A DNA stretch of 64,000 bases. Origin: Actinomyces oris (GTDB lineage: Bacteria; Actinomycetota; Actinomycetes; Actinomycetales; Actinomycetaceae). The notes beneath the pieces were generated by a model. That model saw only the letters and a program-made list of their open reading frames with translations. It was not told the DNA's origin and searched no databases. The DNA is taken from assembly GCF_001937665.1 (NCBI RefSeq), contig NZ_MSKL01000017.1:1-64000 (forward strand), in the 5' to 3' direction. Position numbers and translations under genes: made by a program. This document shows, in pieces, positions 1 through 64,000 of the stretch (within the stretch, counting starts at the first letter, position 1; every line of letters starts with the position of its first letter).

Positions 1-1956
1 GGGGACGTCGAGTGTTCCCTTGGTGCTGTCGGGGTCGTTGCAGGTGTAGCCGACCTTGACGGTCTCACCGGCCTGCGGGGCGTAGTCGCCCTTGACACTC
101 TTCGACACCGAGAACGTACCCGTGTCACGGACGTAGGAATTCGTGAAGGCCGCCGTCGCGACCGGCTCAGCCGGGTCCTTGACGGTGATGGTCTGGGCCT
201 CGGGGGCCGTCAGGGTGTAGCCGTCGATCGCGGCTGTCTTGGTGTCCTCGGTGACGGTGCACTGCGTGCCCGTGGGGACCTTCGGTCCGGAGACCGCCTC
301 GCCGTTGGCCTTGGCCTTCAGTGTGCTCTCGGTGCCGTCGGTGCAGGTGTAGGTGAAGGTGAACTCCTTGTCACCGGCCTGCGCACCCGTCACGGTCTTC
401 GTCACCTGGAAGGTGCCGGGCGCCTTGGCGACGTCGGCCGTGTTGTTGAGGGTCACCTTGGTCGACACCCGGTCGCCGATCGTCAGAGTGTTGGTCTCCG
501 TCCTTCCGACCGCGAAGACCGGCTTGCCCCAGGCATACCCCGAAGGAGCGGGAGAGGCCTGGCCGATGTCCTCGGACAGGGTGACGACGGTTCCCTTGGG
601 GAAGGTGCCCTGGAAGGTGTTGGTCTTGCCGATACTGATGTTGAGGACGGCCGTGCCGGAAAGACCATCGGCGTTGAGCGTACCCGGGGCCTGCCAACCG
701 GCGTATCCGCTGGCAGGGCCGGGCAGCACGTAATCGACCTTGACCGGCAGGGTCGTGTTTGCGACGTCGACGGCGTCCAGGGCCGCACCGCCCAGGGTCT
801 TGGAGACCTCGAAGCCGCCGAAACCGGGGGCCATGTCCACGGTCACCTTGAACGAGTCGGCGTAGCTACGGGTGAACTCGCCATGAGCCTCGGAGTGGTT
901 GAGCGAGGCGGCGTTGGTGTACTGCGCGCCGGCGATGGCCTTACCGTTCTGGGAAGTGAATGTCACCGGGTAGGAGATCCTGTAGTTGGAATCAGGAGCA
1001 AAAGGGCCCGTCACCTTGATCGTGGCGACCTGCCCCTGGATGTCCACATCCAGGTCGAAGTCTCCGTACTTCGTGCTCAGGTCCTTGCCCGCTGCGCTGG
1101 TCAGGGACACCCCGGAGATGCCGGGCTCGGCGGCGCTGTTGCGCAGTCCGAGGTACCACCTGTTCTTGTCACCATTGAAGGTCATGCCCGAGCCGAGCGT
1201 ATCCGTGATGGTAATGGTCTCACGGGTCTGACCGTCCGAGGCGATCGGGCTGTCCCCCTTGGCCAGCTGCTCCTTGATGTAGTCCGAGCCGAAGTTGACC
1301 TCCCACGTCATAGTGGAGGAGGCCGACGTGATGACCGAGGAGACCTTGCTGAACTTGAGAGCCGTGTAGCTCCGTGCAGCGGGGCCCTTGATGCCGCCGG
1401 CGCCGGGCAGGCGGACGCTCACCTTCTGGCTGCCGTTGACGGTCATATCCACTGACTGGGCCGTCGTGGCCTGGGTGATGAGGAGCAGTGCCTGGCCCGA
1501 GCCCTTGAAATCCTTGAATCCCGCTGCCTTGAGCTCTTCAACCTTGTCGCCGAAGGTGCACTCCATGGTCCTTTCCGTCAACTTGCACGCACCCACCTCG
1601 GTGGACGTGCCGTTGTAGGGAAGGTTGAGGGGGACGGTTTTCGGGTTCTCCAGGTTCTTGAAATTAGCGCCGAGGTCGATGGAGAAGGAGTCCCCCGGGT
1701 TGACGGTGGTCTTGGTGGCATCCCACGTGTAGGACAGCTTGGCCACGTCCTGCGTCGTGAGGCCCTCTGATGGGAAGTCGTTGCCGCTGCGGTCCGACTT
1801 GACCAGAGCGAGACCAGACAGATTGATGTCGGTGTTGACGGCGGCTTGGGCCTGCAAGGGCACGATCATGCTCGCAAGCAGTGTCAGGAGGGCGAGCCAG
1901 GCGGCCGTCGACTGCCCCCTAGACGCGGTGCGTCTGCGATCGGCAGGAACCTGCAT
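1..1956 (-). CDS. Large adhesin-like surface protein with DUF5979-type repeats, C-terminus outside window
   Basis: The minus-strand frame stays open from the ATG at 1956 to the window edge (652 codons, no stop), so only the N-terminal part is present. The start has a GAGGA box about 9 nt upstream and gives a signal peptide: basic residues 6-13, a hydrophobic stretch at about 19-35 and an Ala-rich cleavage region (AQAA). The next 350 or so residues look like the all-beta Ig-like folds of Gram-positive adhesins (for example DVAKLSYTWDA near the N-terminus). From about residue 520 come repeats of roughly 100 residues with the pattern FTVTKTVTG...FTYTC...TVTEDT, typical of DUF5979 stalk domains in Actinomyces wall proteins. 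A sortase signal would be expected beyond the window. The likely role is fimbrial or adhesive, on the cell surface. The specific ligand cannot be read. Plus-strand open frames here are shadows. Confidence 0.8.
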   Translation of the reverse strand, partial: MQVPADRRRTASRGQSTAAWLALLTLLASMIVPLQAQAAVNTDINLSGLALVKSDRSGNDFPSEGLTTQDVAKLSYTWDATKTTVNPGDSFSIDLGANFKNLENPKTVPLNLPYNGTSTEVGACKLTERTMECTFGDKVEELKAAGFKDFKGSGQALLLITQATTAQSVDMTVNGSQKVSVRLPGAGGIKGPAARSYTALKFSKVSSVITSASSTMTWEVNFGSDYIKEQLAKGDSPIASDGQTRETITITDTLGSGMTFNGDKNRWYLGLRNSAAEPGISGVSLTSAAGKDLSTKYGDFDLDVDIQGQVATIKVTGPFAPDSNYRISYPVTFTSQNGKAIAGAQYTNAASLNHSEAHGEFTRSYADSFKVTVDMAPGFGGFEVSKTLGGAALDAVDVANTTLPVKVDYVLPGPASGYAGWQAPGTLNADGLSGTAVLNISIGKTNTFQGTFPKGTVVTLSEDIGQASPAPSGYAWGKPVFAVGRTETNTLTIGDRVSTKVTLNNTADVAKAPGTFQVTKTVTGAQAGDKEFTFTYTCTDGTESTLKAKANGEAVSGPKVPTGTQCTVTEDTKTAAIDGYTLTAPEAQTITVKDPAEPVATAAFTNSYVRDTGTFSVSKSVKGDYAPQAGETVKVGYTCNDPDSTKGTLDVP

Positions 1957-2014
1957 GTATACATCCTCTTCACTAGGGATCGGCGGTCTGGGGATGACCG
2001 TGAGTAACTGGTGA

Positions 2015-2044
2015 ATAGTATCGTGATGAGGAAATTCAGAACAA
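2015..2044 (-). promoter_or_regulatory. Putative sigma-70-type promoter of the adhesin gene
   Basis: On the minus strand a -35 like TTGTTC (2044-2039) is followed after 18 nt by a -10 like TACTAT (2020-2015), giving a leader of about 50 nt before the ATG at 1956. The call rests on motif match and spacing only. Confidence 0.4.
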
Positions 2045-2426
2045 GGGTTGTGGTGTGCTTGACGAGAGCTTTGGGGGTGTTATCAGAATGTCATAGAAAT
2101 GTTGTGAAAAAGATATCTTTGGGGCTGCTAGAAAAGTGTTTCACCCTGTGTTTTCGTTGCGATTCGGGGATGCCTGCGTGTGGGGAGGGTGTTCGTGTTT
2201 GTTTAGTTCGGAGGGTGATTGCCTTACTTCGTGAATGAGTTTCGAGGCATAGGTCTGCTTGTGTTGAGAAATGTTGGTGTCGCTGTTTGGGCTTCTTGAT
2301 AAATGGGGGAGTGGTTTCTTGGAGGCATTCAAGGGCAGTGGGGTAATTTCGTCTGACGTTGAAGCTGTGGTGCGATTCCTCGTCCATTTGCCTCACTCAT
2401 GATGTGGCCTCTGAGCCTTGAGTTGC

Positions 2427-2452
2427 TCTCGTGCTCGCCGGCGAGTACGAGA
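2427..2452. repeat. 26-bp near-perfect palindrome
   Basis: CTCGTGCTCGCC is followed immediately by GGCGAGTACGAG, flanked by a T/A pair. The 13-bp arms have one mismatch (G33/T46 within 24xx) and no loop. It lies between the adhesin and antiporter genes. With no loop, it is a better candidate for a dimeric-protein site than for an RNA hairpin. Confidence 0.5.
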
Positions 2453-2567
2453 ACTCGCGGGAGGTCGCTCGCTGATTCGGTCGCCTAAAAACGCCCATCG
2501 CCCCCTGGCGCCTGCGAACGTAGTCTCGCGCCTCCTGATCTCATCAGCGTGGCCGCCGCAGGGTGGT

Positions 2568-2691
2568 GGTGTCCAAATCGGTGACAAAGGAGCTCCGGTG
2601 TCGCCAGGTCGGTAGAAGAAACGTTGGAATCGTGCGGTTTCTTCTTGTCGGTTCTGCCCCGTTCCAGGCCTTTGTCACCGATTTGGACACC
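2568..2691. repeat. Terminal-inverted-repeat element, copy 1 of 3
   Basis: A 124-bp unit bounded by perfect 23-bp inverted repeats that begin GGTGTCCAAATCGG. Inside is a conserved core resembling GGAATCGTGCGGTTTC. Related copies occur at 24755-24872 and 44597-44716, all with the core on the plus strand. No open frame is conserved inside. It looks like a small non-autonomous, MITE-like or REP-like element. This copy sits between two divergent genes. Confidence 0.8.
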
Positions 2692-2955
2692 GCCAGGTGT
2701 CTCGTTCGTGAGGGCAGAGGTCCGCTGGGCGCCTACACCGGCGCCGGGTCCACCTGCGCTCGATCCGCGCCAGCTCACCTCACCGGAAGTGAGCAGAGGT
2801 CACATACGCGAATCGAGTATCACCAGGGGAGCTGAAGGAAGCGTCTGTAGGCTGCGCCCGGCCCGGACCTGGGTCAGACCTGGTCCCAAGCCCGGCTGCT
2901 GCGGGCCGGCCGCAGTCAGCTCGGACTCAGTGCAGGAAGGGAAGCCGGCAGCCTC

Positions 2956-4560
2956 ATGACCATCGACATGATCGTCGCACTCATTGGCGCCTCGATTATC
3001 GCCTACGCGATCGCCAACAGGTTCAGGCTCATCGCCCCAGTACTTCTCATCGCCGCGGGTGTGGGCGTCGCCCTGCTCCCGGTTGGGAAGGAGATGTACC
3101 TGCCCAGCACGGTGGTGCTCACGATGTTCCTGCCGATCCTCCTGTACTGGGAGTCGCTGTCAGTGTCCCTCAACCGCATGCGGAGAAGTCTGCGCGGCAT
3201 CATCCTCAGCGCCACGGTCCTTGTCGCCATCACGGCTGCCCTCATCACCCTCATCGGCGTCTTCACTGGGCTGAGCGTAGGAGCCGCTCTCCTCATCGGG
3301 GCCTGCCTCGGCCCCACTGATGCCACCGCCGTCTCCAGCCTGGGACGCGGCATCAACCCCAATAGCCGCACCATTCTTCAGGCCGAGTCGCTTCTCAACG
3401 ACGGCACGGCCCTGGTCATCTTCGCCATCGCCCTTCAGGCCGCGCAGGACTCCTCCGGTGTCACCGCGGGGCTCGTCGCACAGCAACTCCTCCTTTCTTT
3501 CGGGGGAGGAACTGGTGTAGGAGTCCTCGTCGGTGCAGTAGTCACGAAGATCGGCATCCGGGTCCGCACCATCACCGACGACCCCATGCTCGCGACGATC
3601 ACCGCCCTGGCCACCCCGTTCGTCACCTTCTTCCTCGCTGAAGAGGTTGGCGGCTCAGGCGTGCTCGCCGTCGTCACCTGCGGAATCGTCGTCTCCCGCT
3701 TCGCTGCCCCGCACCTGTCCCTGGGCTCACGAGTCCTCGGCATCCCGTTCTGGACGATCCTCACCCACATCCTCAACACCATTCTTTTCGTCATGGTGGG
3801 GGTGGAGCTCCCCGGTATCGTCGCTGAGCTACCCCGCGCTGATCTCATGCGCGGCCTCATCCTCATCCCCATCATCTACATCGCTATGGTGGCTGGGAGG
3901 TTCGGCGGGCAGCACCTCATGATCTACTCCATCCGTGCCCTTGACCGCCGTCCGGAGCAGCGCCTGCGACGCACCAATCTCCGTGGCCGCATCGTCTCCA
4001 CGGTTGCCGGCTTCCGAGGCGCGATCTCACTGGCGATGGCACTGTCCATCCCGGTCTCCTTCGACGGCACCGCCTACACCGAACGCAACCTCATCATCCT
4101 CGTCGTTGCCGGTGTGACTCTCCTGTCCCTCCTCATCCAGGGGGTCGCCCTGCCCTACGTGGTCCGCTGGGCTAACGCCAAGCCCTCGGCCGGGGCGCAG
4201 ACCGCTGAGTCAGTCGAGTCGCAGGAGACCGAGGCCCTCGCCGACATCCTCGCCGACACCATCAGTCAGCTCGATGCCATCGCAGAGCGCGCGGGCGTCG
4301 ACGACGCCGCAGCCATCGAGGCGGTGCGCGCCGATTACCGACGTCGCCACGAGTCCGTGCTCAATTCGGCCACAGAGGGTGAGGCGCGCGTCTACTGCGG
4401 CTCGGAGAGCACGCTGCGGCTCGCCGTTATCGAGCATCTGCGCGAGCGCATACACGGCCTGCGCTTCGCCAGCCGTATCGACGACTCCACCGCCTTCAAC
4501 GTCAACCGGCGCCTCGACGTTGAGACCCTCCACATCAACGGCCCCCTCGACGTCGAGTGA
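2956..4560 (+). CDS. Na+/H+ antiporter, CPA1/NhaP family
   Basis: A 534-residue polytopic membrane protein that should exchange cytoplasmic Na+ (or K+) for H+. Hydrophobic segments run from residue 5 to about 405. The CPA1 ion-site motifs are present: GPTDATAV at 119-126 and ESLLNDGTA at 144-152, with the Asp residues expected in the transport pathway. After the membrane domain comes a hydrophilic, acidic cytoplasmic tail of about 125 residues (Glu/Asp/Ala-rich from about 415), which in this family is often regulatory. A GGAAGGGA box lies somewhat far (about 12 nt) upstream of the ATG at 2956, so an internal ATG at 2968 is possible. The gene stands alone, diverges from the adhesin and ends at a strong bidirectional terminator. 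Whether it prefers Na+ or K+ cannot be told. Confidence 0.88.
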   Translation: MTIDMIVALIGASIIAYAIANRFRLIAPVLLIAAGVGVALLPVGKEMYLPSTVVLTMFLPILLYWESLSVSLNRMRRSLRGIILSATVLVAITAALITLIGVFTGLSVGAALLIGACLGPTDATAVSSLGRGINPNSRTILQAESLLNDGTALVIFAIALQAAQDSSGVTAGLVAQQLLLSFGGGTGVGVLVGAVVTKIGIRVRTITDDPMLATITALATPFVTFFLAEEVGGSGVLAVVTCGIVVSRFAAPHLSLGSRVLGIPFWTILTHILNTILFVMVGVELPGIVAELPRADLMRGLILIPIIYIAMVAGRFGGQHLMIYSIRALDRRPEQRLRRTNLRGRIVSTVAGFRGAISLAMALSIPVSFDGTAYTERNLIILVVAGVTLLSLLIQGVALPYVVRWANAKPSAGAQTAESVESQETEALADILADTISQLDAIAERAGVDDAAAIEAVRADYRRRHESVLNSATEGEARVYCGSESTLRLAVIEHLRERIHGLRFASRIDDSTAFNVNRRLDVETLHINGPLDVE

Positions 4561-4588
4561 GTCGTGGGTGAAGACGGAGGACGGCAGC

Positions 4589-4622
4589 GAGGAGGTGGGG
4601 TGCCGGCGCACCCCACCTCCTC
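4589..4622. terminator. Bidirectional hairpin between convergent genes
   Basis: A 15-bp perfect stem (4589-4603 with 4608-4622; arm GAGGAGGTGGGGTGC) and a 4-nt loop lie between the antiporter stop and the GH16 stop. The T-run is weak, as is common for actinobacterial terminators. Confidence 0.75.
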
Positions 4623-4631
4623 ATTCACCGG

Positions 4632-5492
4632 CTAGTCCATGGAGTGGACCTGCAGGTAGTCGACGTCGAACTGCGCTTCCTTGAAGTTCCTGGCGTCCAG
4701 CTTCCCCCAGTAGTGGCTCCCCGTCTGTGTAATGAGGAGAAGGTGGTAGGGGGTGTTGGCGCCGAAGCAGCGATCGAAGGCCTGCTGGTTGCTGGATCGC
4801 AGTACCTCATGGAATCGCTGGTTGTCGAAGAAGAACGTGATGCGTTCCGGAGTCTTCTCCATCCGGTAGGTGTGCCAGGCGCTCAAGTTCGGCTTGTTGC
4901 TGATGCCCTTGCCGCTCTTGTTCTTCCCGGACTGGTCGAAGTGGACCGTCGACTCAGCGACTCCTTTGGCCCGGCCGCCCCCGTAGGTCTCGACGATATC
5001 GATCTCTCCGCCATTCGCGGCCCCGTCCGGCCTCAGCCAGATTCCGGCCCACAGGCCGAGGTTGCTCTGAGGGAAGCGCGCTCGTACTTCGACGGCGCCA
5101 TAGACGAAGGAGAAGAGCCCTTCGGTGGTCAGTGATGCCTCGTTGACGTGACGAACGGTTCCGCCCTTGTCGTACCTGTTCTGCCAGCCGGTCTTGGGAG
5201 TTGAGCGCTTGCGCCAGAACAGGTGGCCCGCTCCGCCACTCACGCTGTGGGTGTCATGCGTGATGACGCCCCAGTCGTAGTCCGTGTACGTGTCGCCCTT
5301 AGGTTCCTTCTCCCGCCACCGTGCGGTGCTGAAATCTGAGCCATCCGTGAACTGCTCATCGAAGATCAGAGTGCTGAAGGAACGTGATGGAGTGCTTGCG
5401 AACGCTGTGGTGGGTGCGAGTAGACCTGCGGCTGTGGCTCCGGCGCCCAGTCCGAGGGTGGTGATCAGTGAACGTCGTGTCAAAGGGTTCAT
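4632..5492 (-). CDS. Exported glycoside hydrolase family 16 protein (beta-glucanase type)
   Basis: A 286-residue secreted enzyme predicted to cut beta-1,3 or mixed beta-glucans. The start at 5492 has a strong AGGAGG box 6 nt away. Upstream in-frame codons lack one and would spoil the signal peptide. The N-terminus (TRRSLITTLG, then an Ala/Gly hydrophobic stretch and TAFA cleavage) is of the twin-arginine type. The GH16 catalytic signature EIDIVE is at 163-168, with E163 as expected nucleophile, D165 as helper and E168 as acid/base. Aromatic residues around the cleft (WAGIW at 148-152) also fit. There is no anchor at the C-terminus, so the protein should be released. It is probably monocistronic: a hairpin separates it from nanH upstream and another ends it. 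A LacI-type operator lies about 100 nt upstream. Substrate specificity within GH16 is not decidable. Confidence 0.88.
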   Translation of the reverse strand: MNPLTRRSLITTLGLGAGATAAGLLAPTTAFASTPSRSFSTLIFDEQFTDGSDFSTARWREKEPKGDTYTDYDWGVITHDTHSVSGGAGHLFWRKRSTPKTGWQNRYDKGGTVRHVNEASLTTEGLFSFVYGAVEVRARFPQSNLGLWAGIWLRPDGAANGGEIDIVETYGGGRAKGVAESTVHFDQSGKNKSGKGISNKPNLSAWHTYRMEKTPERITFFFDNQRFHEVLRSSNQQAFDRCFGANTPYHLLLITQTGSHYWGKLDARNFKEAQFDVDYLQVHSMD

Positions 5493-5587
5493 TGTTCTCC
5501 TCCTACAAGATACACGAGTGGTATTTACGGTTGGAATCTGATTTATTCTTGGCGTCGCCCCCTTGTGTTGCCAGCACGTGCGCATCT

Positions 5588-5601
5588 TGTGAGCGCTCGC
5601 C
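5588..5601. promoter_or_regulatory. LacI-family (CelR/CebR-like) operator candidate
   Basis: The 14-mer TGTGAGCGCTCGCC centres on the perfect palindrome GAGCGCTC. It matches 11 of 14 positions of the actinobacterial cellulose regulator operator TGGGAGCGCTCCCA. It lies about 100 bp upstream of the GH16 start, where sugar-responsive repression would make sense. No lacI-type gene is in the window. Confidence 0.45.
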
Positions 5602-5738
5602 TGGAGTCGTCGTATCGTCACGCAGAAGGTGCTCTGCGATTGTTGTTATCCTACAAGTCAATTAATCGCTCGTCCCATGAACGGGATACTTGTTGTGGGC
5701 AGTCTGAGAACGGCCTTATTGGTGCGGAAACACGCAGT

Positions 5739-5770
5739 GAGGGGTGGGACGCGCCGGTGCCCCACCCCTC
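5739..5770 (-). terminator. Hairpin downstream of nanH
   Basis: The arms GAGGGGTGGG (5739-5748) and CCCACCCCTC (5761-5770) pair perfectly. The 12-nt loop can pair partly. It lies 42 bp after the nanH stop and separates it from the co-directional GH16 gene. Confidence 0.6.
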
Positions 5771-5811
5771 AGTCAGTGCTCAGAGCCGGGTCGAGCCGGC
5801 TCATCGCGTGT

Positions 5812-8505
5812 TCAGTTCTTCGTGCGACGAGCCCGCAGAAGGAGGTACCCGCCGACAACCGCGACACCCGCAAGGCCCAGGACAAGCAGCGCGTTGGCCC
5901 CCGTCCGAGACAGGCTGCGCCCGGTCTTCGCCGCGTGCGTCGGCGAAGCGCTCGGCGCACTGGCGCCACCGGTCGGCTGCGCCATGGTGCCGTCAGTCGG
6001 CCGATCAATCTCATCGGGCTCCATGCCCGGCTTCGACGTCGCCGCCGCGTTCCGGCTCGGTGCCGGGCTCGCACTCGACGTCGGCCGCCCCGACTGCGTC
6101 GGCACCGCGGTCGCCCTCGGGGTCACCACTGACGGCGCCCGACCCGTCGCGCCCGGCGCGGGAGCCGAGCTCGGCTGTGGAGCCGGATTCTCCGACGGCG
6201 CAGCACTGGGCTGCGTGCTCGGCGCTTGCGTGGGCTCAGCAGAAGGCTCCGCCGTCGGGGTCTGCGTCGGCTCGGTCGCCGGAGCGGATGACGTCTCCGG
6301 TGCAGGCGCAGCGCTCGGTTCAGGCGCAGAGGACGGCTCAGGGGCCGGCGTGGGCTCAGCGCTCGGGGCAGTCGTGGGCTCCGGCGCCGGGGCGCTGCTC
6401 GGCTCAGGTGCGGCGCTCGGCTCGGGCGCAGAGGACGGCGTAGGGGGCGGTGTGGGCTCAGCACTCGGCGCGGCCGACGGCGTCGGCGACGGGGCCGGGC
6501 TCGGCTCCGGCTGCTTCTGGCCGCACTGCTCGCCGAGCCAGTTCATTGTGAAGCTGCGGTACCAGATGCCTCCGTAGCTCGCTCCCTCACTGGCGTCCTC
6601 ACTGAGCAGGCCGATGCTGCCGTCGGACTGCACCGCGATCGTCGTGTAGCCGACGAAGGGCTCGTGGAAGACCTTGCTGGTCGTCCAGGAGGCGCCGTCG
6701 TCGCAGGACATTGAGATGGTGCCGCGGTCACGCGACCACGGTCGCGGGTTCGGCGAGTGGCTCAGCAGCAGCACCTTGGCGCGCGGGTCGTCGGGGGCGG
6801 CGTTCGGGAAGGCCCGGATGATCTGGGCGTTGTCCACCGAGTCGGGCAGGTTCTCATCGGACACCGGCTCGCTCCAGGTCTGCCCGCCGTCGGTGGACCG
6901 GGCCACCTTGCGGAAGCCGGAGCCGTCCGAGGCGCGCGAGTTGAGCATGAGGGAGCCGTCGGAGAGCTCAACGACCTTGTTCTCATCCATGCCGGTCCCG
7001 GTCGGCTGACCGGCCTGCCAGGTCTTCCCGTGGTCGTCGGAGTAGACCGAGACCGCCTGCACCGCGCCGCCGGCGGTCCTGATCGTGTACTGCTGCACCA
7101 GGCGCCCGGCGTGAGGGCCGTGCTGAATCTGGATGCCCTGGCCCGAGGCCGCGAAACGCGCGGTCCAGGGGTTGTCCTTCGTGATGTCCGCGGTGATCGT
7201 GCGGTGCGTCCAGGTCCAGCCGTTGTCCGTGGAGGTCGACACCTCCGCCTGGATGATGCCCCGGTTCTCAGGGTCGGTGCCGGCGCGCGAGCCGCCCCAG
7301 CCCTGGTCGTAGGACTTGACGTGGAAGTTGAAGATCGTGCCCGTCTGGTGGTCGACGACATAGCTCGGGTCGGAGTATCCGACCTTCTTGCCGGTCTCCG
7401 TGCCCTGGTGGATGTAGGTGGGCGCCGACCAGGTCTTGCCGCCGTCGGTGGAGCGGCGCTGGACGATGTGGTTCGGGTTGGGGGCGTCGCTGCCGCCGTT
7501 GCCGTTGTCCTTCGGCCGCTCGTCGTAGGAGACGAGCAGGTCCCCGTTGGGGGCGGTGGTGATCGCTGGGATGCGGTAGTTGTCGGTGGCCGTGTTGGCG
7601 GCCAGGTGCTGGGCCTGGCTCATCGAGGCCGGAAGGTCCGTGCTCGCGTCGGGCGCCGGGGCGGGCTCGGCCTGCGGGTGGTTGCCGACGACGCTGATCG
7701 GGTTGCCGGTGGCGGTGAGCGTCTGGAGGGCGGTGCCGTCGGTGCCGGTCGCCGTCAGGGTGATCGACGGCGTCCACCGGCCGGCGTCGACGTCGGCCTG
7801 CGTGATCGTGTGGGTGAGCGGCTTGCAGTTGTAGACCGCACCGTTGCCCGGCTTGAGGTTGCCCCAGTGGCACTGGCGGGCCAGGTCGTCGAAGGAGGAG
7901 CCGGTGGCGGCGACGTTGATCGTCTTGTCCGACACCGAGCGGATGCGCACCGTGTAGCTGACGGTGTCGCCCAGCTTGTAGGTCTCCTGGTTCGACGACG
8001 GCGTGAAGGACTCGACCCGCAGCGAGGTGGGCTTGACCGGGCTCGTCGCACCGCTGATCGTCTCCGGGGTGCTGAGGGCCGGGCCGGCGTACTCCACGGC
8101 CTTGACCTCGTAGGCGATCTGCGGAGTGAAGCCGCCGGCCTTGAGGTCCTCGGCGGTCACCGTGTGCGTGGCCAGACCGGAGCAGTCGGTCTTGGTCGTC
8201 CCGGCGGGGACATTGCGCCAGCGGCACTTGGAGACGTTCCCGGACAGGTTCGTCGAGGCCGGGGCGTAGGAGTGGGCCTCGCCGCTGGTGTTGGTGAGGG
8301 TGATGTTGAAGGTCATGACGTCGCCGACGGAGTAGAGCCCGTCGGCGGGGGCATTCACCTGCGTGATGGTGACGTCCGCCAGGCCGTCAGTCGTGGGGGT
8401 GGCGTGCACCGGGGGCGCCGCGGCGATCAGACCGGTGGCGGCCAACGGCAGGGAACCCAGGAGGGCGGGCAGGCGCCTCCGGGAGAAGGGACTGTGGGAT
8501 GTCAT
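5812..8505 (-). CDS. nanH: Wall-anchored sialidase (exo-alpha-sialidase, GH33)
   Basis: An 897-residue surface enzyme that releases terminal sialic acids from host glycoproteins and exposes galactose for adhesion. Order of parts: signal peptide 1-36; two beta-rich modules of about 110 residues (41-155 and 160-272) with paired cysteines; the six-bladed catalytic domain at about 300-655; a Pro/Ala/Glu/Ser-rich wall-spanning region at about 660-840; then a sorting signal. The catalytic domain has the YRIP motif at 310-313 (first arginine of the triad) and Asp-boxes of form SxDxGxTW at 352-359, 425-432, 489-496 and 537-544, plus SCDDGASW near 610. The sorting signal reads LSRTG (865-869), followed by a membrane span and the basic tail RARRTKN. 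The second position is Ser, not the usual Pro. Only a weak GGAAC box precedes the ATG, and a 19-bp palindrome lies in the leader. Family and length match the described Actinomyces NanH. Confidence 0.93.
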   Translation of the reverse strand: MTSHSPFSRRRLPALLGSLPLAATGLIAAAPPVHATPTTDGLADVTITQVNAPADGLYSVGDVMTFNITLTNTSGEAHSYAPASTNLSGNVSKCRWRNVPAGTTKTDCSGLATHTVTAEDLKAGGFTPQIAYEVKAVEYAGPALSTPETISGATSPVKPTSLRVESFTPSSNQETYKLGDTVSYTVRIRSVSDKTINVAATGSSFDDLARQCHWGNLKPGNGAVYNCKPLTHTITQADVDAGRWTPSITLTATGTDGTALQTLTATGNPISVVGNHPQAEPAPAPDASTDLPASMSQAQHLAANTATDNYRIPAITTAPNGDLLVSYDERPKDNGNGGSDAPNPNHIVQRRSTDGGKTWSAPTYIHQGTETGKKVGYSDPSYVVDHQTGTIFNFHVKSYDQGWGGSRAGTDPENRGIIQAEVSTSTDNGWTWTHRTITADITKDNPWTARFAASGQGIQIQHGPHAGRLVQQYTIRTAGGAVQAVSVYSDDHGKTWQAGQPTGTGMDENKVVELSDGSLMLNSRASDGSGFRKVARSTDGGQTWSEPVSDENLPDSVDNAQIIRAFPNAAPDDPRAKVLLLSHSPNPRPWSRDRGTISMSCDDGASWTTSKVFHEPFVGYTTIAVQSDGSIGLLSEDASEGASYGGIWYRSFTMNWLGEQCGQKQPEPSPAPSPTPSAAPSAEPTPPPTPSSAPEPSAAPEPSSAPAPEPTTAPSAEPTPAPEPSSAPEPSAAPAPETSSAPATEPTQTPTAEPSAEPTQAPSTQPSAAPSENPAPQPSSAPAPGATGRAPSVVTPRATAVPTQSGRPTSSASPAPSRNAAATSKPGMEPDEIDRPTDGTMAQPTGGASAPSASPTHAAKTGRSLSRTGANALLVLGLAGVAVVGGYLLLRARRTKN

Positions 8506-8522
8506 AGATGTTCCGTTCTAAA

Positions 8523-8541
8523 AGGCAAGGCAGCCTTGCCT
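8523..8541. promoter_or_regulatory. Palindrome in the nanH leader
   Basis: AGGCAAGGCAGCCTTGCCT is two perfect 8-bp arms around CAG, 18-36 nt upstream of the nanH ATG. It could be an operator (the AGG...CCT ends recall DtxR-type boxes, but the spacing differs) or a leader hairpin affecting translation. A candidate promoter (TTGCAG, 16 nt, TACCTT on the minus strand) lies further upstream. Confidence 0.45.
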
Positions 8542-9054
8542 GCGTCAGGAAAAATGTTGACGACAGATGTCAGATGACTTGCGATAAGGTAACGGAAGAT
8601 CTCAGTTCTGCAAAGTCGGGCGAGTTGCAGGATGCCTGTCGCTCGCTCTGTGGTATTTAGGGCGCCCCGATGTGGTGTGTCGAGCGGCGGTGGGTCAGGG
8701 TTAAGCGGGGCGGTGCCGTGCCGGCGGCGTCGTACGCCTGGGCGGAGTCCCGCTGCGGCCTCCAGTGCGGGGCGGGGGCTGGGTGAGCGACTGGCCCCCG
8801 CGCTCACGCCTGTGAGAGGCCTCTGCCGTTGTGCGGTGGGTCGTTTCCCTGGTCAGCGGCACCATCCGCACGGTTGCCGCAGGCGACTTTCGCCCCCGGA
8901 TCATCCACGGACGGGAGCAGAGCGCCCGTGCTCGCAGCAGTTGGCGCGGCTCCCGGCGCCTACCGCCAGGGAGCCACTGGCAAGGCAATGGACGGCTCGG
9001 GGCGTGCTGCTTGGCTTGGAGCTGTCTACCATTTTGTGTACACCGCCCCTCGGG
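8542..9054. other. Intergenic region between nanH promoter and lipoprotein gene
   Basis: About 510 bp. The first 100 bp should hold the nanH promoter. The rest is GC-rich and shows no convincing gene, repeat or RNA. Open frames here lack ribosome binding sites. Confidence 0.45.
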
Positions 9055-9759
9055 TCAGGGAGATTCTGTGTCGCGTAGGGGGTCGGAGTCTTCAGGGTAG
9101 AATGTCAATTCCTGCTTCGGTCCTGAGGCGACCTGCGGTATGCGATCGCCGACGAGTTCGAATAAGGAAGTGAGCATGCGGATGTTCTGACGCAAGTCGG
9201 CAGTATTCTTGCCGTCTCGGACCGCATATGAGACCCTCATTGTCAGGACATGTCCGTCGGGGTAGCCCCAAGCGAGCAGTGGTCCCGAAGCGTTGTTCTC
9301 GTAAGTGAATCCCTGACCTTCCACATTGCTGGAAGAAATCCTCTCCACTTCCTTGTTCTGCATGGCTCGGTCGAACGGGACGGTGGCTACGCCTTCGCCG
9401 AAGTCCTCTACGGTGCGCCCCTGGTAGTGGATTTCAATCTTAGAGAAGGCGGTATCGTCGGGGAAGTATATTCTGCAGTGAAGAGTGGGGAGAGTCGTCT
9501 CTTTGTTGTGGGGCTGGTCAGCGGGGGCCGGGGTGTGCTCGTAGGCGAATTTCGTGAGTTGGGAGGCGGTTACTTCTTCAATTCGCTGCGCATCCACAAG
9601 GTCGCATACGTCAACGTCACTTTTTGCGGCACTAGTGATGGATGCTGGTGCGCTGGTTTTGCTGGTTGCGCCGCATCCGCTGAGAGTGAGTGAGAGGCCA
9701 ACTGCGAGTGATGCGACAATTAAGGGAAGCGTTTTTCCGGCAGTTGTATTTGACTTCAC
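9055..9759 (-). CDS. Secreted lipoprotein, DUF3558-like, function unknown
   Basis: A 234-residue protein with a lipoprotein signal: N-terminal Lys residues, a hydrophobic stretch at 11-26 and the lipobox LSGC with the acylated Cys at 29. It should sit on the outer face of the membrane. The start is GTG at 9759, preceded by a G-rich Shine-Dalgarno box (GAGGGGG). The mature part begins with a linker rich in Ser, Thr and Ala, then CDLVDAQRIEEVTASQL, which resembles the opening of DUF3558 lipoproteins of actinobacteria. It contains two cysteines beyond the lipobox (near 52 and 94) that could form a disulphide. It is monocistronic. Its base composition is less GC-rich than its neighbours, with more A- and T-ending codons, which may indicate later acquisition or low expression. 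No enzyme motif is visible. Confidence 0.75.
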   Translation of the reverse strand: MKSNTTAGKTLPLIVASLAVGLSLTLSGCGATSKTSAPASITSAAKSDVDVCDLVDAQRIEEVTASQLTKFAYEHTPAPADQPHNKETTLPTLHCRIYFPDDTAFSKIEIHYQGRTVEDFGEGVATVPFDRAMQNKEVERISSSNVEGQGFTYENNASGPLLAWGYPDGHVLTMRVSYAVRDGKNTADLRQNIRMLTSLFELVGDRIPQVASGPKQELTFYPEDSDPLRDTESP

Positions 9760-9944
9760 TTCCGTTTCCCCCTCAGTTGTGCCGCGATGGCAGGAGTCGG
9801 TGCGAATTTCTTGAAACTCGTTGTTTAATGTATCTGAACTTGGATCTCTTGGGTGTGGAGGTATATTCGGGTCGTGATCAGGGTGGACGCGCAGTGCTGC
9901 CCGCCGAGCACTTCAGGCGCCTTTTGGGTGGCCGGTCTGAGATA

Positions 9945-11168
9945 TCAGGGAGCCTCGGCCAGGAAGTCGCGCAGGATGGTGTCCATCTGCTCGGCCTCAA
10001 TGAGGAAGCCGTCATGCCCGTGCAGGGATCTGATCGTCTCGCGCCTCGCGCCGGGGATGCCCTCGGCCAGCTCCTCGGCCTGGGCGGGCAGGAAGAGCCG
10101 GTCGGAGTCCACATCCACGACGAGCGTGCGCGCCTGCACGGTCGCCAGCGCCGCCTCGATGCCGCCGCGTCCCGTGCCGACGTCGTGCACCATCATCGAG
10201 TGGGTGACGATGAGGTAGGTGTTGGCGTCGAATCGCGCCAGCAGCTTGCCGGCGTGATAGTCCAGGTAGGACTCCACCTGGTAGCGCCCGCCCACCGCCG
10301 GGTCTTCCTCGCCCTGGTGACGCCGCCCGAAACGCTCATCCAGCTCGGCGGCACTGCGGTAGGTCGTGTGTGCCAGAGCCCGCGCCAGGCCGAGCCCCCG
10401 CACCGGCCCCACCGAGTGGGAGTAGTAGTCGCCGTCGAAGAAGAAGGGGTCGGCCACGATCGCCAGCTCCTGCAGGTGACACCAGGCCAGCTGGTCGGCG
10501 GTCGTCGAGGCGCCCGTGGCCACCAGCGCCAGGTTGCGCACCCGCTGCGGGTGGGTGACCCCCCACTCGATCGCCCGGTGCCCGCCCAGCGACGCCCCGA
10601 TGACCAGGTGGAAGACCTCGATCCCCAGGGCGTCGGCCAGGCGCGACTCGGCCTCGACGGCGTCGCGCGTGGTCAGCCACGGGAAGCGCGACCCCCAGGG
10701 GCGCCCGTCCGGCGCCGTCGACGACGGGCCCGTCGAGCCCTGGCAGCCGCCCAGGATGTTGGCCGCCACCACGAAGTAGCGCTCGGTGTCGATGGCCCGC
10801 CCGGGCCCGACCAGGTCCGACCACCAGCCCGGCGTCGGGTGCCCGGGCCCCGCCTCACCGGTGACGTGGGAGTCGCCGGTCAGCGCATGCAGTACGAGGA
10901 CCGCGTTGTCGCGCTGCGGACTCAGCTCCCCCCAGGTCTCGAAGGCCAGGACCGTGTTCGGCAGGACCTCCCCGGACTCCAGCGGCAGGTCCCCGATCTC
11001 CAGGAACCGACGGCGCCCCGGCTCGTCGCCGGGCCTCCAGGCGCCCGTGGGGGAGCCGGCCTTGCGGTCCACCAGCTTGGAGGAGGCCGTCCCCACGCCG
11101 AAGGCGGCCGGCTCAGTCTCGGTACTGCCGCTGGAGACGGGGTAGGAGGAGGACGTGGTCGCACTCAT
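9945..11168 (-). CDS. metX: Homoserine O-acetyltransferase
   Basis: A 407-residue alpha/beta-hydrolase-fold enzyme that acetylates L-homoserine with acetyl-CoA, activating it for direct sulfhydrylation to homocysteine in the cytoplasm. The nucleophile elbow GASLGG places the catalytic Ser at 193. SDRLF gives Asp 356 and GHDGF gives His 385. The N-terminal family motifs ALTGDSH (95-101), GPGRAIDT (121-128) and GGCQGSTGP (140-148) are all present. Some MetX-family proteins use succinyl-CoA instead, and this cannot be excluded from motifs alone. The gene follows metY after 11 bp, so the two should be co-transcribed and act in sequence. Residues 1-45 are a low-complexity extension compared with typical MetX proteins of about 370 residues. 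Confidence 0.93.
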   Translation of the reverse strand: MSATTSSSYPVSSGSTETEPAAFGVGTASSKLVDRKAGSPTGAWRPGDEPGRRRFLEIGDLPLESGEVLPNTVLAFETWGELSPQRDNAVLVLHALTGDSHVTGEAGPGHPTPGWWSDLVGPGRAIDTERYFVVAANILGGCQGSTGPSSTAPDGRPWGSRFPWLTTRDAVEAESRLADALGIEVFHLVIGASLGGHRAIEWGVTHPQRVRNLALVATGASTTADQLAWCHLQELAIVADPFFFDGDYYSHSVGPVRGLGLARALAHTTYRSAAELDERFGRRHQGEEDPAVGGRYQVESYLDYHAGKLLARFDANTYLIVTHSMMVHDVGTGRGGIEAALATVQARTLVVDVDSDRLFLPAQAEELAEGIPGARRETIRSLHGHDGFLIEAEQMDTILRDFLAEAP

Positions 11169-11179
11169 GGCATGCCGCC

Positions 11180-12604
11180 TCAGGCCCCGGCCGCCGCGCT
11201 CGCGTCGCCCGCCCCGACGGCCCGAGCCGCGGCCAGGCCTCGCTCGAGGTCGGCCAGGATGTCGTCGATGTGCTCGATCCCCACGCTCAGGCGCACGGTC
11301 CCGGCGCTGATCCCGGCCGCGGCCAAGCCGGCGTCGTCGAGCTGGGAGTGCGTCGTGGTGGCCGGGTGGATCGCCAGCGAGCGCACGTCCCCGATGTTGG
11401 CCAAGTTGGAGAACAGACTCAGGGCATCGATAAAGGCCGCCCCCGCCTCACGCCCGCCGGCCAGGTCGAAGGTGACGATCGAGCCCGCCCCGCGTGGGCA
11501 GTACTTGCGGTGCAGCTCGTAGTAAGGGCTTGAGGTGAGCCCTGAGTAACGCACCGAGGCGACGTCGTCGCGCCCCTCGAGCCACGTGGCCACCGCCAGG
11601 GCGTTGTCCACGTGCCGCTCCATGCGCAGCGAGAGCGTCTCGATGCCCTGGGCGATGAGGAAGGCCGAGTGCGGCGCCAGCGCGAAGCCGAGGTCGCGCT
11701 GGCCCTCGGCGCGCGCCTTGAGGATGAAGGCCAGGTTCGCGCCCAGCGGGCTGCCCACCCCCAGGTCCCGGGCGTAGACCAGGCCGTGGTAGGACTCGTC
11801 GGGTGTGTTGAAGCCCGGGAAGCGCTCGGGCTGGGCTGCGAAGTCGAAGCTGCCCGAGTCCACGATCACGCCCGCCACGGATGAGCCGTGCCCGCCCAGG
11901 AACTTCGTCGCCGAGGCCACCACGATGTCGGCGCCCCACTCGAAGGGGCGGGTCAGGAACGGCGAGGCCACCGTGTTGTCCACGACCAGCGGGATGCCCA
12001 GCTCGTGCGCGGCCGCCGAGATCGCCTCGATGTCGAGGATGTCGCCGCGCGGGTTGGGGATCGTCTCCCCGAAGAAGGCGATGGTGCGCTCGTCGGCCAG
12101 CGCCGCCCAGGCGGCCGGGTCGCTCGGGTCGTCCACGAAGCGTGCCTCGATGCCCAGCCGCGGCAGGGTGTGGGTGAGCAGGTTCGTGGTGCCGCCGTAC
12201 AGGGAGGGGGAGGCCACGATGTTGTCGCCTGCCCCGCCCAGCGTCACGAGGGCGAGGGTCGTGGCCGCCTGCCCCGACGACGTCAGCAGCGCCCCGACGC
12301 CGCCCTCCAGCGCCGCGATCCGCTGCTCGACGATGTCATTGGTGGGGTTGGTCAGGCGCGTGTAGATCGGGCCCAGGTCGCTCAGGGCGAAGCGGGCGGC
12401 CGCCTGCTCGGCCGACTCGAAGACGTAGGAGGAGGTCTGGTAGATCGGGATGGCCCGAGCGTGGGCGGGTTCGGACATCGGGTCGTGCCCGGCCTGGACC
12501 TGCTTGGTCTCGAAGCGCCACCCAGCCGGACTGGTGGGGGAGGGGATCGGATCGGCGCTCTGGGGGGCGGCCTGATCGGGGGTGGTGGGGTGCTGGTCGG
12601 TCAT
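11180..12604 (-). CDS. metY: O-acetylhomoserine sulfhydrylase
   Basis: A 474-residue PLP enzyme of the Cys/Met-metabolism family that joins O-acetylhomoserine and sulfide to give homocysteine. The PLP-binding lysine is K234 in SATKFLGGHG. Other family marks are YTRLTNPTND (81-90), LTSSGQAA (107-114) and VVDNTVASP (207-215). I place the start at ATG 12604, which has an AAGGAG box 6 nt upstream. Upstream in-frame codons as far as 12787 give Arg/Ala-rich sequence with no homology. The length matches the roughly 430-residue family plus a short Pro-rich N-terminus. It is first in the metY-metX operon. I found no SAM-riboswitch consensus in the leader. Confidence 0.93.
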   Translation of the reverse strand: MTDQHPTTPDQAAPQSADPIPSPTSPAGWRFETKQVQAGHDPMSEPAHARAIPIYQTSSYVFESAEQAAARFALSDLGPIYTRLTNPTNDIVEQRIAALEGGVGALLTSSGQAATTLALVTLGGAGDNIVASPSLYGGTTNLLTHTLPRLGIEARFVDDPSDPAAWAALADERTIAFFGETIPNPRGDILDIEAISAAAHELGIPLVVDNTVASPFLTRPFEWGADIVVASATKFLGGHGSSVAGVIVDSGSFDFAAQPERFPGFNTPDESYHGLVYARDLGVGSPLGANLAFILKARAEGQRDLGFALAPHSAFLIAQGIETLSLRMERHVDNALAVATWLEGRDDVASVRYSGLTSSPYYELHRKYCPRGAGSIVTFDLAGGREAGAAFIDALSLFSNLANIGDVRSLAIHPATTTHSQLDDAGLAAAGISAGTVRLSVGIEHIDDILADLERGLAAARAVGAGDASAAAGA

Positions 12605-13420
12605 GAGGACTCCTTGGTGGTTCCCGGTGACCGGCGGCGATATCAGTGCCACGAGCGGTGCCTGCGTCGCGCCTGCGGTTGCGGCGCGGGTGTGGACGGC
12701 TGCCTGGAGCCGGCTGCGCCCGGCGTCGGAGCCGGCCCGGCAGCTGGAGGGAGCGAGGCGTCGTGTCGCTGAGTCGTCCGCCGTCACCGTCTTTCTGCAA
12801 CTTCTGCGATGGTGCGGGTGAGGCGGGGACGCGCACGTGGGCCGACGGCGGCGTGCGCGTCAGCTGCGCATTCGCCCCGTAGTGGGGGTGTCCGGCCGAA
12901 GGGCCTCAGGACGACGGAACATGCTCCGACTTTAGCGGTTTCCTCCGCGGGTGGTCCAAACGCGTGTCCGCGATGTGGCTGCACAGAGGGCTCGACGCGG
13001 GTGCGGCTCCGGTCCGGCGTCCCGTTGCCGAGGGGCTGTGCCGCGGTGCTCGAGGGCCTTTCGCAAACGACGAGCCGGCCGTTTAAACCCTTATTGACCT
13101 GCACAAACGGTCATTTGTGCCGGATGTCATATCGGTCACAGCCCTATGACGGCGGCCCGGAGTCCTGTTAACGCAAGCGCAATCCGCTAACTACAGGGAT
13201 GTAAGTTACGATTGTGAATAGTGTGAATTTTGTTTTCAGATGAGACCAAAGCGACTAGTGTGGTTTTGTCGCATCCGGGCTGACGCTGTCTGCCGTCTTC
13301 GTCCCCTCATCCACTCCGCGCCCCCGTGATCTCGCGGAACGGATTCCGGCGGTGGGCCGGCGCCAGTCCCCGGGTGAGGCGTCATCCTCACGTTCAGCCC
13401 CATTACGACGGAGAACCCCT
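12605..13420. other. Divergent intergenic region between metY and the NlpC/P60 gene
   Basis: About 815 bp with no supported gene. 13070-13260 is AT-richer and should hold the promoters. Visible elements are an inverted repeat at 13101-13120, a GTCATATCGGTCACA stretch at about 13126 that resembles paired GTCA half-sites, and GTTACG near 13204. The long leader of the NlpC/P60 gene (about 13260-13420) invited a check for a c-di-AMP riboswitch, but the conserved GGGGAACC and CAGCTAACC segments were not found in order. Confidence 0.4.
13101..13120. promoter_or_regulatory. Inverted repeat GCACAAA-N6-TTTGTGC
   Basis: Perfect 7-bp arms and a 6-bp spacer in the AT-rich section between metY and the P60 hydrolase gene form an operator-like site. 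It differs from the McbR consensus (TAGAC-N6-GTCTA), so I cannot name the regulator. Confidence 0.45.
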
Positions 13421-14836
13421 GTGATCCCGATCCCCCCAAGACGACACGGACACGGTGTCGTCGCCACCGCAGTCGTGGCCCTGGCATGCACCCTGGCACC
13501 GTCGGTGCTGGCCGACCCCGTGGACCAGAGCGACATTGATCGCTCCAAGGCCTCCGAGCGCTCGACCTCCACCTCCATCGCCTCCCTGGAGGCCCAGCTC
13601 GCCCAGGAGAGCAGCAACCTGGAAGACGCTCAGATCAAGGCTCAGGTCGCCAACGAGGACTACCTGGCCGCCGTCGATGAGTTCAACACGGCCACCAAGG
13701 ACGCGCAGACCGCCCAGGCCAACGCCGACGCCGCCGCCTCCAGCACCGCATCCGCCCGTGCCGACCTCGGCTCGATCGTCGTCCAGACCTACCAGGAGAG
13801 CGGCAACCCGCTCGACCCGCTCACCCCCTACCTCACCAGCGAGTCGCTGGCGGACCTGGCTGACGCCGACGTCGCCCTGACCCGTGCCGGCGAGAAGAAC
13901 AACGCCAAGGTCCAGAACGTCGAGGCCCTCGAGACGGTGGCCACGAGCATGCAGGCCATCGCCGATCAGAAGGTCAAGGCCAAGGAGGACGCCAAGACCT
14001 CCGCCGCGACCGCCAAGTCCGACGCAGAGACCGCTGCCGGCGACGCCCAGAACGCCGTCGCCACCACCCGGACCAACCGCCAGAACCTCATCACCCAGCT
14101 GGCTGCGCAGCGCAACACCACCGTCGAGCTGGAGACGAAGTACCAGAACCAGGTTGAGGCCGAGCGCAAGGCCCGCGAGGAGGCCGCCGCCCAGGCGGCC
14201 GCCAAGGCGGCCTCGGAGAAGGCCTCCGCCGAGCGCGCTCAGAAGCAGGCCGAGCAGGCCACCGCCCAGCCCCAGGAATCGACCCCCGCGCCGCAGGAGC
14301 AGTCGAGCCAGCCCAGCCCGGGACACCGGGCCTCAGCCCAGGAACCCGCCACCACCTCTCAGCCGGAACCCGAAGCGGTCGATGAGGAGGAGGCAGCTCC
14401 CGCACCGTCCCCCGAGCCCGCACCGTCCTCGGAGCCCGCACCGGCCCCCGAACCCGCACCATCGCGCTCCGGCAACGCCGCCTCCACCGCCATCAGCGCG
14501 GCCATGGGCTACATCGGCACCCCCTACGTGTGGGCCGGGGAGTCGGCGTCGGGCCTGGACTGCTCCGGGCTGACGATGGTCTCCTACGCGGCTGCCGGCG
14601 TGTACCTCACGCACTCCTCGCGCGTGCAGTACGGGGAGGGGGACCAGGTCCCGCTCGACGCCGCCCAGCCCGGGGACCTGGTCTTCTGGTCCTCCGACGG
14701 CAGTCAGTCCGGCATCTACCACGTCGCCATCTACCTGGGTGACGACACGATGATCGAGGCGCCGACCTTCGGCATGACCGTGCGCGTCACCTCCATGCGC
14801 TACTCCGGCGTCATGCCCTACGCGGTGCGCCTCTAA
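13421..14836 (+). CDS. Secreted NlpC/P60 peptidoglycan hydrolase with coiled coil
   Basis: A 471-residue exported cell-wall endopeptidase of RipA/CwlO-like build. The start is GTG 13421 (GGAG 8 nt upstream), giving a signal peptide (RRHGHG, then a hydrophobic stretch ending in SVLA at about 32). Residues 35-260 are an Ala/Glu/Lys/Asp-rich coiled coil. About 255-350 is a Pro/Glu/Ser/Ala linker. The C-terminal 120 residues are the NlpC/P60 domain, with DCSGL (catalytic Cys 381), GDLVFW and YHVAIYLG (catalytic His 434). It should cut D-Glu-m-DAP (or Lys/Orn-containing) stem peptides during daughter-cell separation. The coiled coil in such proteins commonly keeps activity controlled by an FtsEX-type partner. 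It is monocistronic and convergent with ppa. Confidence 0.9.
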   Translation: MIPIPPRRHGHGVVATAVVALACTLAPSVLADPVDQSDIDRSKASERSTSTSIASLEAQLAQESSNLEDAQIKAQVANEDYLAAVDEFNTATKDAQTAQANADAAASSTASARADLGSIVVQTYQESGNPLDPLTPYLTSESLADLADADVALTRAGEKNNAKVQNVEALETVATSMQAIADQKVKAKEDAKTSAATAKSDAETAAGDAQNAVATTRTNRQNLITQLAAQRNTTVELETKYQNQVEAERKAREEAAAQAAAKAASEKASAERAQKQAEQATAQPQESTPAPQEQSSQPSPGHRASAQEPATTSQPEPEAVDEEEAAPAPSPEPAPSSEPAPAPEPAPSRSGNAASTAISAAMGYIGTPYVWAGESASGLDCSGLTMVSYAAAGVYLTHSSRVQYGEGDQVPLDAAQPGDLVFWSSDGSQSGIYHVAIYLGDDTMIEAPTFGMTVRVTSMRYSGVMPYAVRL

Positions 14837-14840
14837 GGTG

Positions 14841-14908
14841 GGGCGGGCGGTTCGTCAGTCGCGAGCTGTGGGGCCGGTGCCGGAGCATGTATGTCGCCCC
14901 GCCCGCCC
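14841..14908. terminator. Possible bidirectional terminator between P60 gene and ppa
   Basis: The arms GGGCGGGCGG (14841-14850) and CCGCCCGCCC (14899-14908) are complementary and lie between convergent stops. The loop of about 48 nt is unusually long, so this is tentative. Confidence 0.35.
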
Positions 14909-14916
14909 GGCTAGCG

Positions 14917-15417
14917 TCAGTGACCCTCGCGGGCGACGCGGTCGGTCTCGCGCTGGAAGGACTGGCGGATCTCCTCCTCGGCCTCCTCGCGGCCCACCCA
15001 GTGGGCGCCCTCGACGGACTTGCCGGGCTCGAGGTCCTTGTAGACCTCGAAGAAGTGCTGGATCTCCAGGCGGTGGAACTCCGAGACGTCCTCAATGTCG
15101 GTACGCCAGGAGGCGCGCTGGTCGGCGCTGGGCACGCACAGGACCTTGTCGTCGCCGCCCTTCTCGTCGCGCATGCGGAACATGCCCAGTGCGCGGCAGC
15201 GGATGACGCAGCCGGGGAAGGTCGGCTCCTCCAGCAGGACCAGTGCGTCCAGGGGATCGCCGTCCTCGCCGAGGGTCCCGTCGATGTAGCCGTAGTCGTC
15301 GGGGTAGCGCGTCGAGGTGAAGAGCATGCGGTCCAGGCGGATCCGGCCGGTCTCGTGATCGATCTCGTACTTGTTGCGGTTGCCCTTGGGAATCTCAATC
15401 GTGACGTCGAACTCCAC
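14917..15417 (-). CDS. ppa: Inorganic pyrophosphatase (family I)
   Basis: A 166-residue soluble enzyme hydrolysing pyrophosphate to two phosphates, which pulls biosynthetic reactions forward. The signature [10 protein letters not shown] lies at 52-61, with the metal-binding aspartates. [15 protein letters not shown] and [10 protein letters not shown] are also typical of the family. The length is normal. The start is GTG 15417, with AAGGAGG 7 nt upstream. It diverges from dacB, in the standard actinobacterial arrangement ppa/dacB, and converges on the NlpC/P60 gene. It lies alone in its transcript. Confidence 0.95.
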
Positions 15418-15653
15418 GGGGAGCCTCCTTCGCTCGTGTCTTCAGCTCGATGGGCGCTGGAACGGTGCCTGGTGGTCGGCGTCGATCCGGCGGGGCGGGT
15501 ATTGATGGCACTAGTGTGGCGTACGACAGCGCCTGAGGTCGGTAAACGCGTACTCTGCACGTCGGCGCACCGGAGGGCAGTAACCTTCTGGGCGCCCCAC
15601 CCACCTGATATACAGGCCATCCCAGCCTGTCCACAACCCAGTCCGGAGGACGT

Positions 15654-17045
15654 ATGCGCAAGGTCCAGACCGCTGCCCTGACAGCGGCGAGCCTGCTGGT
15701 TTTCGGCGGCTACTACAGCCTGGGCGATGCTCTCGACCTGGTGCCCGGCCCGGTGACGGTCGCCTACGCCGACGTCGCCCCCCATCCCTTCCCGACGCCG
15801 ATCGGTCCCAGCGCCAAGACCACCGCCCCCTCCGGCCTGGATCAGGGCGCTCCCGTGCCCTCCAAGGCGAGCCTGAACGGCTACATCCAGGGCGTGGTCT
15901 CCGACGCCGCCCTGAACGGTGCGAACGTGACGGCCTCCGTCATCGATGTCGCCACCGGCGAGGAGCTGCTGGACCGCTCGGCGTCCACCGGGGTGACGCC
16001 GGCCTCCACCAACAAGGTGCTCACCGCCTGGGCCGCCCTGTCCTCCATGGGACCGGGCCACACGCTCCAGACCAAGACGGTCCTGGAGGGACAGACCCTC
16101 ACCCTCGTGGGCGGCGGTGACGTGCTGCTGGCCGAGAACGAGGGCAACCCGAACGCCACGGCCGGCCGTGCGGGCCTGGGCGACCTCGCCCGCGCCACCG
16201 CCGAGAAGCTCAAGTCCCAGGGGACGACGTCGGTCTCCCTGCGCCTGGACGACACCCTGTTCACCGGCGCCCAATGGAACGAGAAGTGGGAAGACGGCAA
16301 CCAGCAGTTCGTGGCCAAGATCCAGCCGATCATGGTGGATGTCTCGGCCACCCAGAACCAGGGCTACCCGGATGACCCGGCCATGGAAGCCGCCCAGGCC
16401 TTCGCCAAGCACCTGAGCGAGGCCGGCATCACGATCGACGGCGAGACGACGCGCGCCGCAGCCCCCGGAGGGGCCCGGGAGCTGGCCTCGGTCTCCTCCG
16501 CCCCGCTGGCCGACGTCCTCGCCGTGTCGCTGAAGACCTCCGACAACACGATGACCGAGGTCGAGGGTCGGCTCGTGGCCGTGCAGGCCAAGGAGACCCC
16601 CGACTTCGCCGGAGCCTCCAAGGCCGTGCTCGCCCAGCTGCGCAAGGACGGCTTCGACACCTCAGGGGTGACGCTCCTGGACTCCTCCGGGCTGGCCAAG
16701 GGCAACAAGGTCCCCGCCAGGCTCCTGACCCAGATCCTCGCCAAGGCCGCAGGCGGTGAGGGCGGCCCCGCTGGACGCACCCTCGTCGCCGATCTGCCCG
16801 TCGCCGCCCTGGACGGGACTCTGAAAGACCGTCTGCACGACACCACCGCGGCCGGGACGGTGCGCGCCAAGACCGGCTCACTGGAGCAGATCTCCTCCCT
16901 GGCCGGGGTCGTCACCACCGCTGACGGGCGCCAGCTGGCCTTCGCGGTCCTGGCCAACGGATTCCCCGCCAGCGGCGGATTGGCGGCCGTAGCCGCGATC
17001 GACAACCACTTCGTGGCGCCCCTGGCCTCCTGCGGCTGCTCCTGA
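15654..17045 (+). CDS. dacB: D-alanyl-D-alanine carboxypeptidase/endopeptidase (PBP4 type, S13)
   Basis: A 463-residue exported penicillin-binding protein that trims or cleaves peptidoglycan stem peptides. The active-site set is complete: SxxK at S118-K121 (in PASTNK), SDN at 296-298 and KTG at 406-408. An N-terminal hydrophobic segment (7-22) serves as signal or anchor and is followed by a Pro/Ala-rich linker. The C-terminus ends CGCS, an unusual pair of cysteines. The start has GGAGG 5 nt before the ATG. The next gene begins 81 bp downstream on the same strand. In most actinobacteria the same order dacB-protease-(tilS)-hpt is kept. Confidence 0.92.
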   Translation: MRKVQTAALTAASLLVFGGYYSLGDALDLVPGPVTVAYADVAPHPFPTPIGPSAKTTAPSGLDQGAPVPSKASLNGYIQGVVSDAALNGANVTASVIDVATGEELLDRSASTGVTPASTNKVLTAWAALSSMGPGHTLQTKTVLEGQTLTLVGGGDVLLAENEGNPNATAGRAGLGDLARATAEKLKSQGTTSVSLRLDDTLFTGAQWNEKWEDGNQQFVAKIQPIMVDVSATQNQGYPDDPAMEAAQAFAKHLSEAGITIDGETTRAAAPGGARELASVSSAPLADVLAVSLKTSDNTMTEVEGRLVAVQAKETPDFAGASKAVLAQLRKDGFDTSGVTLLDSSGLAKGNKVPARLLTQILAKAAGGEGGPAGRTLVADLPVAALDGTLKDRLHDTTAAGTVRAKTGSLEQISSLAGVVTTADGRQLAFAVLANGFPASGGLAAVAAIDNHFVAPLASCGCS

Positions 17046-17126
17046 GGGACGCGGCGGCGTGTCCGGAGGATCGGCGAAAGGCGTGGGCTCGATCAGCCCG
17101 GTGACCTTAGTGAGAAAGGCGTAACG

Positions 17127-18332
17127 GTGACGACCCAGGGCACAGCAGCGGGACTCGTCGACTGGCGGACGGTGGAGCGCCTGACCGCGCTCATCCCGGC
17201 GGGCCCCAGCGCCTCGCGCTCAGCTCGCGCCAGCTCGGTGGCGGTCCTGCGCCGCTCCGCCCAGGAGGCGCCGGCCTGGGTCGCCAGGATCACCGGCCTG
17301 AACCGGGCGGCCCAGCAGGTCGCCGAGACCACCCGCGTGAGCGTCGTCGACCGGGCCGGCCTCGTGCGGGCCTCCACCCGGGCGCTGCGCGGCCTCATGG
17401 AGCAGGTGCCCGCCCCGAAGGCCTCGGAGGCGATCCAGCTCGTCGGGGCCGCCGAGGTCGCCGGAGCGATGAGCCTGCTCGCCACCCGCCTCCTGGGGCA
17501 GGTGGTGCCCGCGGCCCCGAGCAGCCCCCACGGCCATGGGACCGGCTCCGCCCGCCCCATCGGCGAGGGTGGCGACGCCGCGACGCCCGCCTCCGCACCG
17601 GCCGGTGACGTGACAATGGGCGGAGACGGGGAGGCGACGGCGCCGCACCTCCTGCTCGTGGCCCCCAACGTGCTGGCCATGCGCCGCCAGATGGACCTCG
17701 ACATGCTCGACCTGCCCGCCTGGGTCTGCCTGCATGAGATGACGCACGCCGTCCAGCTGGCCGCCGCGCCCTGGCTCGGCCCCTACCTGTCCGACTCCAT
17801 GCGCATGGTGATCGGCGCCGTCGTCGAGACCGCATACGGCAGTGCCGGCGGAGCTGGCGGAGCGAGCCCACAGGGGCGCGGGAGGCGGCCGCGGCGGGGC
17901 CGGGCGGTGCGCCTTGCGGCGCGCGCCGGTCGAGGACGGGTGCTCGAGGGGCTGATGAACGTCACGGATCGCTCCGAGGTCGCCTCCCTGGCGGCCGCGC
18001 TGACCTTCCTGGAGGGGCACGCCGAGGTCGTCCTGGATGACGTGCATCCCAACCGGATGCCCTCGGTCCACCGGCTTCGGGCCGTGCTCTCGCGCAGCCG
18101 AGCGGCTGACGGCGGCATCGGCCCCGGGCCCGGCCTGGGGTCGCTCCTGCTGCACCGGCTCATGGGGCTGGAGGCCAAGGAGGCCCAGTACGCCGACGGC
18201 GCCGCCTTCGTGCGCAGCGTCGTGACCCGCATCGGGCACGAGGGGCTCAATGCCGTGTGGGCCTCCCCCGAGCTGCTGCCCACTCCGGCTGAGCTCGCCC
18301 GCCCCGACGTGTGGGTGCGCCGCGTCAGCTGA
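17127..18332 (+). CDS. Zinc-dependent metalloprotease-like protein (DUF2342/F420-associated family)
   Basis: A 401-residue protein of the family annotated as zinc-dependent metalloprotease or coenzyme-F420-associated DUF2342. The zinc motif HEMTH at 203-207 (in WVCLHEMTHAVQ) is intact, with a second conserved stretch FLEGHAEVV near 293-301. The start is GTG 17127, behind an AAAGG box. Two low-complexity inserts stand out: Gly/Ala/Pro at about 130-172, just before the catalytic helix region, and a very Arg/Gly-rich stretch at about 245-275. The substrate is unknown for the family. The conserved location beside dacB and hpt is the main context. Here the gene is followed directly by hpt. The tilS gene usually found between them is missing. 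Confidence 0.82.
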   Translation: MTTQGTAAGLVDWRTVERLTALIPAGPSASRSARASSVAVLRRSAQEAPAWVARITGLNRAAQQVAETTRVSVVDRAGLVRASTRALRGLMEQVPAPKASEAIQLVGAAEVAGAMSLLATRLLGQVVPAAPSSPHGHGTGSARPIGEGGDAATPASAPAGDVTMGGDGEATAPHLLLVAPNVLAMRRQMDLDMLDLPAWVCLHEMTHAVQLAAAPWLGPYLSDSMRMVIGAVVETAYGSAGGAGGASPQGRGRRPRRGRAVRLAARAGRGRVLEGLMNVTDRSEVASLAAALTFLEGHAEVVLDDVHPNRMPSVHRLRAVLSRSRAADGGIGPGPGLGSLLLHRLMGLEAKEAQYADGAAFVRSVVTRIGHEGLNAVWASPELLPTPAELARPDVWVRRVS

Positions 18333-18445
18333 AGTGCCAGGTCCGGGCCCGTTGTGGCAGGCTTATGGCGTCGACGCGGACCGGTGGCCTCCCCGGCCCC
18401 GGTGGCCCCGCGCAGCCATGACGACACATGAGGAAGGTAGGGCGT

Positions 18446-19000
18446 ATGGACGCCACGGACATGGGATCGGACCTTCAGCAGGTTCTCATCACCGAGGAGC
18501 AGATCGGGCAGCGCCTCGATGAGATGGCCGCGCAGATCGACGCGGACTACGCCGGCCGCGACCCGCTGCTCGTGGGTGTGCTCAAGGGTGCCGTCTACGT
18601 CATGGCGGACCTGTCGCGCAGGCTGCACATGAGCGCGCCGATGGACTGGATGGCGGTGTCCTCCTACGGCTCGGGCACCAAGTCCTCCGGCGTGGTGCGC
18701 ATCCTGAAAGACCTGGACACCGACGTCACCGACCGTCACATCCTCATCGTCGAGGACGTCATCGACTCCGGGCTGACCCTGTCCTGGCTGGTGGGCAACC
18801 TGTCCTCCCGCGGTGCGGCCTCGGTGGAGATCGCCACGCTGCTGCGCAAGCCCGACGCCGCCAAGGTCGAGGTGGACGTCAAGTACGTCGGCTTCGATAT
18901 TCCTACGGAGTTCGTCGTCGGCTACGGGCTGGACTATGCCGAGCGATACCGCAACCTGCCGTTCATCGGTACGCTGCGACCTGAGGTTTACGGCGGCTGA
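18446..19000 (+). CDS. hpt: Hypoxanthine phosphoribosyltransferase
   Basis: A 184-residue purine-salvage enzyme converting hypoxanthine or guanine plus PRPP to IMP or GMP. The PRPP-binding motif VEDVIDSG is at 102-109, and the flexible-loop motif [14 protein letters not shown] is at about 69-82. I chose ATG 18446 because AGGAAGG lies 8 nt upstream. The in-frame ATG at 18428 has no such box. The spacing of 113 bp from the protease gene suggests its own or a shared promoter. The length is standard. Confidence 0.94.
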
Positions 19001-19215
19001 CTGATCCAGGTCAACCTTGACAAAGCCTGAGGGGACGACGGAAAAATAAAGGAATGTGGCGCTTGAGCGTCGTCGTCGGGTGGCGATCAGGAGGCCCATG
19101 AACTGCGACTTGCCCCCTTTTCAAGGTGGTCGGAGTCGCGTACGTTACGTTAAGATAACAAGTATAGATCGCCGGTGGACGCCTCCTTCCGGCGGGTGAC
19201 GTGGAAGGACTGTTG

Positions 19216-20544
19216 GTGACAGTGAAGAAGGCTGTGCGTCGACGTGCCCCGAGGCTGGTTGGCCTCGTCGGCGCGGTGGTGCTGTCGTCCTCGCTGAGCA
19301 TCCCCATGATGGCCCCGGTGGCCGCCGAGCCGGCCGCCGACGACACGTTTAATACGGTGGCCGAGATGGCGCAGGTCAGCGGCGCTTCCGGCACCCTGAC
19401 CACCCTCGGTGACGAGGCGCCCGGTGACGGTGGCGGCCTGACCTACAACGTGGAGAGCACCAGTCCCGATGGCGCGCTGGGCGCCGTGTCCGTCATGCTG
19501 GCCGATGGCCAGTGGGCCGTGCCGCAGGGCTTGTCGGCCGCCCCGACCGTCGCCTCGGACGGCGCCGCCGCCAACGACGTGGTGGCCCGGACCCAGTCCT
19601 TCGTCAACGCCGGGGGTTCCCTGGTGTCGGACGCGTCGCGCCCCACCCCCTTGTCGGGCGCGAACGTGCACGCCAGCGGCTCCGCCCCTTACGCGATCAC
19701 GTCCTCGGCCCTGGTGGGCATGGTGCTCTCCGGCTGGGACTACTCGCACACCACGTATGCGGCGGACCAGAACACCCAGGTCGGCTACCGGGCCGACGTC
19801 GGGCAGGACCTCTCCGGGAGCTGGAAGCCGGACGACCTGGCCGGCTGGTTCAACTCTCAGGGGCGTCTGTGGCTGAACACGGATGGCTCCATCAGCCCCG
19901 GGGACATTGTCTTCTTCTCCAAACCCTTGCCCGAGGGGCAGGGCGATTCCGGCTCGGCTCCCTCCCAGTCCACGGTGTTCGCCAACGTTTACGACGTCGG
20001 CATCTACATCGGCAACAACCAAGTCGTGCGGGCCTCGACCGGCACGGCCCAGGCGCAGACCCTGGATGCGCAGACGATGGCCGATGTGGCTCTGGTGGCG
20101 CGCCCGCAGTGGTCCGCTCCCGAGGCCGGCGCGGCCGCGCCGACGGATCAGCAGCGTGCCGGTGCCGGTGCCGGTGGCGGTGCCGGGAGCACTGCGACGC
20201 CGGCCCCGGAGGCCTCGGCCTCGGCGTCGGCCCCGCCTCAGCAGAGGGCTCAGCAGGGGCCGGCCGCTGGCGCCCCGTCCTCCAACGGAGGCTCGGTGCC
20301 GGACGGCTCGAGCGCCGGTTCGCAGTCCTCGGGCGGAGCCGGCAGCGGTGACCACAACGAGGTCGTCGTGGGCGCAGGCGGCAGTCATGGCACGAAGGGT
20401 GTCACGAGTGCTGCTGAGCGGCCCGCCGCTCGGAGCGTCCGGGAGCGGTGGCTGCCGGTGACCGGTGTGGCGATCGGCGTGCTGTCCGTCGCGGCGATCC
20501 TGCTGTCCGGCGGCCTCATCGCCCTGCGCCTGCGCCGAGCCTGA
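19216..20544 (+). CDS. LPXTG-anchored protein with degenerate NlpC/P60-like domain
   Basis: A surface protein of about 442 residues. It has a signal peptide (basic, then hydrophobic to about 37), and residues 140-280 align by eye with an NlpC/P60 domain. The pattern SPGDIVFF matches GDLVFW and VYDVGIYIG matches YHVAIYLG of the P60 gene at 13421. At the two key places the residues differ: the catalytic Cys position is Ser (S163 in ITSSALVG) and the catalytic His position is Asp (D260). The domain is therefore probably not an active peptidase and may bind wall peptides. A Gly/Ala/Ser/Pro linker follows, then LPVTG at 413-417, a membrane span and the tail RLRRA, so sortase anchoring is expected. 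The start GTG 19216 has GGAAGG about 7 nt upstream; GTG 19201 and 19222 are alternatives. It sits between hpt and ftsH. Confidence 0.8.
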   Translation: MTVKKAVRRRAPRLVGLVGAVVLSSSLSIPMMAPVAAEPAADDTFNTVAEMAQVSGASGTLTTLGDEAPGDGGGLTYNVESTSPDGALGAVSVMLADGQWAVPQGLSAAPTVASDGAAANDVVARTQSFVNAGGSLVSDASRPTPLSGANVHASGSAPYAITSSALVGMVLSGWDYSHTTYAADQNTQVGYRADVGQDLSGSWKPDDLAGWFNSQGRLWLNTDGSISPGDIVFFSKPLPEGQGDSGSAPSQSTVFANVYDVGIYIGNNQVVRASTGTAQAQTLDAQTMADVALVARPQWSAPEAGAAAPTDQQRAGAGAGGGAGSTATPAPEASASASAPPQQRAQQGPAAGAPSSNGGSVPDGSSAGSQSSGGAGSGDHNEVVVGAGGSHGTKGVTSAAERPAARSVRERWLPVTGVAIGVLSVAAILLSGGLIALRLRRA

Positions 20545-20780
20545 AGCGAGGTGTGGGGCTGAGCGGGCTTGAGACCTGCAGGGCTGCCGCGCACGTACCA
20601 TGGGGGCCGCGGTCCTCCGGGCTTCAGGTGCGTCCCCGGGGCCAGGAAGCCTTCCATCGGCCCGCTTCCCCGGATCTTCCCGGCCACGCCCGGCGCGAAC
20701 GTGAGCAAGCGCAATGGGACCTTTGCCGTGCTATCGGCTAACGTCTGAGGGTCAAGTATGTTGAAGGGACCTACCGCACG

Positions 20781-22847
20781 ATGAAAGATTCTGGGCGTGA
20801 GCCCGGCCGCAAGGACTCGGACAAGCCGGGCAAGGCCGGCAAGAACGACCGCGGCAAGCGTGACCGCAAGCTCCGCGACACCCTGGGCAACCCATTCCTG
20901 TGGCTGGTGCCCTTCCTTCTGGTCGTCATCCTCGGCTGGGCCGTCTTCTCCTCGATGTTCGGCTACCGCACCATCGACACCTCCGACGGTCTGACGCTCC
21001 TGCGGGACAAGCCGGACACGATCAAGTCGATCACCGTCGTCGACGGCACTCAGCGCGTCGAGCTGGACCTCAACACCACCTATGTCCAGCCCAAGAAGAA
21101 GGGGCTCGAGTCCCGCCCGGTGGGCAAGAAGGTCGAGTTCTCCTACACCGACGCCCAGGCCGAGCAGGTCGACCGCCTCGTGCAGGCCGCCGCCCCCAAG
21201 GAGGGCTTCAACTCCGTGGTGCCCACCACCAGCTGGTGGTCCTCCCTCATTCAGTTGCTCGTCCCCGCCATCCTGCTTGGTGGCTTCATGTGGTGGCTGC
21301 TGAGTCGCATGGGCGGCGGGCGCGGCGGCGCCATGGGCTTCGGTCGCTCCAAGGCGAAAGTCGGCTCCAAGGAGATGCCCGACGTCACCTTCGCCGACGT
21401 CGCCGGCGAGGACGAGGCCGTCGAGGAGCTCGAGGAGATCCGCGAGTTCCTCTCCGAGCCGGAGAAGTTCCGCGCCGTCGGCGCCAAGATCCCCAAGGGC
21501 GTCCTCCTCTACGGCCCGCCCGGAACCGGTAAGACCCTCCTGGCCAAGGCCGTCGCCGGTGAGGCCGGCGTGCCCTTCTTCTCCATGGCGGCCTCCGAGT
21601 TCGTCGAGATGTTCGTCGGTGTGGGCGCCTCGCGTGTGCGCGACCTGTTCGACCAGGCCAAGGAGAACGCCCCCGCCATCATCTTCGTCGACGAGATCGA
21701 CGCCGTCGGCCGCCACCGCGGCTCCGGCACCGGCGGCGGGCACGACGAGCGCGAACAGACCCTCAACCAGCTCCTCGTCGAGATGGACGGCTTCGACGCC
21801 AACACCAACGTCATCCTCATCGCCGCCACCAACCGCCCCGACGTCCTGGACCCGGCCCTCCTGCGCCCGGGCCGCTTCGACCGGCAGGTCAGCGTCGAGG
21901 CCCCCGACATGGCCGGTCGCGCCGCCATCCTCAAGGTCCACGCCAAGGGCAAGCCCTTGACCGACGACGTCGACCTCGACCTCGTGGCCAAGCGGACCCC
22001 CGGCTTCACCGGCGCGGACCTGGCCAACGTCCTCAACGAGGCCGCCCTGCTCACCGCCCGCTCCAACGCCCACCTCATCGACAACCGGGCCCTGGACGAG
22101 GCCATCGACCGCGTCATCGCCGGCCCGCAGAAGCGCACCCGCGTCATGCGCGACCACGAGAAGCGCGTCACCGCCTACCACGAGGCCGGCCACGCCCTGT
22201 GCGCGGCCGCCGGCGCCTACTCGGACCCGGTCACCAAGGTGACGATCCTGCCGCGCGGGCGCGCCCTGGGCTACACGCAGGTCATGCCCCAGGACGACAA
22301 GTACTCCACCACCCGCAACGAGCTGCTCGACCAGCTCGTCTACGCCATGGGCGGGCGGGCCGCCGAGGAGATCATCTTCCGCGATCCCACCACCGGTGCC
22401 TCCAACGACATCGAGAAGGCCACCGCCACGGCTCGCAAGATGGTCACCGACTACGGCATGACCAGCGCGGTTGGCGCCGTCAAGCTCGGCACCACCGAGA
22501 GCGAGACGGTCCTGGGGCTCAACGCCACCAGCCGTGACTTCTCCGAGGAGGTCGCCGCCACCGTCGACGCCGAGGTCCGCTCCCTGCTGGACACCGCCCA
22601 CCGGGAGGCCTGGGAGATCCTCACCCGCAACCGCGCCGTGCTCGACGAGCTGGCCGAGGAGCTCCTCACCCGTGAGACGCTCCTGGAGAAGGACCTGGAG
22701 AGGATCTTCGCGGCCGTCGTCAAGCAGCCCGAGCGGCCCCTGTGGCGCAGCGACGAGTCGCTGCCCGTCGTCGAGGCCGCCTCCGCCCCTGGCGGTGAGT
22801 CCGGCGACTCCCACGGCAGCGACGACTTCTGGGGCTACAACCAGTGA
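20781..22847 (+). CDS. ftsH: Membrane-anchored ATP-dependent zinc metalloprotease
   Basis: A 688-residue AAA+ protease that degrades membrane and regulatory proteins as a hexamer. One membrane span lies at 38-58, then an extracytoplasmic domain (60-150) and a second span at 155-175. The AAA domain has Walker A GPPGTGKT at 245-252, Walker B IIFVDE at 300-305 and the second region of homology near 350-370 with RPGRFDR. The zinc site HEAGH is at 467-471. The Lys/Asp-rich first 35 residues are longer than in E. coli FtsH but usual for actinobacteria. folE follows after 51 bp. Confidence 0.96.
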
Positions 22848-22898
22848 GCCGGCCCGGGCCCGGTGGGCCCGGCAGGCGCGGAGAAGCAGAGGCTGACC

Positions 22899-23471
22899 AT
22901 GAGCTATGACGCCGAGGGCGTGCGGCGGGCGGTGCACGACCTGCTCGTCGCCATCGGGGAGGACCCCGAGCGCGACGGGCTGCGGGACACCCCCGAGCGC
23001 ATGGCGCGCGCCTACGCGGAGATGTTCGCCGGCCTCGACCAGGACCCGGCCGAGCACGTCGAGCGGGTCTTCGACGTCGGGCACGAGGAGATGGTCCTCG
23101 TGCGTGACATTCCCATGTACTCGGTGTGCGAGCACCACCTCCTGCCCTTCCACGGGGCGGCGCACGTGGGCTACATCCCCAGCGAGGACGGGCGCGTCAC
23201 CGGCCTGTCCAAGGTGGCGCGCCTCGTGGACGGCTACGCCCGGCGACCCCAGGTCCAGGAGCGGCTCACCCGGCAGATCGCCGACGCCCTCGTCGAGCGT
23301 CTGCAGTGCCGTGGCGTGCTCGTCGTCGTTGAGGCCGAGCACCTGTGCATGTCCATGCGGGGCGTGCGCAAGCCCGGCTCCAACACGGTCACCTCCGCCG
23401 TGCGCGGCATCATGCGCAACGCCGCCACCCGCTCCGAGGCCATGAGCCTGGTCCTGGGCCGGCGGTCCTGA
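22899..23471 (+). CDS. folE: GTP cyclohydrolase I
   Basis: A 190-residue enzyme converting GTP to 7,8-dihydroneopterin triphosphate, the first folate step. The zinc ligands are present: C77 and H80 in [10 protein letters not shown] and C150 in EAEHLCM. The substrate loop [23 protein letters not shown] is intact. I start at ATG 22899 (MSYDAEGV), which matches the family N-terminus. An upstream in-frame ATG at 22863 would overlap the spacer and has no box. The usual partners folP and folB/folK are not next door but 7.4 kb downstream, beyond an accessory cassette. Confidence 0.95.
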
Positions 23472-23520
23472 ACGGTCAGGAGGCCTCGACACCGGAGAGG
23501 ACCGGTGAAATAGTGGGGCG

Positions 23521-23931
23521 ATGAGTCCCACGTACAAGAGGCTGCTGGTGGCCGTCGATGCCGGGCTGCTGCTCTACTGGGCGGCTGTCTTCCTCAACCT
23601 CATTCCCGAGCACCTGCGTTTCAAGGACTACTCCAACCAGGTCATCCAGGCCTGGAACTGGTCCTTCTTCCCTCTCGACGTGGCAGCCGCACTGACCGTC
23701 TTCCTCGGCGCCCACCTGACGCGCGTGGGCAGCAGGATCGGGGACCTGGTGCTGACGGTCGGGCTCATGCTCACCTTCTGCGCCGGGTTCATGGCGATCT
23801 CCTTCTGGGCCTTCTACCGTGACTTCGACCCGCTGTGGTGGGGGCCCAACGCACTGCTCATGATCGTCCCGGCACTGGCTTTCGGCTCCATGGTCTGCCG
23901 GCGGCTCGAGACCGCGGAGAACCGGGCGTGA
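23521..23931 (+). CDS. Small membrane protein, DUF5360 (YvaD-like)
   Basis: A 136-residue protein with four hydrophobic segments (about 8-27, 48-66, 75-98, 104-122) and the aromatic-rich motif WNWSFFPLD. The pattern and length fit DUF5360, the family of B. subtilis YvaD. In B. subtilis yvaD lies beside the SMR gene yvaE, and here too SMR genes follow directly. The function is unknown. A role with, or regulating, the adjacent SMR pumps is an inference from this repeated pairing. Confidence 0.7.
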   Translation: MSPTYKRLLVAVDAGLLLYWAAVFLNLIPEHLRFKDYSNQVIQAWNWSFFPLDVAAALTVFLGAHLTRVGSRIGDLVLTVGLMLTFCAGFMAISFWAFYRDFDPLWWGPNALLMIVPALAFGSMVCRRLETAENRA

Positions 23932-24032
23932 CGGTCAGGGACGTGCTCTGCCCGTCGACGTGGGGGAGCGCGTGCCGCGCAGACGCACCCACAGGCCCGA
24001 CCGTGCTCGGTGCCTTGAAGGAGCGCCTGGGG

Positions 24033-24401
24033 GTGACGGGCCGCGGCGTCTGCGCCTGGCCGGCGCTCGGAGGCGCCATCGTCTCCGAGGTGTCGGCGAC
24101 CCTCGCCCTGCGCCAGGCCTTGAACCATCCGGGCTTCTACATCGTCGTCGGGATCGGGTACGCGCTGGCCTTCATCCTCCTGTCGCTGACGCTCAAAGCG
24201 GGCATGCCGCTCGGCGTCGCCTACGGGCTCTGGGGTGCCCTGGGAGTGGCGCTGACCGCGGTGCTGTCGCTGCTTGTTTTCGGTGAGCCGATGACGGTGC
24301 TTGTCGCCCTCGGCATCGCGCTCATCATGGCCGGGGTGCTCCTCGTCGAGGTCGGGGCGCAGCGCGCAGGCACGCAGCACGAGGACGGTGGGGCGTCATG
24401 A
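24033..24401 (+). CDS. SMR-family transporter subunit A
   Basis: A four-span small multidrug resistance protein (about 122 residues), proton-coupled. The membrane glutamate essential in SMR proteins is E19 in AIVSEVSAT. The late motif GVAYGLWGALGVALTAVLS and the LVFGEPMT loop are typical. I chose GTG 24033, which has AAGGAG 9 nt upstream and gives the family length. The frame is open back to GTG 23928, which overlaps the preceding stop and would add about 35 atypical residues. The stop overlaps the next SMR start (ATGA), so the two should be made together and may form a heterodimer of the EbrAB/YkkCD kind. Substrate unknown. Confidence 0.83.
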   Translation: MTGRGVCAWPALGGAIVSEVSATLALRQALNHPGFYIVVGIGYALAFILLSLTLKAGMPLGVAYGLWGALGVALTAVLSLLVFGEPMTVLVALGIALIMAGVLLVEVGAQRAGTQHEDGGAS

Positions 24402-24721
24402 GCGGGGTCTACCTTGTGGCGGCCATAGCCTCCGAGACCACCGGCACACTCTCGCTCAAGCTCGCCTCCGACGGCAGAGGACTGCGATGGTACGGCCTCG
24501 TCATGGCCGGCTACCTGGGGGCCTTCGCCATGTTGACCCTGGCCCTCAAGGAGGGGCTGGCGCTCGGTGTCGCCTACGGGATCTGGTCGGCCGGGGGAGT
24601 GGCCGTGACGGCAATCGCCTCCAGGCTTCTCTTCGGTGAGCCGCTGACCCGTACCATGGTGGCCGGCATTGCGCTCATCATGGCCGGGGTGCTCCTCGTC
24701 GAGCTCGGCAGCGCGCACTGA
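24398..24721 (+). CDS. SMR-family transporter subunit B
   Basis: A 107-residue second SMR protein, translationally coupled to the first by ATGA. Its key glutamate is E13 in AIASETTGT. It also has GVAYGIWSAGGVAVTAIAS and LLFGEPLT. Paired, coupled SMR genes usually encode asymmetric dimers in which the two subunits have opposite membrane orientation. Few charged loop residues are available here to judge orientation. A copy of the inverted-repeat element begins 34 bp after the stop. Confidence 0.85.
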   Translation: MSGVYLVAAIASETTGTLSLKLASDGRGLRWYGLVMAGYLGAFAMLTLALKEGLALGVAYGIWSAGGVAVTAIASRLLFGEPLTRTMVAGIALIMAGVLLVELGSAH

Positions 24722-24754
24722 CAACGCCAACGGAGGCGATCGCGGGGCAGGATG

Positions 24755-24872
24755 TCCAAATCGGTGACAAAGGACCCCCAGCACTCCTTGGCCGTCCAAG
24801 CAAACCGCGGAATCATGCGGTTTTCTTTCGTCAGTATGTGTCCGTTCCGAGCCTTTGTCTCCGATTTGGACA
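24755..24872. repeat. Terminal-inverted-repeat element, copy 2 of 3
   Basis: A 118-bp unit with 21-bp ends beginning TGTCCAAATCGGTGAC and one mismatch between ends. The internal hairpin CCGC-GGAATCAT-GCGG is followed by a T-rich TTTTCTTT, so this copy could act as a terminator. It lies between the convergent SMR and histidine kinase genes. Core orientation is plus, as in the other copies. Confidence 0.8.
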
Positions 24873-25081
24873 CGATCCCGCTCACTTCCTCCGCGGCTGG
24901 ACTGGCCGACCTGCCCTCGTGAGGGACGCGGCGTGGGCAGAAGGCTCTCCTGGCCGGGGACATTCGACATCGACGGGTGCAGTCCGCGCGTCCGGGGACA
25001 GGATGTGCGTCCCCGGACGCGTGACGTGTCCCCACTGGGCACCACCCGCACCTGGCCGCGCGGAATGCCCCCGCCGGTGCC

Positions 25082-26311
25082 TCAGTCGGTAGGTACTGGG
25101 GACATGGGTTGGAGGGGGACGGAGAAGATGGTGGTCCAGCGGCCCTCGCCCTGACTCACGCTCAGGCTGCCGCCCAGGGCCTCCACGCGGCGCCGCGCCC
25201 CCTCCAGGCCCAGGCCCGAGGAGAAGGCACCCCAGGCCGGCACACCGCTCCCCAGCGCCCCTGCCCATACGTCGCCGGCCTGCCCCGGCAGACTGACATC
25301 GTTGCTCGCCATCGCCTCCAGGGATCGCCCGTCGGACTCGATGACCAGCCGCGCCCGCCCCTGCGGAGCGGTGTACTTGGACATGTTCGACACCAACTCG
25401 CCCAGCACCCGCAGCAACTGGAGGCGCACGCCCGGTGGGATCATCGGAATCCCGAGCAGCTCCAGGCCCTCGACCTCCAGGCGAGCCCCCCTCTGCCCCA
25501 GGATGGCTGCGGCGTCGGCGATGACCGCCTCCAGGGGGCGCGGCGCGGAGGTCGCCTCGATATCCAGCCGCTCGCCCCCACGGATGTCGCTCATGGCGCG
25601 CAGCGCGTGCCGCATCTGCTCCACCGCCGCGCGCACCGCCGTCGTCATCGCGTCCAGCTCGGGCGCCAGCGCCGTGTCCTCGGGGTGCGCGAGCCTGGCC
25701 TGCTCGGCTGTCATCACCGCGTGAGTCAGGTCGCGCACCACGGTGTCGTGCAGCTCGGTGACCACCAGGAGGCGCTGGCGCTCCATGCTCTCGCGGTAGG
25801 TGTGCAGGGAGCGCTCGGCCTGGTCTCGCGGGCTGCGGATGAGCTCGGCCAGAGTGATCGCCCCGCCCCCGGCGAGGAGCGAGACCTGCAACAGCGAGAA
25901 CCAACTCGTGCTTGCTCCGCCCCACTGGACGTCGGCGATCACAATCACCAGCGAGAAGACCACCAGGCTGTAGGCGGGCATACGCGAGAAGCCTCGGGCC
26001 ACGAGAATCGCTGTGCACAGCCAAGGGATGATGCCCGGAGAAAAGGGAACCTCGATCAGCATCACAATGCTGGCCCAGGTCACCGCAGCACCCAGCACAG
26101 CCCCGGGCCACGGGAATCGGCTGCACAGCGCCAGCGCCAGGCCCCCGGCGACCTCGAAGAGGACCGTCATGGAGGACAGCGGCCAGGTCATTGCGATCGA
26201 GAAGAGAGTGACCATCGCGGCCAGGAAGGCGTGCGCCAGGTGCAGCCGCCACGTCGGCCGCCACGTCGTGTACCGCGTGGGCTGCATCAGATTCGCCGCA
26301 ACAGCGGGCAC
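25082..26311 (-). CDS. Two-component sensor histidine kinase, NarL/DesK type
   Basis: About 409 residues. The N-terminal half has six or so hydrophobic segments (about 25-155 when counted from the chosen start), a membrane sensor without a large outer domain. The HisKA_3 dimerisation helix carries the phospho-acceptor in ELHDTVVRDL (H188). The N box is present as ELVSNMSKYT and the G box as GLGLEGARRRVEALGG. The ORF could begin as far as 26398, overlapping the regulator gene. GTG 26311, with a GGGAGG stretch about 11 nt upstream, is the best start. It is divergent from its probable partner at 26356 with only 44 bp between. The signal is unknown. The adjacent ABC transporter suggests membrane-active compounds. 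Confidence 0.85.
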   Translation of the reverse strand: MPAVAANLMQPTRYTTWRPTWRLHLAHAFLAAMVTLFSIAMTWPLSSMTVLFEVAGGLALALCSRFPWPGAVLGAAVTWASIVMLIEVPFSPGIIPWLCTAILVARGFSRMPAYSLVVFSLVIVIADVQWGGASTSWFSLLQVSLLAGGGAITLAELIRSPRDQAERSLHTYRESMERQRLLVVTELHDTVVRDLTHAVMTAEQARLAHPEDTALAPELDAMTTAVRAAVEQMRHALRAMSDIRGGERLDIEATSAPRPLEAVIADAAAILGQRGARLEVEGLELLGIPMIPPGVRLQLLRVLGELVSNMSKYTAPQGRARLVIESDGRSLEAMASNDVSLPGQAGDVWAGALGSGVPAWGAFSSGLGLEGARRRVEALGGSLSVSQGEGRWTTIFSVPLQPMSPVPTD

Positions 26312-26340
26312 CGTCTCACCACCCTCCCCTGAGTCGATCC

Positions 26341-26351
26341 GGATAATATCC
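26341..26351 (+). promoter_or_regulatory. Compact promoter with palindromic -10 region, probably leaderless
   Basis: GGATAATATCC (5-bp arms around one base) ends 4 nt before the regulator ATG at 26356. TAATAT inside it is a good -10, placing transcription start at or near the ATG. No Shine-Dalgarno box precedes the ATG. The palindrome may also be an operator shared by the divergent kinase gene. Confidence 0.4.
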
Positions 26352-26355
26352 GTCC

Positions 26356-27030
26356 ATGACGGTTCCCAACGTGACTGATGGCCCGGCTGCCCCCTCACAG
26401 GTCCTGCGCGTCGCCATCGTCGACGACGACCCCTTCGTCCTGCAGGCGCTGCGGACCTACCTCAGCTCCGACGAGCGCATCGAGGTGACCAGCACCTTCT
26501 CCCGCGCCGCCGACGCCCTGGCCTTCCTCCACAAGATCCGCGTGGACGTCCTGCTCACCGACGTGCGCATGCCCGAGATGGACGGCCTGGAGCTGCTCAC
26601 CCGGGTGCGCCGCCAGTGGCCCCGCACGGCCGTCGTCGTGCTGACCTCCTTCGACGACGACGAGGCGATGGTGGCTGCGCTCGCACAGCACGCCAACGGC
26701 TTCCTGCTCAAGGACGCCTCGCCCGAGGAGATCATCCGCGCCGTCATCGCCGCCAGCGCAGGCGGGACCACGATCTCCCCGGCCGCCACCTCCCGGCTCG
26801 TCACCCGCCACCTGCGCTCCCCGCAGACGGCCCAGGCCCCCGACGTCACCGAGGCCGAGCAGGCGGTCCTCACCCTCCTGTGCGAGGGCTACTCCAATGC
26901 TGAGATCGCCGAGCAGCTCGTCGTCGCCGAGTCCACGGTCAAGACCCACGTCTCCCACCTCATGAAGAAGTACGACGTCCCGTCCCGCCTCAAGCTCGTC
27001 GTCGCCGTCCACAAGACCCAGGGGGCCTGA
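26356..27030 (+). CDS. Response regulator, NarL/LuxR family
   Basis: A 224-residue DNA-binding regulator. The receiver domain (about 17-130) has the acidic pocket DDD at 23-25, the phospho-acceptor D69 in LLTDVRMPEMDG, the conserved Thr in VVVLTSFDDDE and the Lys in FLLKDAS. A LuxR-type helix-turn-helix follows (about 155-215: GYSNAEIAEQLVVAESTVKTHV). It is the evident partner of the divergent kinase at 25082. The next genes downstream encode a MacB-like ABC transporter on the opposite strand and are likely targets, by context only. Confidence 0.9.
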   Translation: MTVPNVTDGPAAPSQVLRVAIVDDDPFVLQALRTYLSSDERIEVTSTFSRAADALAFLHKIRVDVLLTDVRMPEMDGLELLTRVRRQWPRTAVVVLTSFDDDEAMVAALAQHANGFLLKDASPEEIIRAVIAASAGGTTISPAATSRLVTRHLRSPQTAQAPDVTEAEQAVLTLLCEGYSNAEIAEQLVVAESTVKTHVSHLMKKYDVPSRLKLVVAVHKTQGA

Positions 27031-27074
27031 GACCCTCGTCCCGGTCACTGGAGCAACCCTCACCGCCGGTCTCC

Positions 27075-29561
27075 TCACTCCTCGGACAGGGCCCTGACCG
27101 GCGGCACCGAGGCGGCCCGGCCGGCCGGGCGCACCGAGGCCAGCAGGCCGACGGCCAGCGTCACGGCGAACAGGGCGAGCAGTCCGAGGGAGGGGACGTG
27201 CACCGTCATGCCCTCGGCGGACTTGGCCATCGCGAGCGTTTCGGAGACACCCAGCGCCGTCCCGACGAGGAGCCCCAGGCCCCCACCCACGGCCGCCACG
27301 AGGATCCCCTCGGTGGTGATGAGGCGGCGGATTTCCTGGTGTGAGCTGCCGGTGGCGCGCAGCACCCCGATCTCGCGTACCCGCTCCAGGACCGAGACAT
27401 CCGTGATGTTGGCCAGCCCGGACAGGGCGATGACCAAAGCGGCACCCAGAACCAGGCAGACGATGAGGGCCACCTTCATGATCTGGGCCGACATCAGCTC
27501 GACACCGGCGGCGCTCCCGCTCACCATGAGCTCCTGGCCCCGGACCGCGGCATGGAGGGCGTGTTCGGTGGCCGGTGTCATGGTGCTGCCGGTGGAACGC
27601 ACCCACATGGTGGTGTCGGTGGGGGCGTCCCCGTTGAGGCGCTGCGCCGTCGCCGGGGTGATGACACCGCCCCAGCCCTCGCGAACGCGGGCCGTCAGCT
27701 CAACGTTGCCGGCGGCGCCGGTCAGGGTCACCTTGGAACCATCCGGAATGTCGTAGAGCTCGCCCACAATGAGGGTGCCGTCATCAAGGTCCTCCAGGCC
27801 GCTCGTCGTGCGCACCATGGGGACGATGGCCTTGGTGTCGATGACGTCGACGACGATGTTCTTGGTCTGTCCGTCGACGGTCTGAGTCAGCTCGAGCGTC
27901 GGGACGTAGGTGACGTCCTTGACGCCGTCGACCGCCTTGATCTGCTGCGTCAGGTGCGTGGTATCGGTCTGCGGCGTGACCCCGAAGATCCTGGCGTCCA
28001 CGGGGGAGCTGTGGCCGAGGATGCTCTCGAAGGAGGCGTTCAGGGAGGACAGGCCCACGAAGAGCCCCGAGCCCACCAGGACGCAGATGAAGAGCGTGGC
28101 GGCGGCTGTGGCGGAGCGTCCGGAGTTACGGGCCAGGTTGCGTGTGGCCAGGTGCAGCACGGGGAATCGAGTACTGCTGCTGACTCGGCCGATGAGGCCG
28201 ATGATGGCGGTCACCAGAGCCGGCAGACCGAGGACCGCTCCGAGGACGACGACGGCGCTGCCGCCGGCGGTGACGTAGATGTCGGAGATCTGAATGCCGA
28301 GGGCGATCACGGCCGCGCCGGCGCCGGCGACGAGGACCCCGGCGACGGCCGCCCACACCCTGGCGCGGCCGGCCTGCTTGACGCTGGCCACCTGCCCGGT
28401 CAGGGCCACGAGCGGGGAGATGCGGGTGGCCTTGCGGGCCGGGCGCAGGACCGCGATGAGAGTGACCAGCGTGCCCAGGGCGATGGTCAGGGCCAGCGAC
28501 GCCGGTGAGATGGTCAGCTGATCGGCCTTGAGGTCCGCGAAGCGCCCCGAGGAGATGACGGCCGCGGCGATCCCGGTTCCCGCGGCCGTGCCCAGGACGG
28601 ACCCGAGCAGGCCGGTGATGAGCCCGGTGCGCAGGACGGCGAGCATCACCTGACGGCGGGTGGTGCCGATGCAGCGCATGAGCCCGATCGTGCGCGTCTG
28701 GCGCGCTACGAGGGTGCTGAAGGTGGTGGCGATGACGATGATGGCGACCATCGCGCACACCGGTGCCAGGACGTTGAGGATGCTGGCGATCATCGTGCCG
28801 CCCTGCTGGTTCTCGGAGCGCTGGGAGATGACGGTCTCCCTGTCCTGAATGAAGGCGTGGGGCTGGACGGCGTGGGCCGTCTGCTCCACCGCGGACGTCA
28901 AGGCGGCGGTGTCGGTTCCCGGCTTCGCGGTGACGTAGAGCTGGTGGTAGTTGGTGTTGGCGCCCATCGCCTGGAGCTGCGCGGTGGTGGCGTAGACCGC
29001 TCCAATTCCCTCCACCTCGGTGTCGGGACCGGGGGAGACGATGCCGACGACCGTGGGTGTGCTGTGCGGAGCGTCGGCATTGTCATCGGCGTCGTTCGTG
29101 GTGAGGCGGATCGTGTTGCCGACGCTGAGGCCCTGCTGCTCGGCCAGCATCGTGCTGATGGCGACCTCGCCGGAGGCGGTGGGCAGGCGGCCGCTGCTCA
29201 GGGTGGTGAACCGGCTGAGGGTCGGAACGTCCTGAGCGCTGACGGCGATGTGGGTGGCATTGCGCAGCTGCTTGGGCAGGTCGAGGGCGAGGACGTCCCA
29301 GTGGCGGCCCCGCACGGAGGCGACCCCGTCGAGGGCGGAGATCTTCTTGATGAGGGAGTCGTCCAGAGCGCCTTCCTTACTGTTGGCTCTACGACCTTCC
29401 TGCACGACGACGCTCGCGTCCCCCACGGACAGGCGTGCGCCGGTCTCCATCTGGGTGCGGAAGGAGTTGGAGACGATGAAGGAGAAGGCGATGAGGGCGG
29501 TGCTCATGGCCACGGCCACGAGGGCGGCGGCGGTGCGCCGAACGTCGAGCAGTGAGGGCAT
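27075..29561 (-). CDS. ABC transporter permease, FtsX/MacB type, double FtsX domain
   Basis: An 828-residue membrane protein with an N-terminal span (about 12-33), a large extracytoplasmic domain and two FtsX domains. The conserved signatures TRTIGLMRCIGTTRRQV (first domain) and VREIGVLRATGSSHQEI (second) mark the loops contacting the ATPase. Such transporters work as mechanotransmission pumps or lipoprotein/peptide extractors rather than importers. The start at 29561 overlaps the stop of the ATPase gene by one base. Location next to a two-component system fits antimicrobial-peptide sensing and resistance modules, but the substrate is not visible. Confidence 0.87.
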   Translation of the reverse strand: MPSLLDVRRTAAALVAVAMSTALIAFSFIVSNSFRTQMETGARLSVGDASVVVQEGRRANSKEGALDDSLIKKISALDGVASVRGRHWDVLALDLPKQLRNATHIAVSAQDVPTLSRFTTLSSGRLPTASGEVAISTMLAEQQGLSVGNTIRLTTNDADDNADAPHSTPTVVGIVSPGPDTEVEGIGAVYATTAQLQAMGANTNYHQLYVTAKPGTDTAALTSAVEQTAHAVQPHAFIQDRETVISQRSENQQGGTMIASILNVLAPVCAMVAIIVIATTFSTLVARQTRTIGLMRCIGTTRRQVMLAVLRTGLITGLLGSVLGTAAGTGIAAAVISSGRFADLKADQLTISPASLALTIALGTLVTLIAVLRPARKATRISPLVALTGQVASVKQAGRARVWAAVAGVLVAGAGAAVIALGIQISDIYVTAGGSAVVVLGAVLGLPALVTAIIGLIGRVSSSTRFPVLHLATRNLARNSGRSATAAATLFICVLVGSGLFVGLSSLNASFESILGHSSPVDARIFGVTPQTDTTHLTQQIKAVDGVKDVTYVPTLELTQTVDGQTKNIVVDVIDTKAIVPMVRTTSGLEDLDDGTLIVGELYDIPDGSKVTLTGAAGNVELTARVREGWGGVITPATAQRLNGDAPTDTTMWVRSTGSTMTPATEHALHAAVRGQELMVSGSAAGVELMSAQIMKVALIVCLVLGAALVIALSGLANITDVSVLERVREIGVLRATGSSHQEIRRLITTEGILVAAVGGGLGLLVGTALGVSETLAMAKSAEGMTVHVPSLGLLALFAVTLAVGLLASVRPAGRAASVPPVRALSEE

Positions 29562-30457
29562 CAGCGGGCCTCCATCCGGGGCGCAGGGCCGGCAGCGGGG
29601 GAGGGGCCGGCGGCGTGACGCGCACTGGACTCGGCCACGCGGGTACCGGCTGGCCGGCGCACGGTCTCGACCCCGGTGATGCGCCCGTCGCGCAGGCGGA
29701 TGATGCGGTTGGTGGTGGCCGCGGCCTGCTCGTCGTGGGTGACCATGACGACCGTCTGGCCCAGGCGCTCGCACATGTTCGCCAGCGTCGCCAGCAGGGA
29801 GGCGGCCGAGGCGGTGTCCAGGGCGCCGGTGGGCTCATCGGCGAAGACGACCTCGGGGCGGCCCACCAGGGCGCGGGCCACGGCCACGCGCTGCTGCTGG
29901 CCGCCGGAGAGCTCGTTGGGACGGTGGGACAGACGGTCGGTGATTCCCAGGGTGGAGATGACGGCGTCGTACCAGTCCTGCTGAGGCCTACGGTGGGCCA
30001 GGCGCTGGGGCAGGAGGATGTTCTCCTCGGCGGTCAGGGTGGGCAGCAGGTTGAAGGACTGGAAGATGAAGCCGAGGCGGTCGCGGCGCACGGTGGTGAG
30101 CTGCTTGTCCTTCATGCCGGACAGGTCCTGGCCGGCGATGAGAACACTCCCGGAGGTGGGGGTGTCCAGACCGGCCAGGCAGTGCAGGAGAGTGGACTTG
30201 CCCGAGCCGGAGGGGCCCATGATGGCCACGAACTCGCCGCGTCCCACCACCAGGCTCGCTGAGTCCAGGGCGACGACACGGGCCTCGCCCTCGCCGTAGA
30301 CCTTGGTCAGACCGCGGGCCTCGACGACCCGCATCGGTGCGGTTGCAGCAGGAGTGGTAGGCGCCGTCGGCGCCCCCGGGGCGGCCGACGGCGCCTGGGG
30401 GACCGGCGTGGGACTGATGGTGCGGCCGGAGGACGGCGGTTGGTGCGGGTGTGTCAT
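29561..30457 (-). CDS. ABC transporter ATP-binding protein (MacB/LolD type)
   Basis: A 298-residue cytoplasmic ATPase powering the FtsX permease encoded next. Walker A GPSGSGKST is at 81-89, the signature LSGGQ at 183-187 and Walker B VVFADEP at 203-209. The H-loop is THD. An N-terminal Pro/Ala/Thr-rich extension of about 40 residues and a C-terminal Pro/Ala tail flank the domain. The start at ATG 30457 has AAGG about 9 nt upstream. An earlier in-frame ATG at 30514 has none. A one-base overlap couples it to the permease. Confidence 0.88.
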   Translation of the reverse strand: MTHPHQPPSSGRTISPTPVPQAPSAAPGAPTAPTTPAATAPMRVVEARGLTKVYGEGEARVVALDSASLVVGRGEFVAIMGPSGSGKSTLLHCLAGLDTPTSGSVLIAGQDLSGMKDKQLTTVRRDRLGFIFQSFNLLPTLTAEENILLPQRLAHRRPQQDWYDAVISTLGITDRLSHRPNELSGGQQQRVAVARALVGRPEVVFADEPTGALDTASAASLLATLANMCERLGQTVVMVTHDEQAAATTNRIIRLRDGRITGVETVRRPAGTRVAESSARHAAGPSPAAGPAPRMEAR

Positions 30458-30682
30458 CTCATGACCCTTCTCGGTGGCTGGCTCGTGTGGTGGGCGGAGC
30501 CGGTCGCTTGTCATGCGATGCCCGGGACTGCCCTGGTGACGCGAAAAACCCTAGAAATGGCGCCATCGAGCCGGAATGCGTCGAAGGGACGGACTGCGGC
30601 GGCGTCTCCGCCTTTCGAGGGAGGTCCGCTGCTGCCGGCAGTGGCGGACCCAGTCACTTCCAGCCGTGACCCCCAGTCACTT

Positions 30683-30736
30683 CGACCAAAACTTCATAGA
30701 CGACACGGCTCCGCGTCTTCTATGAAGTTTTGGTCG
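30683..30736. repeat. 54-bp near-perfect palindrome upstream of folP
   Basis: Arms 30683-30708 and 30711-30736 pair at 24 of 26 positions around a 2-bp centre. The outer 18 bp, beginning CGACCAAAACTTCATAG, are perfect. It lies between the divergent ABC ATPase gene and folP, so it is not placed as a terminator, and it lacks a T-run. It resembles a protein-binding or recombination-type site, or the fused ends of an excised element. Otherwise 30458-30844 holds only promoter-like sequence. Confidence 0.8.
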
Positions 30737-30844
30737 ATGTGGGGTGCCCTGGTCCCGCCGGATCGTGTCCCGGCTCTCAGTTTGTGGTGGGCTGAAGATG
30801 TTTCGGTCCTCCCGCAGCGGCGGGCCAACCGTTAGCCTGACCCT

Positions 30845-31732
30845 GTGACGATTCTTCCCACCGCCGCCCCGGCCCCCCTGCCGGGGTTCGTGCCCCGCGA
30901 CCGGACGCTCCTCATGGGCGTCCTCAACGTCACTCCCGACTCCTTCTCCGACGGCGGCCGCTGGGTCGACCCCGAGGCGGCCGTCGCCCACGCCCGCGAG
31001 CTCATCGCCCAGGGCGCCGACATCATCGACGTCGGCGGGGAATCCACCCGTCCCGGCGCCCAGAGGGTCGACGTCGACACCGAGATCACCAGGGTTCTGC
31101 CCGTGGTGCGCGCGCTCCTCGCTGACGGGGCCGGCGGGACCGACGCTGCCGGCAGCGCCATCATCTCGGTGGACACCATCCACGCCGCCACCGCCGAGGC
31201 CGCCATCGACGCCGGCGCCCACATCATCAACGACGTCTCCGGGGGCCTGGCCGACCCGGCCATGCACGCCCTCATCGCCCGCACCGGCGTTGTCTATGTC
31301 TGCCAGCACTGGCGCGGCGACCCCGAGACCATGGACCGGCTCACCGACTACCCGGGAGGCGTCGTCGCCGGAGTCGAGGCCGAGCTGCGCGAGCGCCTGG
31401 CCGAGCTGGACGCCGCCGGGGTCGACCGCTCCCAGGTGGTCCTGGACCCCGGTCTCGGCTTCGCCAAGACCCACGCCCAGTCCTGGGAGCTGCTGGCGGC
31501 CACCTCCCGCCTCATCGCCGACCTCGACCGGCCGCTCCTCGTCGGGGCCTCCCGCAAGCGCTTCCTCGCCCAGGCCGCCGAGGCCGAGGCCACCCCCGTC
31601 CAGCGCGACGCCGTCACCGCCGCCACCACCGCCCTGGCCGCCGCCGCAGGCGCCTGGGCCGTCAGAGTCCACGAGGTCCCGGCCAACCGGGCCGCCGTCC
31701 GCACCGCCTCCCTCTGGAAGGAACACCAGTGA
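30845..31732 (+). CDS. folP: Dihydropteroate synthase
   Basis: A 295-residue TIM-barrel enzyme joining p-aminobenzoate to 6-hydroxymethyl-dihydropterin pyrophosphate; it is the sulfonamide target. The pterin-binding signatures NVTPDSFSDGG (28-38) and DIIDVGGESTRPGA (58-71) are intact. IINDVSGG, DPGLGFAKT and GASRKRF follow in order. The loop usually read as MHMRG is CQHWRG here, a variation seen in actinobacteria. The start is GTG 30845. It overlaps the FolB/FolK fusion by GTGA, so the two are translationally coupled. Confidence 0.95.
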   Translation: MTILPTAAPAPLPGFVPRDRTLLMGVLNVTPDSFSDGGRWVDPEAAVAHARELIAQGADIIDVGGESTRPGAQRVDVDTEITRVLPVVRALLADGAGGTDAAGSAIISVDTIHAATAEAAIDAGAHIINDVSGGLADPAMHALIARTGVVYVCQHWRGDPETMDRLTDYPGGVVAGVEAELRERLAELDAAGVDRSQVVLDPGLGFAKTHAQSWELLAATSRLIADLDRPLLVGASRKRFLAQAAEAEATPVQRDAVTAATTALAAAAGAWAVRVHEVPANRAAVRTASLWKEHQ

Positions 31733-34470
31733 GCACCACCGTCTCCGCGACCACCGACCGGATCAGCCTCATCGGCCTGTCCGCCCGTGGGCACCACGGC
31801 GTCCTGCCCTTCGAACGCGAGGAGGGCCAGCTCTTCACGGTCGACGTCATCCTCGACCTGGGGCAGCGCGGCACCGCCGTGGCCGCCGTCACCGACTCGG
31901 TGACCGACGCCGTCGACTACTCCCGCGTGGCCAACGGCATCGTGAGCATCATTGAGGGGGAGCCGGTCAACCTCATCGAGTCCCTGGCGGACCGGATCGC
32001 CGAGCGGGTCCTGTCCTTCCCTCGCGTCGTGGCCGCCGAGGTCACCGTGCACAAGCCCCAGGCCCCCCTCGATGTCGCCTTCGAGGACGTCTCGGTGACC
32101 ATCCACCGGGTGGCCGACGCCGCAGCCGGCCACGGCGGGGCCCCCGCCACCAGCCAGGCCGCCTGGGCCGCGCAGGCCGAGGCGCCGGTGGCCGTCTCCG
32201 CCCAGCCCTATGCCTCTCCCTCCTCCTCGGCCTCCCCGGTGGCGGCCCCCTCACCGGCGGCGCCCACCTACGAGCCCCCCGCCGCCACGGCCTCGGCGCC
32301 CCTCGCCTCGGAGGCCCCCGACTTCGCGGGCGCCTCTTTCGCCGGCGGCGACGCAGCCGCCGCGCCGGAGGTGCCGACCTCCGAGCCTCCCATCACCCCG
32401 ACGCCCTCGCCGGCCTCGCCGCTGGAGGCGCCTGCCCGCTCGCCCTTCGCGGCCGCCGCGCCCTCGATCCCCACGCCGATGCCGATCGAGTCGAGCCTCC
32501 CCGGTGGGGACGCCGAGTCGACCCAGTCCTGGGCGCCGGACTGGGCCGCCGACGGCGCCGACTCCTCCGTCTCATCGGTCTCCTCCTGGGCTCCTGAGGC
32601 TCCCGAGGCCTCGGAGACCTCGGATGCCTCCAGCGCGGCAGCCGGTTCCTACGCCGCATCGAGTGCGCTGGAGACCCCCTCGACCAGCGCCCCCACCGCG
32701 GCCTCCGCCGGCAGGACCGCCGGCGCCGACGGATTCGTGAGCCTGGCGGCCGACGCGCTGGGCGCGGTGCCCTCTGCCACCGAGCCGGAGCCCGCCGCCC
32801 CCAGCTACGCCCAGGAGGTGGCTGCCGACGCCTCCGCAGGAGCCTCGTCCGAGCCGGCCTCTGCCGCCGGCGACCTCGCTGTCCGGCTGCCCCACGAAGG
32901 CCGCCACGTGGCCTCCTCCGAGGATGATGAGGAGCAGGCCGCCTCCGCCGTCGAGAGCTCCGCGAGCCTGCTGAGCGGATCCGTCGCCTTTGACGAGTCC
33001 GGTTCCTACAGCGGAGCCGCCTACAACCAGACCGGCTACGACGGGGACGCCGCCTCCGAGACGGCGGGCGCCGACGCGGCCGGCTTCTCCTTCCCCGCGC
33101 TGGGCGGTGACGCCTCCAGCTCCCGGACCACCGACACCGACGGATTCATTGACGCCTCCTCCGTCCCGGCCTCCCAGCCTCTGGGTGAGCCGGAGCCCAG
33201 TGCCTTCGCCGTCCCTGGTGAGTACCCCGGGGCCGTGAGCCAGGAGAGCGCGGCGCCGGCCTACTCCGAGCCCTCCTACTCCCAGCCCTCCGTCTCTGAG
33301 GACTTCTCCCAGTCCGCTGACGGCTTGTACGCCGCGCCGTCGATGCAGTCCGACTTCCCGGGCGCCGCGGCCCCCGGCACCGCACCGGCGGCGGCCCCCG
33401 CCGCGCCTGAGGCTCCGGCTGCTCCCGCCGCTCCGGTTGACCCGCTCGCCGAGCGGCCCGCCCGCCCCGTCAGCGTCGTCTTCGGCCTGGGCGCCAACGT
33501 CGGCGGCGTCGTGGACTCCTTGCGCACGGCCGTCCAGAGTCTCAAGGCCGCCGAGGGCATCGAGGTCACGCAGGTGGCACCGCTGGCCCGCACGGTCGCC
33601 GTCGTCGCCGAGGGCGCCGAGCCCCAGCCCGACTACCTCAACACGGTGGTCACAGCCATGACGACCCTCTCCCCGCGAGAGCTGCTCGAGGTCTGCCAGT
33701 CCCTGGAGACCGCGGCCGGGCGCGTGCGCACCGAGCCGTGGGGCGTGCGCACTCTGGACGTCGACCTGGTTGATGTCGAGGGCGTCACCTCCGCCGACCC
33801 GGCCCTGTCCCTGCCGCACCCGCGCGCCGCTGAGCGCGCCTTCGTCCTCGTGCCGTGGAGCCAGGCCGACCCCTTCGCCGAGCTGTCCGGGCGCTCCGTG
33901 TCCGAGCTCGCCGAGAACGCCCCCGACCGCGGTGGCCTGCGCTGGCTGGCCTTCGACTGGCTCGACTCCGACGCCCTGCCGGACAAGCCCACCGGCCCCT
34001 ACGTGGAGCCCCCGGTGGAGCAGGCCGCCGCCGGCGCCGAGCCCGGTCTGGTCTACGACGCCACCCGTGACGAGTCCTCCGTGGCCGACGCCTCCCTGTC
34101 CGCCGACTACGCCGGCAGCGTCTCCGACGTCTCATCGGCCGCCGCAGAGCCCGCCGCCCCCGCGCAGCCCCTCAGTGACCAGCCGCAGGCTGAGCCGGCG
34201 CCCTTCGATCAGCTGCCGTTCGACTCCTCCAACGAGGCGAACGCCTGGACCGGGCAGGCCCCGCAGGTCGACTCGCCCTACCAGGCCGCCTCGGCCCCTG
34301 AGGCGGCCGGGCCGCAGGGCGCCTACGCCCCCGGCCACACGGACGGCCCGGGCGAGTTCCCCAACGACCAGCAGAATGACGCCGCCGGGGACGCCTGGAG
34401 GTCCCCGCTCCAGTGGAACGACGTCATCGGCGGTGGCGCCCAGGGGACAGGTCCCCGTCAGGACGTCTGA
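31729..34470 (+). CDS. folB/folK: FolB-FolK fusion with very long disordered segments
   Basis: A 913-residue fusion of two consecutive folate enzymes. Residues 1-126 are dihydroneopterin aldolase (GLSARGHHGVLPFER near 16-30; DYSRVANGI; IESLADRIAERVL). About 580-745 is 6-hydroxymethyl-7,8-dihydropterin pyrophosphokinase, with FGLGANVGG at its start and the Mg/ATP motif RTLDVD at 674-679, aspartates D677 and D679. Between them lie about 450 residues rich in Ala, Ser, Pro, Glu and Thr with scattered Tyr, predicted disordered. Another 168 such residues follow FolK. The frame is continuous and the codon bias unchanged, so this is not a frameshift artefact. GTGA overlap with folP and TGATG overlap with the DUF3180 gene place it mid-operon. 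Fusions of FolB and FolK are known; the size of these linkers is the odd part. Confidence 0.9.
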   Translation: MSTTVSATTDRISLIGLSARGHHGVLPFEREEGQLFTVDVILDLGQRGTAVAAVTDSVTDAVDYSRVANGIVSIIEGEPVNLIESLADRIAERVLSFPRVVAAEVTVHKPQAPLDVAFEDVSVTIHRVADAAAGHGGAPATSQAAWAAQAEAPVAVSAQPYASPSSSASPVAAPSPAAPTYEPPAATASAPLASEAPDFAGASFAGGDAAAAPEVPTSEPPITPTPSPASPLEAPARSPFAAAAPSIPTPMPIESSLPGGDAESTQSWAPDWAADGADSSVSSVSSWAPEAPEASETSDASSAAAGSYAASSALETPSTSAPTAASAGRTAGADGFVSLAADALGAVPSATEPEPAAPSYAQEVAADASAGASSEPASAAGDLAVRLPHEGRHVASSEDDEEQAASAVESSASLLSGSVAFDESGSYSGAAYNQTGYDGDAASETAGADAAGFSFPALGGDASSSRTTDTDGFIDASSVPASQPLGEPEPSAFAVPGEYPGAVSQESAAPAYSEPSYSQPSVSEDFSQSADGLYAAPSMQSDFPGAAAPGTAPAAAPAAPEAPAAPAAPVDPLAERPARPVSVVFGLGANVGGVVDSLRTAVQSLKAAEGIEVTQVAPLARTVAVVAEGAEPQPDYLNTVVTAMTTLSPRELLEVCQSLETAAGRVRTEPWGVRTLDVDLVDVEGVTSADPALSLPHPRAAERAFVLVPWSQADPFAELSGRSVSELAENAPDRGGLRWLAFDWLDSDALPDKPTGPYVEPPVEQAAAGAEPGLVYDATRDESSVADASLSADYAGSVSDVSSAAAEPAAPAQPLSDQPQAEPAPFDQLPFDSSNEANAWTGQAPQVDSPYQAASAPEAAGPQGAYAPGHTDGPGEFPNDQQNDAAGDAWRSPLQWNDVIGGGAQGTGPRQDV

Positions 34471-34970
34471 TGCGGCGCACCCGCTGGACCAGTGCCGTCA
34501 CCTGGTTCATCGCCGCGGCAGTGGCCTCCTGGGTGATCGGTGACCTCCTTCTGCGTCACGTCGGCTGGGTCCCCGTCCTCTCCCCCTGGGGGGCGGTGAC
34601 CGCGCTGGTCATCGCCGGGATCGTCCTGGTGGCCGGTCTGGCGGTCAGGCGTCTGCGGGCGCGCGAGCACACCTGGATCACCCCTACCGGCGCAGCCACC
34701 ACGGCCGCCGCCGCCCAGGCCTCAGCCATCGTGGGGGCGGTCCTGGGCGGCGTCTACGGCGGCGGGATCATCCTGGCGCTGGTGACACCGCGCTCGCCGG
34801 CCATGACTCACCTGGCCTGGACCTCGACCGGGTGCCTCATCGCCTGCCTCGTGTGGTGCATCATCGGTTTCGTCGTCGAGCAGTGGTGCTCCATCTCCGG
34901 TGACGGCGACGACGACGGTGCATCGGGCACCTCCGGGCGGGCCCCCGAAGGACCAGGAGCTCCCGCATGA
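34470..34970 (+). CDS. DUF3180 membrane protein
   Basis: A 166-residue protein with four hydrophobic segments (about 8-26, 34-54, 75-100, 112-135) and an acidic/Gly-rich tail. The length, topology and position directly after folK match DUF3180, a family of unknown function nearly always found at this place in actinobacteria. The ATG overlaps the folB/folK stop (TGATG). Upstream in-frame codons inside folB/folK are less likely starts. Confidence 0.8.
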   Translation: MRRTRWTSAVTWFIAAAVASWVIGDLLLRHVGWVPVLSPWGAVTALVIAGIVLVAGLAVRRLRAREHTWITPTGAATTAAAAQASAIVGAVLGGVYGGGIILALVTPRSPAMTHLAWTSTGCLIACLVWCIIGFVVEQWCSISGDGDDDGASGTSGRAPEGPGAPA

Positions 34971-35542
34971 CCAGTCCCGACGCCGTCCCCGCTGCCCCCG
35001 CCACCTCCGCCGTCCCGGCCTCCGGCCATGGCTACGAGCCGGCCGTGCGGCCACCTGCCGGCGCCGACCCCTTCGCCCCCGACGGCGTCGTCTTCCACCC
35101 GGTCTCGCACCGCCTCATCACCGCCCGCATCCTGGGAGTCGGTCTCTTCTGCGCCGTCCTCGTCATCGGCTTCGTCATCCCCGGGGTGCTCTTCTCCTCC
35201 GGATTCTTCATCCCGGCGGCGCTCGCCCCGATCCTGTTCATCTGGCAGCTCTGGCTCATTCCGCGCCAGGTGCGGGCCATGGGCTACGCCCTGGCGGACA
35301 ACCACCTCCTGTGGCGCCACGGCGTCATGTTCCGCTCCATCACCGTCACCCCGTACGGGCGCATGCAGTTCGTGGACACCTCCCAGGGGCCGCTCGCCCG
35401 CCGGCTGGGCATCGCCGAGGTCAGGCTCCACACGGCCTCGGCCAGCACCGACGCCACGATCAACGGGCTGCCGGTGGCCGAGGCCGAGAACCTGCGCCAG
35501 GTCCTGTCCCAGCGCGGTGAGGAGAGGATGGCCGGGCTGTGA
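34967..35542 (+). CDS. Membrane protein with bacterial PH domain (YdbS-like)
   Basis: A 191-residue protein. A Pro/Ala-rich N-terminus is followed by two membrane spans (about 52-74 and 78-97) and a cytoplasmic bacterial PH (bPH2, DUF304) domain at about 100-185 with RMQFVDTSQGPLARRLGI, the family hallmark. In B. subtilis the homologues YdbS and YdbT are linked with resistance to a bacteriocin-like peptide. That is family knowledge, not evidence here. It overlaps both neighbours by ATGA and GTGA, so it is made with the larger PH protein downstream. Confidence 0.85.
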   Translation: MTSPDAVPAAPATSAVPASGHGYEPAVRPPAGADPFAPDGVVFHPVSHRLITARILGVGLFCAVLVIGFVIPGVLFSSGFFIPAALAPILFIWQLWLIPRQVRAMGYALADNHLLWRHGVMFRSITVTPYGRMQFVDTSQGPLARRLGIAEVRLHTASASTDATINGLPVAEAENLRQVLSQRGEERMAGL

Positions 35543-37362
35543 GCTCCAGCTGGGAGAGCAGGCTGGAGGCCGCCCGGAAGGCGAGGGCGGGGGACTCGGG
35601 GGAGAGTGAGCCCACCGCCTCCCGGGACCTGACCCTTCCCGACAACGTCACCTGGCACCGCGTCAGCCTCATCACGCCGCTGCTGGAGGGCTGGAAGATC
35701 GTCACCGGTGTCCTCGCCTTCGTCACGGCCCAGAACCTCGACGAGCTGGTGCGCGCCTATCAGTTCATCAGCGAGCACGGCTTCTCCCCGGGCGGTCAGA
35801 TCGGCTACTACCTGCTCGGTCTGGTCGCACTCATCGTCGTGTGGGCGGGCCTCGGACTGCTCAGCTGGTGGCGGCGCGCCTACGCCGTGGACGCCGACGG
35901 TGTCTACCTGCGCTCGGGCATCCTCAGCCGCAAGCTGCGCACAGCCCGTCTGCCTCGCATCCAGTCCGTCGACGTCGTCCACCCCCTGCTCGGACGCCTC
36001 TTCGGCCTGGGGAAGCTGACCGTCGAGGTCGCCGGCGGCCGGAACTCGCGGGTCGTCATCGGCTTCCTCACCACCCGTGAGCTCCAGGCCCTGCGTGACC
36101 GCATCCTCGACCTGGCCGCCGGACAGATCGACATGCCCGGACCCGCCTCGGAGGACGGTGCCGTCCAAGACAACGGAGCGGGCTACGACACCGGCGGCAT
36201 CGACGGTCTCGCTTCCACCGCCCGACCCGAGGGCCTCACGCCGGAGAGGGCCACGGGCTCGGAGAGCGCCACTGGCTCCATGCCGCGCTCCCCGCATCTG
36301 CGGGCCTCCCACTTCCAGGAATACCCGCTCTACAGCGTCGACGGCGCCACCCTCCTCGGGTCCCTGCTGCGCAGCTCCTCGGTCTATGTGCTCGGGCTGA
36401 CGATCATCGGCACGCTTGCGGTAGGGATCCTCATCCTCATCACGGACTCCGTGACCGGCGGCGAAGCGTTGACGCTCATCTCGTCCTACATCACGATCGT
36501 CATCGCGATGGCGACCATCGTGTGGAGCCACTTCAACAGTGCCTGGAACTTCCACGCCGCCGCCACCCCCAGCGGTATCCGCATGAGCTATGGCCTCACC
36601 TCGGAGACCTCCCGGACGCTCCCGCCCGGGCGGGTCCACGGTGTCGGGCTCGTCGGGCCGATCCTGTGGCGCCGCAAGGACTGGTGGAAGGTGAATGTCA
36701 CCGTGGCCGGCCGCGACGAGAACCCCCATGACGGCCAGACTCGGGAGATCGGCAACCTGCTCCTGCCCGTGGGGAGCCGGGACACCGCCCTGCGCGCACT
36801 GTGGCTCGTGGTCCCCGACCTGGGGGTACCCGACCCGGACACTCTGCTCACCCAGGTCCTCACCGGCCGCGACGACGACGGCGTCGGCGACCCGCAGGCC
36901 CCTGCGGGCTCGACTGAGCGCGGCTTCGTTCGCCTCAGCCGCAGGGGGCGGCTCTTCCGTCCCCTGACCTGGCGGCGCGCGGCCATTGTCCTCACTGACA
37001 CCTGTGTCATCATCCGACACGGACGCTGGCGACGGCGAGTCGCCGTCTTCCCCTACGAGCGCATCCAGTCCCTGCGCGTGCGCCAGGGGCCGCTGGCGCG
37101 CCGGCGGAGCCTGGCCTCCCTCCGGCTCGACATGGTCGCCCAAGAGGTCCCCACCTCGATCACGAATCTCGACGCCGCCGACGCCAAGGAGCTTGCGGCG
37201 AGGATCAGCGAGCGGGCGCTGCGCCGCTCCCGCGCAGAGCAGCTCGACCGGTGGCTCGCGCGCGCCGTCGCCGCCACTCAGGCCGCTGATCCCTCGCAGG
37301 TCAGTCCTCGAGCCGCTCCGGGCCCAGGACCTCGCGCAGGCGCAGAGCCTGCTCGGTGGTGA
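35539..37362 (+). CDS. Large membrane protein with repeated bacterial PH domains (YdbT-like)
   Basis: A 607-residue protein with paired membrane spans at about 50-66/88-110 and 275-300/308-330. There are at least two clear bPH2 domains: about 112-185 with RLPRIQSVDVVHPLLGRLFG, and about 465-560 with YERIQSLRVRQGPLARR. A weaker one lies at about 335-430. It is the usual partner of the small YdbS-like protein and starts on the GTGA overlap. The last 62 bp overlap the 3' end of the convergent gene at 37301. The C-terminal Pro/Gly/Arg-rich residues in that overlap look non-conserved, suggesting the stop drifted into the neighbour. Confidence 0.85.
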   Translation: MSSSWESRLEAARKARAGDSGESEPTASRDLTLPDNVTWHRVSLITPLLEGWKIVTGVLAFVTAQNLDELVRAYQFISEHGFSPGGQIGYYLLGLVALIVVWAGLGLLSWWRRAYAVDADGVYLRSGILSRKLRTARLPRIQSVDVVHPLLGRLFGLGKLTVEVAGGRNSRVVIGFLTTRELQALRDRILDLAAGQIDMPGPASEDGAVQDNGAGYDTGGIDGLASTARPEGLTPERATGSESATGSMPRSPHLRASHFQEYPLYSVDGATLLGSLLRSSSVYVLGLTIIGTLAVGILILITDSVTGGEALTLISSYITIVIAMATIVWSHFNSAWNFHAAATPSGIRMSYGLTSETSRTLPPGRVHGVGLVGPILWRRKDWWKVNVTVAGRDENPHDGQTREIGNLLLPVGSRDTALRALWLVVPDLGVPDPDTLLTQVLTGRDDDGVGDPQAPAGSTERGFVRLSRRGRLFRPLTWRRAAIVLTDTCVIIRHGRWRRRVAVFPYERIQSLRVRQGPLARRRSLASLRLDMVAQEVPTSITNLDAADAKELAARISERALRRSRAEQLDRWLARAVAATQAADPSQVSPRAAPGPGPRAGAEPARW

Positions 37363-38284
37363 GACGCCCGACGGCCTCGCAGCGCTCGGTGGTGGCGGCG
37401 GCCAACTGCCGGTAGGAGGCGACGACGTCGTCGAGACCCCGCCCCTCGCCGTCGCGCAACGAGGAGAGCGCCTCCAGGTGGGAGGCCACTGTTCCGGCGT
37501 CGCCCCGGGAGACCGGGCCGGTCAGTCCCGCCTCGCCCTCGTGCAGGGCCCGGTCCAGGGCCGCCGTGAGCAGGGGGCCGAGCGTGGCCGCGCCGTCCTC
37601 GACCCCGGCGGCCGCCAGCACCCGGACGGCCTGCGTCACCACAGTCAGCAGGTGGTTGGCGCCATGGGCGAGAGCAGCGTGGTAGGTCGGGCGCGCCGAC
37701 TCCTCCAGGACGAAGGGCTCCCCGCCGAGCTCGACCACCAGCGCCTGCGCGATCGGAAGCACCGCGGCGGGCGCGGTCACGGCCATCGGGCAGCCGACGA
37801 GCCGGGCCACATCCGTGGAGAACCCGGAGAAGGTCATCGCCGGGTGGATCGCCAGCGGAATCGCCCCGCAGCGCTGAGCCGGTGCGAGCACGGCGGCGCC
37901 GTAGCGACCCGAGGTGTGGGCCACCAGCTGGCCCGGCTGCCAGCGCTCCAGATCCGCCAGCCCCTGGACGAGCGGCTCCAGGGCGTCGTCGGGCACGGCC
38001 AGCAGGACCAGCTCGGCGCGCTCGACGATCTCCTCGACCTCCAGAACCGGGACACCCGGCAGCAGCATCTCGGCGCGCTCACGCGAGTCCTCCGAGACCG
38101 CGTGGACGCCGACCACCTGGTGCTCCACCGCGCGCAACGCGCAGCCCAGGACCGCCCCGACGCGCCCGGCGGAGATGATGCCAATGCCCAACCGGCCCGG
38201 CCTGCTCGGAGTGGCCGGTGCGATCGGGGCACGGCCCACGTGCTCGCCGCCTACGCCGGGACCCGTGCCATCGATGTCGCTCAT
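37301..38284 (-). CDS. NADP-binding Rossmann protein with DUF2520 domain
   Basis: A 327-residue soluble protein. The nucleotide-binding turn GIISAGRVG lies at 35-43, followed by the beta-alpha pattern of NADP oxidoreductases (LVLLAVPDDALEPLV). The C-terminal half has AIHPAMTFSG and HGANHLL, hallmarks of DUF2520, a domain related to the 6-phosphogluconate dehydrogenase-like fold. This family is typically next to panC, as here, but the reaction is not established. A ketopantoate-reductase-like role is possible and unproven. It diverges from panC with 72 bp between. The 30-residue N-terminal extension is low-complexity. Confidence 0.82.
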   Translation of the reverse strand: MSDIDGTGPGVGGEHVGRAPIAPATPSRPGRLGIGIISAGRVGAVLGCALRAVEHQVVGVHAVSEDSRERAEMLLPGVPVLEVEEIVERAELVLLAVPDDALEPLVQGLADLERWQPGQLVAHTSGRYGAAVLAPAQRCGAIPLAIHPAMTFSGFSTDVARLVGCPMAVTAPAAVLPIAQALVVELGGEPFVLEESARPTYHAALAHGANHLLTVVTQAVRVLAAAGVEDGAATLGPLLTAALDRALHEGEAGLTGPVSRGDAGTVASHLEALSSLRDGEGRGLDDVVASYRQLAAATTERCEAVGRLTTEQALRLREVLGPERLED

Positions 38285-38356
38285 GCCCCGATGCTCTCAT
38301 GCCCGCGGCTCCCGGCGGATTCGGCACCGTCCAGCAGGGCGACTAGCGTGGGGCAC

Positions 38357-39355
38357 GTGAGCACCGAATCCGCACCGACGCCCGTTCCCGCCCCCCGATC
38401 AACCGGCGCCGCAACCGTCCTCGCCCGCAGCCGAGCCGACCTCGCCTCCGCCCTGGCCGAGTCCCCCGACCCGCGGGCGGTCGTCATGACCATGGGCGCC
38501 CTCCACGAGGGCCACTTCGATCTCGTGCGTGAGGCCGCCCGGCGCGTCGGGCCGACCGGCACAGTGGCGGTCACCATCTTCGTCAACCCCCTGCAGTTCG
38601 CCCCCACCGAGGACCTCGACTCCTACCCGCGTGACCTCGAGGGCGACCTGGCCGGCCTCGCCCGGACCCTCACCGGCGCCGACGGCTCCCTGGGCGTGGG
38701 ACGGCTCATCGTCTTCGCCCCCACCCCGGAGGTCATCTACCCGGCCGGGCAGCCGGCGGTGCGCATCGATCCCGGTCCCATCGCCACCGTCCTGGAGGGC
38801 CGTACCCGCCCCACCCACTTCGCCGGCGTCTGCCAGGTGGTGCTCACCCTCATGCACCTGACCATGCCGCGCTGGGCGCTGTTCGGCCGCAAGGACGCCC
38901 AACAGCTGGCGATCATCGAGTCCATGGTGCGCGACCTCGCCGTCCCGCTGGAGATCGTGCCGGTCGACATCCGCCGCGAGAGTGACGGCCTGGCCATGAG
39001 CTCACGCAACGCCTACCTCAGCCCTGAGCAGCGCCGCCAGGCCCTGGCCCTGTCCCGCGCGCTCCACGCCGGCCGGGACGCCGCCGCGCAGGGGGCCGGT
39101 TCCGGCACCCGCCCGGATCCCGCTGCCATCCGCCGGGCCGCCCTGGCGTCCCTGGAGGCGGCCGACGGCGTCGAGGTCGACTACGTGGCCCTCGTCGCCC
39201 CGGACAGCTTCGAGGACCTGGCCGGCGCCGGTCTCGGCCTGCCGCGCAGAGAGTCGGCGAGGGAGGGGCTGCCCTCCGTGGGCCTACTCGCCGTCGCCGC
39301 CCGCGTGGGCACTACCCGCCTCATCGACAACGCCCTCATCGACCTGCGCCCCTGA
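38357..39355 (+). CDS. panC: Pantothenate synthetase
   Basis: A 332-residue enzyme condensing pantoate and beta-alanine with ATP. The nucleotidyl-transferase motif is [10 protein letters not shown] at 44-53 (H50 and H53). [14 protein letters not shown] and [12 protein letters not shown] complete the signature. I start at GTG 38357, which gives a Pro/Ala N-terminal tail before the domain. The frame is open far upstream (into the PH-domain gene), but that part is antisense to the divergent gene and not coding. A loop of about 20 residues near the C-terminus ([10 protein letters not shown]) is longer than usual. panD follows; panB is not nearby. Confidence 0.94.
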
Positions 39356-39418
39356 CCGCCTCGCTCGGCCAGGGGCTCGCGCGGGCCGGGCGCGCCGCGA
39401 ACCGGGCCGGCCCGGCGT

Positions 39419-39487
39419 GAGGACGCATATGAGTCCTCGAGGACGCACCCTTGAGGAACAGTCCCGGAGCCCTATGGTGCGTCCTCG
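39419..39487 (+). promoter_or_regulatory. Four complementary arms able to form competing hairpins between panC and panD
   Basis: Arm 1 GAGGAC (39419-39424), arm 2 GTCCTC (39433-39438), arm 3 GAGGAC (39439-39444, extended as CGAGGACGCACC 39438-39449) and arm 4 (GGTGCGTCCTCG 39476-39487). Possible pairs are 1:2, 2:3 (a 12-bp perfect palindrome), 3:4 (12 perfect pairs) and 1:4 (9 pairs). This is the architecture of an attenuator or switching leader. Nothing else occupies the 247-bp space. Confidence 0.45.
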
Positions 39488-39602
39488 GGAACCGGCGGGC
39501 CGGGGCCTGGCCCCGCTCAGGCCCGACCGCGCCTGTCAGGTCGCTCACCCTGTGCCGCACCGTACAGTGCGCCGGGCCCGCCGCCGTCTACGCTGTGCGG
39601 CG

Positions 39603-40058
39603 ATGAGCTCCCGCACCCGGACGATGATGACGTCCAAGATCCACCGCGCCACCGTGACCCAGGCCGACCTCGACTACGTCGGCTCCATCACGGTGGACAT
39701 CGACCTGCTCGAGGCCGCCGACCTGCTTCCCGGCGAGCGCGTCGACATCTGCAACTGCACCAACGGCAACCGCCTGTCCACCTACGTCATCCCCGGCGAG
39801 CGCGGCGCGGGGGAGATCTGCGTCAACGGCGCCGCCGCCCACCTGGTCAGCCCCGGCGACGTCGTCATCCTCATCGCCTACTCCCAGATGTCCGACGCCG
39901 AGGCCCGCACCTACCTGCCCCGGGTCGTCTTCGTTGACGAGGCCAACCGGATCGTGGAGCGTGGCACCGACCCCGGCCAGATCCCGGCCGACTCCGACGT
40001 CGCCCGCCTCCAGGGCCTGCGGCCCACCGGCATCCCCCTGGCCGAGGCCCGCGCCTGA
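39603..40058 (+). CDS. panD: Aspartate 1-decarboxylase proenzyme
   Basis: A 151-residue pyruvoyl enzyme making beta-alanine from aspartate, the partner substrate for PanC. Self-cleavage is expected between G27 and S28 in DYVGSITVD, leaving Ser as the pyruvoyl source. KIHRATVT precedes it and [10 protein letters not shown] and GAAAHLV follow, all family hallmarks. The ATG at 39603 gives the family N-terminus plus a few residues. TACGCT lies 8 nt upstream and there is no Shine-Dalgarno box, so a leaderless transcript is plausible. The frame is open back to 39417, but that stretch is the hairpin-rich spacer. Confidence 0.93.
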
Positions 40059-40136
40059 CCGCTCTGCGGGCCGCCGCCCTACCAGGCCGTCCCGAACCGC
40101 CCCCGACACCGCCGTGCTCCGATAAGGTCGGGAAGC

Positions 40137-41336
40137 ATGCTGGGGCAGTTCAAGGACGAGGACATCTACGAGCTCTACACCACTCGAGAGCTGACGATCG
40201 AGGGTGTGCGCGCGGCGCTGCCGGACCTCACCGTCGAGGGCAACGACGGGGACGGAACCCACCTGCGCATCCGCGATGGTCACCTGCTGGTCCTCGAGCT
40301 GGAGGAGACCTCTCTGGACGTGCAGCTCGACTTCGTCGACTACGTCAAGGAGGTCTCCGGCTACCCCGATCTGCCCTACTGCTACCGGCTCACCTGGCCC
40401 AAGAGCTGGTTCCGAGGCGACTCGGCCAGCAAGAGGGCCCTGGCGTCGGCGCAGACCCTCGCCCGCTGGAACGACGGCGTCGTGGCCCTGTTCTTCGAGC
40501 ACGTGGTACAGCCGCAGGAAGCCCTGTCCGCGCCCCACTTCAATCCCGACGTCTACGAGAAGGACTGGGAGCGGCTTGACGAGGACGTTCAGGTGGTCGA
40601 GATGCGGGCCTACGTGCGCGAGTCCGTCTGCCCCGATCCGGTCAAGGCCTGGATGCGCGCCATCTGGCGAGTGGCCCCGCACTGGAGCCCCACCGAGTAC
40701 ACCGGCCAGGCACGCATGCTGCCACTGAGCGAGACCACGATCGAGGCCGCCGATGATCGCAGGTATGTCGATGACGTCGGGGTCTTCCTGACCGGGCCCG
40801 CACCGATCAGTACGGCGACGTTCTTTGGCCTCGAGGAGGATCCTCACGGCATGTACATGGTTGAGTGGGTGGCCGAGCTGGCACCCCTCAGCCCCGGCGA
40901 CCTGGACCTCCTCCACGAGCTGCTGCTCGAGGCCTGCGACGAGCTCGGCGCCGACCTGGCCTGGGCGCAGGTCCTCGATGGATGGAATCACTCCTACGAC
41001 GGCGACGTCATGCCCGGCTACCTCAGAGCCGAGCAGCCCCAGTCCCTGGCCGCCGACGGCGTCATCCTGAGTGGGCTTCCCTCCATCCCGGTCCCGTGGT
41101 GCTACCTCGGGCCCGACTACACCAGGCTGCTCTCTGCCTTCCTCATTCGCACACCACCCCAGTGGGAGCAGCGCCCCACGGCCCGCGGCACCGCCCTGCG
41201 CCTGAGCCGGGTTCCGGTCAAGGGTGAGGCCCTGGGCCCCACCTGGTTCCCGGCCGAGTACTGCGTGTCCGTGCACCGCAGCCGGAAGGGAGAGGAAACC
41301 GTGACCGGGGCCGCTGTCGTGCCCACCTGGACCTGA
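40137..41336 (+). CDS. Conserved-looking protein of unknown function, 399 aa
   Basis: I do not recognise the family. The protein is soluble and acidic, rich in Trp and aromatic residues (for example WPKSWFRGD at about 86-94, IWRVAPHW and PPQWEQRP), with no signal peptide or membrane span. It reads as normally coding: high third-position GC and no low-complexity runs. The N-terminus carries alternating beta-like stretches (HLRIRDGHLLVLELEE). A GGGAAG box precedes the ATG. It lies between panD and lysS on the same strand, with about 80-100 bp on each side. A carbohydrate- or immunity-type role cannot be argued from what is visible. Confidence 0.7.
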   Translation: MLGQFKDEDIYELYTTRELTIEGVRAALPDLTVEGNDGDGTHLRIRDGHLLVLELEETSLDVQLDFVDYVKEVSGYPDLPYCYRLTWPKSWFRGDSASKRALASAQTLARWNDGVVALFFEHVVQPQEALSAPHFNPDVYEKDWERLDEDVQVVEMRAYVRESVCPDPVKAWMRAIWRVAPHWSPTEYTGQARMLPLSETTIEAADDRRYVDDVGVFLTGPAPISTATFFGLEEDPHGMYMVEWVAELAPLSPGDLDLLHELLLEACDELGADLAWAQVLDGWNHSYDGDVMPGYLRAEQPQSLAADGVILSGLPSIPVPWCYLGPDYTRLLSAFLIRTPPQWEQRPTARGTALRLSRVPVKGEALGPTWFPAEYCVSVHRSRKGEETVTGAAVVPTWT

Positions 41337-41439
41337 CCGGTGGAACCGCCGCCCGGTGTGACCAGGATCGGAGGTGGATCGGGCGTCGTCGGTCCCCAGG
41401 GGGCGGTCGGGGAGGGCCGGCGCCGTTAGACTCCTTCAT

Positions 41440-43128
41440 GTGACAGACGAGAGCACCCCCAGCCCTGACCCGACCGCCACCGACGCCGCCGGCACCCAGT
41501 CGCCGAAGTCTGCAGACGATTCATCGGCCCAGCCCAAGCAGCCCAAGGCCGACCCGGGCCCGGGCGAGCAGTTCGAGGTCCGCGCAGGCAAGCGCGAGCG
41601 CCTGCGCGGCGAGGGCTGGGACCCCTACCCGGTCTCAGTGCCCGTCACCACCACCATCGCCGCCGTGCGCGAGGGCTACGCCCACCTCGAGGCCGGAGAC
41701 GAGACCGACGACGTCGTCGGAGTGGCCGGCCGTGTCGTCTTCCTGCGCAACACCGGCCGCCTGTGCTTCGTCACCCTCCAGGACGGGGCCGGAACCACCC
41801 TGCAGGCCATGCTCTCGGCCAAGGCCCTGCCCGCCGAGGGCCACACCGCGCTCGCGGCCTTCAAGGCCGACGTCGACCTGGGCGACCACCTCTTCGTCCA
41901 CGGCCGCGTCATCTCCTCGCGCCGCGGCGAGCTGTCCGTCATGGCCGAGCCGGTCCTGCGCGAGGGCGCCGAGGCCGCCTCTGCTGGGGACAACGACGTC
42001 GAGGTCCCCGCCTGGCGGATCGCCTCCAAGGCGCTGCGCCCCCTGCCCAAGACCTGGACCAACGAGGCCGGCGAGGCGGTGACGCTCTCGGAGGAGCAGC
42101 GCGTGCGCCGTCGTGAGCTCGACCTGCTCACCCGGCCCGCCGCCCGCGACATGGTGCGCACCCGCGCCGCCGTCGTGCGCTCCATCCGCGAGAACTTCTT
42201 CCGCCGCGACTACCTGGAGCTGGAGACCCCCATGCTCCAGGTCATTCACGGCGGGGCGGCCGCGCGCCCGTTCATCACCCACATGAACGCCTTCGACATG
42301 GATCTCTACCTGCGCATCGCCACGGAGATCTACCTCAAGCGCGCCGTGGTCGGCGGCGTCGACCGCGTCTTCGAGATCAACCGCAACTTCCGCAACGAGG
42401 GCGCCGACTCATCCCACTCCCCGGAGTTCACGGCCCTGGAGGCCTACGAGGCCTACTCCGACTACGACGGCATGGCCGAGCTGACCCGTAACCTCGTCCA
42501 GCAGGCGGCCCGCGACGCCTTCGACCTGCCCGAGGGCGGGGAGGTCGTCACGCTGGCCGACGGCACCGAGTACGACCTGTCGGGCGAGTGGGACAAGATC
42601 GACCTCTACACCTCCGTCTCCGAGGCCCTCGGCGAGGAGATCACCGTGGAGACCCCGCGCGAGCAGCTGGTCGCCTACGCCGAGAGGATCGGCCTCGAGA
42701 TCGACGACTACGCCGTGGCCGGCAAGGTCGTCGAGGACATCTTCGAGGAGCTCGTCGGCAACAAGCTGTGGGCGCCCACCTTCGTCTACGACTTCCCCGA
42801 GGACACCTCGCCGCTGACCCGCTACCACCGCAGCAAGCCGGGCCTGACCGAGAAGTGGGACCTCTACGTGCGCGGCTTCGAGACCGCCACCGCCTACTCC
42901 GAGCTCGCCGACCCCGTGGTCCAGCGCGAGCGCTTCGAGGCCCAGGCGCTCGCGGCCGCCAAGGGCGACCCCGAGGCCATGGTGCTGGACGAGGACTTCC
43001 TCGTGGCCATGGAGCAGGGCTTCCCGCCGTCGGGCGGCATGGGCATGGGCATCGACCGCCTCCTCATGGTGCTCACCGGTCAGGGCATCCGCGAGACCAT
43101 CACCTTCCCGCTGGTCAAGCGGAGCTGA
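41440..43128 (+). CDS. lysS: Lysyl-tRNA synthetase, class II
   Basis: A 562-residue enzyme charging tRNA-Lys. A disordered, charged N-terminal extension of about 45 residues is followed by the OB-fold anticodon domain (about 80-185). The class II catalytic core has motif 2 [11 protein letters not shown] and [11 protein letters not shown] and motif 3 [15 protein letters not shown] near the end; [11 protein letters not shown] is also present. The start is GTG 41440. TTAGACT lies about 8 nt upstream with no Shine-Dalgarno box, suggesting a leaderless mRNA. The gene ends at a strong hairpin. Confidence 0.95.
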
Positions 43129-43148
43129 CCCATACTCGGCCTCCCGCG

Positions 43149-43191
43149 CCGGCCGATCATCGCCGCCTCCGAGCAGGTGATGATCGGCCGG
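43149..43191 (+). terminator. lysS terminator hairpin
   Basis: A perfect 13-bp stem (CCGGCCGATCATC at 43149-43161 with 43179-43191) and a 17-nt loop, followed by TGTTCTGTC, 20 bp after the lysS stop. The DivIVA-like gene ends just beyond on the other strand, so it may serve both. Confidence 0.7.
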
Positions 43192-43227
43192 TGTTCTGTC
43201 ATGGCAGCCCGGCGGGCCTCAGCAGGC

Positions 43228-43785
43228 CTAGAACCCGGTAGTCCCCAGGCGGTGCTGGGCGGCCTCGAACTCGGCGCGCAGGTAGGCGTTCTCCTGCTGG
43301 AGCTGGGCGATGTACTGGTCCCGCTGGGCGATCGCCTCGGCGTACTGGGGGTCGCTCATCGCTCCGCCGCCTCCCGGGACGGTCCCTGCCCCGGTGGTGT
43401 AGCCGGCATTCCCGTACGCCCCGGGCGCTGATCCGTAACTCGTGTCCGCCCCGTAGACACTGCCGTTCAGCCGCGCCTCCATGGTCTCCATGGTGGCCAC
43501 GACCGTATCCAAGAAGGCGTCGACATCCGGCTGCTCGTACCCTTCTCGGAACTTGGATGTCTTGAACCGTATGTTCCTGACGTCCTGGGAGGTCAGAAGT
43601 ATCTCCGCCTCCTGGTGAGAACCGGTAGTCGCTCCCGGTGCCATTCCAAGGCGCTCCTCGAGTCCCCGCAGCGTGGTGGTCACCTCGTCGAGGAACTCGT
43701 CGACCTCGTCCTGAACGTATCCCTCACGGAGTCTCGTGCTATCGAACTTCACGTTGAGGACGTCATCGGATGTCAGTAGCGTCAT
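43228..43785 (-). CDS. Protein with two tandem DivIVA N-terminal domains
   Basis: A 185-residue cytoplasmic protein. The DivIVA membrane/pole-targeting module occurs twice: residues 4-35 (DVLNVKF ... REGYVQDEVDEFLDEV) and 64-95 (DVRNIRF ... REGYEQPDVDAFLDTV). A Gly/Tyr/Ala-rich linker and a C-terminal coiled coil (about 149-178) follow. Real DivIVA/Wag31 has one such module and a longer coil, so this is a paralogue. DivIVA modules sense curved membrane and recruit division or growth factors. The two modules may double membrane affinity or allow intramolecular pairing. The start overlaps the upstream pentapeptide gene (ATGA), implying coupled synthesis. Confidence 0.85.
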   Translation of the reverse strand: MTLLTSDDVLNVKFDSTRLREGYVQDEVDEFLDEVTTTLRGLEERLGMAPGATTGSHQEAEILLTSQDVRNIRFKTSKFREGYEQPDVDAFLDTVVATMETMEARLNGSVYGADTSYGSAPGAYGNAGYTTGAGTVPGGGGAMSDPQYAEAIAQRDQYIAQLQQENAYLRAEFEAAQHRLGTTGF

Positions 43786-44525
43786 GCTCGCCTACCCCCT
43801 GTTATTGGATTCTGCTCGCCGTCCTGGTCGTCGACCCGCAGCCCCAGGTGCTGAGCCAAGAGCGGCGCGAGCTCGGTGAGCTGCTCGCCGCTGACGGTCG
43901 CCCCACCCAAGGAGTCGACGCCGCTGACCACCCTCATCTCCAGCCTCCGCAGGTCGACATCGCTCAGGCTCCCACCGCGCAGGCGCAGCGTGCCCACCTG
44001 GCAGTCCTCGAAGCGGACCCGCTCTGCTTCGATGCCGCTCAGGTCCAGCTCGTCGATCCGGGTGCCCCGGATGAGGAGGTCGCGCACAGCGGTCCCGGCG
44101 AGGTTGGCGAAGCCCAGACGGCAGTCCTCAACGAGGACGGACTCGACATCGGCGTCGTAGAGCTCCCAGGCCCCGATACGGGAGTCGACCAACTCCACCG
44201 TTCGCCATGTGGAGCGCGGGCTGTGAAGGTACGTGGCACTCAGGCGCTCCAGGCGACAGTCGACCAGCCGTGCGGCGGCCAGGTCGGTGTCGTTGGCGAA
44301 GACCTCCGAGAACCGGCAGCTCAGCAGGCTGATCGCGGACAGGTCCGAACCGCTCAGGTCCGCCTCGGCCAGCTGCAGATCCTCGACCATCCCACCGGCG
44401 GCCAGTTCATCGGCCGCGCCGTCACGCAGGCGACCGAGGCCCGGTGCCGCGAGGACCGGCGGCTTCGGGGAGGCTGCGGTGGAGGAGCCTGCGGCCGTGT
44501 CGGTCCGTCCTGCGATCATGGACAT
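43782..44525 (-). CDS. Pentapeptide-repeat-like protein
   Basis: A 247-residue protein whose residues 45-215 show the A(D/N)LxX-type five-residue periodicity of a right-handed quadrilateral beta-helix (for example LAEADLSGSDLSAISLLSC, then FANLAGTAVRDLLI and LDLSGIEAERVRF). The N-terminal 35 residues are low-complexity. The family includes DNA-mimicking gyrase protectors (Qnr/MfpA) as well as many unassigned proteins. The repeats here are more degenerate than MfpA, so a gyrase role is not claimed. It is first in a two-gene unit with the tandem DivIVA protein. Confidence 0.8.
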   Translation of the reverse strand: MSMIAGRTDTAAGSSTAASPKPPVLAAPGLGRLRDGAADELAAGGMVEDLQLAEADLSGSDLSAISLLSCRFSEVFANDTDLAAARLVDCRLERLSATYLHSPRSTWRTVELVDSRIGAWELYDADVESVLVEDCRLGFANLAGTAVRDLLIRGTRIDELDLSGIEAERVRFEDCQVGTLRLRGGSLSDVDLRRLEMRVVSGVDSLGGATVSGEQLTELAPLLAQHLGLRVDDQDGEQNPITGGRRA

Positions 44526-44596
44526 GTTCTATCGCAGATCGGCTCCGGGCACCGGGGGTTGTTCTCCCCGGTGCCCGGACGTGACGGAGGGACTCG

Positions 44597-44716
44597 TGTC
44601 CAAATCTGTGACAAAGGAGCTCCGAGGCCATTACTCCGCCGAAAGGAACCGCGGAATCATGCGGTTTTCTTTTCCGCAACTGAGGGTGATCGCGGCCTTT
44701 GTCACCGATATGGACA
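44597..44716. repeat. Terminal-inverted-repeat element, copy 3 of 3
   Basis: A 120-bp unit. The ends begin TGTCCAAATCTGTGAC and finish as the complement with two mismatches. It has the same CCGC-GGAATCAT-GCGG hairpin and TTTTCTTTT core as copy 2. It lies between two co-directional genes, 13 bp from the ABC permease stop. The right end is TATGGACA instead of TTTGGACA. Confidence 0.8.
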
Positions 44717-44729
44717 CCATGAACCGCCG

Positions 44730-46943
44730 CTACTCGAATCGGACGGTGGTGCCGGCCAGCATCCGCCTGCCGTAGCGGGCGCTGGCCAGGGTCGCCGCCA
44801 CCACCAGCGCCAGGCACGCCCCCAGCACCAACCAGTAGCCGCTGCTGGGCCAGCTGATACGGCGTCCTGATACCCCACCGATCAGCGACCACGCGGTCAG
44901 CCAACCCAGCCCGATGCTCATGGCCAGGGCGGTGGCCGTCGGCAGCGCCGTCTCGTAGGAGACCGTGGAGCGCAGCGTTGCCGCTGGCATGCCGACCAGT
45001 CGCAGCAGGCCGAGGACCCGCCGGCGCCCCAGCAGCGCCGCCACCGTCGACACCCCGAGCGAGACCGCGGAGATGCCCGCGGCGATGAGGATGCCGATGT
45101 AACCGAGCTGGGCGAATTGGTTCTCCATGGCACTGCCCTCGAGGGCCCGAATCGAGCTGGGTGAGGTCGGGGAGGTACCCGGGGCCAGGCCGGAGGTGGC
45201 CAGAGCGGTGCGGGCCCGCTCGACTGCTCCGGGGCTGGCCGGGTCGGTGCCCACCAGGAGGACGGGAGCGCCTTGCTCATGGGCGGTTTTCAGCTCCCCA
45301 GCACTGACCGGTGACGGCGAGGCGGCGGCATTCTCATACAACCACCGGGTGCTGATGCTCACCGCGCCATCGGGGGCCGCCACGTGCGGCGCCCCGAGTG
45401 CCTCGGCCTTGTCGGCCTCGAGGATGACCTGACTGTCCTGCGTGCTGTCTCCACGGATCCTCCCCGCGGCGACCGTCGTCACCCCGGGTACGCCGGAGAG
45501 CCGGTCGACGGCGCTGTCCAGTACGCCCTCGTCTCTGACCGTCGGCATCACCTCGAGTGTCGTGGGGCTCAGGTGCCCACCGCCCTGCGTGACGTCACGG
45601 GTTCCCGCAGCGGCCGTGATGGCGACGGCGAACACCGTCATGGCGTAGACGGCGATGACGACGCCCGCCACCGCTCGGAAGACTGCTCGAGGGTGCTGAG
45701 TGATCCGGTTGAAGCCGATGACCTGCGCCGCCGAGCGGGCCAGTGCCCGACCTCCTTGCGCCACCCACCAGGTCAGGACCGGCCCGGCCCACAGCAGCCC
45801 CAGCATCGCGCACAGGAAGGAGGCGGGCAGCAGGTAGATGGTCAGATCGGAGTCCTGACGGGCCACCGCCGGAGTGCTGACCAGCCCCGCAGTCCCCAGG
45901 ATCACGGGCACCAACGAGATGAGGCGCGGGCGGCGCTCGGTGCGTTCTCGGGACCCGCCCAGAGGGCCGAGGTCGGCCCGTCGCGTGCGCCACCAGGCCA
46001 CGGCCACCGCCCCCGCGGTGGTCACGACGACGGCGAGGACCGCGTTGACCGGTGAGCGCAGCAGGTCGGAGTAGTAGAAGCGACTGGACCTCAGCGTGAT
46101 CTGCGCGGCCACGGGGATCATGACCAGGTAGAGGCCCACGCCGGCCAGGGCGCCGACGAAGGTGGTGGCCCCGATCTCCAGGGCCGCGGTGCGGGCCACC
46201 TGCTGCGGTGTGGCCCCGATGAGGCGCAGTGTGGCGAAGCGCTCGGCCCTCTGCGCCGCCCCCAGGTCCGTGACGATCCCGACGAGCAGCAGCGCGGGCA
46301 CGAGCACCGCGATGGCACCGATGAGCGTGGCGATCCGATACGCCTCATTCTCGTAGGGGATGCCCTGGAACGAGGTGACCACCTGGGGCGGGATGTAGAA
46401 CTCGGAGGCGGCCACGGTCCCCAGGTCCGTCCCGACGACGGCCACCAGCGAGTCCGGGCCCTCGACGGCCTCGGGGGCCAGGACACCCACCTGCTTGCCA
46501 TAGCGGTCGCCGAGCTGGTCGGCGGGGAGGGAGGAGATGCGCTTGGCCAGGGCCGGCGAGGCCAGGTACTCGCCCCGCTTCGGGACGACATCGGCCCCCG
46601 GGATCCTCACTGAGGTGGTGCCTGACTCCGGCAGGGCCACCCGTAGAAGCGTGATCGGCCTGTCGCCGACGATGTCGACGTTGCTGGCGACTGCCAGCTC
46701 GCTGGTGGTGAGGGTGTGGTCGGGCTGGAAGTCGGTGTGGTTCGACTGCTGGGAAAGGCCGGGCATGAGCGCGGTGGACCCCCAGCTGGAGCGCATGCTG
46801 CGCTCGGGGAAGGCCTGGGCGGCGGCCAGCAGCATGAGGAACAGGACCACTCCCACCATGACGCCGGCGACGATCCCGGCCAGGCGGCGTCGGGCGGAGC
46901 GGTCGTTGGCGACGAGCAGCCGGGTCAGGGCGATACGGCTCAT
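44730..46943 (-). CDS. ABC transporter permease, FtsX family
   Basis: A 737-residue membrane protein with an N-terminal span (about 22-44), an extracytoplasmic domain, and two FtsX-like modules. The hallmark cytoplasmic loops are RFATLRLIGATPQQV and VLGLLRLVGMPAATL. It has about eight to ten spans. It is the export or mechanotransmission partner of the ATPase at 46940, coupled by ATGA. It is shorter than, and only distantly similar to, the permease at 27075. With a PadR regulator in the same operon it looks like a stress- or drug-induced exporter. The substrate is unknown. Confidence 0.86.
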   Translation of the reverse strand: MSRIALTRLLVANDRSARRRLAGIVAGVMVGVVLFLMLLAAAQAFPERSMRSSWGSTALMPGLSQQSNHTDFQPDHTLTTSELAVASNVDIVGDRPITLLRVALPESGTTSVRIPGADVVPKRGEYLASPALAKRISSLPADQLGDRYGKQVGVLAPEAVEGPDSLVAVVGTDLGTVAASEFYIPPQVVTSFQGIPYENEAYRIATLIGAIAVLVPALLLVGIVTDLGAAQRAERFATLRLIGATPQQVARTAALEIGATTFVGALAGVGLYLVMIPVAAQITLRSSRFYYSDLLRSPVNAVLAVVVTTAGAVAVAWWRTRRADLGPLGGSRERTERRPRLISLVPVILGTAGLVSTPAVARQDSDLTIYLLPASFLCAMLGLLWAGPVLTWWVAQGGRALARSAAQVIGFNRITQHPRAVFRAVAGVVIAVYAMTVFAVAITAAAGTRDVTQGGGHLSPTTLEVMPTVRDEGVLDSAVDRLSGVPGVTTVAAGRIRGDSTQDSQVILEADKAEALGAPHVAAPDGAVSISTRWLYENAAASPSPVSAGELKTAHEQGAPVLLVGTDPASPGAVERARTALATSGLAPGTSPTSPSSIRALEGSAMENQFAQLGYIGILIAAGISAVSLGVSTVAALLGRRRVLGLLRLVGMPAATLRSTVSYETALPTATALAMSIGLGWLTAWSLIGGVSGRRISWPSSGYWLVLGACLALVVAATLASARYGRRMLAGTTVRFE

Positions 46944-47746
46944 GACCGGCCCCCGGTAGCGGCGTGCCCGGGCTCCTTTGGTCCGACCACGGCGTGTGTG
47001 GCCCCGGGACCGATGCGACCGTCGCGCACGGTGACCTCCTGGTCGGCGTAGGCGGCGATGCGCGCGTCATGGGTGATGATGACCAGGGCGGCGCCTCGGG
47101 AGTGCACCGAGTTCAGCAGCACCTCCATGGTCCGCTCGGCGGCCAGGGAGTCCAGGGAGCCGGTGGGCTCGTCGGCGAAGAGCAGACGCGGGTTGGTCAC
47201 CAGCGCTCGCGCGACGGCGGCCCGCTGCGCCTGCCCGCCCGAGAGCTGGGTGGGGCGTTTGTCCAGGTGCTCGCTGAGCCCCAGCTCGCCCAGGGTCTCG
47301 CGGGCCTGGGCCAGCGCCCGCCGGCGCGGGGTGCCCGCCAGGAGCAGGGGGATGGTGACGTTGTCCAGGGCGGAGAGGTCCGGCAGGAGCTGGCCGAATT
47401 GGAAGATGAAGCCGAACTCCTTCAGGCGCAGGCGGCTGCGGGCCGCCTCGTCGAGGGCCGCGATGTCCTGGGTCGTGTCGGCTCCGTGGTAGTCGACGCG
47501 CCCGGTGTCGGGCACGAGCACCCCGGCCATGACGTGCAGGAGGGTGGACTTGCCCGAGCCCGATGGGCCGGTGACGGCCAGGACCTCACCGGCCGCGACG
47601 TCCAGGTCGACGCCGCGCAGCGCGTGGGTCTGCCCGAAGCTCATCTCCAGGCCGCGGGCGCGCATGATGACCTTGTCCGGCGGGTCCGCCTCCCCCCGAT
47701 CTGGCGTGGGGAGGACATCGGCGGCCGTGGAGGTGGTGGCGTTCAT
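46940..47746 (-). CDS. ABC transporter ATP-binding protein (LolD/MacB type)
   Basis: A 268-residue ATPase. Walker A GPSGSGKST is at 60-68, LSGGQ at 168-172, LLFADEPTG forms Walker B, and THD is the switch His. Flexible tails of about 25 residues occur at both ends. It is encoded between the PadR-like regulator and its FtsX permease, with ATGA overlaps on both sides, giving a tightly coupled three-gene operon. Confidence 0.9.
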   Translation of the reverse strand: MNATTSTAADVLPTPDRGEADPPDKVIMRARGLEMSFGQTHALRGVDLDVAAGEVLAVTGPSGSGKSTLLHVMAGVLVPDTGRVDYHGADTTQDIAALDEAARSRLRLKEFGFIFQFGQLLPDLSALDNVTIPLLLAGTPRRRALAQARETLGELGLSEHLDKRPTQLSGGQAQRAAVARALVTNPRLLFADEPTGSLDSLAAERTMEVLLNSVHSRGAALVIITHDARIAAYADQEVTVRDGRIGPGATHAVVGPKEPGHAATGGRS

Positions 47747-48267
47747 GAGTGCACCTCCTCACGCAGCTCGCTCAGGCGGGCCGCAGTGGTCTCCATCCAG
47801 CGCAGGTCGGCCTCGATGTGGAACAGGGCATGGTCGGCCAGCAGCACCGTGCGCAGGTCGCCGTCCTGCTTGAGGCGGGTCAGCTCGCGCATACGCGCCA
47901 TGTGCTCGGCGCGCTGGAGGTCGAGGAGGCGCCCGGCGTCGTCGTCGAGCATGAGAGCGATGACGGTCTTGGCGAAGATATTGGCCTGGACGTCACCTGC
48001 GGGGGCCACCGGAGTCAGCAGCCACTGCTCGACGCTCTGGCGCCCGGCATCGGTGACCTCGTAGCGCTTGCGCTCCGGCCCGGCGCCGGGCTCGGTCTCG
48101 ACCTGCGTGATGAGCCCGTCGCGCACCAGTCGGGCGAGCGTGGCGTAGACCTGACCATAGGCCAGCGGCTTGGAGGCGGCGAACCAGTGGTCCCAGGAGC
48201 GCTTGAGGTCGTAGCCGTGACCCGGCCCGGCGCTGAGCAGTCCAAGAAGAGTGAGTCGGGATTCCAT
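47743..48267 (-). CDS. PadR-family transcriptional regulator
   Basis: A 174-residue regulator with an N-terminal winged helix (about 1-80: LTLLGLLSAGPGHGYDLKR, then YGQVYATLARLVRDGLI and RKRYEVTDAG), the PadR signature. The C-terminal part (about 90-170) is helical and belongs to the longer, VirR-like PadR group that dimerises through it. The start at ATG 48267 follows directly on an operator-like inverted repeat; codons upstream would run through the promoter. As first gene of the exporter operon it probably represses its own promoter and is released by the exporter substrate. Confidence 0.87.
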   Translation of the reverse strand: MESRLTLLGLLSAGPGHGYDLKRSWDHWFAASKPLAYGQVYATLARLVRDGLITQVETEPGAGPERKRYEVTDAGRQSVEQWLLTPVAPAGDVQANIFAKTVIALMLDDDAGRLLDLQRAEHMARMRELTRLKQDGDLRTVLLADHALFHIEADLRWMETTAARLSELREEVHS

Positions 48268-48276
48268 GTCCACAAC

Positions 48277-48296
48277 TACACGCCGAGTGTATACAC
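48277..48296. promoter_or_regulatory. Overlapping inverted repeats, candidate PadR operator
   Basis: TACAC-N5-GTGTA (48277-48291) overlaps the perfect palindrome GTGTATACAC (48287-48296), 10 nt upstream of the padR-like start. TATAC within it can serve as the -10 of the minus-strand promoter, so binding would block transcription. Autoregulation through such a site is usual for PadR proteins. Confidence 0.5.
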
Positions 48297-48389
48297 CGAC
48301 GACGTACTCCGTGGGGAGGATGTTCTCGAACTTGCCCATGCTGCTGGGTGGAGTCGAGGCGATGATTAAACCGACAGGCCAGTCCAGGT

Positions 48390-48430
48390 TTGACAGACCC
48401 CAGCCGGCGTCTTAGGTTAGGTTTACCTTT
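48390..48430 (+). promoter_or_regulatory. Promoter overlapped by a DtxR/IdeR iron box
   Basis: A perfect -35 TTGACA (48390-48395) is followed after 17 nt by TAGGTT as -10 (48413-48418). Over the -10 lies TTAGGTTAGGTTTACCTTT (48412-48430), which matches 14 of 19 positions of the DtxR consensus, including the complete left half. Fe2+-loaded DtxR/IdeR bound here would block the siderophore uptake operon. Confidence 0.75.
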
Positions 48431-48454
48431 GCATATCTGGCGTGGGGAGAGTGG

Positions 48455-49516
48455 ATGCCGATCGAGGTCCTCGGAGACCGTCTTCGCCCCCGTTCTCAGA
48501 GGGTGACGGAGGTGAGTGCTCGCGTGGTCGTACGCCGTTCGGCCATCCTTCTGACCGCAGCCATCCTGCTGGCCCTGTGCATCCTGGCCTCCCTGTTCAT
48601 CGGCTCCTCCAGGATCCCCGCCGACCAGGTCGCCCACTACCTGCTCCACCCCGACGCCTCCAACGTCAGCTACAACATCAACGTCCTGCGTGTGCAGCGC
48701 ACTATCATCGGCGTGCTTGTCGGGACCGCCCTGGCGGTGGCCGGTGCGGTCATGCAGGCCGTCACCCGCAACCCCCTGGCCGAGCCCGGGCTGCTCGGCG
48801 TCAACGCCGGCGCCTCGCTGGGCATCGTCCTGGGTACCGCCGCGCTGGGCGTGCTCCCGATCACCGACCAACTGGCCCTGGCGGCGGGAGGAGCCCTGGT
48901 GGCGACCGCGCTCGTCCAGGTCATCGGCATGATCGGCGCCTCGACCTCTTCGCCGGTACGCCTAGTGCTCATCGGTGTCGCCTTCTCGGCCTTCGCCGGG
49001 GCGGTCATCCGCGGCGTCGTGCTGATGATGCCGAACCTGTTCCGCACCTTCATCGACTGGGAGGTCGGCTCCCTGACCCGCACCGACATCCCCCTGCTGC
49101 CCATGACGGTCCTCGTGGTCCTGGGAACCGGCGCGGCCCTCCTCCTGGCCGGGTCGCTGGACAACATCGCCCTGGGCGACGACGTCGCCGCCGCGCTGGG
49201 CACCCGGGTCGGCCTCGTGCGGGGCCTGAGCCTGGTGGTCATCACGCTCCTGTGCGCCACGGCCACCACGGTGGCCGGCCCCATCGGGTTCGTCGGACTC
49301 ATGGCCCCGTTGACGGCCTCCTGGCTCATGGGGCCCCACCGGGGCTGGATCGTGGCCCTGTGCGCACTGGGCGGTCCCGTCGTCGTCCTGGCAGCCGACG
49401 TCCTGGGCCGCGTCCTGGCCCGCCCCGGCGAGATGCAGGTCGGTCTGCTGACGGCCTTCGTCGGCTCGCCCGTCCTGCTGCTCATGGTCCTGCGAATGAA
49501 GGACCGGAACTCATGA
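48455..49516 (+). CDS. Fe3+-siderophore ABC transporter permease 1 (FecCD family)
   Basis: A 353-residue polytopic permease with about ten spans from residue 28 on. The family marks are RVQRTIIGVLVGTALAVAGAVMQAVTRNPLAEPGLLGVNAG, here at about 79-120, and the coupling region TVAGPIGFVGLMAP with the conserved Gly before the ATPase-contact helix. It pairs with permease 2 to form the channel. The start has GGGGAG close to the ATG, 24 bp after the iron box. Its stop overlaps permease 2 (ATGA). Confidence 0.93.
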   Translation: MPIEVLGDRLRPRSQRVTEVSARVVVRRSAILLTAAILLALCILASLFIGSSRIPADQVAHYLLHPDASNVSYNINVLRVQRTIIGVLVGTALAVAGAVMQAVTRNPLAEPGLLGVNAGASLGIVLGTAALGVLPITDQLALAAGGALVATALVQVIGMIGASTSSPVRLVLIGVAFSAFAGAVIRGVVLMMPNLFRTFIDWEVGSLTRTDIPLLPMTVLVVLGTGAALLLAGSLDNIALGDDVAAALGTRVGLVRGLSLVVITLLCATATTVAGPIGFVGLMAPLTASWLMGPHRGWIVALCALGGPVVVLAADVLGRVLARPGEMQVGLLTAFVGSPVLLLMVLRMKDRNS

Positions 49517-50631
49517 GGGGAATCAGACTGAGCCCTGCCGCCTCTCCGGCGCGTCGCCGCGCCGCCACCGGCACGCGCCGTGGTCTCCACGTGGGGGCCG
49601 ACGCCGGACGCCTGTGGATCGTCGTCGGACGCTGGTCGGTGCTCATCACCCCGCGCCACGTCATCGTCGGCCTCATGCTGCTGGTGCTCAGCCTCGCAGT
49701 GGCCGTGGCCGCCCTGCGCCTGGGGAAGTTCCCCGTCTCCACCCAGGAGGCCATCGACGCGCTCCAGGGGCAGGGGCGCAGGATCGTTCAGGTCGTCATC
49801 GTCAAGTGGAAGCTGCCCCGGATCGTGCTGGGGCTCGTGGCGGGCCTGGCCCTGGGCGTGGCCGGGGCCGTCTTCCAGACCATCACCCGCAACCCCCTGG
49901 GCTCACCCGACCTCATCGGTTTCAGCACGGGTGCGCAGACCGGGATCCTGGTCAGTGTCCTCCTCCTACCCGGATCCATGCTCTCCGCCTCCCTGGCCTC
50001 CTTCATCGGCGGGGCCGCCGTAGGGGCGGTGACCTACCTCGTCTCCCTGCGCGGCGGATTCACCGGCCTGCGCTTCATCCTCGTGGGGATCGCCATCAGC
50101 TCCATGCTCGTCTCCGTCAACCGCTGGCTGCTGGTGCGGGTCGACGACGACGAGGGTCTGGGCGCCCTCAAGGCCATCACCGGAACCCTCGGGGCCGCAC
50201 GGTGGCCGGTGGTGGCCCCGACCTGCCTGGCCATCGGGGTCACCGTGGTCCTCACCCTGTTGGCCTCCCGGCACCTGCAGGTCCTGTGCCTGGGGGAGCA
50301 GGTGGCCACCGTCCTGGGCAGCCCCACCCGCCGCGCCAGTGCCCTCCTCATCCTGCTGGGCACCGTGCTGGTGGCGGTGGTGACGATGGCGGCCGGACCC
50401 ATTGGCTTCGTGGCCCTCGTGGCGCCCCACCTGGCCCGGTTCCTCACCGGCTCCCCTCAGTCCCCGCTGCTCGTGAGCGGCCTGACCGGGAGCCTCCTGC
50501 TGGTGGGTGCCGACCTGCTCAGCCAGCTGGTGCTCGAGTCGATGCCCGTGAGCGTGGTGACCAACGCCGTCGGCGGTCTCTACCTCATGGTGGCGCTGAC
50601 AGTGGCTGCGCGCGGAAGGAGATCCCTGTGA
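49513..50631 (+). CDS. Fe3+-siderophore ABC transporter permease 2 (FecCD family)
   Basis: A 372-residue permease, the second half of the heterodimeric channel. LPRIVLGLVAGLALGVAG, TRNPLGSPDLIGFSTGA and AAGPIGFVALVAPHLAR are the FecCD hallmarks. Residues 1-45 form an Arg/Ala-rich cytoplasmic extension before the first span. The start overlaps the permease 1 stop (ATGA) and the stop overlaps the ATPase start (GTGA). Confidence 0.93.
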   Translation: MRGIRLSPAASPARRRAATGTRRGLHVGADAGRLWIVVGRWSVLITPRHVIVGLMLLVLSLAVAVAALRLGKFPVSTQEAIDALQGQGRRIVQVVIVKWKLPRIVLGLVAGLALGVAGAVFQTITRNPLGSPDLIGFSTGAQTGILVSVLLLPGSMLSASLASFIGGAAVGAVTYLVSLRGGFTGLRFILVGIAISSMLVSVNRWLLVRVDDDEGLGALKAITGTLGAARWPVVAPTCLAIGVTVVLTLLASRHLQVLCLGEQVATVLGSPTRRASALLILLGTVLVAVVTMAAGPIGFVALVAPHLARFLTGSPQSPLLVSGLTGSLLLVGADLLSQLVLESMPVSVVTNAVGGLYLMVALTVAARGRRSL

Positions 50632-51620
50632 CCGACTTGCTCTCCACCGATCTGAACGCCGGCGCCGGACCAGCTGCCTCCGAGGCTCGGCTGGCCGCCC
50701 GGGGTGCGACCATCGCTTACGAGAGCCACGTGGTCTCCCGTGACCTCGACGTCGACGTCCCGGCCGGCGTCTTCACCGCCATCGTGGGGCCCAACGCCTG
50801 CGGGAAGTCCACGCTGCTGCGCGCCCTGGCCCGGTTGCACCGGCCCACCAAGGGGGTTGTTCTCCTCAATGGCGCTGACATCGCCCGCCTGGGCACCAAG
50901 GAGGTCGCCCGCAGGGTCGGCCTGCTGCCCCAGAGCGCCACCGTGCCCGGCGGCATGCTGGTGCGCGACCTCGTGGCCCGTGGTCGCTTCCCCCATCAGG
51001 GCCTGTTCCGTCAGTGGTCGCGGCAGGACAGGCAGGCCGTCGAGGAGGCCATGGAGATGGTGGGAGTCACCGATCTGGCCGCCCGCCCCGTCGACGAGCT
51101 CAGCGGTGGTCAGCGCCAGCGCGTGTGGATCGCCCTGGCCCTGGCCCAGGGCACCGAGACGATCCTCCTGGACGAGCCCACCACCTTCCTCGACCTGGCC
51201 CACCAGGTCGACATCCTCCAGCTGTGCCGCCGCCTCAACGCCGACGGTCGCACGGTGGTGGCCGTCCTGCACGACCTCAACCAGGCGGCGCGCTGCGCCG
51301 AGCACATGATCGTCATGCACGACGGCCGGGTCCGCACCACCGGCTCCCCGCGCAGGATCCTCACCGAGGACCTCATCAAGGAGGTCTTCGGTCTGGCGGC
51401 CGTCATCGCCCCCGACCCGGTGGCCGGCACCCCCATGGTCGTTCCCCGTCACCTGGGCGCGGTCACGCCGGCCGACCCTGATCCTGCTACGGCCCCCGCC
51501 GCTCCCGGCGACTTCGCCGGAGGTCCGGTACCACAGCCTTCTGCCGAGCCCGCCTCGGCAGGAACCAGCCCGACTGCTCGCTCCCAGCAGGACGGACAAG
51601 AAAGGAACACAGACAGATGA
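50628..51620 (+). CDS. Fe3+-siderophore ABC transporter ATPase (FepC/FhuC type)
   Basis: A 330-residue ATPase. Walker A GPNACGKST is at 54-62 (the Asn-Ala form typical of siderophore importers), LSGGQ at 158-162, and ILLDEPTTFLDLAHQ is Walker B and D-loop. LHDLNQA supplies the switch His. A C-terminal Pro/Ala tail of about 60 residues is extra compared with FepC. GTG 50628 has GGAAGGAG just upstream and overlaps the previous stop. Confidence 0.93.
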   Translation: MTDLLSTDLNAGAGPAASEARLAARGATIAYESHVVSRDLDVDVPAGVFTAIVGPNACGKSTLLRALARLHRPTKGVVLLNGADIARLGTKEVARRVGLLPQSATVPGGMLVRDLVARGRFPHQGLFRQWSRQDRQAVEEAMEMVGVTDLAARPVDELSGGQRQRVWIALALAQGTETILLDEPTTFLDLAHQVDILQLCRRLNADGRTVVAVLHDLNQAARCAEHMIVMHDGRVRTTGSPRRILTEDLIKEVFGLAAVIAPDPVAGTPMVVPRHLGAVTPADPDPATAPAAPGDFAGGPVPQPSAEPASAGTSPTARSQQDGQERNTDR

Positions 51621-52720
51621 ACGCATCCTCGCGGCGTGCCAGCCGCCTGAGGCAGGGCCTCCTCGCCGTAGCAGCCATGGTGCTGAGCACCGGCCTGGTG
51701 GCCTGCGGCTCCTCCAACAGCTCGACCTCCACCTCCACCGCCGCCGGCTCCGCAGGGGCTTCCGGCGCAGCCTCGGCCGGGGCCTCCGGTGCCGCCTCGG
51801 CCGGGGCCTCCACCAAGGCCACCTGGCCGGTCACCATCAAGGGGGACGACGGCGTCGACGTCGAGATCAAGGCCGAGCCCAAGAGCATCGTGTCCACCTC
51901 CGTGACCCTGACCGGATCGCTCCTGGCCCTCGACGCCCCGGTGGTCGCCTCGACACCGGCCAAGAAGAAGGACGAGAAGACCGACGACAACGGCTTCTTC
52001 ACCCAGTGGTCCAAGCAGGCCACCGACAAGGGCGTCAAGGCCATTGACGGCACCGAGGACAACCTCGCCCAGACGGTCGCCGGCGACAACCCCGACCTCA
52101 TCATCGTCGCCAAGACGGGGCAGGACTCGGCCGTCAAGGTCGTGGAGAGCCTGCGCCAGCTCGAGGTCCCCGTCCTCGTCATCGACTACGGATCGCACTC
52201 CTGGCAGGACGTCACCAAGACCCTGGGCCAGGCCACCGGCCGCCAGGCCAAGGCCGACGCCGTCATCAAGGACTACACCTCCAAGGCGGAGAAGGCCAAG
52301 GGCGCCATCGCCGTCCCGAAGGGGGCGACGTCGGTCTTCACAGTCCCCGGGGACGGCACCAAGGGCGCCAACGCCTTCACCGAGGAGGCCCCGCAGGTCC
52401 AGCTCCTCAAGGACCTGGGCTTCACCATCGCCACTGTCCCCGACAGCGTCAAGGGCGATCAGTCCATGGGCGATCGCAAGGATATCGTCCAGCTCTCGCC
52501 GGAGAACGTCCAGGCGGGACTCACCGGTGAGAACTGGGTCGTCATCGCCGCCGACGAGACCGCGAAGAACGCCGTCACCACCAACGAGACCTTCAGCTCG
52601 GCGGCCCCGGTGACCGGCGGCAAGGTGCAGTACATGCCGCCCTCGTCCTTCCGGCTGGACTACTACTCGGCCCTCGAGATGCTCGAGGCCGTCCAGAAGG
52701 CCTACCCCAAGGCCTCCTGA
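51617..52720 (+). CDS. Fe3+-siderophore-binding lipoprotein
   Basis: A 367-residue substrate-binding protein of the FepB/FecB (periplasmic-binding class III) type. The lipobox LVAC puts the lipidated Cys at 30, followed by a Ser/Gly/Ala linker to about 70. Two lobes around a long helix, NPDLIIVAKTGQD in the first lobe and ENWVVIAADET in the second, fit the family. It captures the ferric siderophore outside and delivers it to the FecCD permeases. No siderophore synthesis gene is present nearby, so xenosiderophore or host-derived chelates are likely. It is last in the operon and ends at a strong terminator. Confidence 0.92.
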   Translation: MNASSRRASRLRQGLLAVAAMVLSTGLVACGSSNSSTSTSTAAGSAGASGAASAGASGAASAGASTKATWPVTIKGDDGVDVEIKAEPKSIVSTSVTLTGSLLALDAPVVASTPAKKKDEKTDDNGFFTQWSKQATDKGVKAIDGTEDNLAQTVAGDNPDLIIVAKTGQDSAVKVVESLRQLEVPVLVIDYGSHSWQDVTKTLGQATGRQAKADAVIKDYTSKAEKAKGAIAVPKGATSVFTVPGDGTKGANAFTEEAPQVQLLKDLGFTIATVPDSVKGDQSMGDRKDIVQLSPENVQAGLTGENWVVIAADETAKNAVTTNETFSSAAPVTGGKVQYMPPSSFRLDYYSALEMLEAVQKAYPKAS

Positions 52721-52748
52721 ACCACTGACGACCTGAGTGTCAGCGCAC

Positions 52749-52779
52749 TGGTGCCCCGGGCTCTCGGCCCGGGGCACCA
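52749..52779. terminator. Strong terminator of the siderophore operon
   Basis: A perfect 13-bp stem (52749-52761 with 52767-52779; arm TGGTGCCCCGGGC) and a 5-nt loop, 28 bp after the lipoprotein stop and before the convergent gabD. Confidence 0.8.
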
Positions 52780-52833
52780 CGTATATCGATGACATCGACC
52801 CTCGCGGTCGAGCACTGCTCGGGGACGGGCCCC

Positions 52834-54366
52834 TCAGCCCCAGGCGACCGAGTAGTACTGAGTCTCCTGGAACTCACGGATCCCCTCGCGCGCGCCCTCA
52901 CGCCCGATACCGGACTGCTTGACGCCCCCGAAGGGGGCAGCGGGATCGGATACGAGCCCACGGTTGACGCCGACCATCCCGACCTCCATGCGCTCGGCCA
53001 GGCGCAGCGCCCACCCGAGGTCGCGGGAGAAGACGTAGCCCGACAGCCCGTAGTCCGTATCGTTGATCCACGTCAGCAGCTCGTCCTCGTCGTCCCAGGT
53101 GACGATCGGGGCGACGGGGCCGAAGATCTCGGTGCGCACGATCTCCGCGTCGGGGGCGACATTCGTGAGGACCCGCACCGGGACGAACGACCCCGGAGAC
53201 TCCTGGGGCCAGGAGGACTCGGCGTGGACGACGGCGCCCCCGGCCACCGCCCCGTCCACCAGGGCGTTGATCTTGTCGCGGGCAGCCGGTGTCACCAGGG
53301 GGCCGATCTGGTTCGCCTCGTCCGCCAGGGCCGGCCCCACCCTCAGGTCGCGGACGACGGCGGAGAACTTCTCGGTGAACTCCTGGGCGACGTCCTGGTG
53401 GACGTAGAAGCGGTTGGCGGCGGTACAGGCTTCGCCCCCGCCTCGGAGCTTGGCCTGGACGGCGCCCGTCACCGCGGCGTCGATATCGGCGTCGGCCGCC
53501 ACCACGAAGGGTGCGTTGCCCCCGAGCTCCATGGACGACACCAGGACCTTCTCCGCCGCCTGCTTCATGAGCACACGACCGACCTGGGTCGATCCGGTGA
53601 AGGAGACGGCTCGGACCCGGGAGTCCTCGAGCCACGTCGTCGAGACCTCCACGGAACGGCTCGAGGGCACGATGTTCACCACGCCCGCGGGCACGCCGGC
53701 CTGCTGGATCAGATGTCCCAGTGCCACCGCTGTCAGGGGCGTGAGGGACGCGGGGCGGAGCACCACCGTGCACCCGGCGGCCAGGGCCGGGGCGATCTTG
53801 CGGGTCCCCATCGCCGCCGGGAAGTTCCAGGGGGTGATCATGGCGACCACCCCGATCGGGCGGTGCGTGACGATCGTCCGGGTCCCGCCTGCCGGGGAGG
53901 AGCCGAAACCGCCCTCGGTGCGCACGGCTTCCTCGGAGAACCATCGGAAGAACTCCGCCGCGTAGAGGACCTCCGCCCTGGCGTCGTCCAGGGACTTGCC
54001 GTTCTCGGCGCTGATGAGCACCGCGAGCTCCTCGGTCTGTCCCACCATGAGGTCGAACAGGGTCCGCAGCAGCTCTGCGCGCTGCCGGGGCGGGGTGGTG
54101 CTCCAGGCAGGCAGCGCCTCGGAGGCGGCGTCGACGGCGCGTGCGGCATCCGCCGGAGTCGCATCCGTGCAGCGTGCGAATACGGCGTTGCTGGCGGGGT
54201 CGACGACGTCGAAGGTTCCGCCGTCGGAGGCTGCCGTCATCCGCCCGCCCAGGAGCATCCCCTCCTCGGGGCGGATCCTGTGCAGGTAGTCGGCCAGAGC
54301 CGGGTGGGCTCCGAGGGTGGTGTACGCCGCTGTGTCAGTTGCCGCGCCGGGTCGTGTGTCAGCCAT
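52834..54366 (-). CDS. gabD: Succinate-semialdehyde dehydrogenase
   Basis: A 510-residue aldehyde dehydrogenase that should oxidise succinic semialdehyde, the product of GabT, to succinate. The catalytic Glu is E280 (MELGGNAP) and the Cys is C314 (GGGEACTAANR). The C-terminal VNRGLVSDPAAPFGGVKQSGIGREG is typical of SSADH. Two departures stand out: the cofactor-binding Lys of the usual KPA motif is Arg here (R204 in LRPASLTP), and the GQ before the catalytic Cys is GE. These could shift cofactor preference. It is last gene of gabT-gdh-gabD, 39 bp after gdh. Confidence 0.87.
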   Translation of the reverse strand: MADTRPGAATDTAAYTTLGAHPALADYLHRIRPEEGMLLGGRMTAASDGGTFDVVDPASNAVFARCTDATPADAARAVDAASEALPAWSTTPPRQRAELLRTLFDLMVGQTEELAVLISAENGKSLDDARAEVLYAAEFFRWFSEEAVRTEGGFGSSPAGGTRTIVTHRPIGVVAMITPWNFPAAMGTRKIAPALAAGCTVVLRPASLTPLTAVALGHLIQQAGVPAGVVNIVPSSRSVEVSTTWLEDSRVRAVSFTGSTQVGRVLMKQAAEKVLVSSMELGGNAPFVVAADADIDAAVTGAVQAKLRGGGEACTAANRFYVHQDVAQEFTEKFSAVVRDLRVGPALADEANQIGPLVTPAARDKINALVDGAVAGGAVVHAESSWPQESPGSFVPVRVLTNVAPDAEIVRTEIFGPVAPIVTWDDEDELLTWINDTDYGLSGYVFSRDLGWALRLAERMEVGMVGVNRGLVSDPAAPFGGVKQSGIGREGAREGIREFQETQYYSVAWG

Positions 54367-54405
54367 GGTTGTGCTCCCTGAGTATCGACTGTCGCCTGCT
54401 ACGCA

Positions 54406-55656
54406 TCACGGGTAGAGACCGCGGGAGACGTGGGCCTCGGCGACGCGCTTGACGGCCATCGTCGTCGCGGCGGTGCGCAGCGAGAGTCCGTGCTCCCTGG
54501 AGAAGTCTGTGACCTCGTTCCAGGCCTTGTCCATCCTGGTGCGCAGGCGCTCATTGACCTCCTTCTCGGTCCACCAGTAGGACTGGTTGGCCTGTACCCA
54601 CTCGAAGTAGGACACGATGACGCCACCGGCGTTGGCGAGGATATCCGGTACGACCAGGATCCCCTTGTCGGCCAGGATCGCGTCGGCCGTGGGTGTCGTC
54701 GGGCCGTTGGCGCCCTCAACGACCAGCTTGGCGTCGATCAATGGCGCGGTCTGCTCGGTGATGACCCCTTCGACCGCTGCAGGAACAACGACGTCGCAGG
54801 CGACGGCGAACAGCTCGCTCGCAGGGATCGGGTCCGCGCCGGGGAACCCGTCGACGGTGCCGGTCTCATCCACGAAGGCCTCGAGTGCGGGGATGTCGAT
54901 GCCCTTGTCGTTGCGAATCGTGCTGTAGACGTCCGCCACGGCCAGAACCTTCACGCCCGCCTCGTGGAGGAAGCGGGCAGCGCCGCGACCGACTTTGCCG
55001 AAGCCCTGAACGATCGCGGTGGCCTGCGAGGGATTCACTCCGATGCTCTCCATCGCGTTGAGGACGGAGTAGACGACGCCGCGGGAGGTGGCGGCGGCCC
55101 GCCCCTGTGACCCGCCGAGGTTGACCGGCTTGCCCGTGACGGTTCCTAGAACCGTGTGCCCGGTGGCCACCGAGTAGGTGTCCATCATCCAGGCCATGGT
55201 CTGCTCGTCGGTCCCCATATCGGGAGCCGGGATGTCCTTGTCGGGGCCGATCAGGGGGATCAGCTCCGAGGTGTAGCGGCGGGTCAGTCGCTCGAGCTCT
55301 CGTTCCGAGTGGGCCCGGGGGTCCACCTGGACCCCTCCCTTCGCGCCGCCGTAGGGCAGATCGAGAAGAGAGCACTTCCATGTCATCCACATGGCCAGCG
55401 CTCGGACCTCGTCGAGGTCCACGTTGGGGGAGTAACGGATCCCTCCCTTCGCGGGGCCGCGAGAGATGTTGTGCTGGACGCGGTGGCCGATATGCAGCTC
55501 CATCGTGCCGTCGTCGCGTCGCAGTGGGATGGCGACCGTCACCTCTTTACGGGCGGTCTCAAGCATGCGGCGCATTCCGTCGTCGAAGCCGAGGAACTGG
55601 ATCGCCTCGGCGAGCTGCGCCCGTGCATCGGTGAGGGGGTGAGGGGTCGAGGGCAT
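54406..55656 (-). CDS. Glutamate dehydrogenase (Glu/Leu/Phe/Val family)
   Basis: A 416-residue hexamer-type amino-acid dehydrogenase interconverting glutamate and 2-oxoglutarate plus ammonia. The catalytic lysine is K106 in PYGGAKGG. GPAKGGIRYSP at 67-77 and the Rossmann turn GFGKVG also match. The length and sequence type point to the NAD-dependent catabolic group. ATG 55656 has AGGAGGT 6 nt upstream. Upstream in-frame sequence is Arg/His-rich antisense of gabT and not coding. Position between gabT and gabD suggests it regenerates 2-oxoglutarate from the glutamate that GabT makes, releasing ammonia. Confidence 0.92.
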   Translation of the reverse strand: MPSTPHPLTDARAQLAEAIQFLGFDDGMRRMLETARKEVTVAIPLRRDDGTMELHIGHRVQHNISRGPAKGGIRYSPNVDLDEVRALAMWMTWKCSLLDLPYGGAKGGVQVDPRAHSERELERLTRRYTSELIPLIGPDKDIPAPDMGTDEQTMAWMMDTYSVATGHTVLGTVTGKPVNLGGSQGRAAATSRGVVYSVLNAMESIGVNPSQATAIVQGFGKVGRGAARFLHEAGVKVLAVADVYSTIRNDKGIDIPALEAFVDETGTVDGFPGADPIPASELFAVACDVVVPAAVEGVITEQTAPLIDAKLVVEGANGPTTPTADAILADKGILVVPDILANAGGVIVSYFEWVQANQSYWWTEKEVNERLRTRMDKAWNEVTDFSREHGLSLRTAATTMAVKRVAEAHVSRGLYP

Positions 55657-55736
55657 GGAGCTACCTCCTGGGTCGGTCGGGTGGATCAGCGTGATCCGGG
55701 GCCGGTGCGGCCTTAAGACGTGGGTGGAAGAGGGGA

Positions 55737-57059
55737 TCAGGGCTGGTCTCGGAGCGCCTGCTCGAGGATCTCCATGCCTTCGGCGAACAGCTCGTCCGGC
55801 ATGGTCACCGGTGGCAGGAGGCGGATGACATTGCCGTAGGTGCCGCAGGTGAGCAGGATCAGACCGCGTGAGCGCGCGGCCTGCGCGACGGCGGCGGTCA
55901 GTGCGGCATCGGGCTTCTGCGAGTCGGGGTCGACGAGCTCGAGAGCCATCATGGCGCCCTTGCCCCGGACCTCGCCGATGCGGGGGTCCTTCGCCTTCCA
56001 CTGCTCCATCAGGCGGATGCCGGTCTCGCCGATCGTGCGGGCCCGTCCCAGGAGATCGTGCTCCTCGATCATGTCCAGGGTCGCCAGGGCGGCGGCACAG
56101 GCCAGGGGGTTACCGCAGTAGGTGCCGCCAAGGGCGCCCGGTTCGGCGGAGTCCATGATCTCGGCCGAACCGGTGACCGCCGACAAGGGGGTGCCTCCGG
56201 CCAGGCCCTTGGCGGTCGTCACCAGGTCGGGAACGACTCCCTCGTGGTCGCAGGCGAACCACGCCCCGGTGCGGGCGATTCCCGACTGGATCTCATCGGC
56301 GATGAAGACCGCGCCGTTGTCATGGCACCAGCGCTGGAGCGCGGTGAGGAAGCCGGGCGCCGGCACGATGAACCCGCCTTCGCCCTGAATGGGCTCGATG
56401 ATGACGGCGGCGACGGAGGATGCCCCCACCTGCTTCTCGATCTGACTGATCGTGCGCTCGGCGGCGGCCTCGCCGTCCAGTCCGTCGCGGTACGGGTAGG
56501 AGCCGGGGACCCGGTAGAGCTCAGGGGAGAAGGGGCCGAAGCCGCCCTTGTAGGGGGCGACCTTGGCCGTCAGTCCCATGGTCAGGGAGGTGCGTCCGTG
56601 GAAGGCGTGGTCGAAGCAGACCACTGCCTGGCGGCCGGTGTGCCTGCGTGCGAGCTTGATGGCGTTCTCGACGGCCTCCGCCCCGGAGTTGAACAGCGCG
56701 GTCTTCTTCGGGAAGCTGCCCGGGGTCAGGGCGTTCAGGCGTTCGGCGACCTCGACGTATCCGGCGTACCTCGTGACGGCGAAGGAGGTGTGCGTCAGGT
56801 TCTCGGCCTGCTCCTGGATTGCAGCGACGACGGGCGCCGCCGCACCGCCCACGGTTGTCACCGCGATGCCGGATCCGAAGTCGATGAGACGGTTGCCGTC
56901 CACGTCCTCCAGGACGCCTCGGTCCGTACGCCGTGCGAATGTCGGCATGGCGGCAGTCAGGGCGCGTGGGAGTGCGGTACCTGCGCGTTCGTCGAGGGCG
57001 CGGGCCTCGGGACCGGGCAGAGGAGTGGCGAGATGAATGGTCTGGGGCAGCGTTGCCAT
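55737..57059 (-). CDS. gabT: 4-aminobutyrate aminotransferase
   Basis: A 440-residue class III PLP aminotransferase moving the amino group of GABA to 2-oxoglutarate, giving succinic semialdehyde and glutamate. The PLP lysine is K284 (TTAKGLAGGTPLSAV), the ring-nitrogen Asp is D255 (IADEIQSG), and NSGAEAVENAIK binds the phosphate. GAGG lies 7 nt before the ATG. It is first gene of the operon, facing the PucR regulator across a 192-bp control region. The assignment over other omega-aminotransferases is supported by the neighbouring SSADH. Confidence 0.92.
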   Translation of the reverse strand: MATLPQTIHLATPLPGPEARALDERAGTALPRALTAAMPTFARRTDRGVLEDVDGNRLIDFGSGIAVTTVGGAAAPVVAAIQEQAENLTHTSFAVTRYAGYVEVAERLNALTPGSFPKKTALFNSGAEAVENAIKLARRHTGRQAVVCFDHAFHGRTSLTMGLTAKVAPYKGGFGPFSPELYRVPGSYPYRDGLDGEAAAERTISQIEKQVGASSVAAVIIEPIQGEGGFIVPAPGFLTALQRWCHDNGAVFIADEIQSGIARTGAWFACDHEGVVPDLVTTAKGLAGGTPLSAVTGSAEIMDSAEPGALGGTYCGNPLACAAALATLDMIEEHDLLGRARTIGETGIRLMEQWKAKDPRIGEVRGKGAMMALELVDPDSQKPDAALTAAVAQAARSRGLILLTCGTYGNVIRLLPPVTMPDELFAEGMEILEQALRDQP

Positions 57060-57251
57060 ATGGACCTCACAGTGTGTCGTGACGGGCGGAGATCTGCAGC
57101 GGAACAGGGCGCTCCGGGTTGTCGTAGAAACGTGCTCGGCTATGAGTTCCGTCTCAGGTTATGCCCGCCTCTAGGTCTGAGCACCTAAGCCCAATGCACA
57201 AAATCTCGCGAATCCTGTGCGTGATGCATAGAACAGTGTTTGAATCCAGGC
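57060..57251. promoter_or_regulatory. Divergent control region of gabT operon and pucR-like gene
   Basis: It contains GCACA (57196-57200) and TGTGC (57216-57220) in inverted orientation with a 15-bp spacer. These are nested in a wider ATGCAC...GTGATGCAT dyad about 35-60 bp before the regulator start. This is a candidate site for the PucR-type activator. Confidence 0.4.
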
Positions 57252-58832
57252 ATGGTGTTGGTGTCGGATCTCATCGATGGAGCGGACCTGGGAGTTCGCG
57301 CGGTGCTTCTGCCCGCACCGCACGCCGCGGTCACCTGGGTCGTCGCGACTGAGCTCCTCCAACCGGCCTCCTACCTCGAGGGCGGCGAGCTCGTTCTCAC
57401 CACGGGTCTCGTCATGGCCGATGCGGAGGCGGCCACGTGGCGGGAGTACGTGGCATCACTGGTCGAGGCGGGAGTCGCGGCTCTCGGACTGGGGACCGGC
57501 ATCGCCTTCGACACCGTGCCCGAGGACCTGCGCGAGGCCTGCCGGATCGGGCGTCTCAATCTCATCGAGGTCCCCCTCGAGGTCTCCTTCGCCTCCATCA
57601 GCCGCGAGGTCGGGGCCATGCTTCAGGCCACCGAGCCTGAGATCGGTGCCGAGGGGGCGGGAAACGAGGAGACCCTGGTCCTGCAACAGCTGACGCGTGC
57701 AGCCGCCAAGGACAACCAGAGCGCGATCATGCGCGCTCTGGCCTCAATCCTCCGGGGCGAGGTGTCCCTGCGGGATGCCACGGGACGCACCGTGGTCGGT
57801 CCCTTCGGGCCGGAGGCGACGGGAATCGACGACGAGGTCGCCGAGTGCATCGACAGGATCCGTCCGGGAGGGATGCGAGGAGCCGGGGCGGTCGGCCTCG
57901 GCGACATGCGGCTGGTCGTCCGCCCGGTCGGCATCACCGGCGAGCCCGAGCGCTACCTGGCGACCGTTCAGCGCGAGACGCTCACGCGCGCTCAGACCCT
58001 GGGGGTCGATCTCGCCTGGTCGTTTCTGAATCTCATCGCCGAGTCCTCCAAGGCCTTCACCGGATGGCTCCTCCAGCTCGTGGGGGCCTCCACCCGGCAT
58101 CTCCTGGCGGGTGACATCGCGCAGGGGCTGGCGCTGGCGGACCAGGTTCAGGAGCTCATCCTCACACGCCTGCCGTCTCCGGAGCGGCGATCGGTGCCCG
58201 CTACCGGTGGTGGTCATCAGTGGCGGGTTGTCTGCCTCGAGGGTGGCAGTGCTGACGTTGCCGGGCTCTCCACAGTGCTGGCCCGCCTGCTCGTCGAGAG
58301 TCGGGGGGCTCCGGTGGGGGAGCGGCTTCTGTGGCGCACGGACCGGGGCGGGACCCGCCTGATGATCCTCGGTGAGGTCGAGCGCGTTCCCTCCCTTCTT
58401 GAGGACGGCAGTGTCACGCCCTGGACGGAGCGGATGCGGATCGGCGTCAGCGGTCCTGTCGGCGTCACTGATCTGCCGCGGGGCGCACAGCAGGCGCTGT
58501 CCGTCTGCACCGGAACTCGGCAGCTCGGACAGGCGGTGCGCTGGGAGACCTCGGGACTGCCGTCGGTCACGGACCTCCTGGACGAGGAGCGGGCCCAAGC
58601 CTTCGCCCGCGCTCGCCTCGGGGGCGTCGCCGATCAGCCCGAGCTGCTCGAGCTGTTGAGGATCTACCTCAGCGAGGCCGGGGCGGTGCAGCGCATCGCC
58701 GAGCGTCTGGGGGTGCATCGAAACTCCGTCCCCGCACGTCTTGTGCGCCTGAGGAGGGCACTCGGCGTCGACATCGAGGATGCCGAGCAGCGGGCGAATT
58801 TGTGGTTTGCGTTACATTTTTGGGCGGAGTGA
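57252..58832 (+). CDS. PucR-family transcriptional regulator (GabR-like)
   Basis: A 526-residue regulator with an N-terminal PucR sensor domain (about 1-125), a GGDEF-like middle region and the C-terminal PucR helix-turn-helix (about 465-520: EAGAVQRIAERLGVHRNSVPARLVRLRRAL). In Corynebacterium a PucR-type GabR activates the gabTDP operon in response to GABA-pathway intermediates. The divergent arrangement with gabT here supports the same role, by analogy. The start ATG 57252 gives MVLVSDLIDGADL; TTG 57240 is possible. Confidence 0.87.
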   Translation: MVLVSDLIDGADLGVRAVLLPAPHAAVTWVVATELLQPASYLEGGELVLTTGLVMADAEAATWREYVASLVEAGVAALGLGTGIAFDTVPEDLREACRIGRLNLIEVPLEVSFASISREVGAMLQATEPEIGAEGAGNEETLVLQQLTRAAAKDNQSAIMRALASILRGEVSLRDATGRTVVGPFGPEATGIDDEVAECIDRIRPGGMRGAGAVGLGDMRLVVRPVGITGEPERYLATVQRETLTRAQTLGVDLAWSFLNLIAESSKAFTGWLLQLVGASTRHLLAGDIAQGLALADQVQELILTRLPSPERRSVPATGGGHQWRVVCLEGGSADVAGLSTVLARLLVESRGAPVGERLLWRTDRGGTRLMILGEVERVPSLLEDGSVTPWTERMRIGVSGPVGVTDLPRGAQQALSVCTGTRQLGQAVRWETSGLPSVTDLLDEERAQAFARARLGGVADQPELLELLRIYLSEAGAVQRIAERLGVHRNSVPARLVRLRRALGVDIEDAEQRANLWFALHFWAE

Positions 58833-59132
58833 CGGTTTGTCATCTCGCACAAGGGTGACTTTTCCGCGTTTTGATGCGATTCCTTGAAGTGTGGAACGTG
58901 ATGTTCGACATACCTGGTGGTGTGTGTTTACTATTACGCCGTCACCTAGGACCTTAGCCCGCGTTGTTGTCACAGGACTTGTGGCGCGTCGGGCGCTAGC
59001 GGCGATGTGGCCTGCGCCGGTCCTGCGTGAGCTTGGGCAGTAGAGGCCCGAGTCGTCTCATTTCTTTCGACTCTCGAAACTTCTCACCTCGACACCGACG
59101 TCCCGCCGAAGCCAAGAAACAGAGTGATTCAC
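58833..59132. other. Intergenic region upstream of the aminobutyraldehyde operon
   Basis: About 300 bp, AT-richer in the first half (to about 58970). It should carry the promoter of the following four-gene unit. I see no clear dyad, RNA motif or small gene. The aldehyde dehydrogenase start is poorly marked, lacking a good Shine-Dalgarno box. Confidence 0.4.
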
Positions 59133-60560
59133 ATGAGCCTTCCTCTCCTCCAGAACTTTATCGACGGAAAATTTATTCCGGCAGCCACCGATGCCACGTT
59201 CGACGTCGTGGATCCTCGAACGGAACAGGTCGTAGCGCAGTGCCCGGTCTCGGGTTCCGCCGATGTCGACGCCGCCTACGACGCCGCCCTCAAGGCATTC
59301 GAGAGCTGGCGGCTGACAACGCCGGCGGAACGGCAGATGCTCCTGCTCCGGCTCGCCGACGCCCTGGAGGCCAACGCCGACCGTCTCGTCGAGGCTCAGC
59401 GCCGCAACACCGGTCAGCTCGCCGAGATGATCCGGGCGGAGGAAGTCGTGACAGGGGCCTCTCAGCTGCGGTTCTTCGCCGGGGCCGCCCGTCTCCAGTC
59501 GGGTGTCGCCTCGGGGGAGTACGCCGAGGGGCTGAACTCGCAGATTCGCCGCGAGCCCATCGGCGTCGTCGGGCAGATCGTCCCGTGGAACTACCCCTTC
59601 ATGATGCTCATCTGGAAGGTCGGGCCCGCTCTGGCCGCAGGCAACACGGTGGTGCTCAAGCCGAGTGCCAACACGCCCGAGAGCGCCATCGTCTTCGCTG
59701 AGATCGCCAGTGAGATCCTCCCGCCAGGGGTCTTCAACCTGGTGCTCGGCACCGGGGAGACCGGGCGGCTCATGAGCTCCCACCCGGTGCCCGGGCTGGT
59801 CGCGCTCACCGGTTCGGTGCGCGCGGGCTCGGATCTCGCCGAACAGGCGGCCGGCAACGTGACCCGCGTCCATCTCGAGCTGGGAGGCAAGGCCCCCGCC
59901 GTCGTCTTCGCCGATGCCGACATCGAGGCTGCCGCCGAGGGCATCGCCGCCGCAGGGATATTCAACTCCGGGCAGGACTGCACCGCCGCCACCCGCGTCC
60001 TGGTCGAGGCCTCGGTGGCCAAGGAGTTCACCGACGCGTTGGTGCGTCACGTCGAGTCCCTGCGCACCGGTCCGATCCCCGAGGAGGAGGCTTTTTATGG
60101 TCCCCTCAACAATGCTCGCCACTTCGACTCCGTGCAGAAGATCGTTGAGGAGCGGCCCGCGCACTCCCACCTGCTGACCGGCGGCCACCGCGTCGGCGAG
60201 AGCGGCTACTACTACGCGCCCACCGTCATCTCAGGGCTCAAGCAGGACGACGCGCTCGTGCAGCAGGAGATCTTCGGGCCGGTCCTGACCGTTCAGGAGT
60301 TCTCCTCCGACGACGACGCCCTGGCCCTGGCCAACGGCGTGGACTACGCCCTGTCCTCGTCCATCTGGACGACCGACCACCAGCGTGTCCTGCGATTCAG
60401 CAGGGACCTGGACTTCGGCTGCGTGTGGGTGAACTGCCACATCCCCCTCGTCGCGGAGATGCCGCACGGCGGCTTCAAACGGTCCGGCTACGGCAAGGAC
60501 CTCTCCGTCTACGGCGTGGAGGACTACACACGTATCAAGCACGTCATGAGTGCCCTGTGA
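59133..60560 (+). CDS. Aldehyde dehydrogenase, probably gamma-aminobutyraldehyde dehydrogenase
   Basis: A 475-residue NAD(P)-dependent dehydrogenase. Catalytic E249 (LELGGKAP) and C283 (SGQDCTAATR) are intact and the KPSANTPE cofactor motif is normal. The C-terminal VNCHIPLVAEMPHGGFKRSGYGKD followed by YTRIKHVM is the pattern of gamma-aminobutyraldehyde (betaine-aldehyde-like) dehydrogenases, which convert 4-aminobutanal to GABA in putrescine breakdown. That would feed GabT next door. ATG 59133 is preferred over GTG 59124; neither has a strong ribosome box. It heads a plus-strand operon with a stress protein, a permease and an aminotransferase. Confidence 0.83.
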   Translation: MSLPLLQNFIDGKFIPAATDATFDVVDPRTEQVVAQCPVSGSADVDAAYDAALKAFESWRLTTPAERQMLLLRLADALEANADRLVEAQRRNTGQLAEMIRAEEVVTGASQLRFFAGAARLQSGVASGEYAEGLNSQIRREPIGVVGQIVPWNYPFMMLIWKVGPALAAGNTVVLKPSANTPESAIVFAEIASEILPPGVFNLVLGTGETGRLMSSHPVPGLVALTGSVRAGSDLAEQAAGNVTRVHLELGGKAPAVVFADADIEAAAEGIAAAGIFNSGQDCTAATRVLVEASVAKEFTDALVRHVESLRTGPIPEEEAFYGPLNNARHFDSVQKIVEERPAHSHLLTGGHRVGESGYYYAPTVISGLKQDDALVQQEIFGPVLTVQEFSSDDDALALANGVDYALSSSIWTTDHQRVLRFSRDLDFGCVWVNCHIPLVAEMPHGGFKRSGYGKDLSVYGVEDYTRIKHVMSAL

Positions 60561-60590
60561 CGCCCCGGAAGCGAACAGGAGGTCACCCCC

Positions 60591-61451
60591 ATGCGCATTC
60601 TGACGGCCTTCACCAATTCGCTCGGCGGTCGAGACTCCTACCACCTAGGGGTGTCTCTCGCTGAAGCGTTCTCGTGCCCACTCGATCTCGTCACCGTCGT
60701 CAAGGGCGGCGGGGGACGCTACGTCCTTGACGTCACCGATCACGCCTTCCAGGACGTCGTCGCCACGCAGGTCGACGACTGGATGTCGGAGATCATGGAG
60801 GAGCATCGGCCTCGTGTGCCGGTGAGCAAGTACCTGCGGTACAGCCTCTCCTTCCCCGAGGGCATCATCGCCTCGGCCGAGGAGCTCAAGGCCGACCTGC
60901 TCGTAGCCGGCGGAGGCCGTCACGGGGTCCTGGGGCGGGTGTCCCTCGGCTCTGTGGGGCAGACGCTGCTCAACTCCTCGACTGTTCCGGTCGCCCTGTC
61001 CCCGCGCGGCATGAGGCACGCCCCTCTCGACGGGCTCTCACGCATCACGGTCATGCTGGGCGAGTCCGGCAGGTGGAGGGGAGTGCTCAGTAAGGCCAGG
61101 ACCTTCGCAGACAGAGCCGGTGTCCCGTTGCGTCTCGTCACGGTGGCCACCGGGGACTCACAGGACACCGCGGAGATCGAGAAGCGGACCGAGGCCCTGC
61201 TCGCCGAGGTGCGCCTGGATCTCACCGGACTGGATGACCAGCGTGTCCAGATCGTCCACGCCCACTCCACGAGCGCCGCCGTGCTGGCCATGGAGTGGAA
61301 CAGGAATGAGCTGGCCTTCCTGGGATCGGCGCGACTGGCCCAGAGCGGGCGCCTGTTCCTGGGGCCGGACGCCAACAAGATCCTGCGTGTCCTGCCCGTG
61401 CCGCTCGTCGCCGTCCCGGCTGATCCGGCCGACGTCGGAGGTGGAACATGA
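60591..61451 (+). CDS. Universal stress protein with two Usp domains
   Basis: A 286-residue cytoplasmic protein made of tandem Usp folds (about 1-140 and 148-280). The first has LLVAGGGRHGVLGRVSLGSVGQTLLNSSTVPV, the ATP-type G-2x-G-9x-G(S/T) pattern. The second has AFLGSARLAQSGRLFLGPDANKILRVLPVPLVAV, which lacks the full nucleotide signature. GAGGTCACC precedes the ATG, and the stop overlaps the permease start (ATGA). Tandem Usp proteins coupled to APC amino-acid permeases recur in actinobacteria and may tune transporter activity; that role is inferred. Confidence 0.83.
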   Translation: MRILTAFTNSLGGRDSYHLGVSLAEAFSCPLDLVTVVKGGGGRYVLDVTDHAFQDVVATQVDDWMSEIMEEHRPRVPVSKYLRYSLSFPEGIIASAEELKADLLVAGGGRHGVLGRVSLGSVGQTLLNSSTVPVALSPRGMRHAPLDGLSRITVMLGESGRWRGVLSKARTFADRAGVPLRLVTVATGDSQDTAEIEKRTEALLAEVRLDLTGLDDQRVQIVHAHSTSAAVLAMEWNRNELAFLGSARLAQSGRLFLGPDANKILRVLPVPLVAVPADPADVGGGT

Positions 61452-63031
61452 GCGCCGCGACCACCAGCTCCGGAGGCGGGCTGTCGAAGAAGGGGCTGGC
61501 CGAGGGCTCTGTCGGCCTGCTCGGCGCCATCATCATCGGCGTGTCCTGCATCGCGCCTCCGTACACCCTCACCGGCGCACTGGGGCCGACCGCCTCAGAA
61601 GTGGGCGAACAGGTGCCGGCGATCTTCCTCGTCGGATTCATCCCGATGCTCCTGGTCGCCTTCGGATACCGAGAGCTCAATGCGGCGATGCCCGACTCGG
61701 GCACATCCTTCACCTGGGGGACCCGCGCCTTCGGTCCGTGGATCGGGTGGATGAACGGATGGGGGCTGATTGTGGCGACCGTCGTCGTCCTGTCGAACCT
61801 CGCGGCCATCGCCGTCGACTTCTTCTACCTGTTGCTCGCACAGGTGACTCGCAACTCCGCCATTGCGGATCTCTCCGACAACGTATGGGTCAACACCCTC
61901 ACCTGCCTGGTCTTCATCACGCTGGCGACCTGGATCGCGTATCGCGACATGCAGACCACCCAGAAGCTCCAGTACTGGTTGGTGGGGTTTCAGCTGACGG
62001 TGTTCCTCGGCTTCGGCGCGGTGGCGATTTACCGCTACTTCACCGGAACCGCCGTCAATCCGACACCCGTGAAGCTCGAATGGTTCAATCCCTTCGCCGT
62101 CGACTCGCTGGGGACCTTTGTGGCGGGCGTCTCCCTGTCCCTGTTCATCTACTGGGGCTGGGACGTGTCGCTGACGGTCAATGAGGAGGCCGACGACGCC
62201 AGCTCCACCCCGGGGCGCGCCGCCGTGCTCACCGTCATGACCATCGTCTCGGTGTACATGTTCGTCACGATCGGATCCATGATGTTCGCCGGTCTGGGGA
62301 AGGACGGGATAGGGCTGGGCAATCCTGCGATCCAGGACAATGTCTTCTTCGCCTTGGCCAGACCGGTTCTGGGGCCGTTCGCGATCCTCCTGTCGACGGC
62401 GGTGCTGGTCTCGTCCGCGGCGTCCTTGCAGTCCACCTTCGTCTCTCCCGCCCGCACCTTGCTGTCGATGGGATACTACGGGGCGATGCCGGAGAAGCTC
62501 GGCGAGATCTCTCCGCGCTTCCTCACCCCTGGTCGCGCAACAGTCGTCTCGGCGGTCGCCGCCTCGACCTTTTATACCCTGCTGCGATTCGTATCCACCT
62601 CCGTCCTGTGGGACACGGTTCAGACCCTGGGGGCGATGATCGCCTTCTATTACGGTCTCACCGCCTTCGCCGCGGTATGGTACTTTCGAGGAAAATGGTT
62701 CTCCTCAGTGAGGAACTTCTTCTTCACGCTGGTCTCACCGGGACTGGGAGGTCTTATCCTCTTCTTGCTGCTCGGCCTGACCCTGAAGGACTCCCTCAAC
62801 CCCGAGTACGGGTCGGGATCGCAGGTCTTCGGCGTCGGTCTCGTCTTCGTCCTCACCCTCGCCCTCATTCTCCTGGGCGTGGTGCTGATGCTCGTACAGT
62901 ACGTCCGAGCACCGGCCTTCTTCCGCGGGGAGGTGATCGCACGATCCGACGCTGTCACCGAGGAGTTGAAGGTGGCAACTGTCTTAGAGGAGGACGATGG
63001 TGAAGCCTCCCAGCTCCGTGCTGCGTCATAG
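61448..63031 (+). CDS. APC-superfamily amino acid/polyamine permease
   Basis: A 527-residue transporter with about twelve membrane spans between residues 20 and 480. The unwound first-helix motif GAIIIGVSCIAPPYTLTGALG fits the APC fold; a hydrophilic tail (EELKVATVLEEDDGE) ends it. It is translationally coupled to the Usp protein. The operon context (aminobutyraldehyde dehydrogenase, aminotransferase) suggests uptake of putrescine, GABA or a related amine or amino acid. Sequence alone does not fix the substrate. Confidence 0.87.
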   Translation: MSAATTSSGGGLSKKGLAEGSVGLLGAIIIGVSCIAPPYTLTGALGPTASEVGEQVPAIFLVGFIPMLLVAFGYRELNAAMPDSGTSFTWGTRAFGPWIGWMNGWGLIVATVVVLSNLAAIAVDFFYLLLAQVTRNSAIADLSDNVWVNTLTCLVFITLATWIAYRDMQTTQKLQYWLVGFQLTVFLGFGAVAIYRYFTGTAVNPTPVKLEWFNPFAVDSLGTFVAGVSLSLFIYWGWDVSLTVNEEADDASSTPGRAAVLTVMTIVSVYMFVTIGSMMFAGLGKDGIGLGNPAIQDNVFFALARPVLGPFAILLSTAVLVSSAASLQSTFVSPARTLLSMGYYGAMPEKLGEISPRFLTPGRATVVSAVAASTFYTLLRFVSTSVLWDTVQTLGAMIAFYYGLTAFAAVWYFRGKWFSSVRNFFFTLVSPGLGGLILFLLLGLTLKDSLNPEYGSGSQVFGVGLVFVLTLALILLGVVLMLVQYVRAPAFFRGEVIARSDAVTEELKVATVLEEDDGEASQLRAAS

Positions 63032-63204
63032 ATGCAGTGAACCGGAGCGAACACACACATGAAAACAGCTCACTCCGCGCCAGGCCGGCGGAAGGAGCTG
63101 AGAGGAATCACATTGTCATCGTATCGACGGCCACAGTTGATCGATGCGCCGGTAATCAAACGCACGATATGTGGACGCCAGGCCGGACCACGAAGGAGTG
63201 ACCA

Positions 63205-64000
63205 ATGAGCATCAACATGGAGCGAGTCGCTGAGCTGACGGAGATCGAGTCCAGGCGCCTCAATGAACGGACCAAGGGATCCGGCGACATGTACAACCGC
63301 GCGAGAAACAGCCTTTCCGGCGGTGTCGCCTCCTCGTACCAGCTGCGCGAGCCCTGGCCCATTTACCTTGAACGGGGGCAGGGGCCGAAGGTCTGGGATG
63401 TTGACGGCAACGAGATGTGGGACTTCCACAACGGCTTCGGATCGATGCTTCAGGGGCATGCCCACCCGGTGATCGGAGAAGCCATTCAGGAGCGGTACGG
63501 CAAGGGCACCCACTTCGCCGCCCCGACCGAGGACGCCCTGGCGGTGGCGGAGAACCTCTCGAGCAGGTGGGGGCTGCCGAAGTGGCGCTACACGAACTCG
63601 GGCTCGGAGTCCACGATGGACGCGATCCGTATTGCACGCGCCTACACCGGTCGCGACACGGTCATGAAGATCTTCGGCTCCTACCACGGGCACCACGACA
63701 CCGTCATGGTCTCGATCGGCGTCGAGTACGACAAGATCGGTGACCGTGACAACCTGGCCTCGCTGCCCTACGGAGGCGGCATTCCCGACGCCACCGTCCA
63801 GATGACGGTGCCGGTTCCCTTCAACGATGCCGAGGCCATGGAGCGCCGCATCATCCGGCTGACCGATGAGGGGCGTAAGCCCGCCTGCGTCATCATGGAG
63901 CCGGCCATGATGAACCTGGGCGTCGTGCTGCCGGAACCGGGATATCTGGAGCAGGTCCGCGAGATCACCCGGCGACACGGCGTCGTCCTGATCTTCGATG
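63205..64000 (+). CDS. Class III aminotransferase (GSA-aminotransferase-like), cut by window end
   Basis: The first 265 codons of a PLP aminotransferase, running off the window. ATG 63205 has AAGGAG 7 nt upstream. The N-terminal half resembles glutamate-1-semialdehyde aminomutase-type class III enzymes: SLSGGVASSY, VWDVDGNEMWDFHNGFGSMLQGHAHP, TNSGSESTMDAIRIARAYTGR and the SYHGHHD motif that contacts PLP. The catalytic lysine lies beyond the edge. Given the operon, it may act on putrescine, another diamine or an omega-amino acid rather than in haem synthesis. A 173-bp gap separates it from the permease; an imperfect hairpin at 63066-63100 there lacks a T-run. Confidence 0.85.
   Translation, partial: MSINMERVAELTEIESRRLNERTKGSGDMYNRARNSLSGGVASSYQLREPWPIYLERGQGPKVWDVDGNEMWDFHNGFGSMLQGHAHPVIGEAIQERYGKGTHFAAPTEDALAVAENLSSRWGLPKWRYTNSGSESTMDAIRIARAYTGRDTVMKIFGSYHGHHDTVMVSIGVEYDKIGDRDNLASLPYGGGIPDATVQMTVPVPFNDAEAMERRIIRLTDEGRKPACVIMEPAMMNLGVVLPEPGYLEQVREITRRHGVVLIFD

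Follow-up and report, generated by a model that had tools for sequence, protein, structure and literature searches.

The 120-bp palindromes described here are probably non-autonomous copies (satellites) of a two-part system that joins a nuclease to palindromes of its own; we put the chance of this at roughly two in three. At the level of sequence comparison, the pairing of palindromes and nuclease is well documented. The palindromes form a dispersed family with a fixed geometry, covarying arms and constraint on both arms and core; they flank the nuclease gene and co-evolve with it, and one site is solo in one genome and composite in others. Mobilization of the palindromes by the nuclease is what we infer from these observations.

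The window, i.e. the whole stretch of 64,000 nucleotides that was analyzed, is part of a 3.12-Mb draft genome (G000) from the Actinomyces oris/naeslundii group. A palindromic element is present in it three times. Each copy measures exactly 120 bp, counted from TG to CA, and has a purine just before TG and a pyrimidine just after CA (Table 1). In the window the arm pattern has six occurrences, compared to 0 in 100 shuffles. The three copies were already recognized in the initial annotation and are real, as are the settings it gave for each of them, although its limits were 2 bp off for copies 1 and 2. To the right of copy 2, ~100 bp of sequence (24974-25074) belong to another dispersed repeat, with ~70-75% similarity to stretches adjacent to three further copies in the same genome (C7:100704, C7:106292, and C7:66472).

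Table 1. Positions of the palindromic elements and their parts in the window
Feature	Position	Strand	Description
Element copy 1	2570..2689	+	120 bp, A-type arms TGTCCAAATCGGTGACAAAGG; divergent intergenic space
Copy 1 left arm	2570..2590	+	stem columns 1-21
Copy 1 central conserved motif	2626..2637	+	GGAATCGTGCGG
Copy 1 right arm	2669..2689	-	stem columns 100-120
Element copy 2	24753..24872	+	convergent intergenic space
Copy 2 left arm	24753..24773	+	
Copy 2 central motif	24809..24820	+	GGAATCATGCGG
Copy 2 right arm	24852..24872	-	
Element copy 3	44597..44716	+	co-directional intergenic space
Copy 3 left arm	44597..44617	+	
Copy 3 central motif	44653..44664	+	GGAATCATGCGG
Copy 3 right arm	44696..44716	-	

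The element consists of two 21-bp arms (TGTCC...GGACA) with strong compensatory change, two spacers, and a central 12-bp sequence, GGAATCATGCGG, that is conserved across diverse copies. For 135 pairs the arm-to-arm spacing is 100, for 19 it is 101, and no other value within 95-106 occurs; 31 diverse copies align without gaps over 120 columns. Between columns 1-21 and 100-120, 93.4% of cells are paired, and two-sided change is observed in 15 of the 21 pairs. For the whole structure the paired fraction is 90.7%, compared to 32-42% in slid controls; the four strongest pairs by mutual information, and most of the top twelve, obey i+j=121. The initial annotation described the core as an internal hairpin plus a T-run. 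This description does not extend to diverse copies: three of the six pairs of the core hairpin are broken, in 9, 11, and 13 of the 31 copies, and the T-run is not conserved, the conserved feature being the central sequence instead. The spacers are neither conserved in sequence nor paired, so that a full-length RNA hairpin was rejected; their length is nevertheless fixed. The stem contains 21 G-U versus 35 A-C combinations, i.e. no excess of G-U. Fixed spacer length, a conserved core sequence, and the lack of a G-U excess are expected of DNA-protein geometry rather than of RNA. The A-type copies, the tandem C10 pair excepted, have no directly adjoining flank sequence in common, and thus the unit is the element of 120-122 bp.

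The number of copies per genome is high, as had been predicted from the window. In G000, a search with the arms yielded 18 clean copies, and covariance model R1 extended this set to at least 33 loci. Twenty of them are A-type, with arms TGTCCAAATC-G/T-G..., and 13 form the B group, which has the same length and a related centre; 11 of these 13 have arms TGTCCACAGCGCTGACATCA or a one-base variant. One more locus, C12:132236, was excluded as a chance half, since only one of the two arms matched there. The covariance-model search, which the initial annotation had proposed, also retrieved copies from related genomes: R1 has matches in 38 of 49 same-genus genomes, and R2, a model built from diverse copies, in 41 of 49. 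A second genus of the same family contains ~40 copies in G092 and ~27 in G093, nearly all exactly 120 bp long, with arms of their own (TGTCCAAATCCCGTCCAAACG) and the same centre. More than 100 copies are present in the same-genus genome G015. This genome also contains a ~533-bp multi-copy element (L144, L153-L157, and L160-L165; >95% identical) that ends in terminal repeats GAAGGTTATTC...GAATAACCTTC, has CCNGG-like insertion sites, with 3-bp duplications in several copies, and carries one complete 120-bp module plus a second that has decayed. At the B-type loci L133, L136, L138, L139, L140, L141, and L032 of G000, a dispersed intergenic repeat of another kind, GTGCAGTACGCACAACC...CTCGTGGAGTAGG, is found nearby, and the TGTCTCAGAAGTGAGGAGACA palindrome also clusters near B-type copies in this genome.

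Each of the 33 G000 copies is either intergenic or located at the extreme 3' end of a gene, with 14 in convergent, 16 in co-directional, and 3 in divergent settings. Relative to co-directional neighbours, seven elements have the same and nine the opposite orientation, i.e. there is no bias. Thus, the plus-strand position of the core, reported from the window, holds for its three copies but not genome-wide. Among phage records, none contained the element, and the sole plasmid record with it was A. oris NZ_CP116225; an origin from phages or plasmids was therefore rejected. Two viral contigs have an arm-like match lacking a partner. The plasmid-labelled record (NZ_CP116225.1, A. oris WVU627) is 415 kb long, contains genes for anaerobic ribonucleotide reductase, catalase, and XPB helicase that are partly syntenic with chromosomal contigs, and may be a chromosomal fragment rather than a plasmid.

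The initial annotation had suggested a MITE/REP family. If the elements were ordinary MITEs, surviving as remnants of a DDE insertion sequence that ended in TG...CA and supplied the transposase in trans, their high copy number, dispersal in intergenic space, and TG/CA-ended terminal inverted repeats would be explained. The many G015 copies carried within the 533-bp element, which has terminal repeats of its own and is accompanied by 3-bp duplications, would fit this explanation as well. It is nonetheless unlikely. No target-site duplication of 2-10 bp was observed at 42 independent sites, and the loci examined contained only 120-bp modules or truncated copies, with no insertion sequence having the same ends. 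Furthermore, length and central motif are both retained in diverged copies, which measure 120 or 121 bp; neither is needed for transposition that depends on the ends only. The arms, moreover, track a nuclease, as described below. Insertion into flanking hairpins was considered separately and rejected, since outside A. dentalis-type genomes the flanks are not complementary beyond chance.

Clustering of neighbouring genes revealed one gene family that recurs beside the elements in distant species. Its product is a protein of ~300 residues, annotated in A. oris as hypothetical, that has weak to moderate matches to Pfam MTES_1575 and DUF559. The match to PF18741 (E down to 8e-9) is just under the curated cut-off, whereas PF04480 scores 27.5 bits for one homologue and 21.8 for another (cut-off 20.6). 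The N-terminus weakly matches AbiEi models. Thirty-six homologues share the RSPlETlAR, GEVD, ElDG..H, and D-R-RDR motifs and a conserved E, as in Vsr-type PD-(D/E)XK nucleases (for the family context, see PMC3710099). A sequence search of PDB gave no match. An AlphaFold model of the nuclease, made with four close sequences, had a mean pLDDT of 36 and was not used, so the assignment of the partner as a putative Vsr/DUF559-type PD-(D/E)XK nuclease is based on the weak Pfam and PADLOC matches together with the conserved motifs.

In G000, an element lies on each side of the nuclease gene, and element sequence encodes the final codons of the gene. At locus L034 of the A. oris group (4130-4178) the left arm is read as the nuclease C-terminus, VSKSVTK..., and the same is seen near position 1500 of L427 in G020 (VSRSAAK...). 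Thus, the element supplies coding sequence.

A similar arrangement is observed in other genomes, from many oral and related bacteria. For the best nuclease homologue in each of 30 genomes, an element is adjacent in 29 cases and present on both sides in 20; further paralogues with 38-53% identity are flanked by elements too. When a uniform rule was applied, matched-arm palindromes were found on both sides of 28 of 50 nuclease loci, which include near orthologues and are not independent, and of none of 104 control genes drawn from the window and element-rich loci. In 19 of the 28 flanked loci, the nuclease is 34-58% identical to the reference. Paralogues that have no good 120-bp match possess their own matched pairs of palindromes, of 91/92, 124/124, 128/129, 140/146, and 134/124 bp. 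These distant paralogues (L503, L505, L506, L499, and L486) have other arms and lengths (91-146 bp), and in several of their palindromes GCGGAAT or a related sequence is retained at the centre. Arms are nearly identical between the two copies that flank a given nuclease gene, whereas the spacers of such pairs vary from identical (direct or inverted) to unrelated. A strong nuclease homologue (E below 1e-60) is present in 29 of 41 element-bearing and in none of eight element-free same-genus genomes, in counts that ignore phylogeny. Genomes G042, G013, G024, G009, and G050 contain many elements yet no strong homologue; hence copies can persist without one.

The presence of an equally matched copy at the 3' end of the nuclease gene argues against the palindromes being operators, through which an AbiEi-like regulator would control this gene and a regulon. 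Moreover, operators are unlike 120-bp sequences present in dozens to more than 100 copies, most solo copies are in convergent or co-directional rather than divergent settings, and no AbiEii toxin gene was found beside the nuclease at one annotated A. oris locus. What makes this explanation worth considering is the weak similarity of the nuclease to AbiEi and the position of the upstream element, mostly ~85-210 bp from the nuclease gene in two-sided loci; AbiEi antitoxins are described as binding to the inverted repeats of their own promoters (PMC7319586, PMC3985639). On balance, we consider it improbable.

The nuclease and its palindromes co-evolve. Across 36 loci, nuclease and arm identities are correlated (Mantel r 0.81, 0 of 2000 permutations), the coefficient being inflated by shared ancestry. 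Same-genome paralogues in G001 and G048 have a nuclease identity of 0.43-0.44 and an arm identity of 0.62, whereas for counterparts across these genomes (G001b/G048b) the values are 0.94 and 1.0, the arms being shared. Different arms within a genome and shared arms between genomes argue against arms simply tracking species. One syntenic site holds a solo element in G000 (C22:30247) and an element-nuclease-element arrangement in G001, G048, and G007, with outer flanks that align in all four genomes. The composites have one arm type in G001 and G048 and another in G007. The solo element of G000 partly shares its spacer with the left copy of G001/G048, and both of its arms are different.

A natural explanation is a homing-like process with two components. 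The palindrome, with its two mutually matching 21-bp arms, central 12-bp motif, and fixed spacing, would be recognized as a unit. The predicted nuclease, combining an AbiEi-like DNA-binding N-terminus with a Vsr/DUF559-type PD-(D/E)XK domain and encoded between two palindromes, would be cognate to its own arms. Perhaps as a dimer, it would bind the two matched arms and the centre and then cut DNA; repair would copy the element, or the element-gene-element unit, into the cut, resulting in spread and replacement. Copying by repair would leave no target duplication and would lead to re-use of sites, swapping of variants, and arms that evolve with the enzyme, and all of these are observed.

Comparison of orthologous sites demonstrates both turnover and constraint. 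The site of copy 2 is occupied in six other genomes (G010, G003, G048, G007, G045, and G001) and that of copy 3 in ten; in G011, the copy 3 site holds an unrelated variant in reverse orientation. At C22:26495, a different variant is present in G001 and the site is empty in G011. A clean empty site was encountered only once, with an ambiguous junction; G050, considered as an empty site for copy 2, was rejected as an imprecise deletion. As means over eight ortholog clusters with A. dentalis-type genomes left out, divergence is ~5% in arms and core, ~17% in spacers, and ~18% in flanks, so that change in arms and core is 3-4 times slower than in spacers or flanks. Since such conservation in place exceeds the needs of a dead satellite, it suggests an additional role of single copies or ongoing conversion.

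The palindromes might instead be protective tags. The nuclease would attack DNA that either carries the palindrome or does not, with the copies in the genome acting as self marks in an addiction or defence system. A nuclease with many conserved cognate sites constrained in place is what this scenario would produce. However, it is hardly probable, given that copy number varies from few to more than 100, that copies persist in several genomes with no strong nuclease homologue, and that no defence-island context was seen at one annotated A. oris nuclease locus. Finally, the initial annotation envisaged built-in terminator activity or a structured regulatory RNA. A structured RNA or a bidirectional terminator is highly improbable: stable hairpins are predicted (z -4 to -8) and many copies lie at gene 3' ends, but the core hairpin and T-run are not conserved, the stem has no G-U excess, orientation is unbiased, divergent copies exist, and Rfam contains no curated covariance model that matches.

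Returning to the nuclease-palindrome system, we found no report of the element family in the open-access literature, in agreement with its initial description as an undescribed Actinomyces repeat family; with the search covering open-access papers, priority is not certain. The elements look like selfish or domesticated mobile DNA of a new kind. We lean towards regarding them as a new class of mobile DNA in Actinomycetaceae, in which a putative Vsr/DUF559-type nuclease and its cognate palindromes would spread by homing-like copying without target duplication, existing as solos and composites with lineage-specific length and arms.

Several known systems share some of these features. Bacterial MITEs and ERIC/Correia-type repeats are similar in size, terminal inverted repeats, and intergenic dispersal, but differ from the elements described here, which have strict geometry, a conserved centre, and a cognate nuclease, with no target-site duplication or parent insertion sequence found. 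The Vsr-like (EDxHD) homing endonucleases, which we take to belong to a nuclease superfamily related to that of the partner, resemble it in the predicted break-repair copying without duplication and in re-occupation of the same site. In our case, no intron or intein is involved, the unit is a multi-copy palindrome flanking the gene, and homing itself is inferred. The AbiEi type IV antitoxins bind inverted repeats and are weakly matched by the nuclease N-terminus; the nuclease differs in having a C-terminal nuclease domain and, in the annotated A. oris locus, no adjacent AbiEii.

Dispersed palindromes in bacteria usually have no known enzyme, REPIN/RAYT being the main exception. As in that system, in which REP doublets are combined with a REP-associated tyrosine transposase (PMC3116915), we observed a dispersed intergenic hairpin with two inverted conserved ends and a variable middle, a single enzyme gene beside copies, co-evolution of enzyme and repeat, and several distinct pairs per genome. 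The differences are a predicted Vsr/DUF559-type nuclease in place of an HUH Y1 transposase, and a fixed 120-bp length with a central motif, no GTAG-type tag having been identified. A RAYT/Y1 transposase was rejected as the partner because PF01797 had no match in 49 same-genus genomes, compared to 5 of 14 control genomes. As the defining transposase was looked for and not found, the element system is not a member of REPIN/RAYT; the initial comparison with REP sequences is apt for its behaviour but not for its enzyme. The best reading is that the nuclease-palindrome system is analogous to, rather than homologous with, REPIN/RAYT. A REPIN/RAYT-like arrangement, with a testable nuclease-arm code, appears to have evolved convergently around a second, unrelated class of enzyme. 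This would give a role to an uncharacterized nuclease family, account for many intergenic repeats in oral Actinomyces, and provide nucleases with natural cognate sites of ~20 bp.
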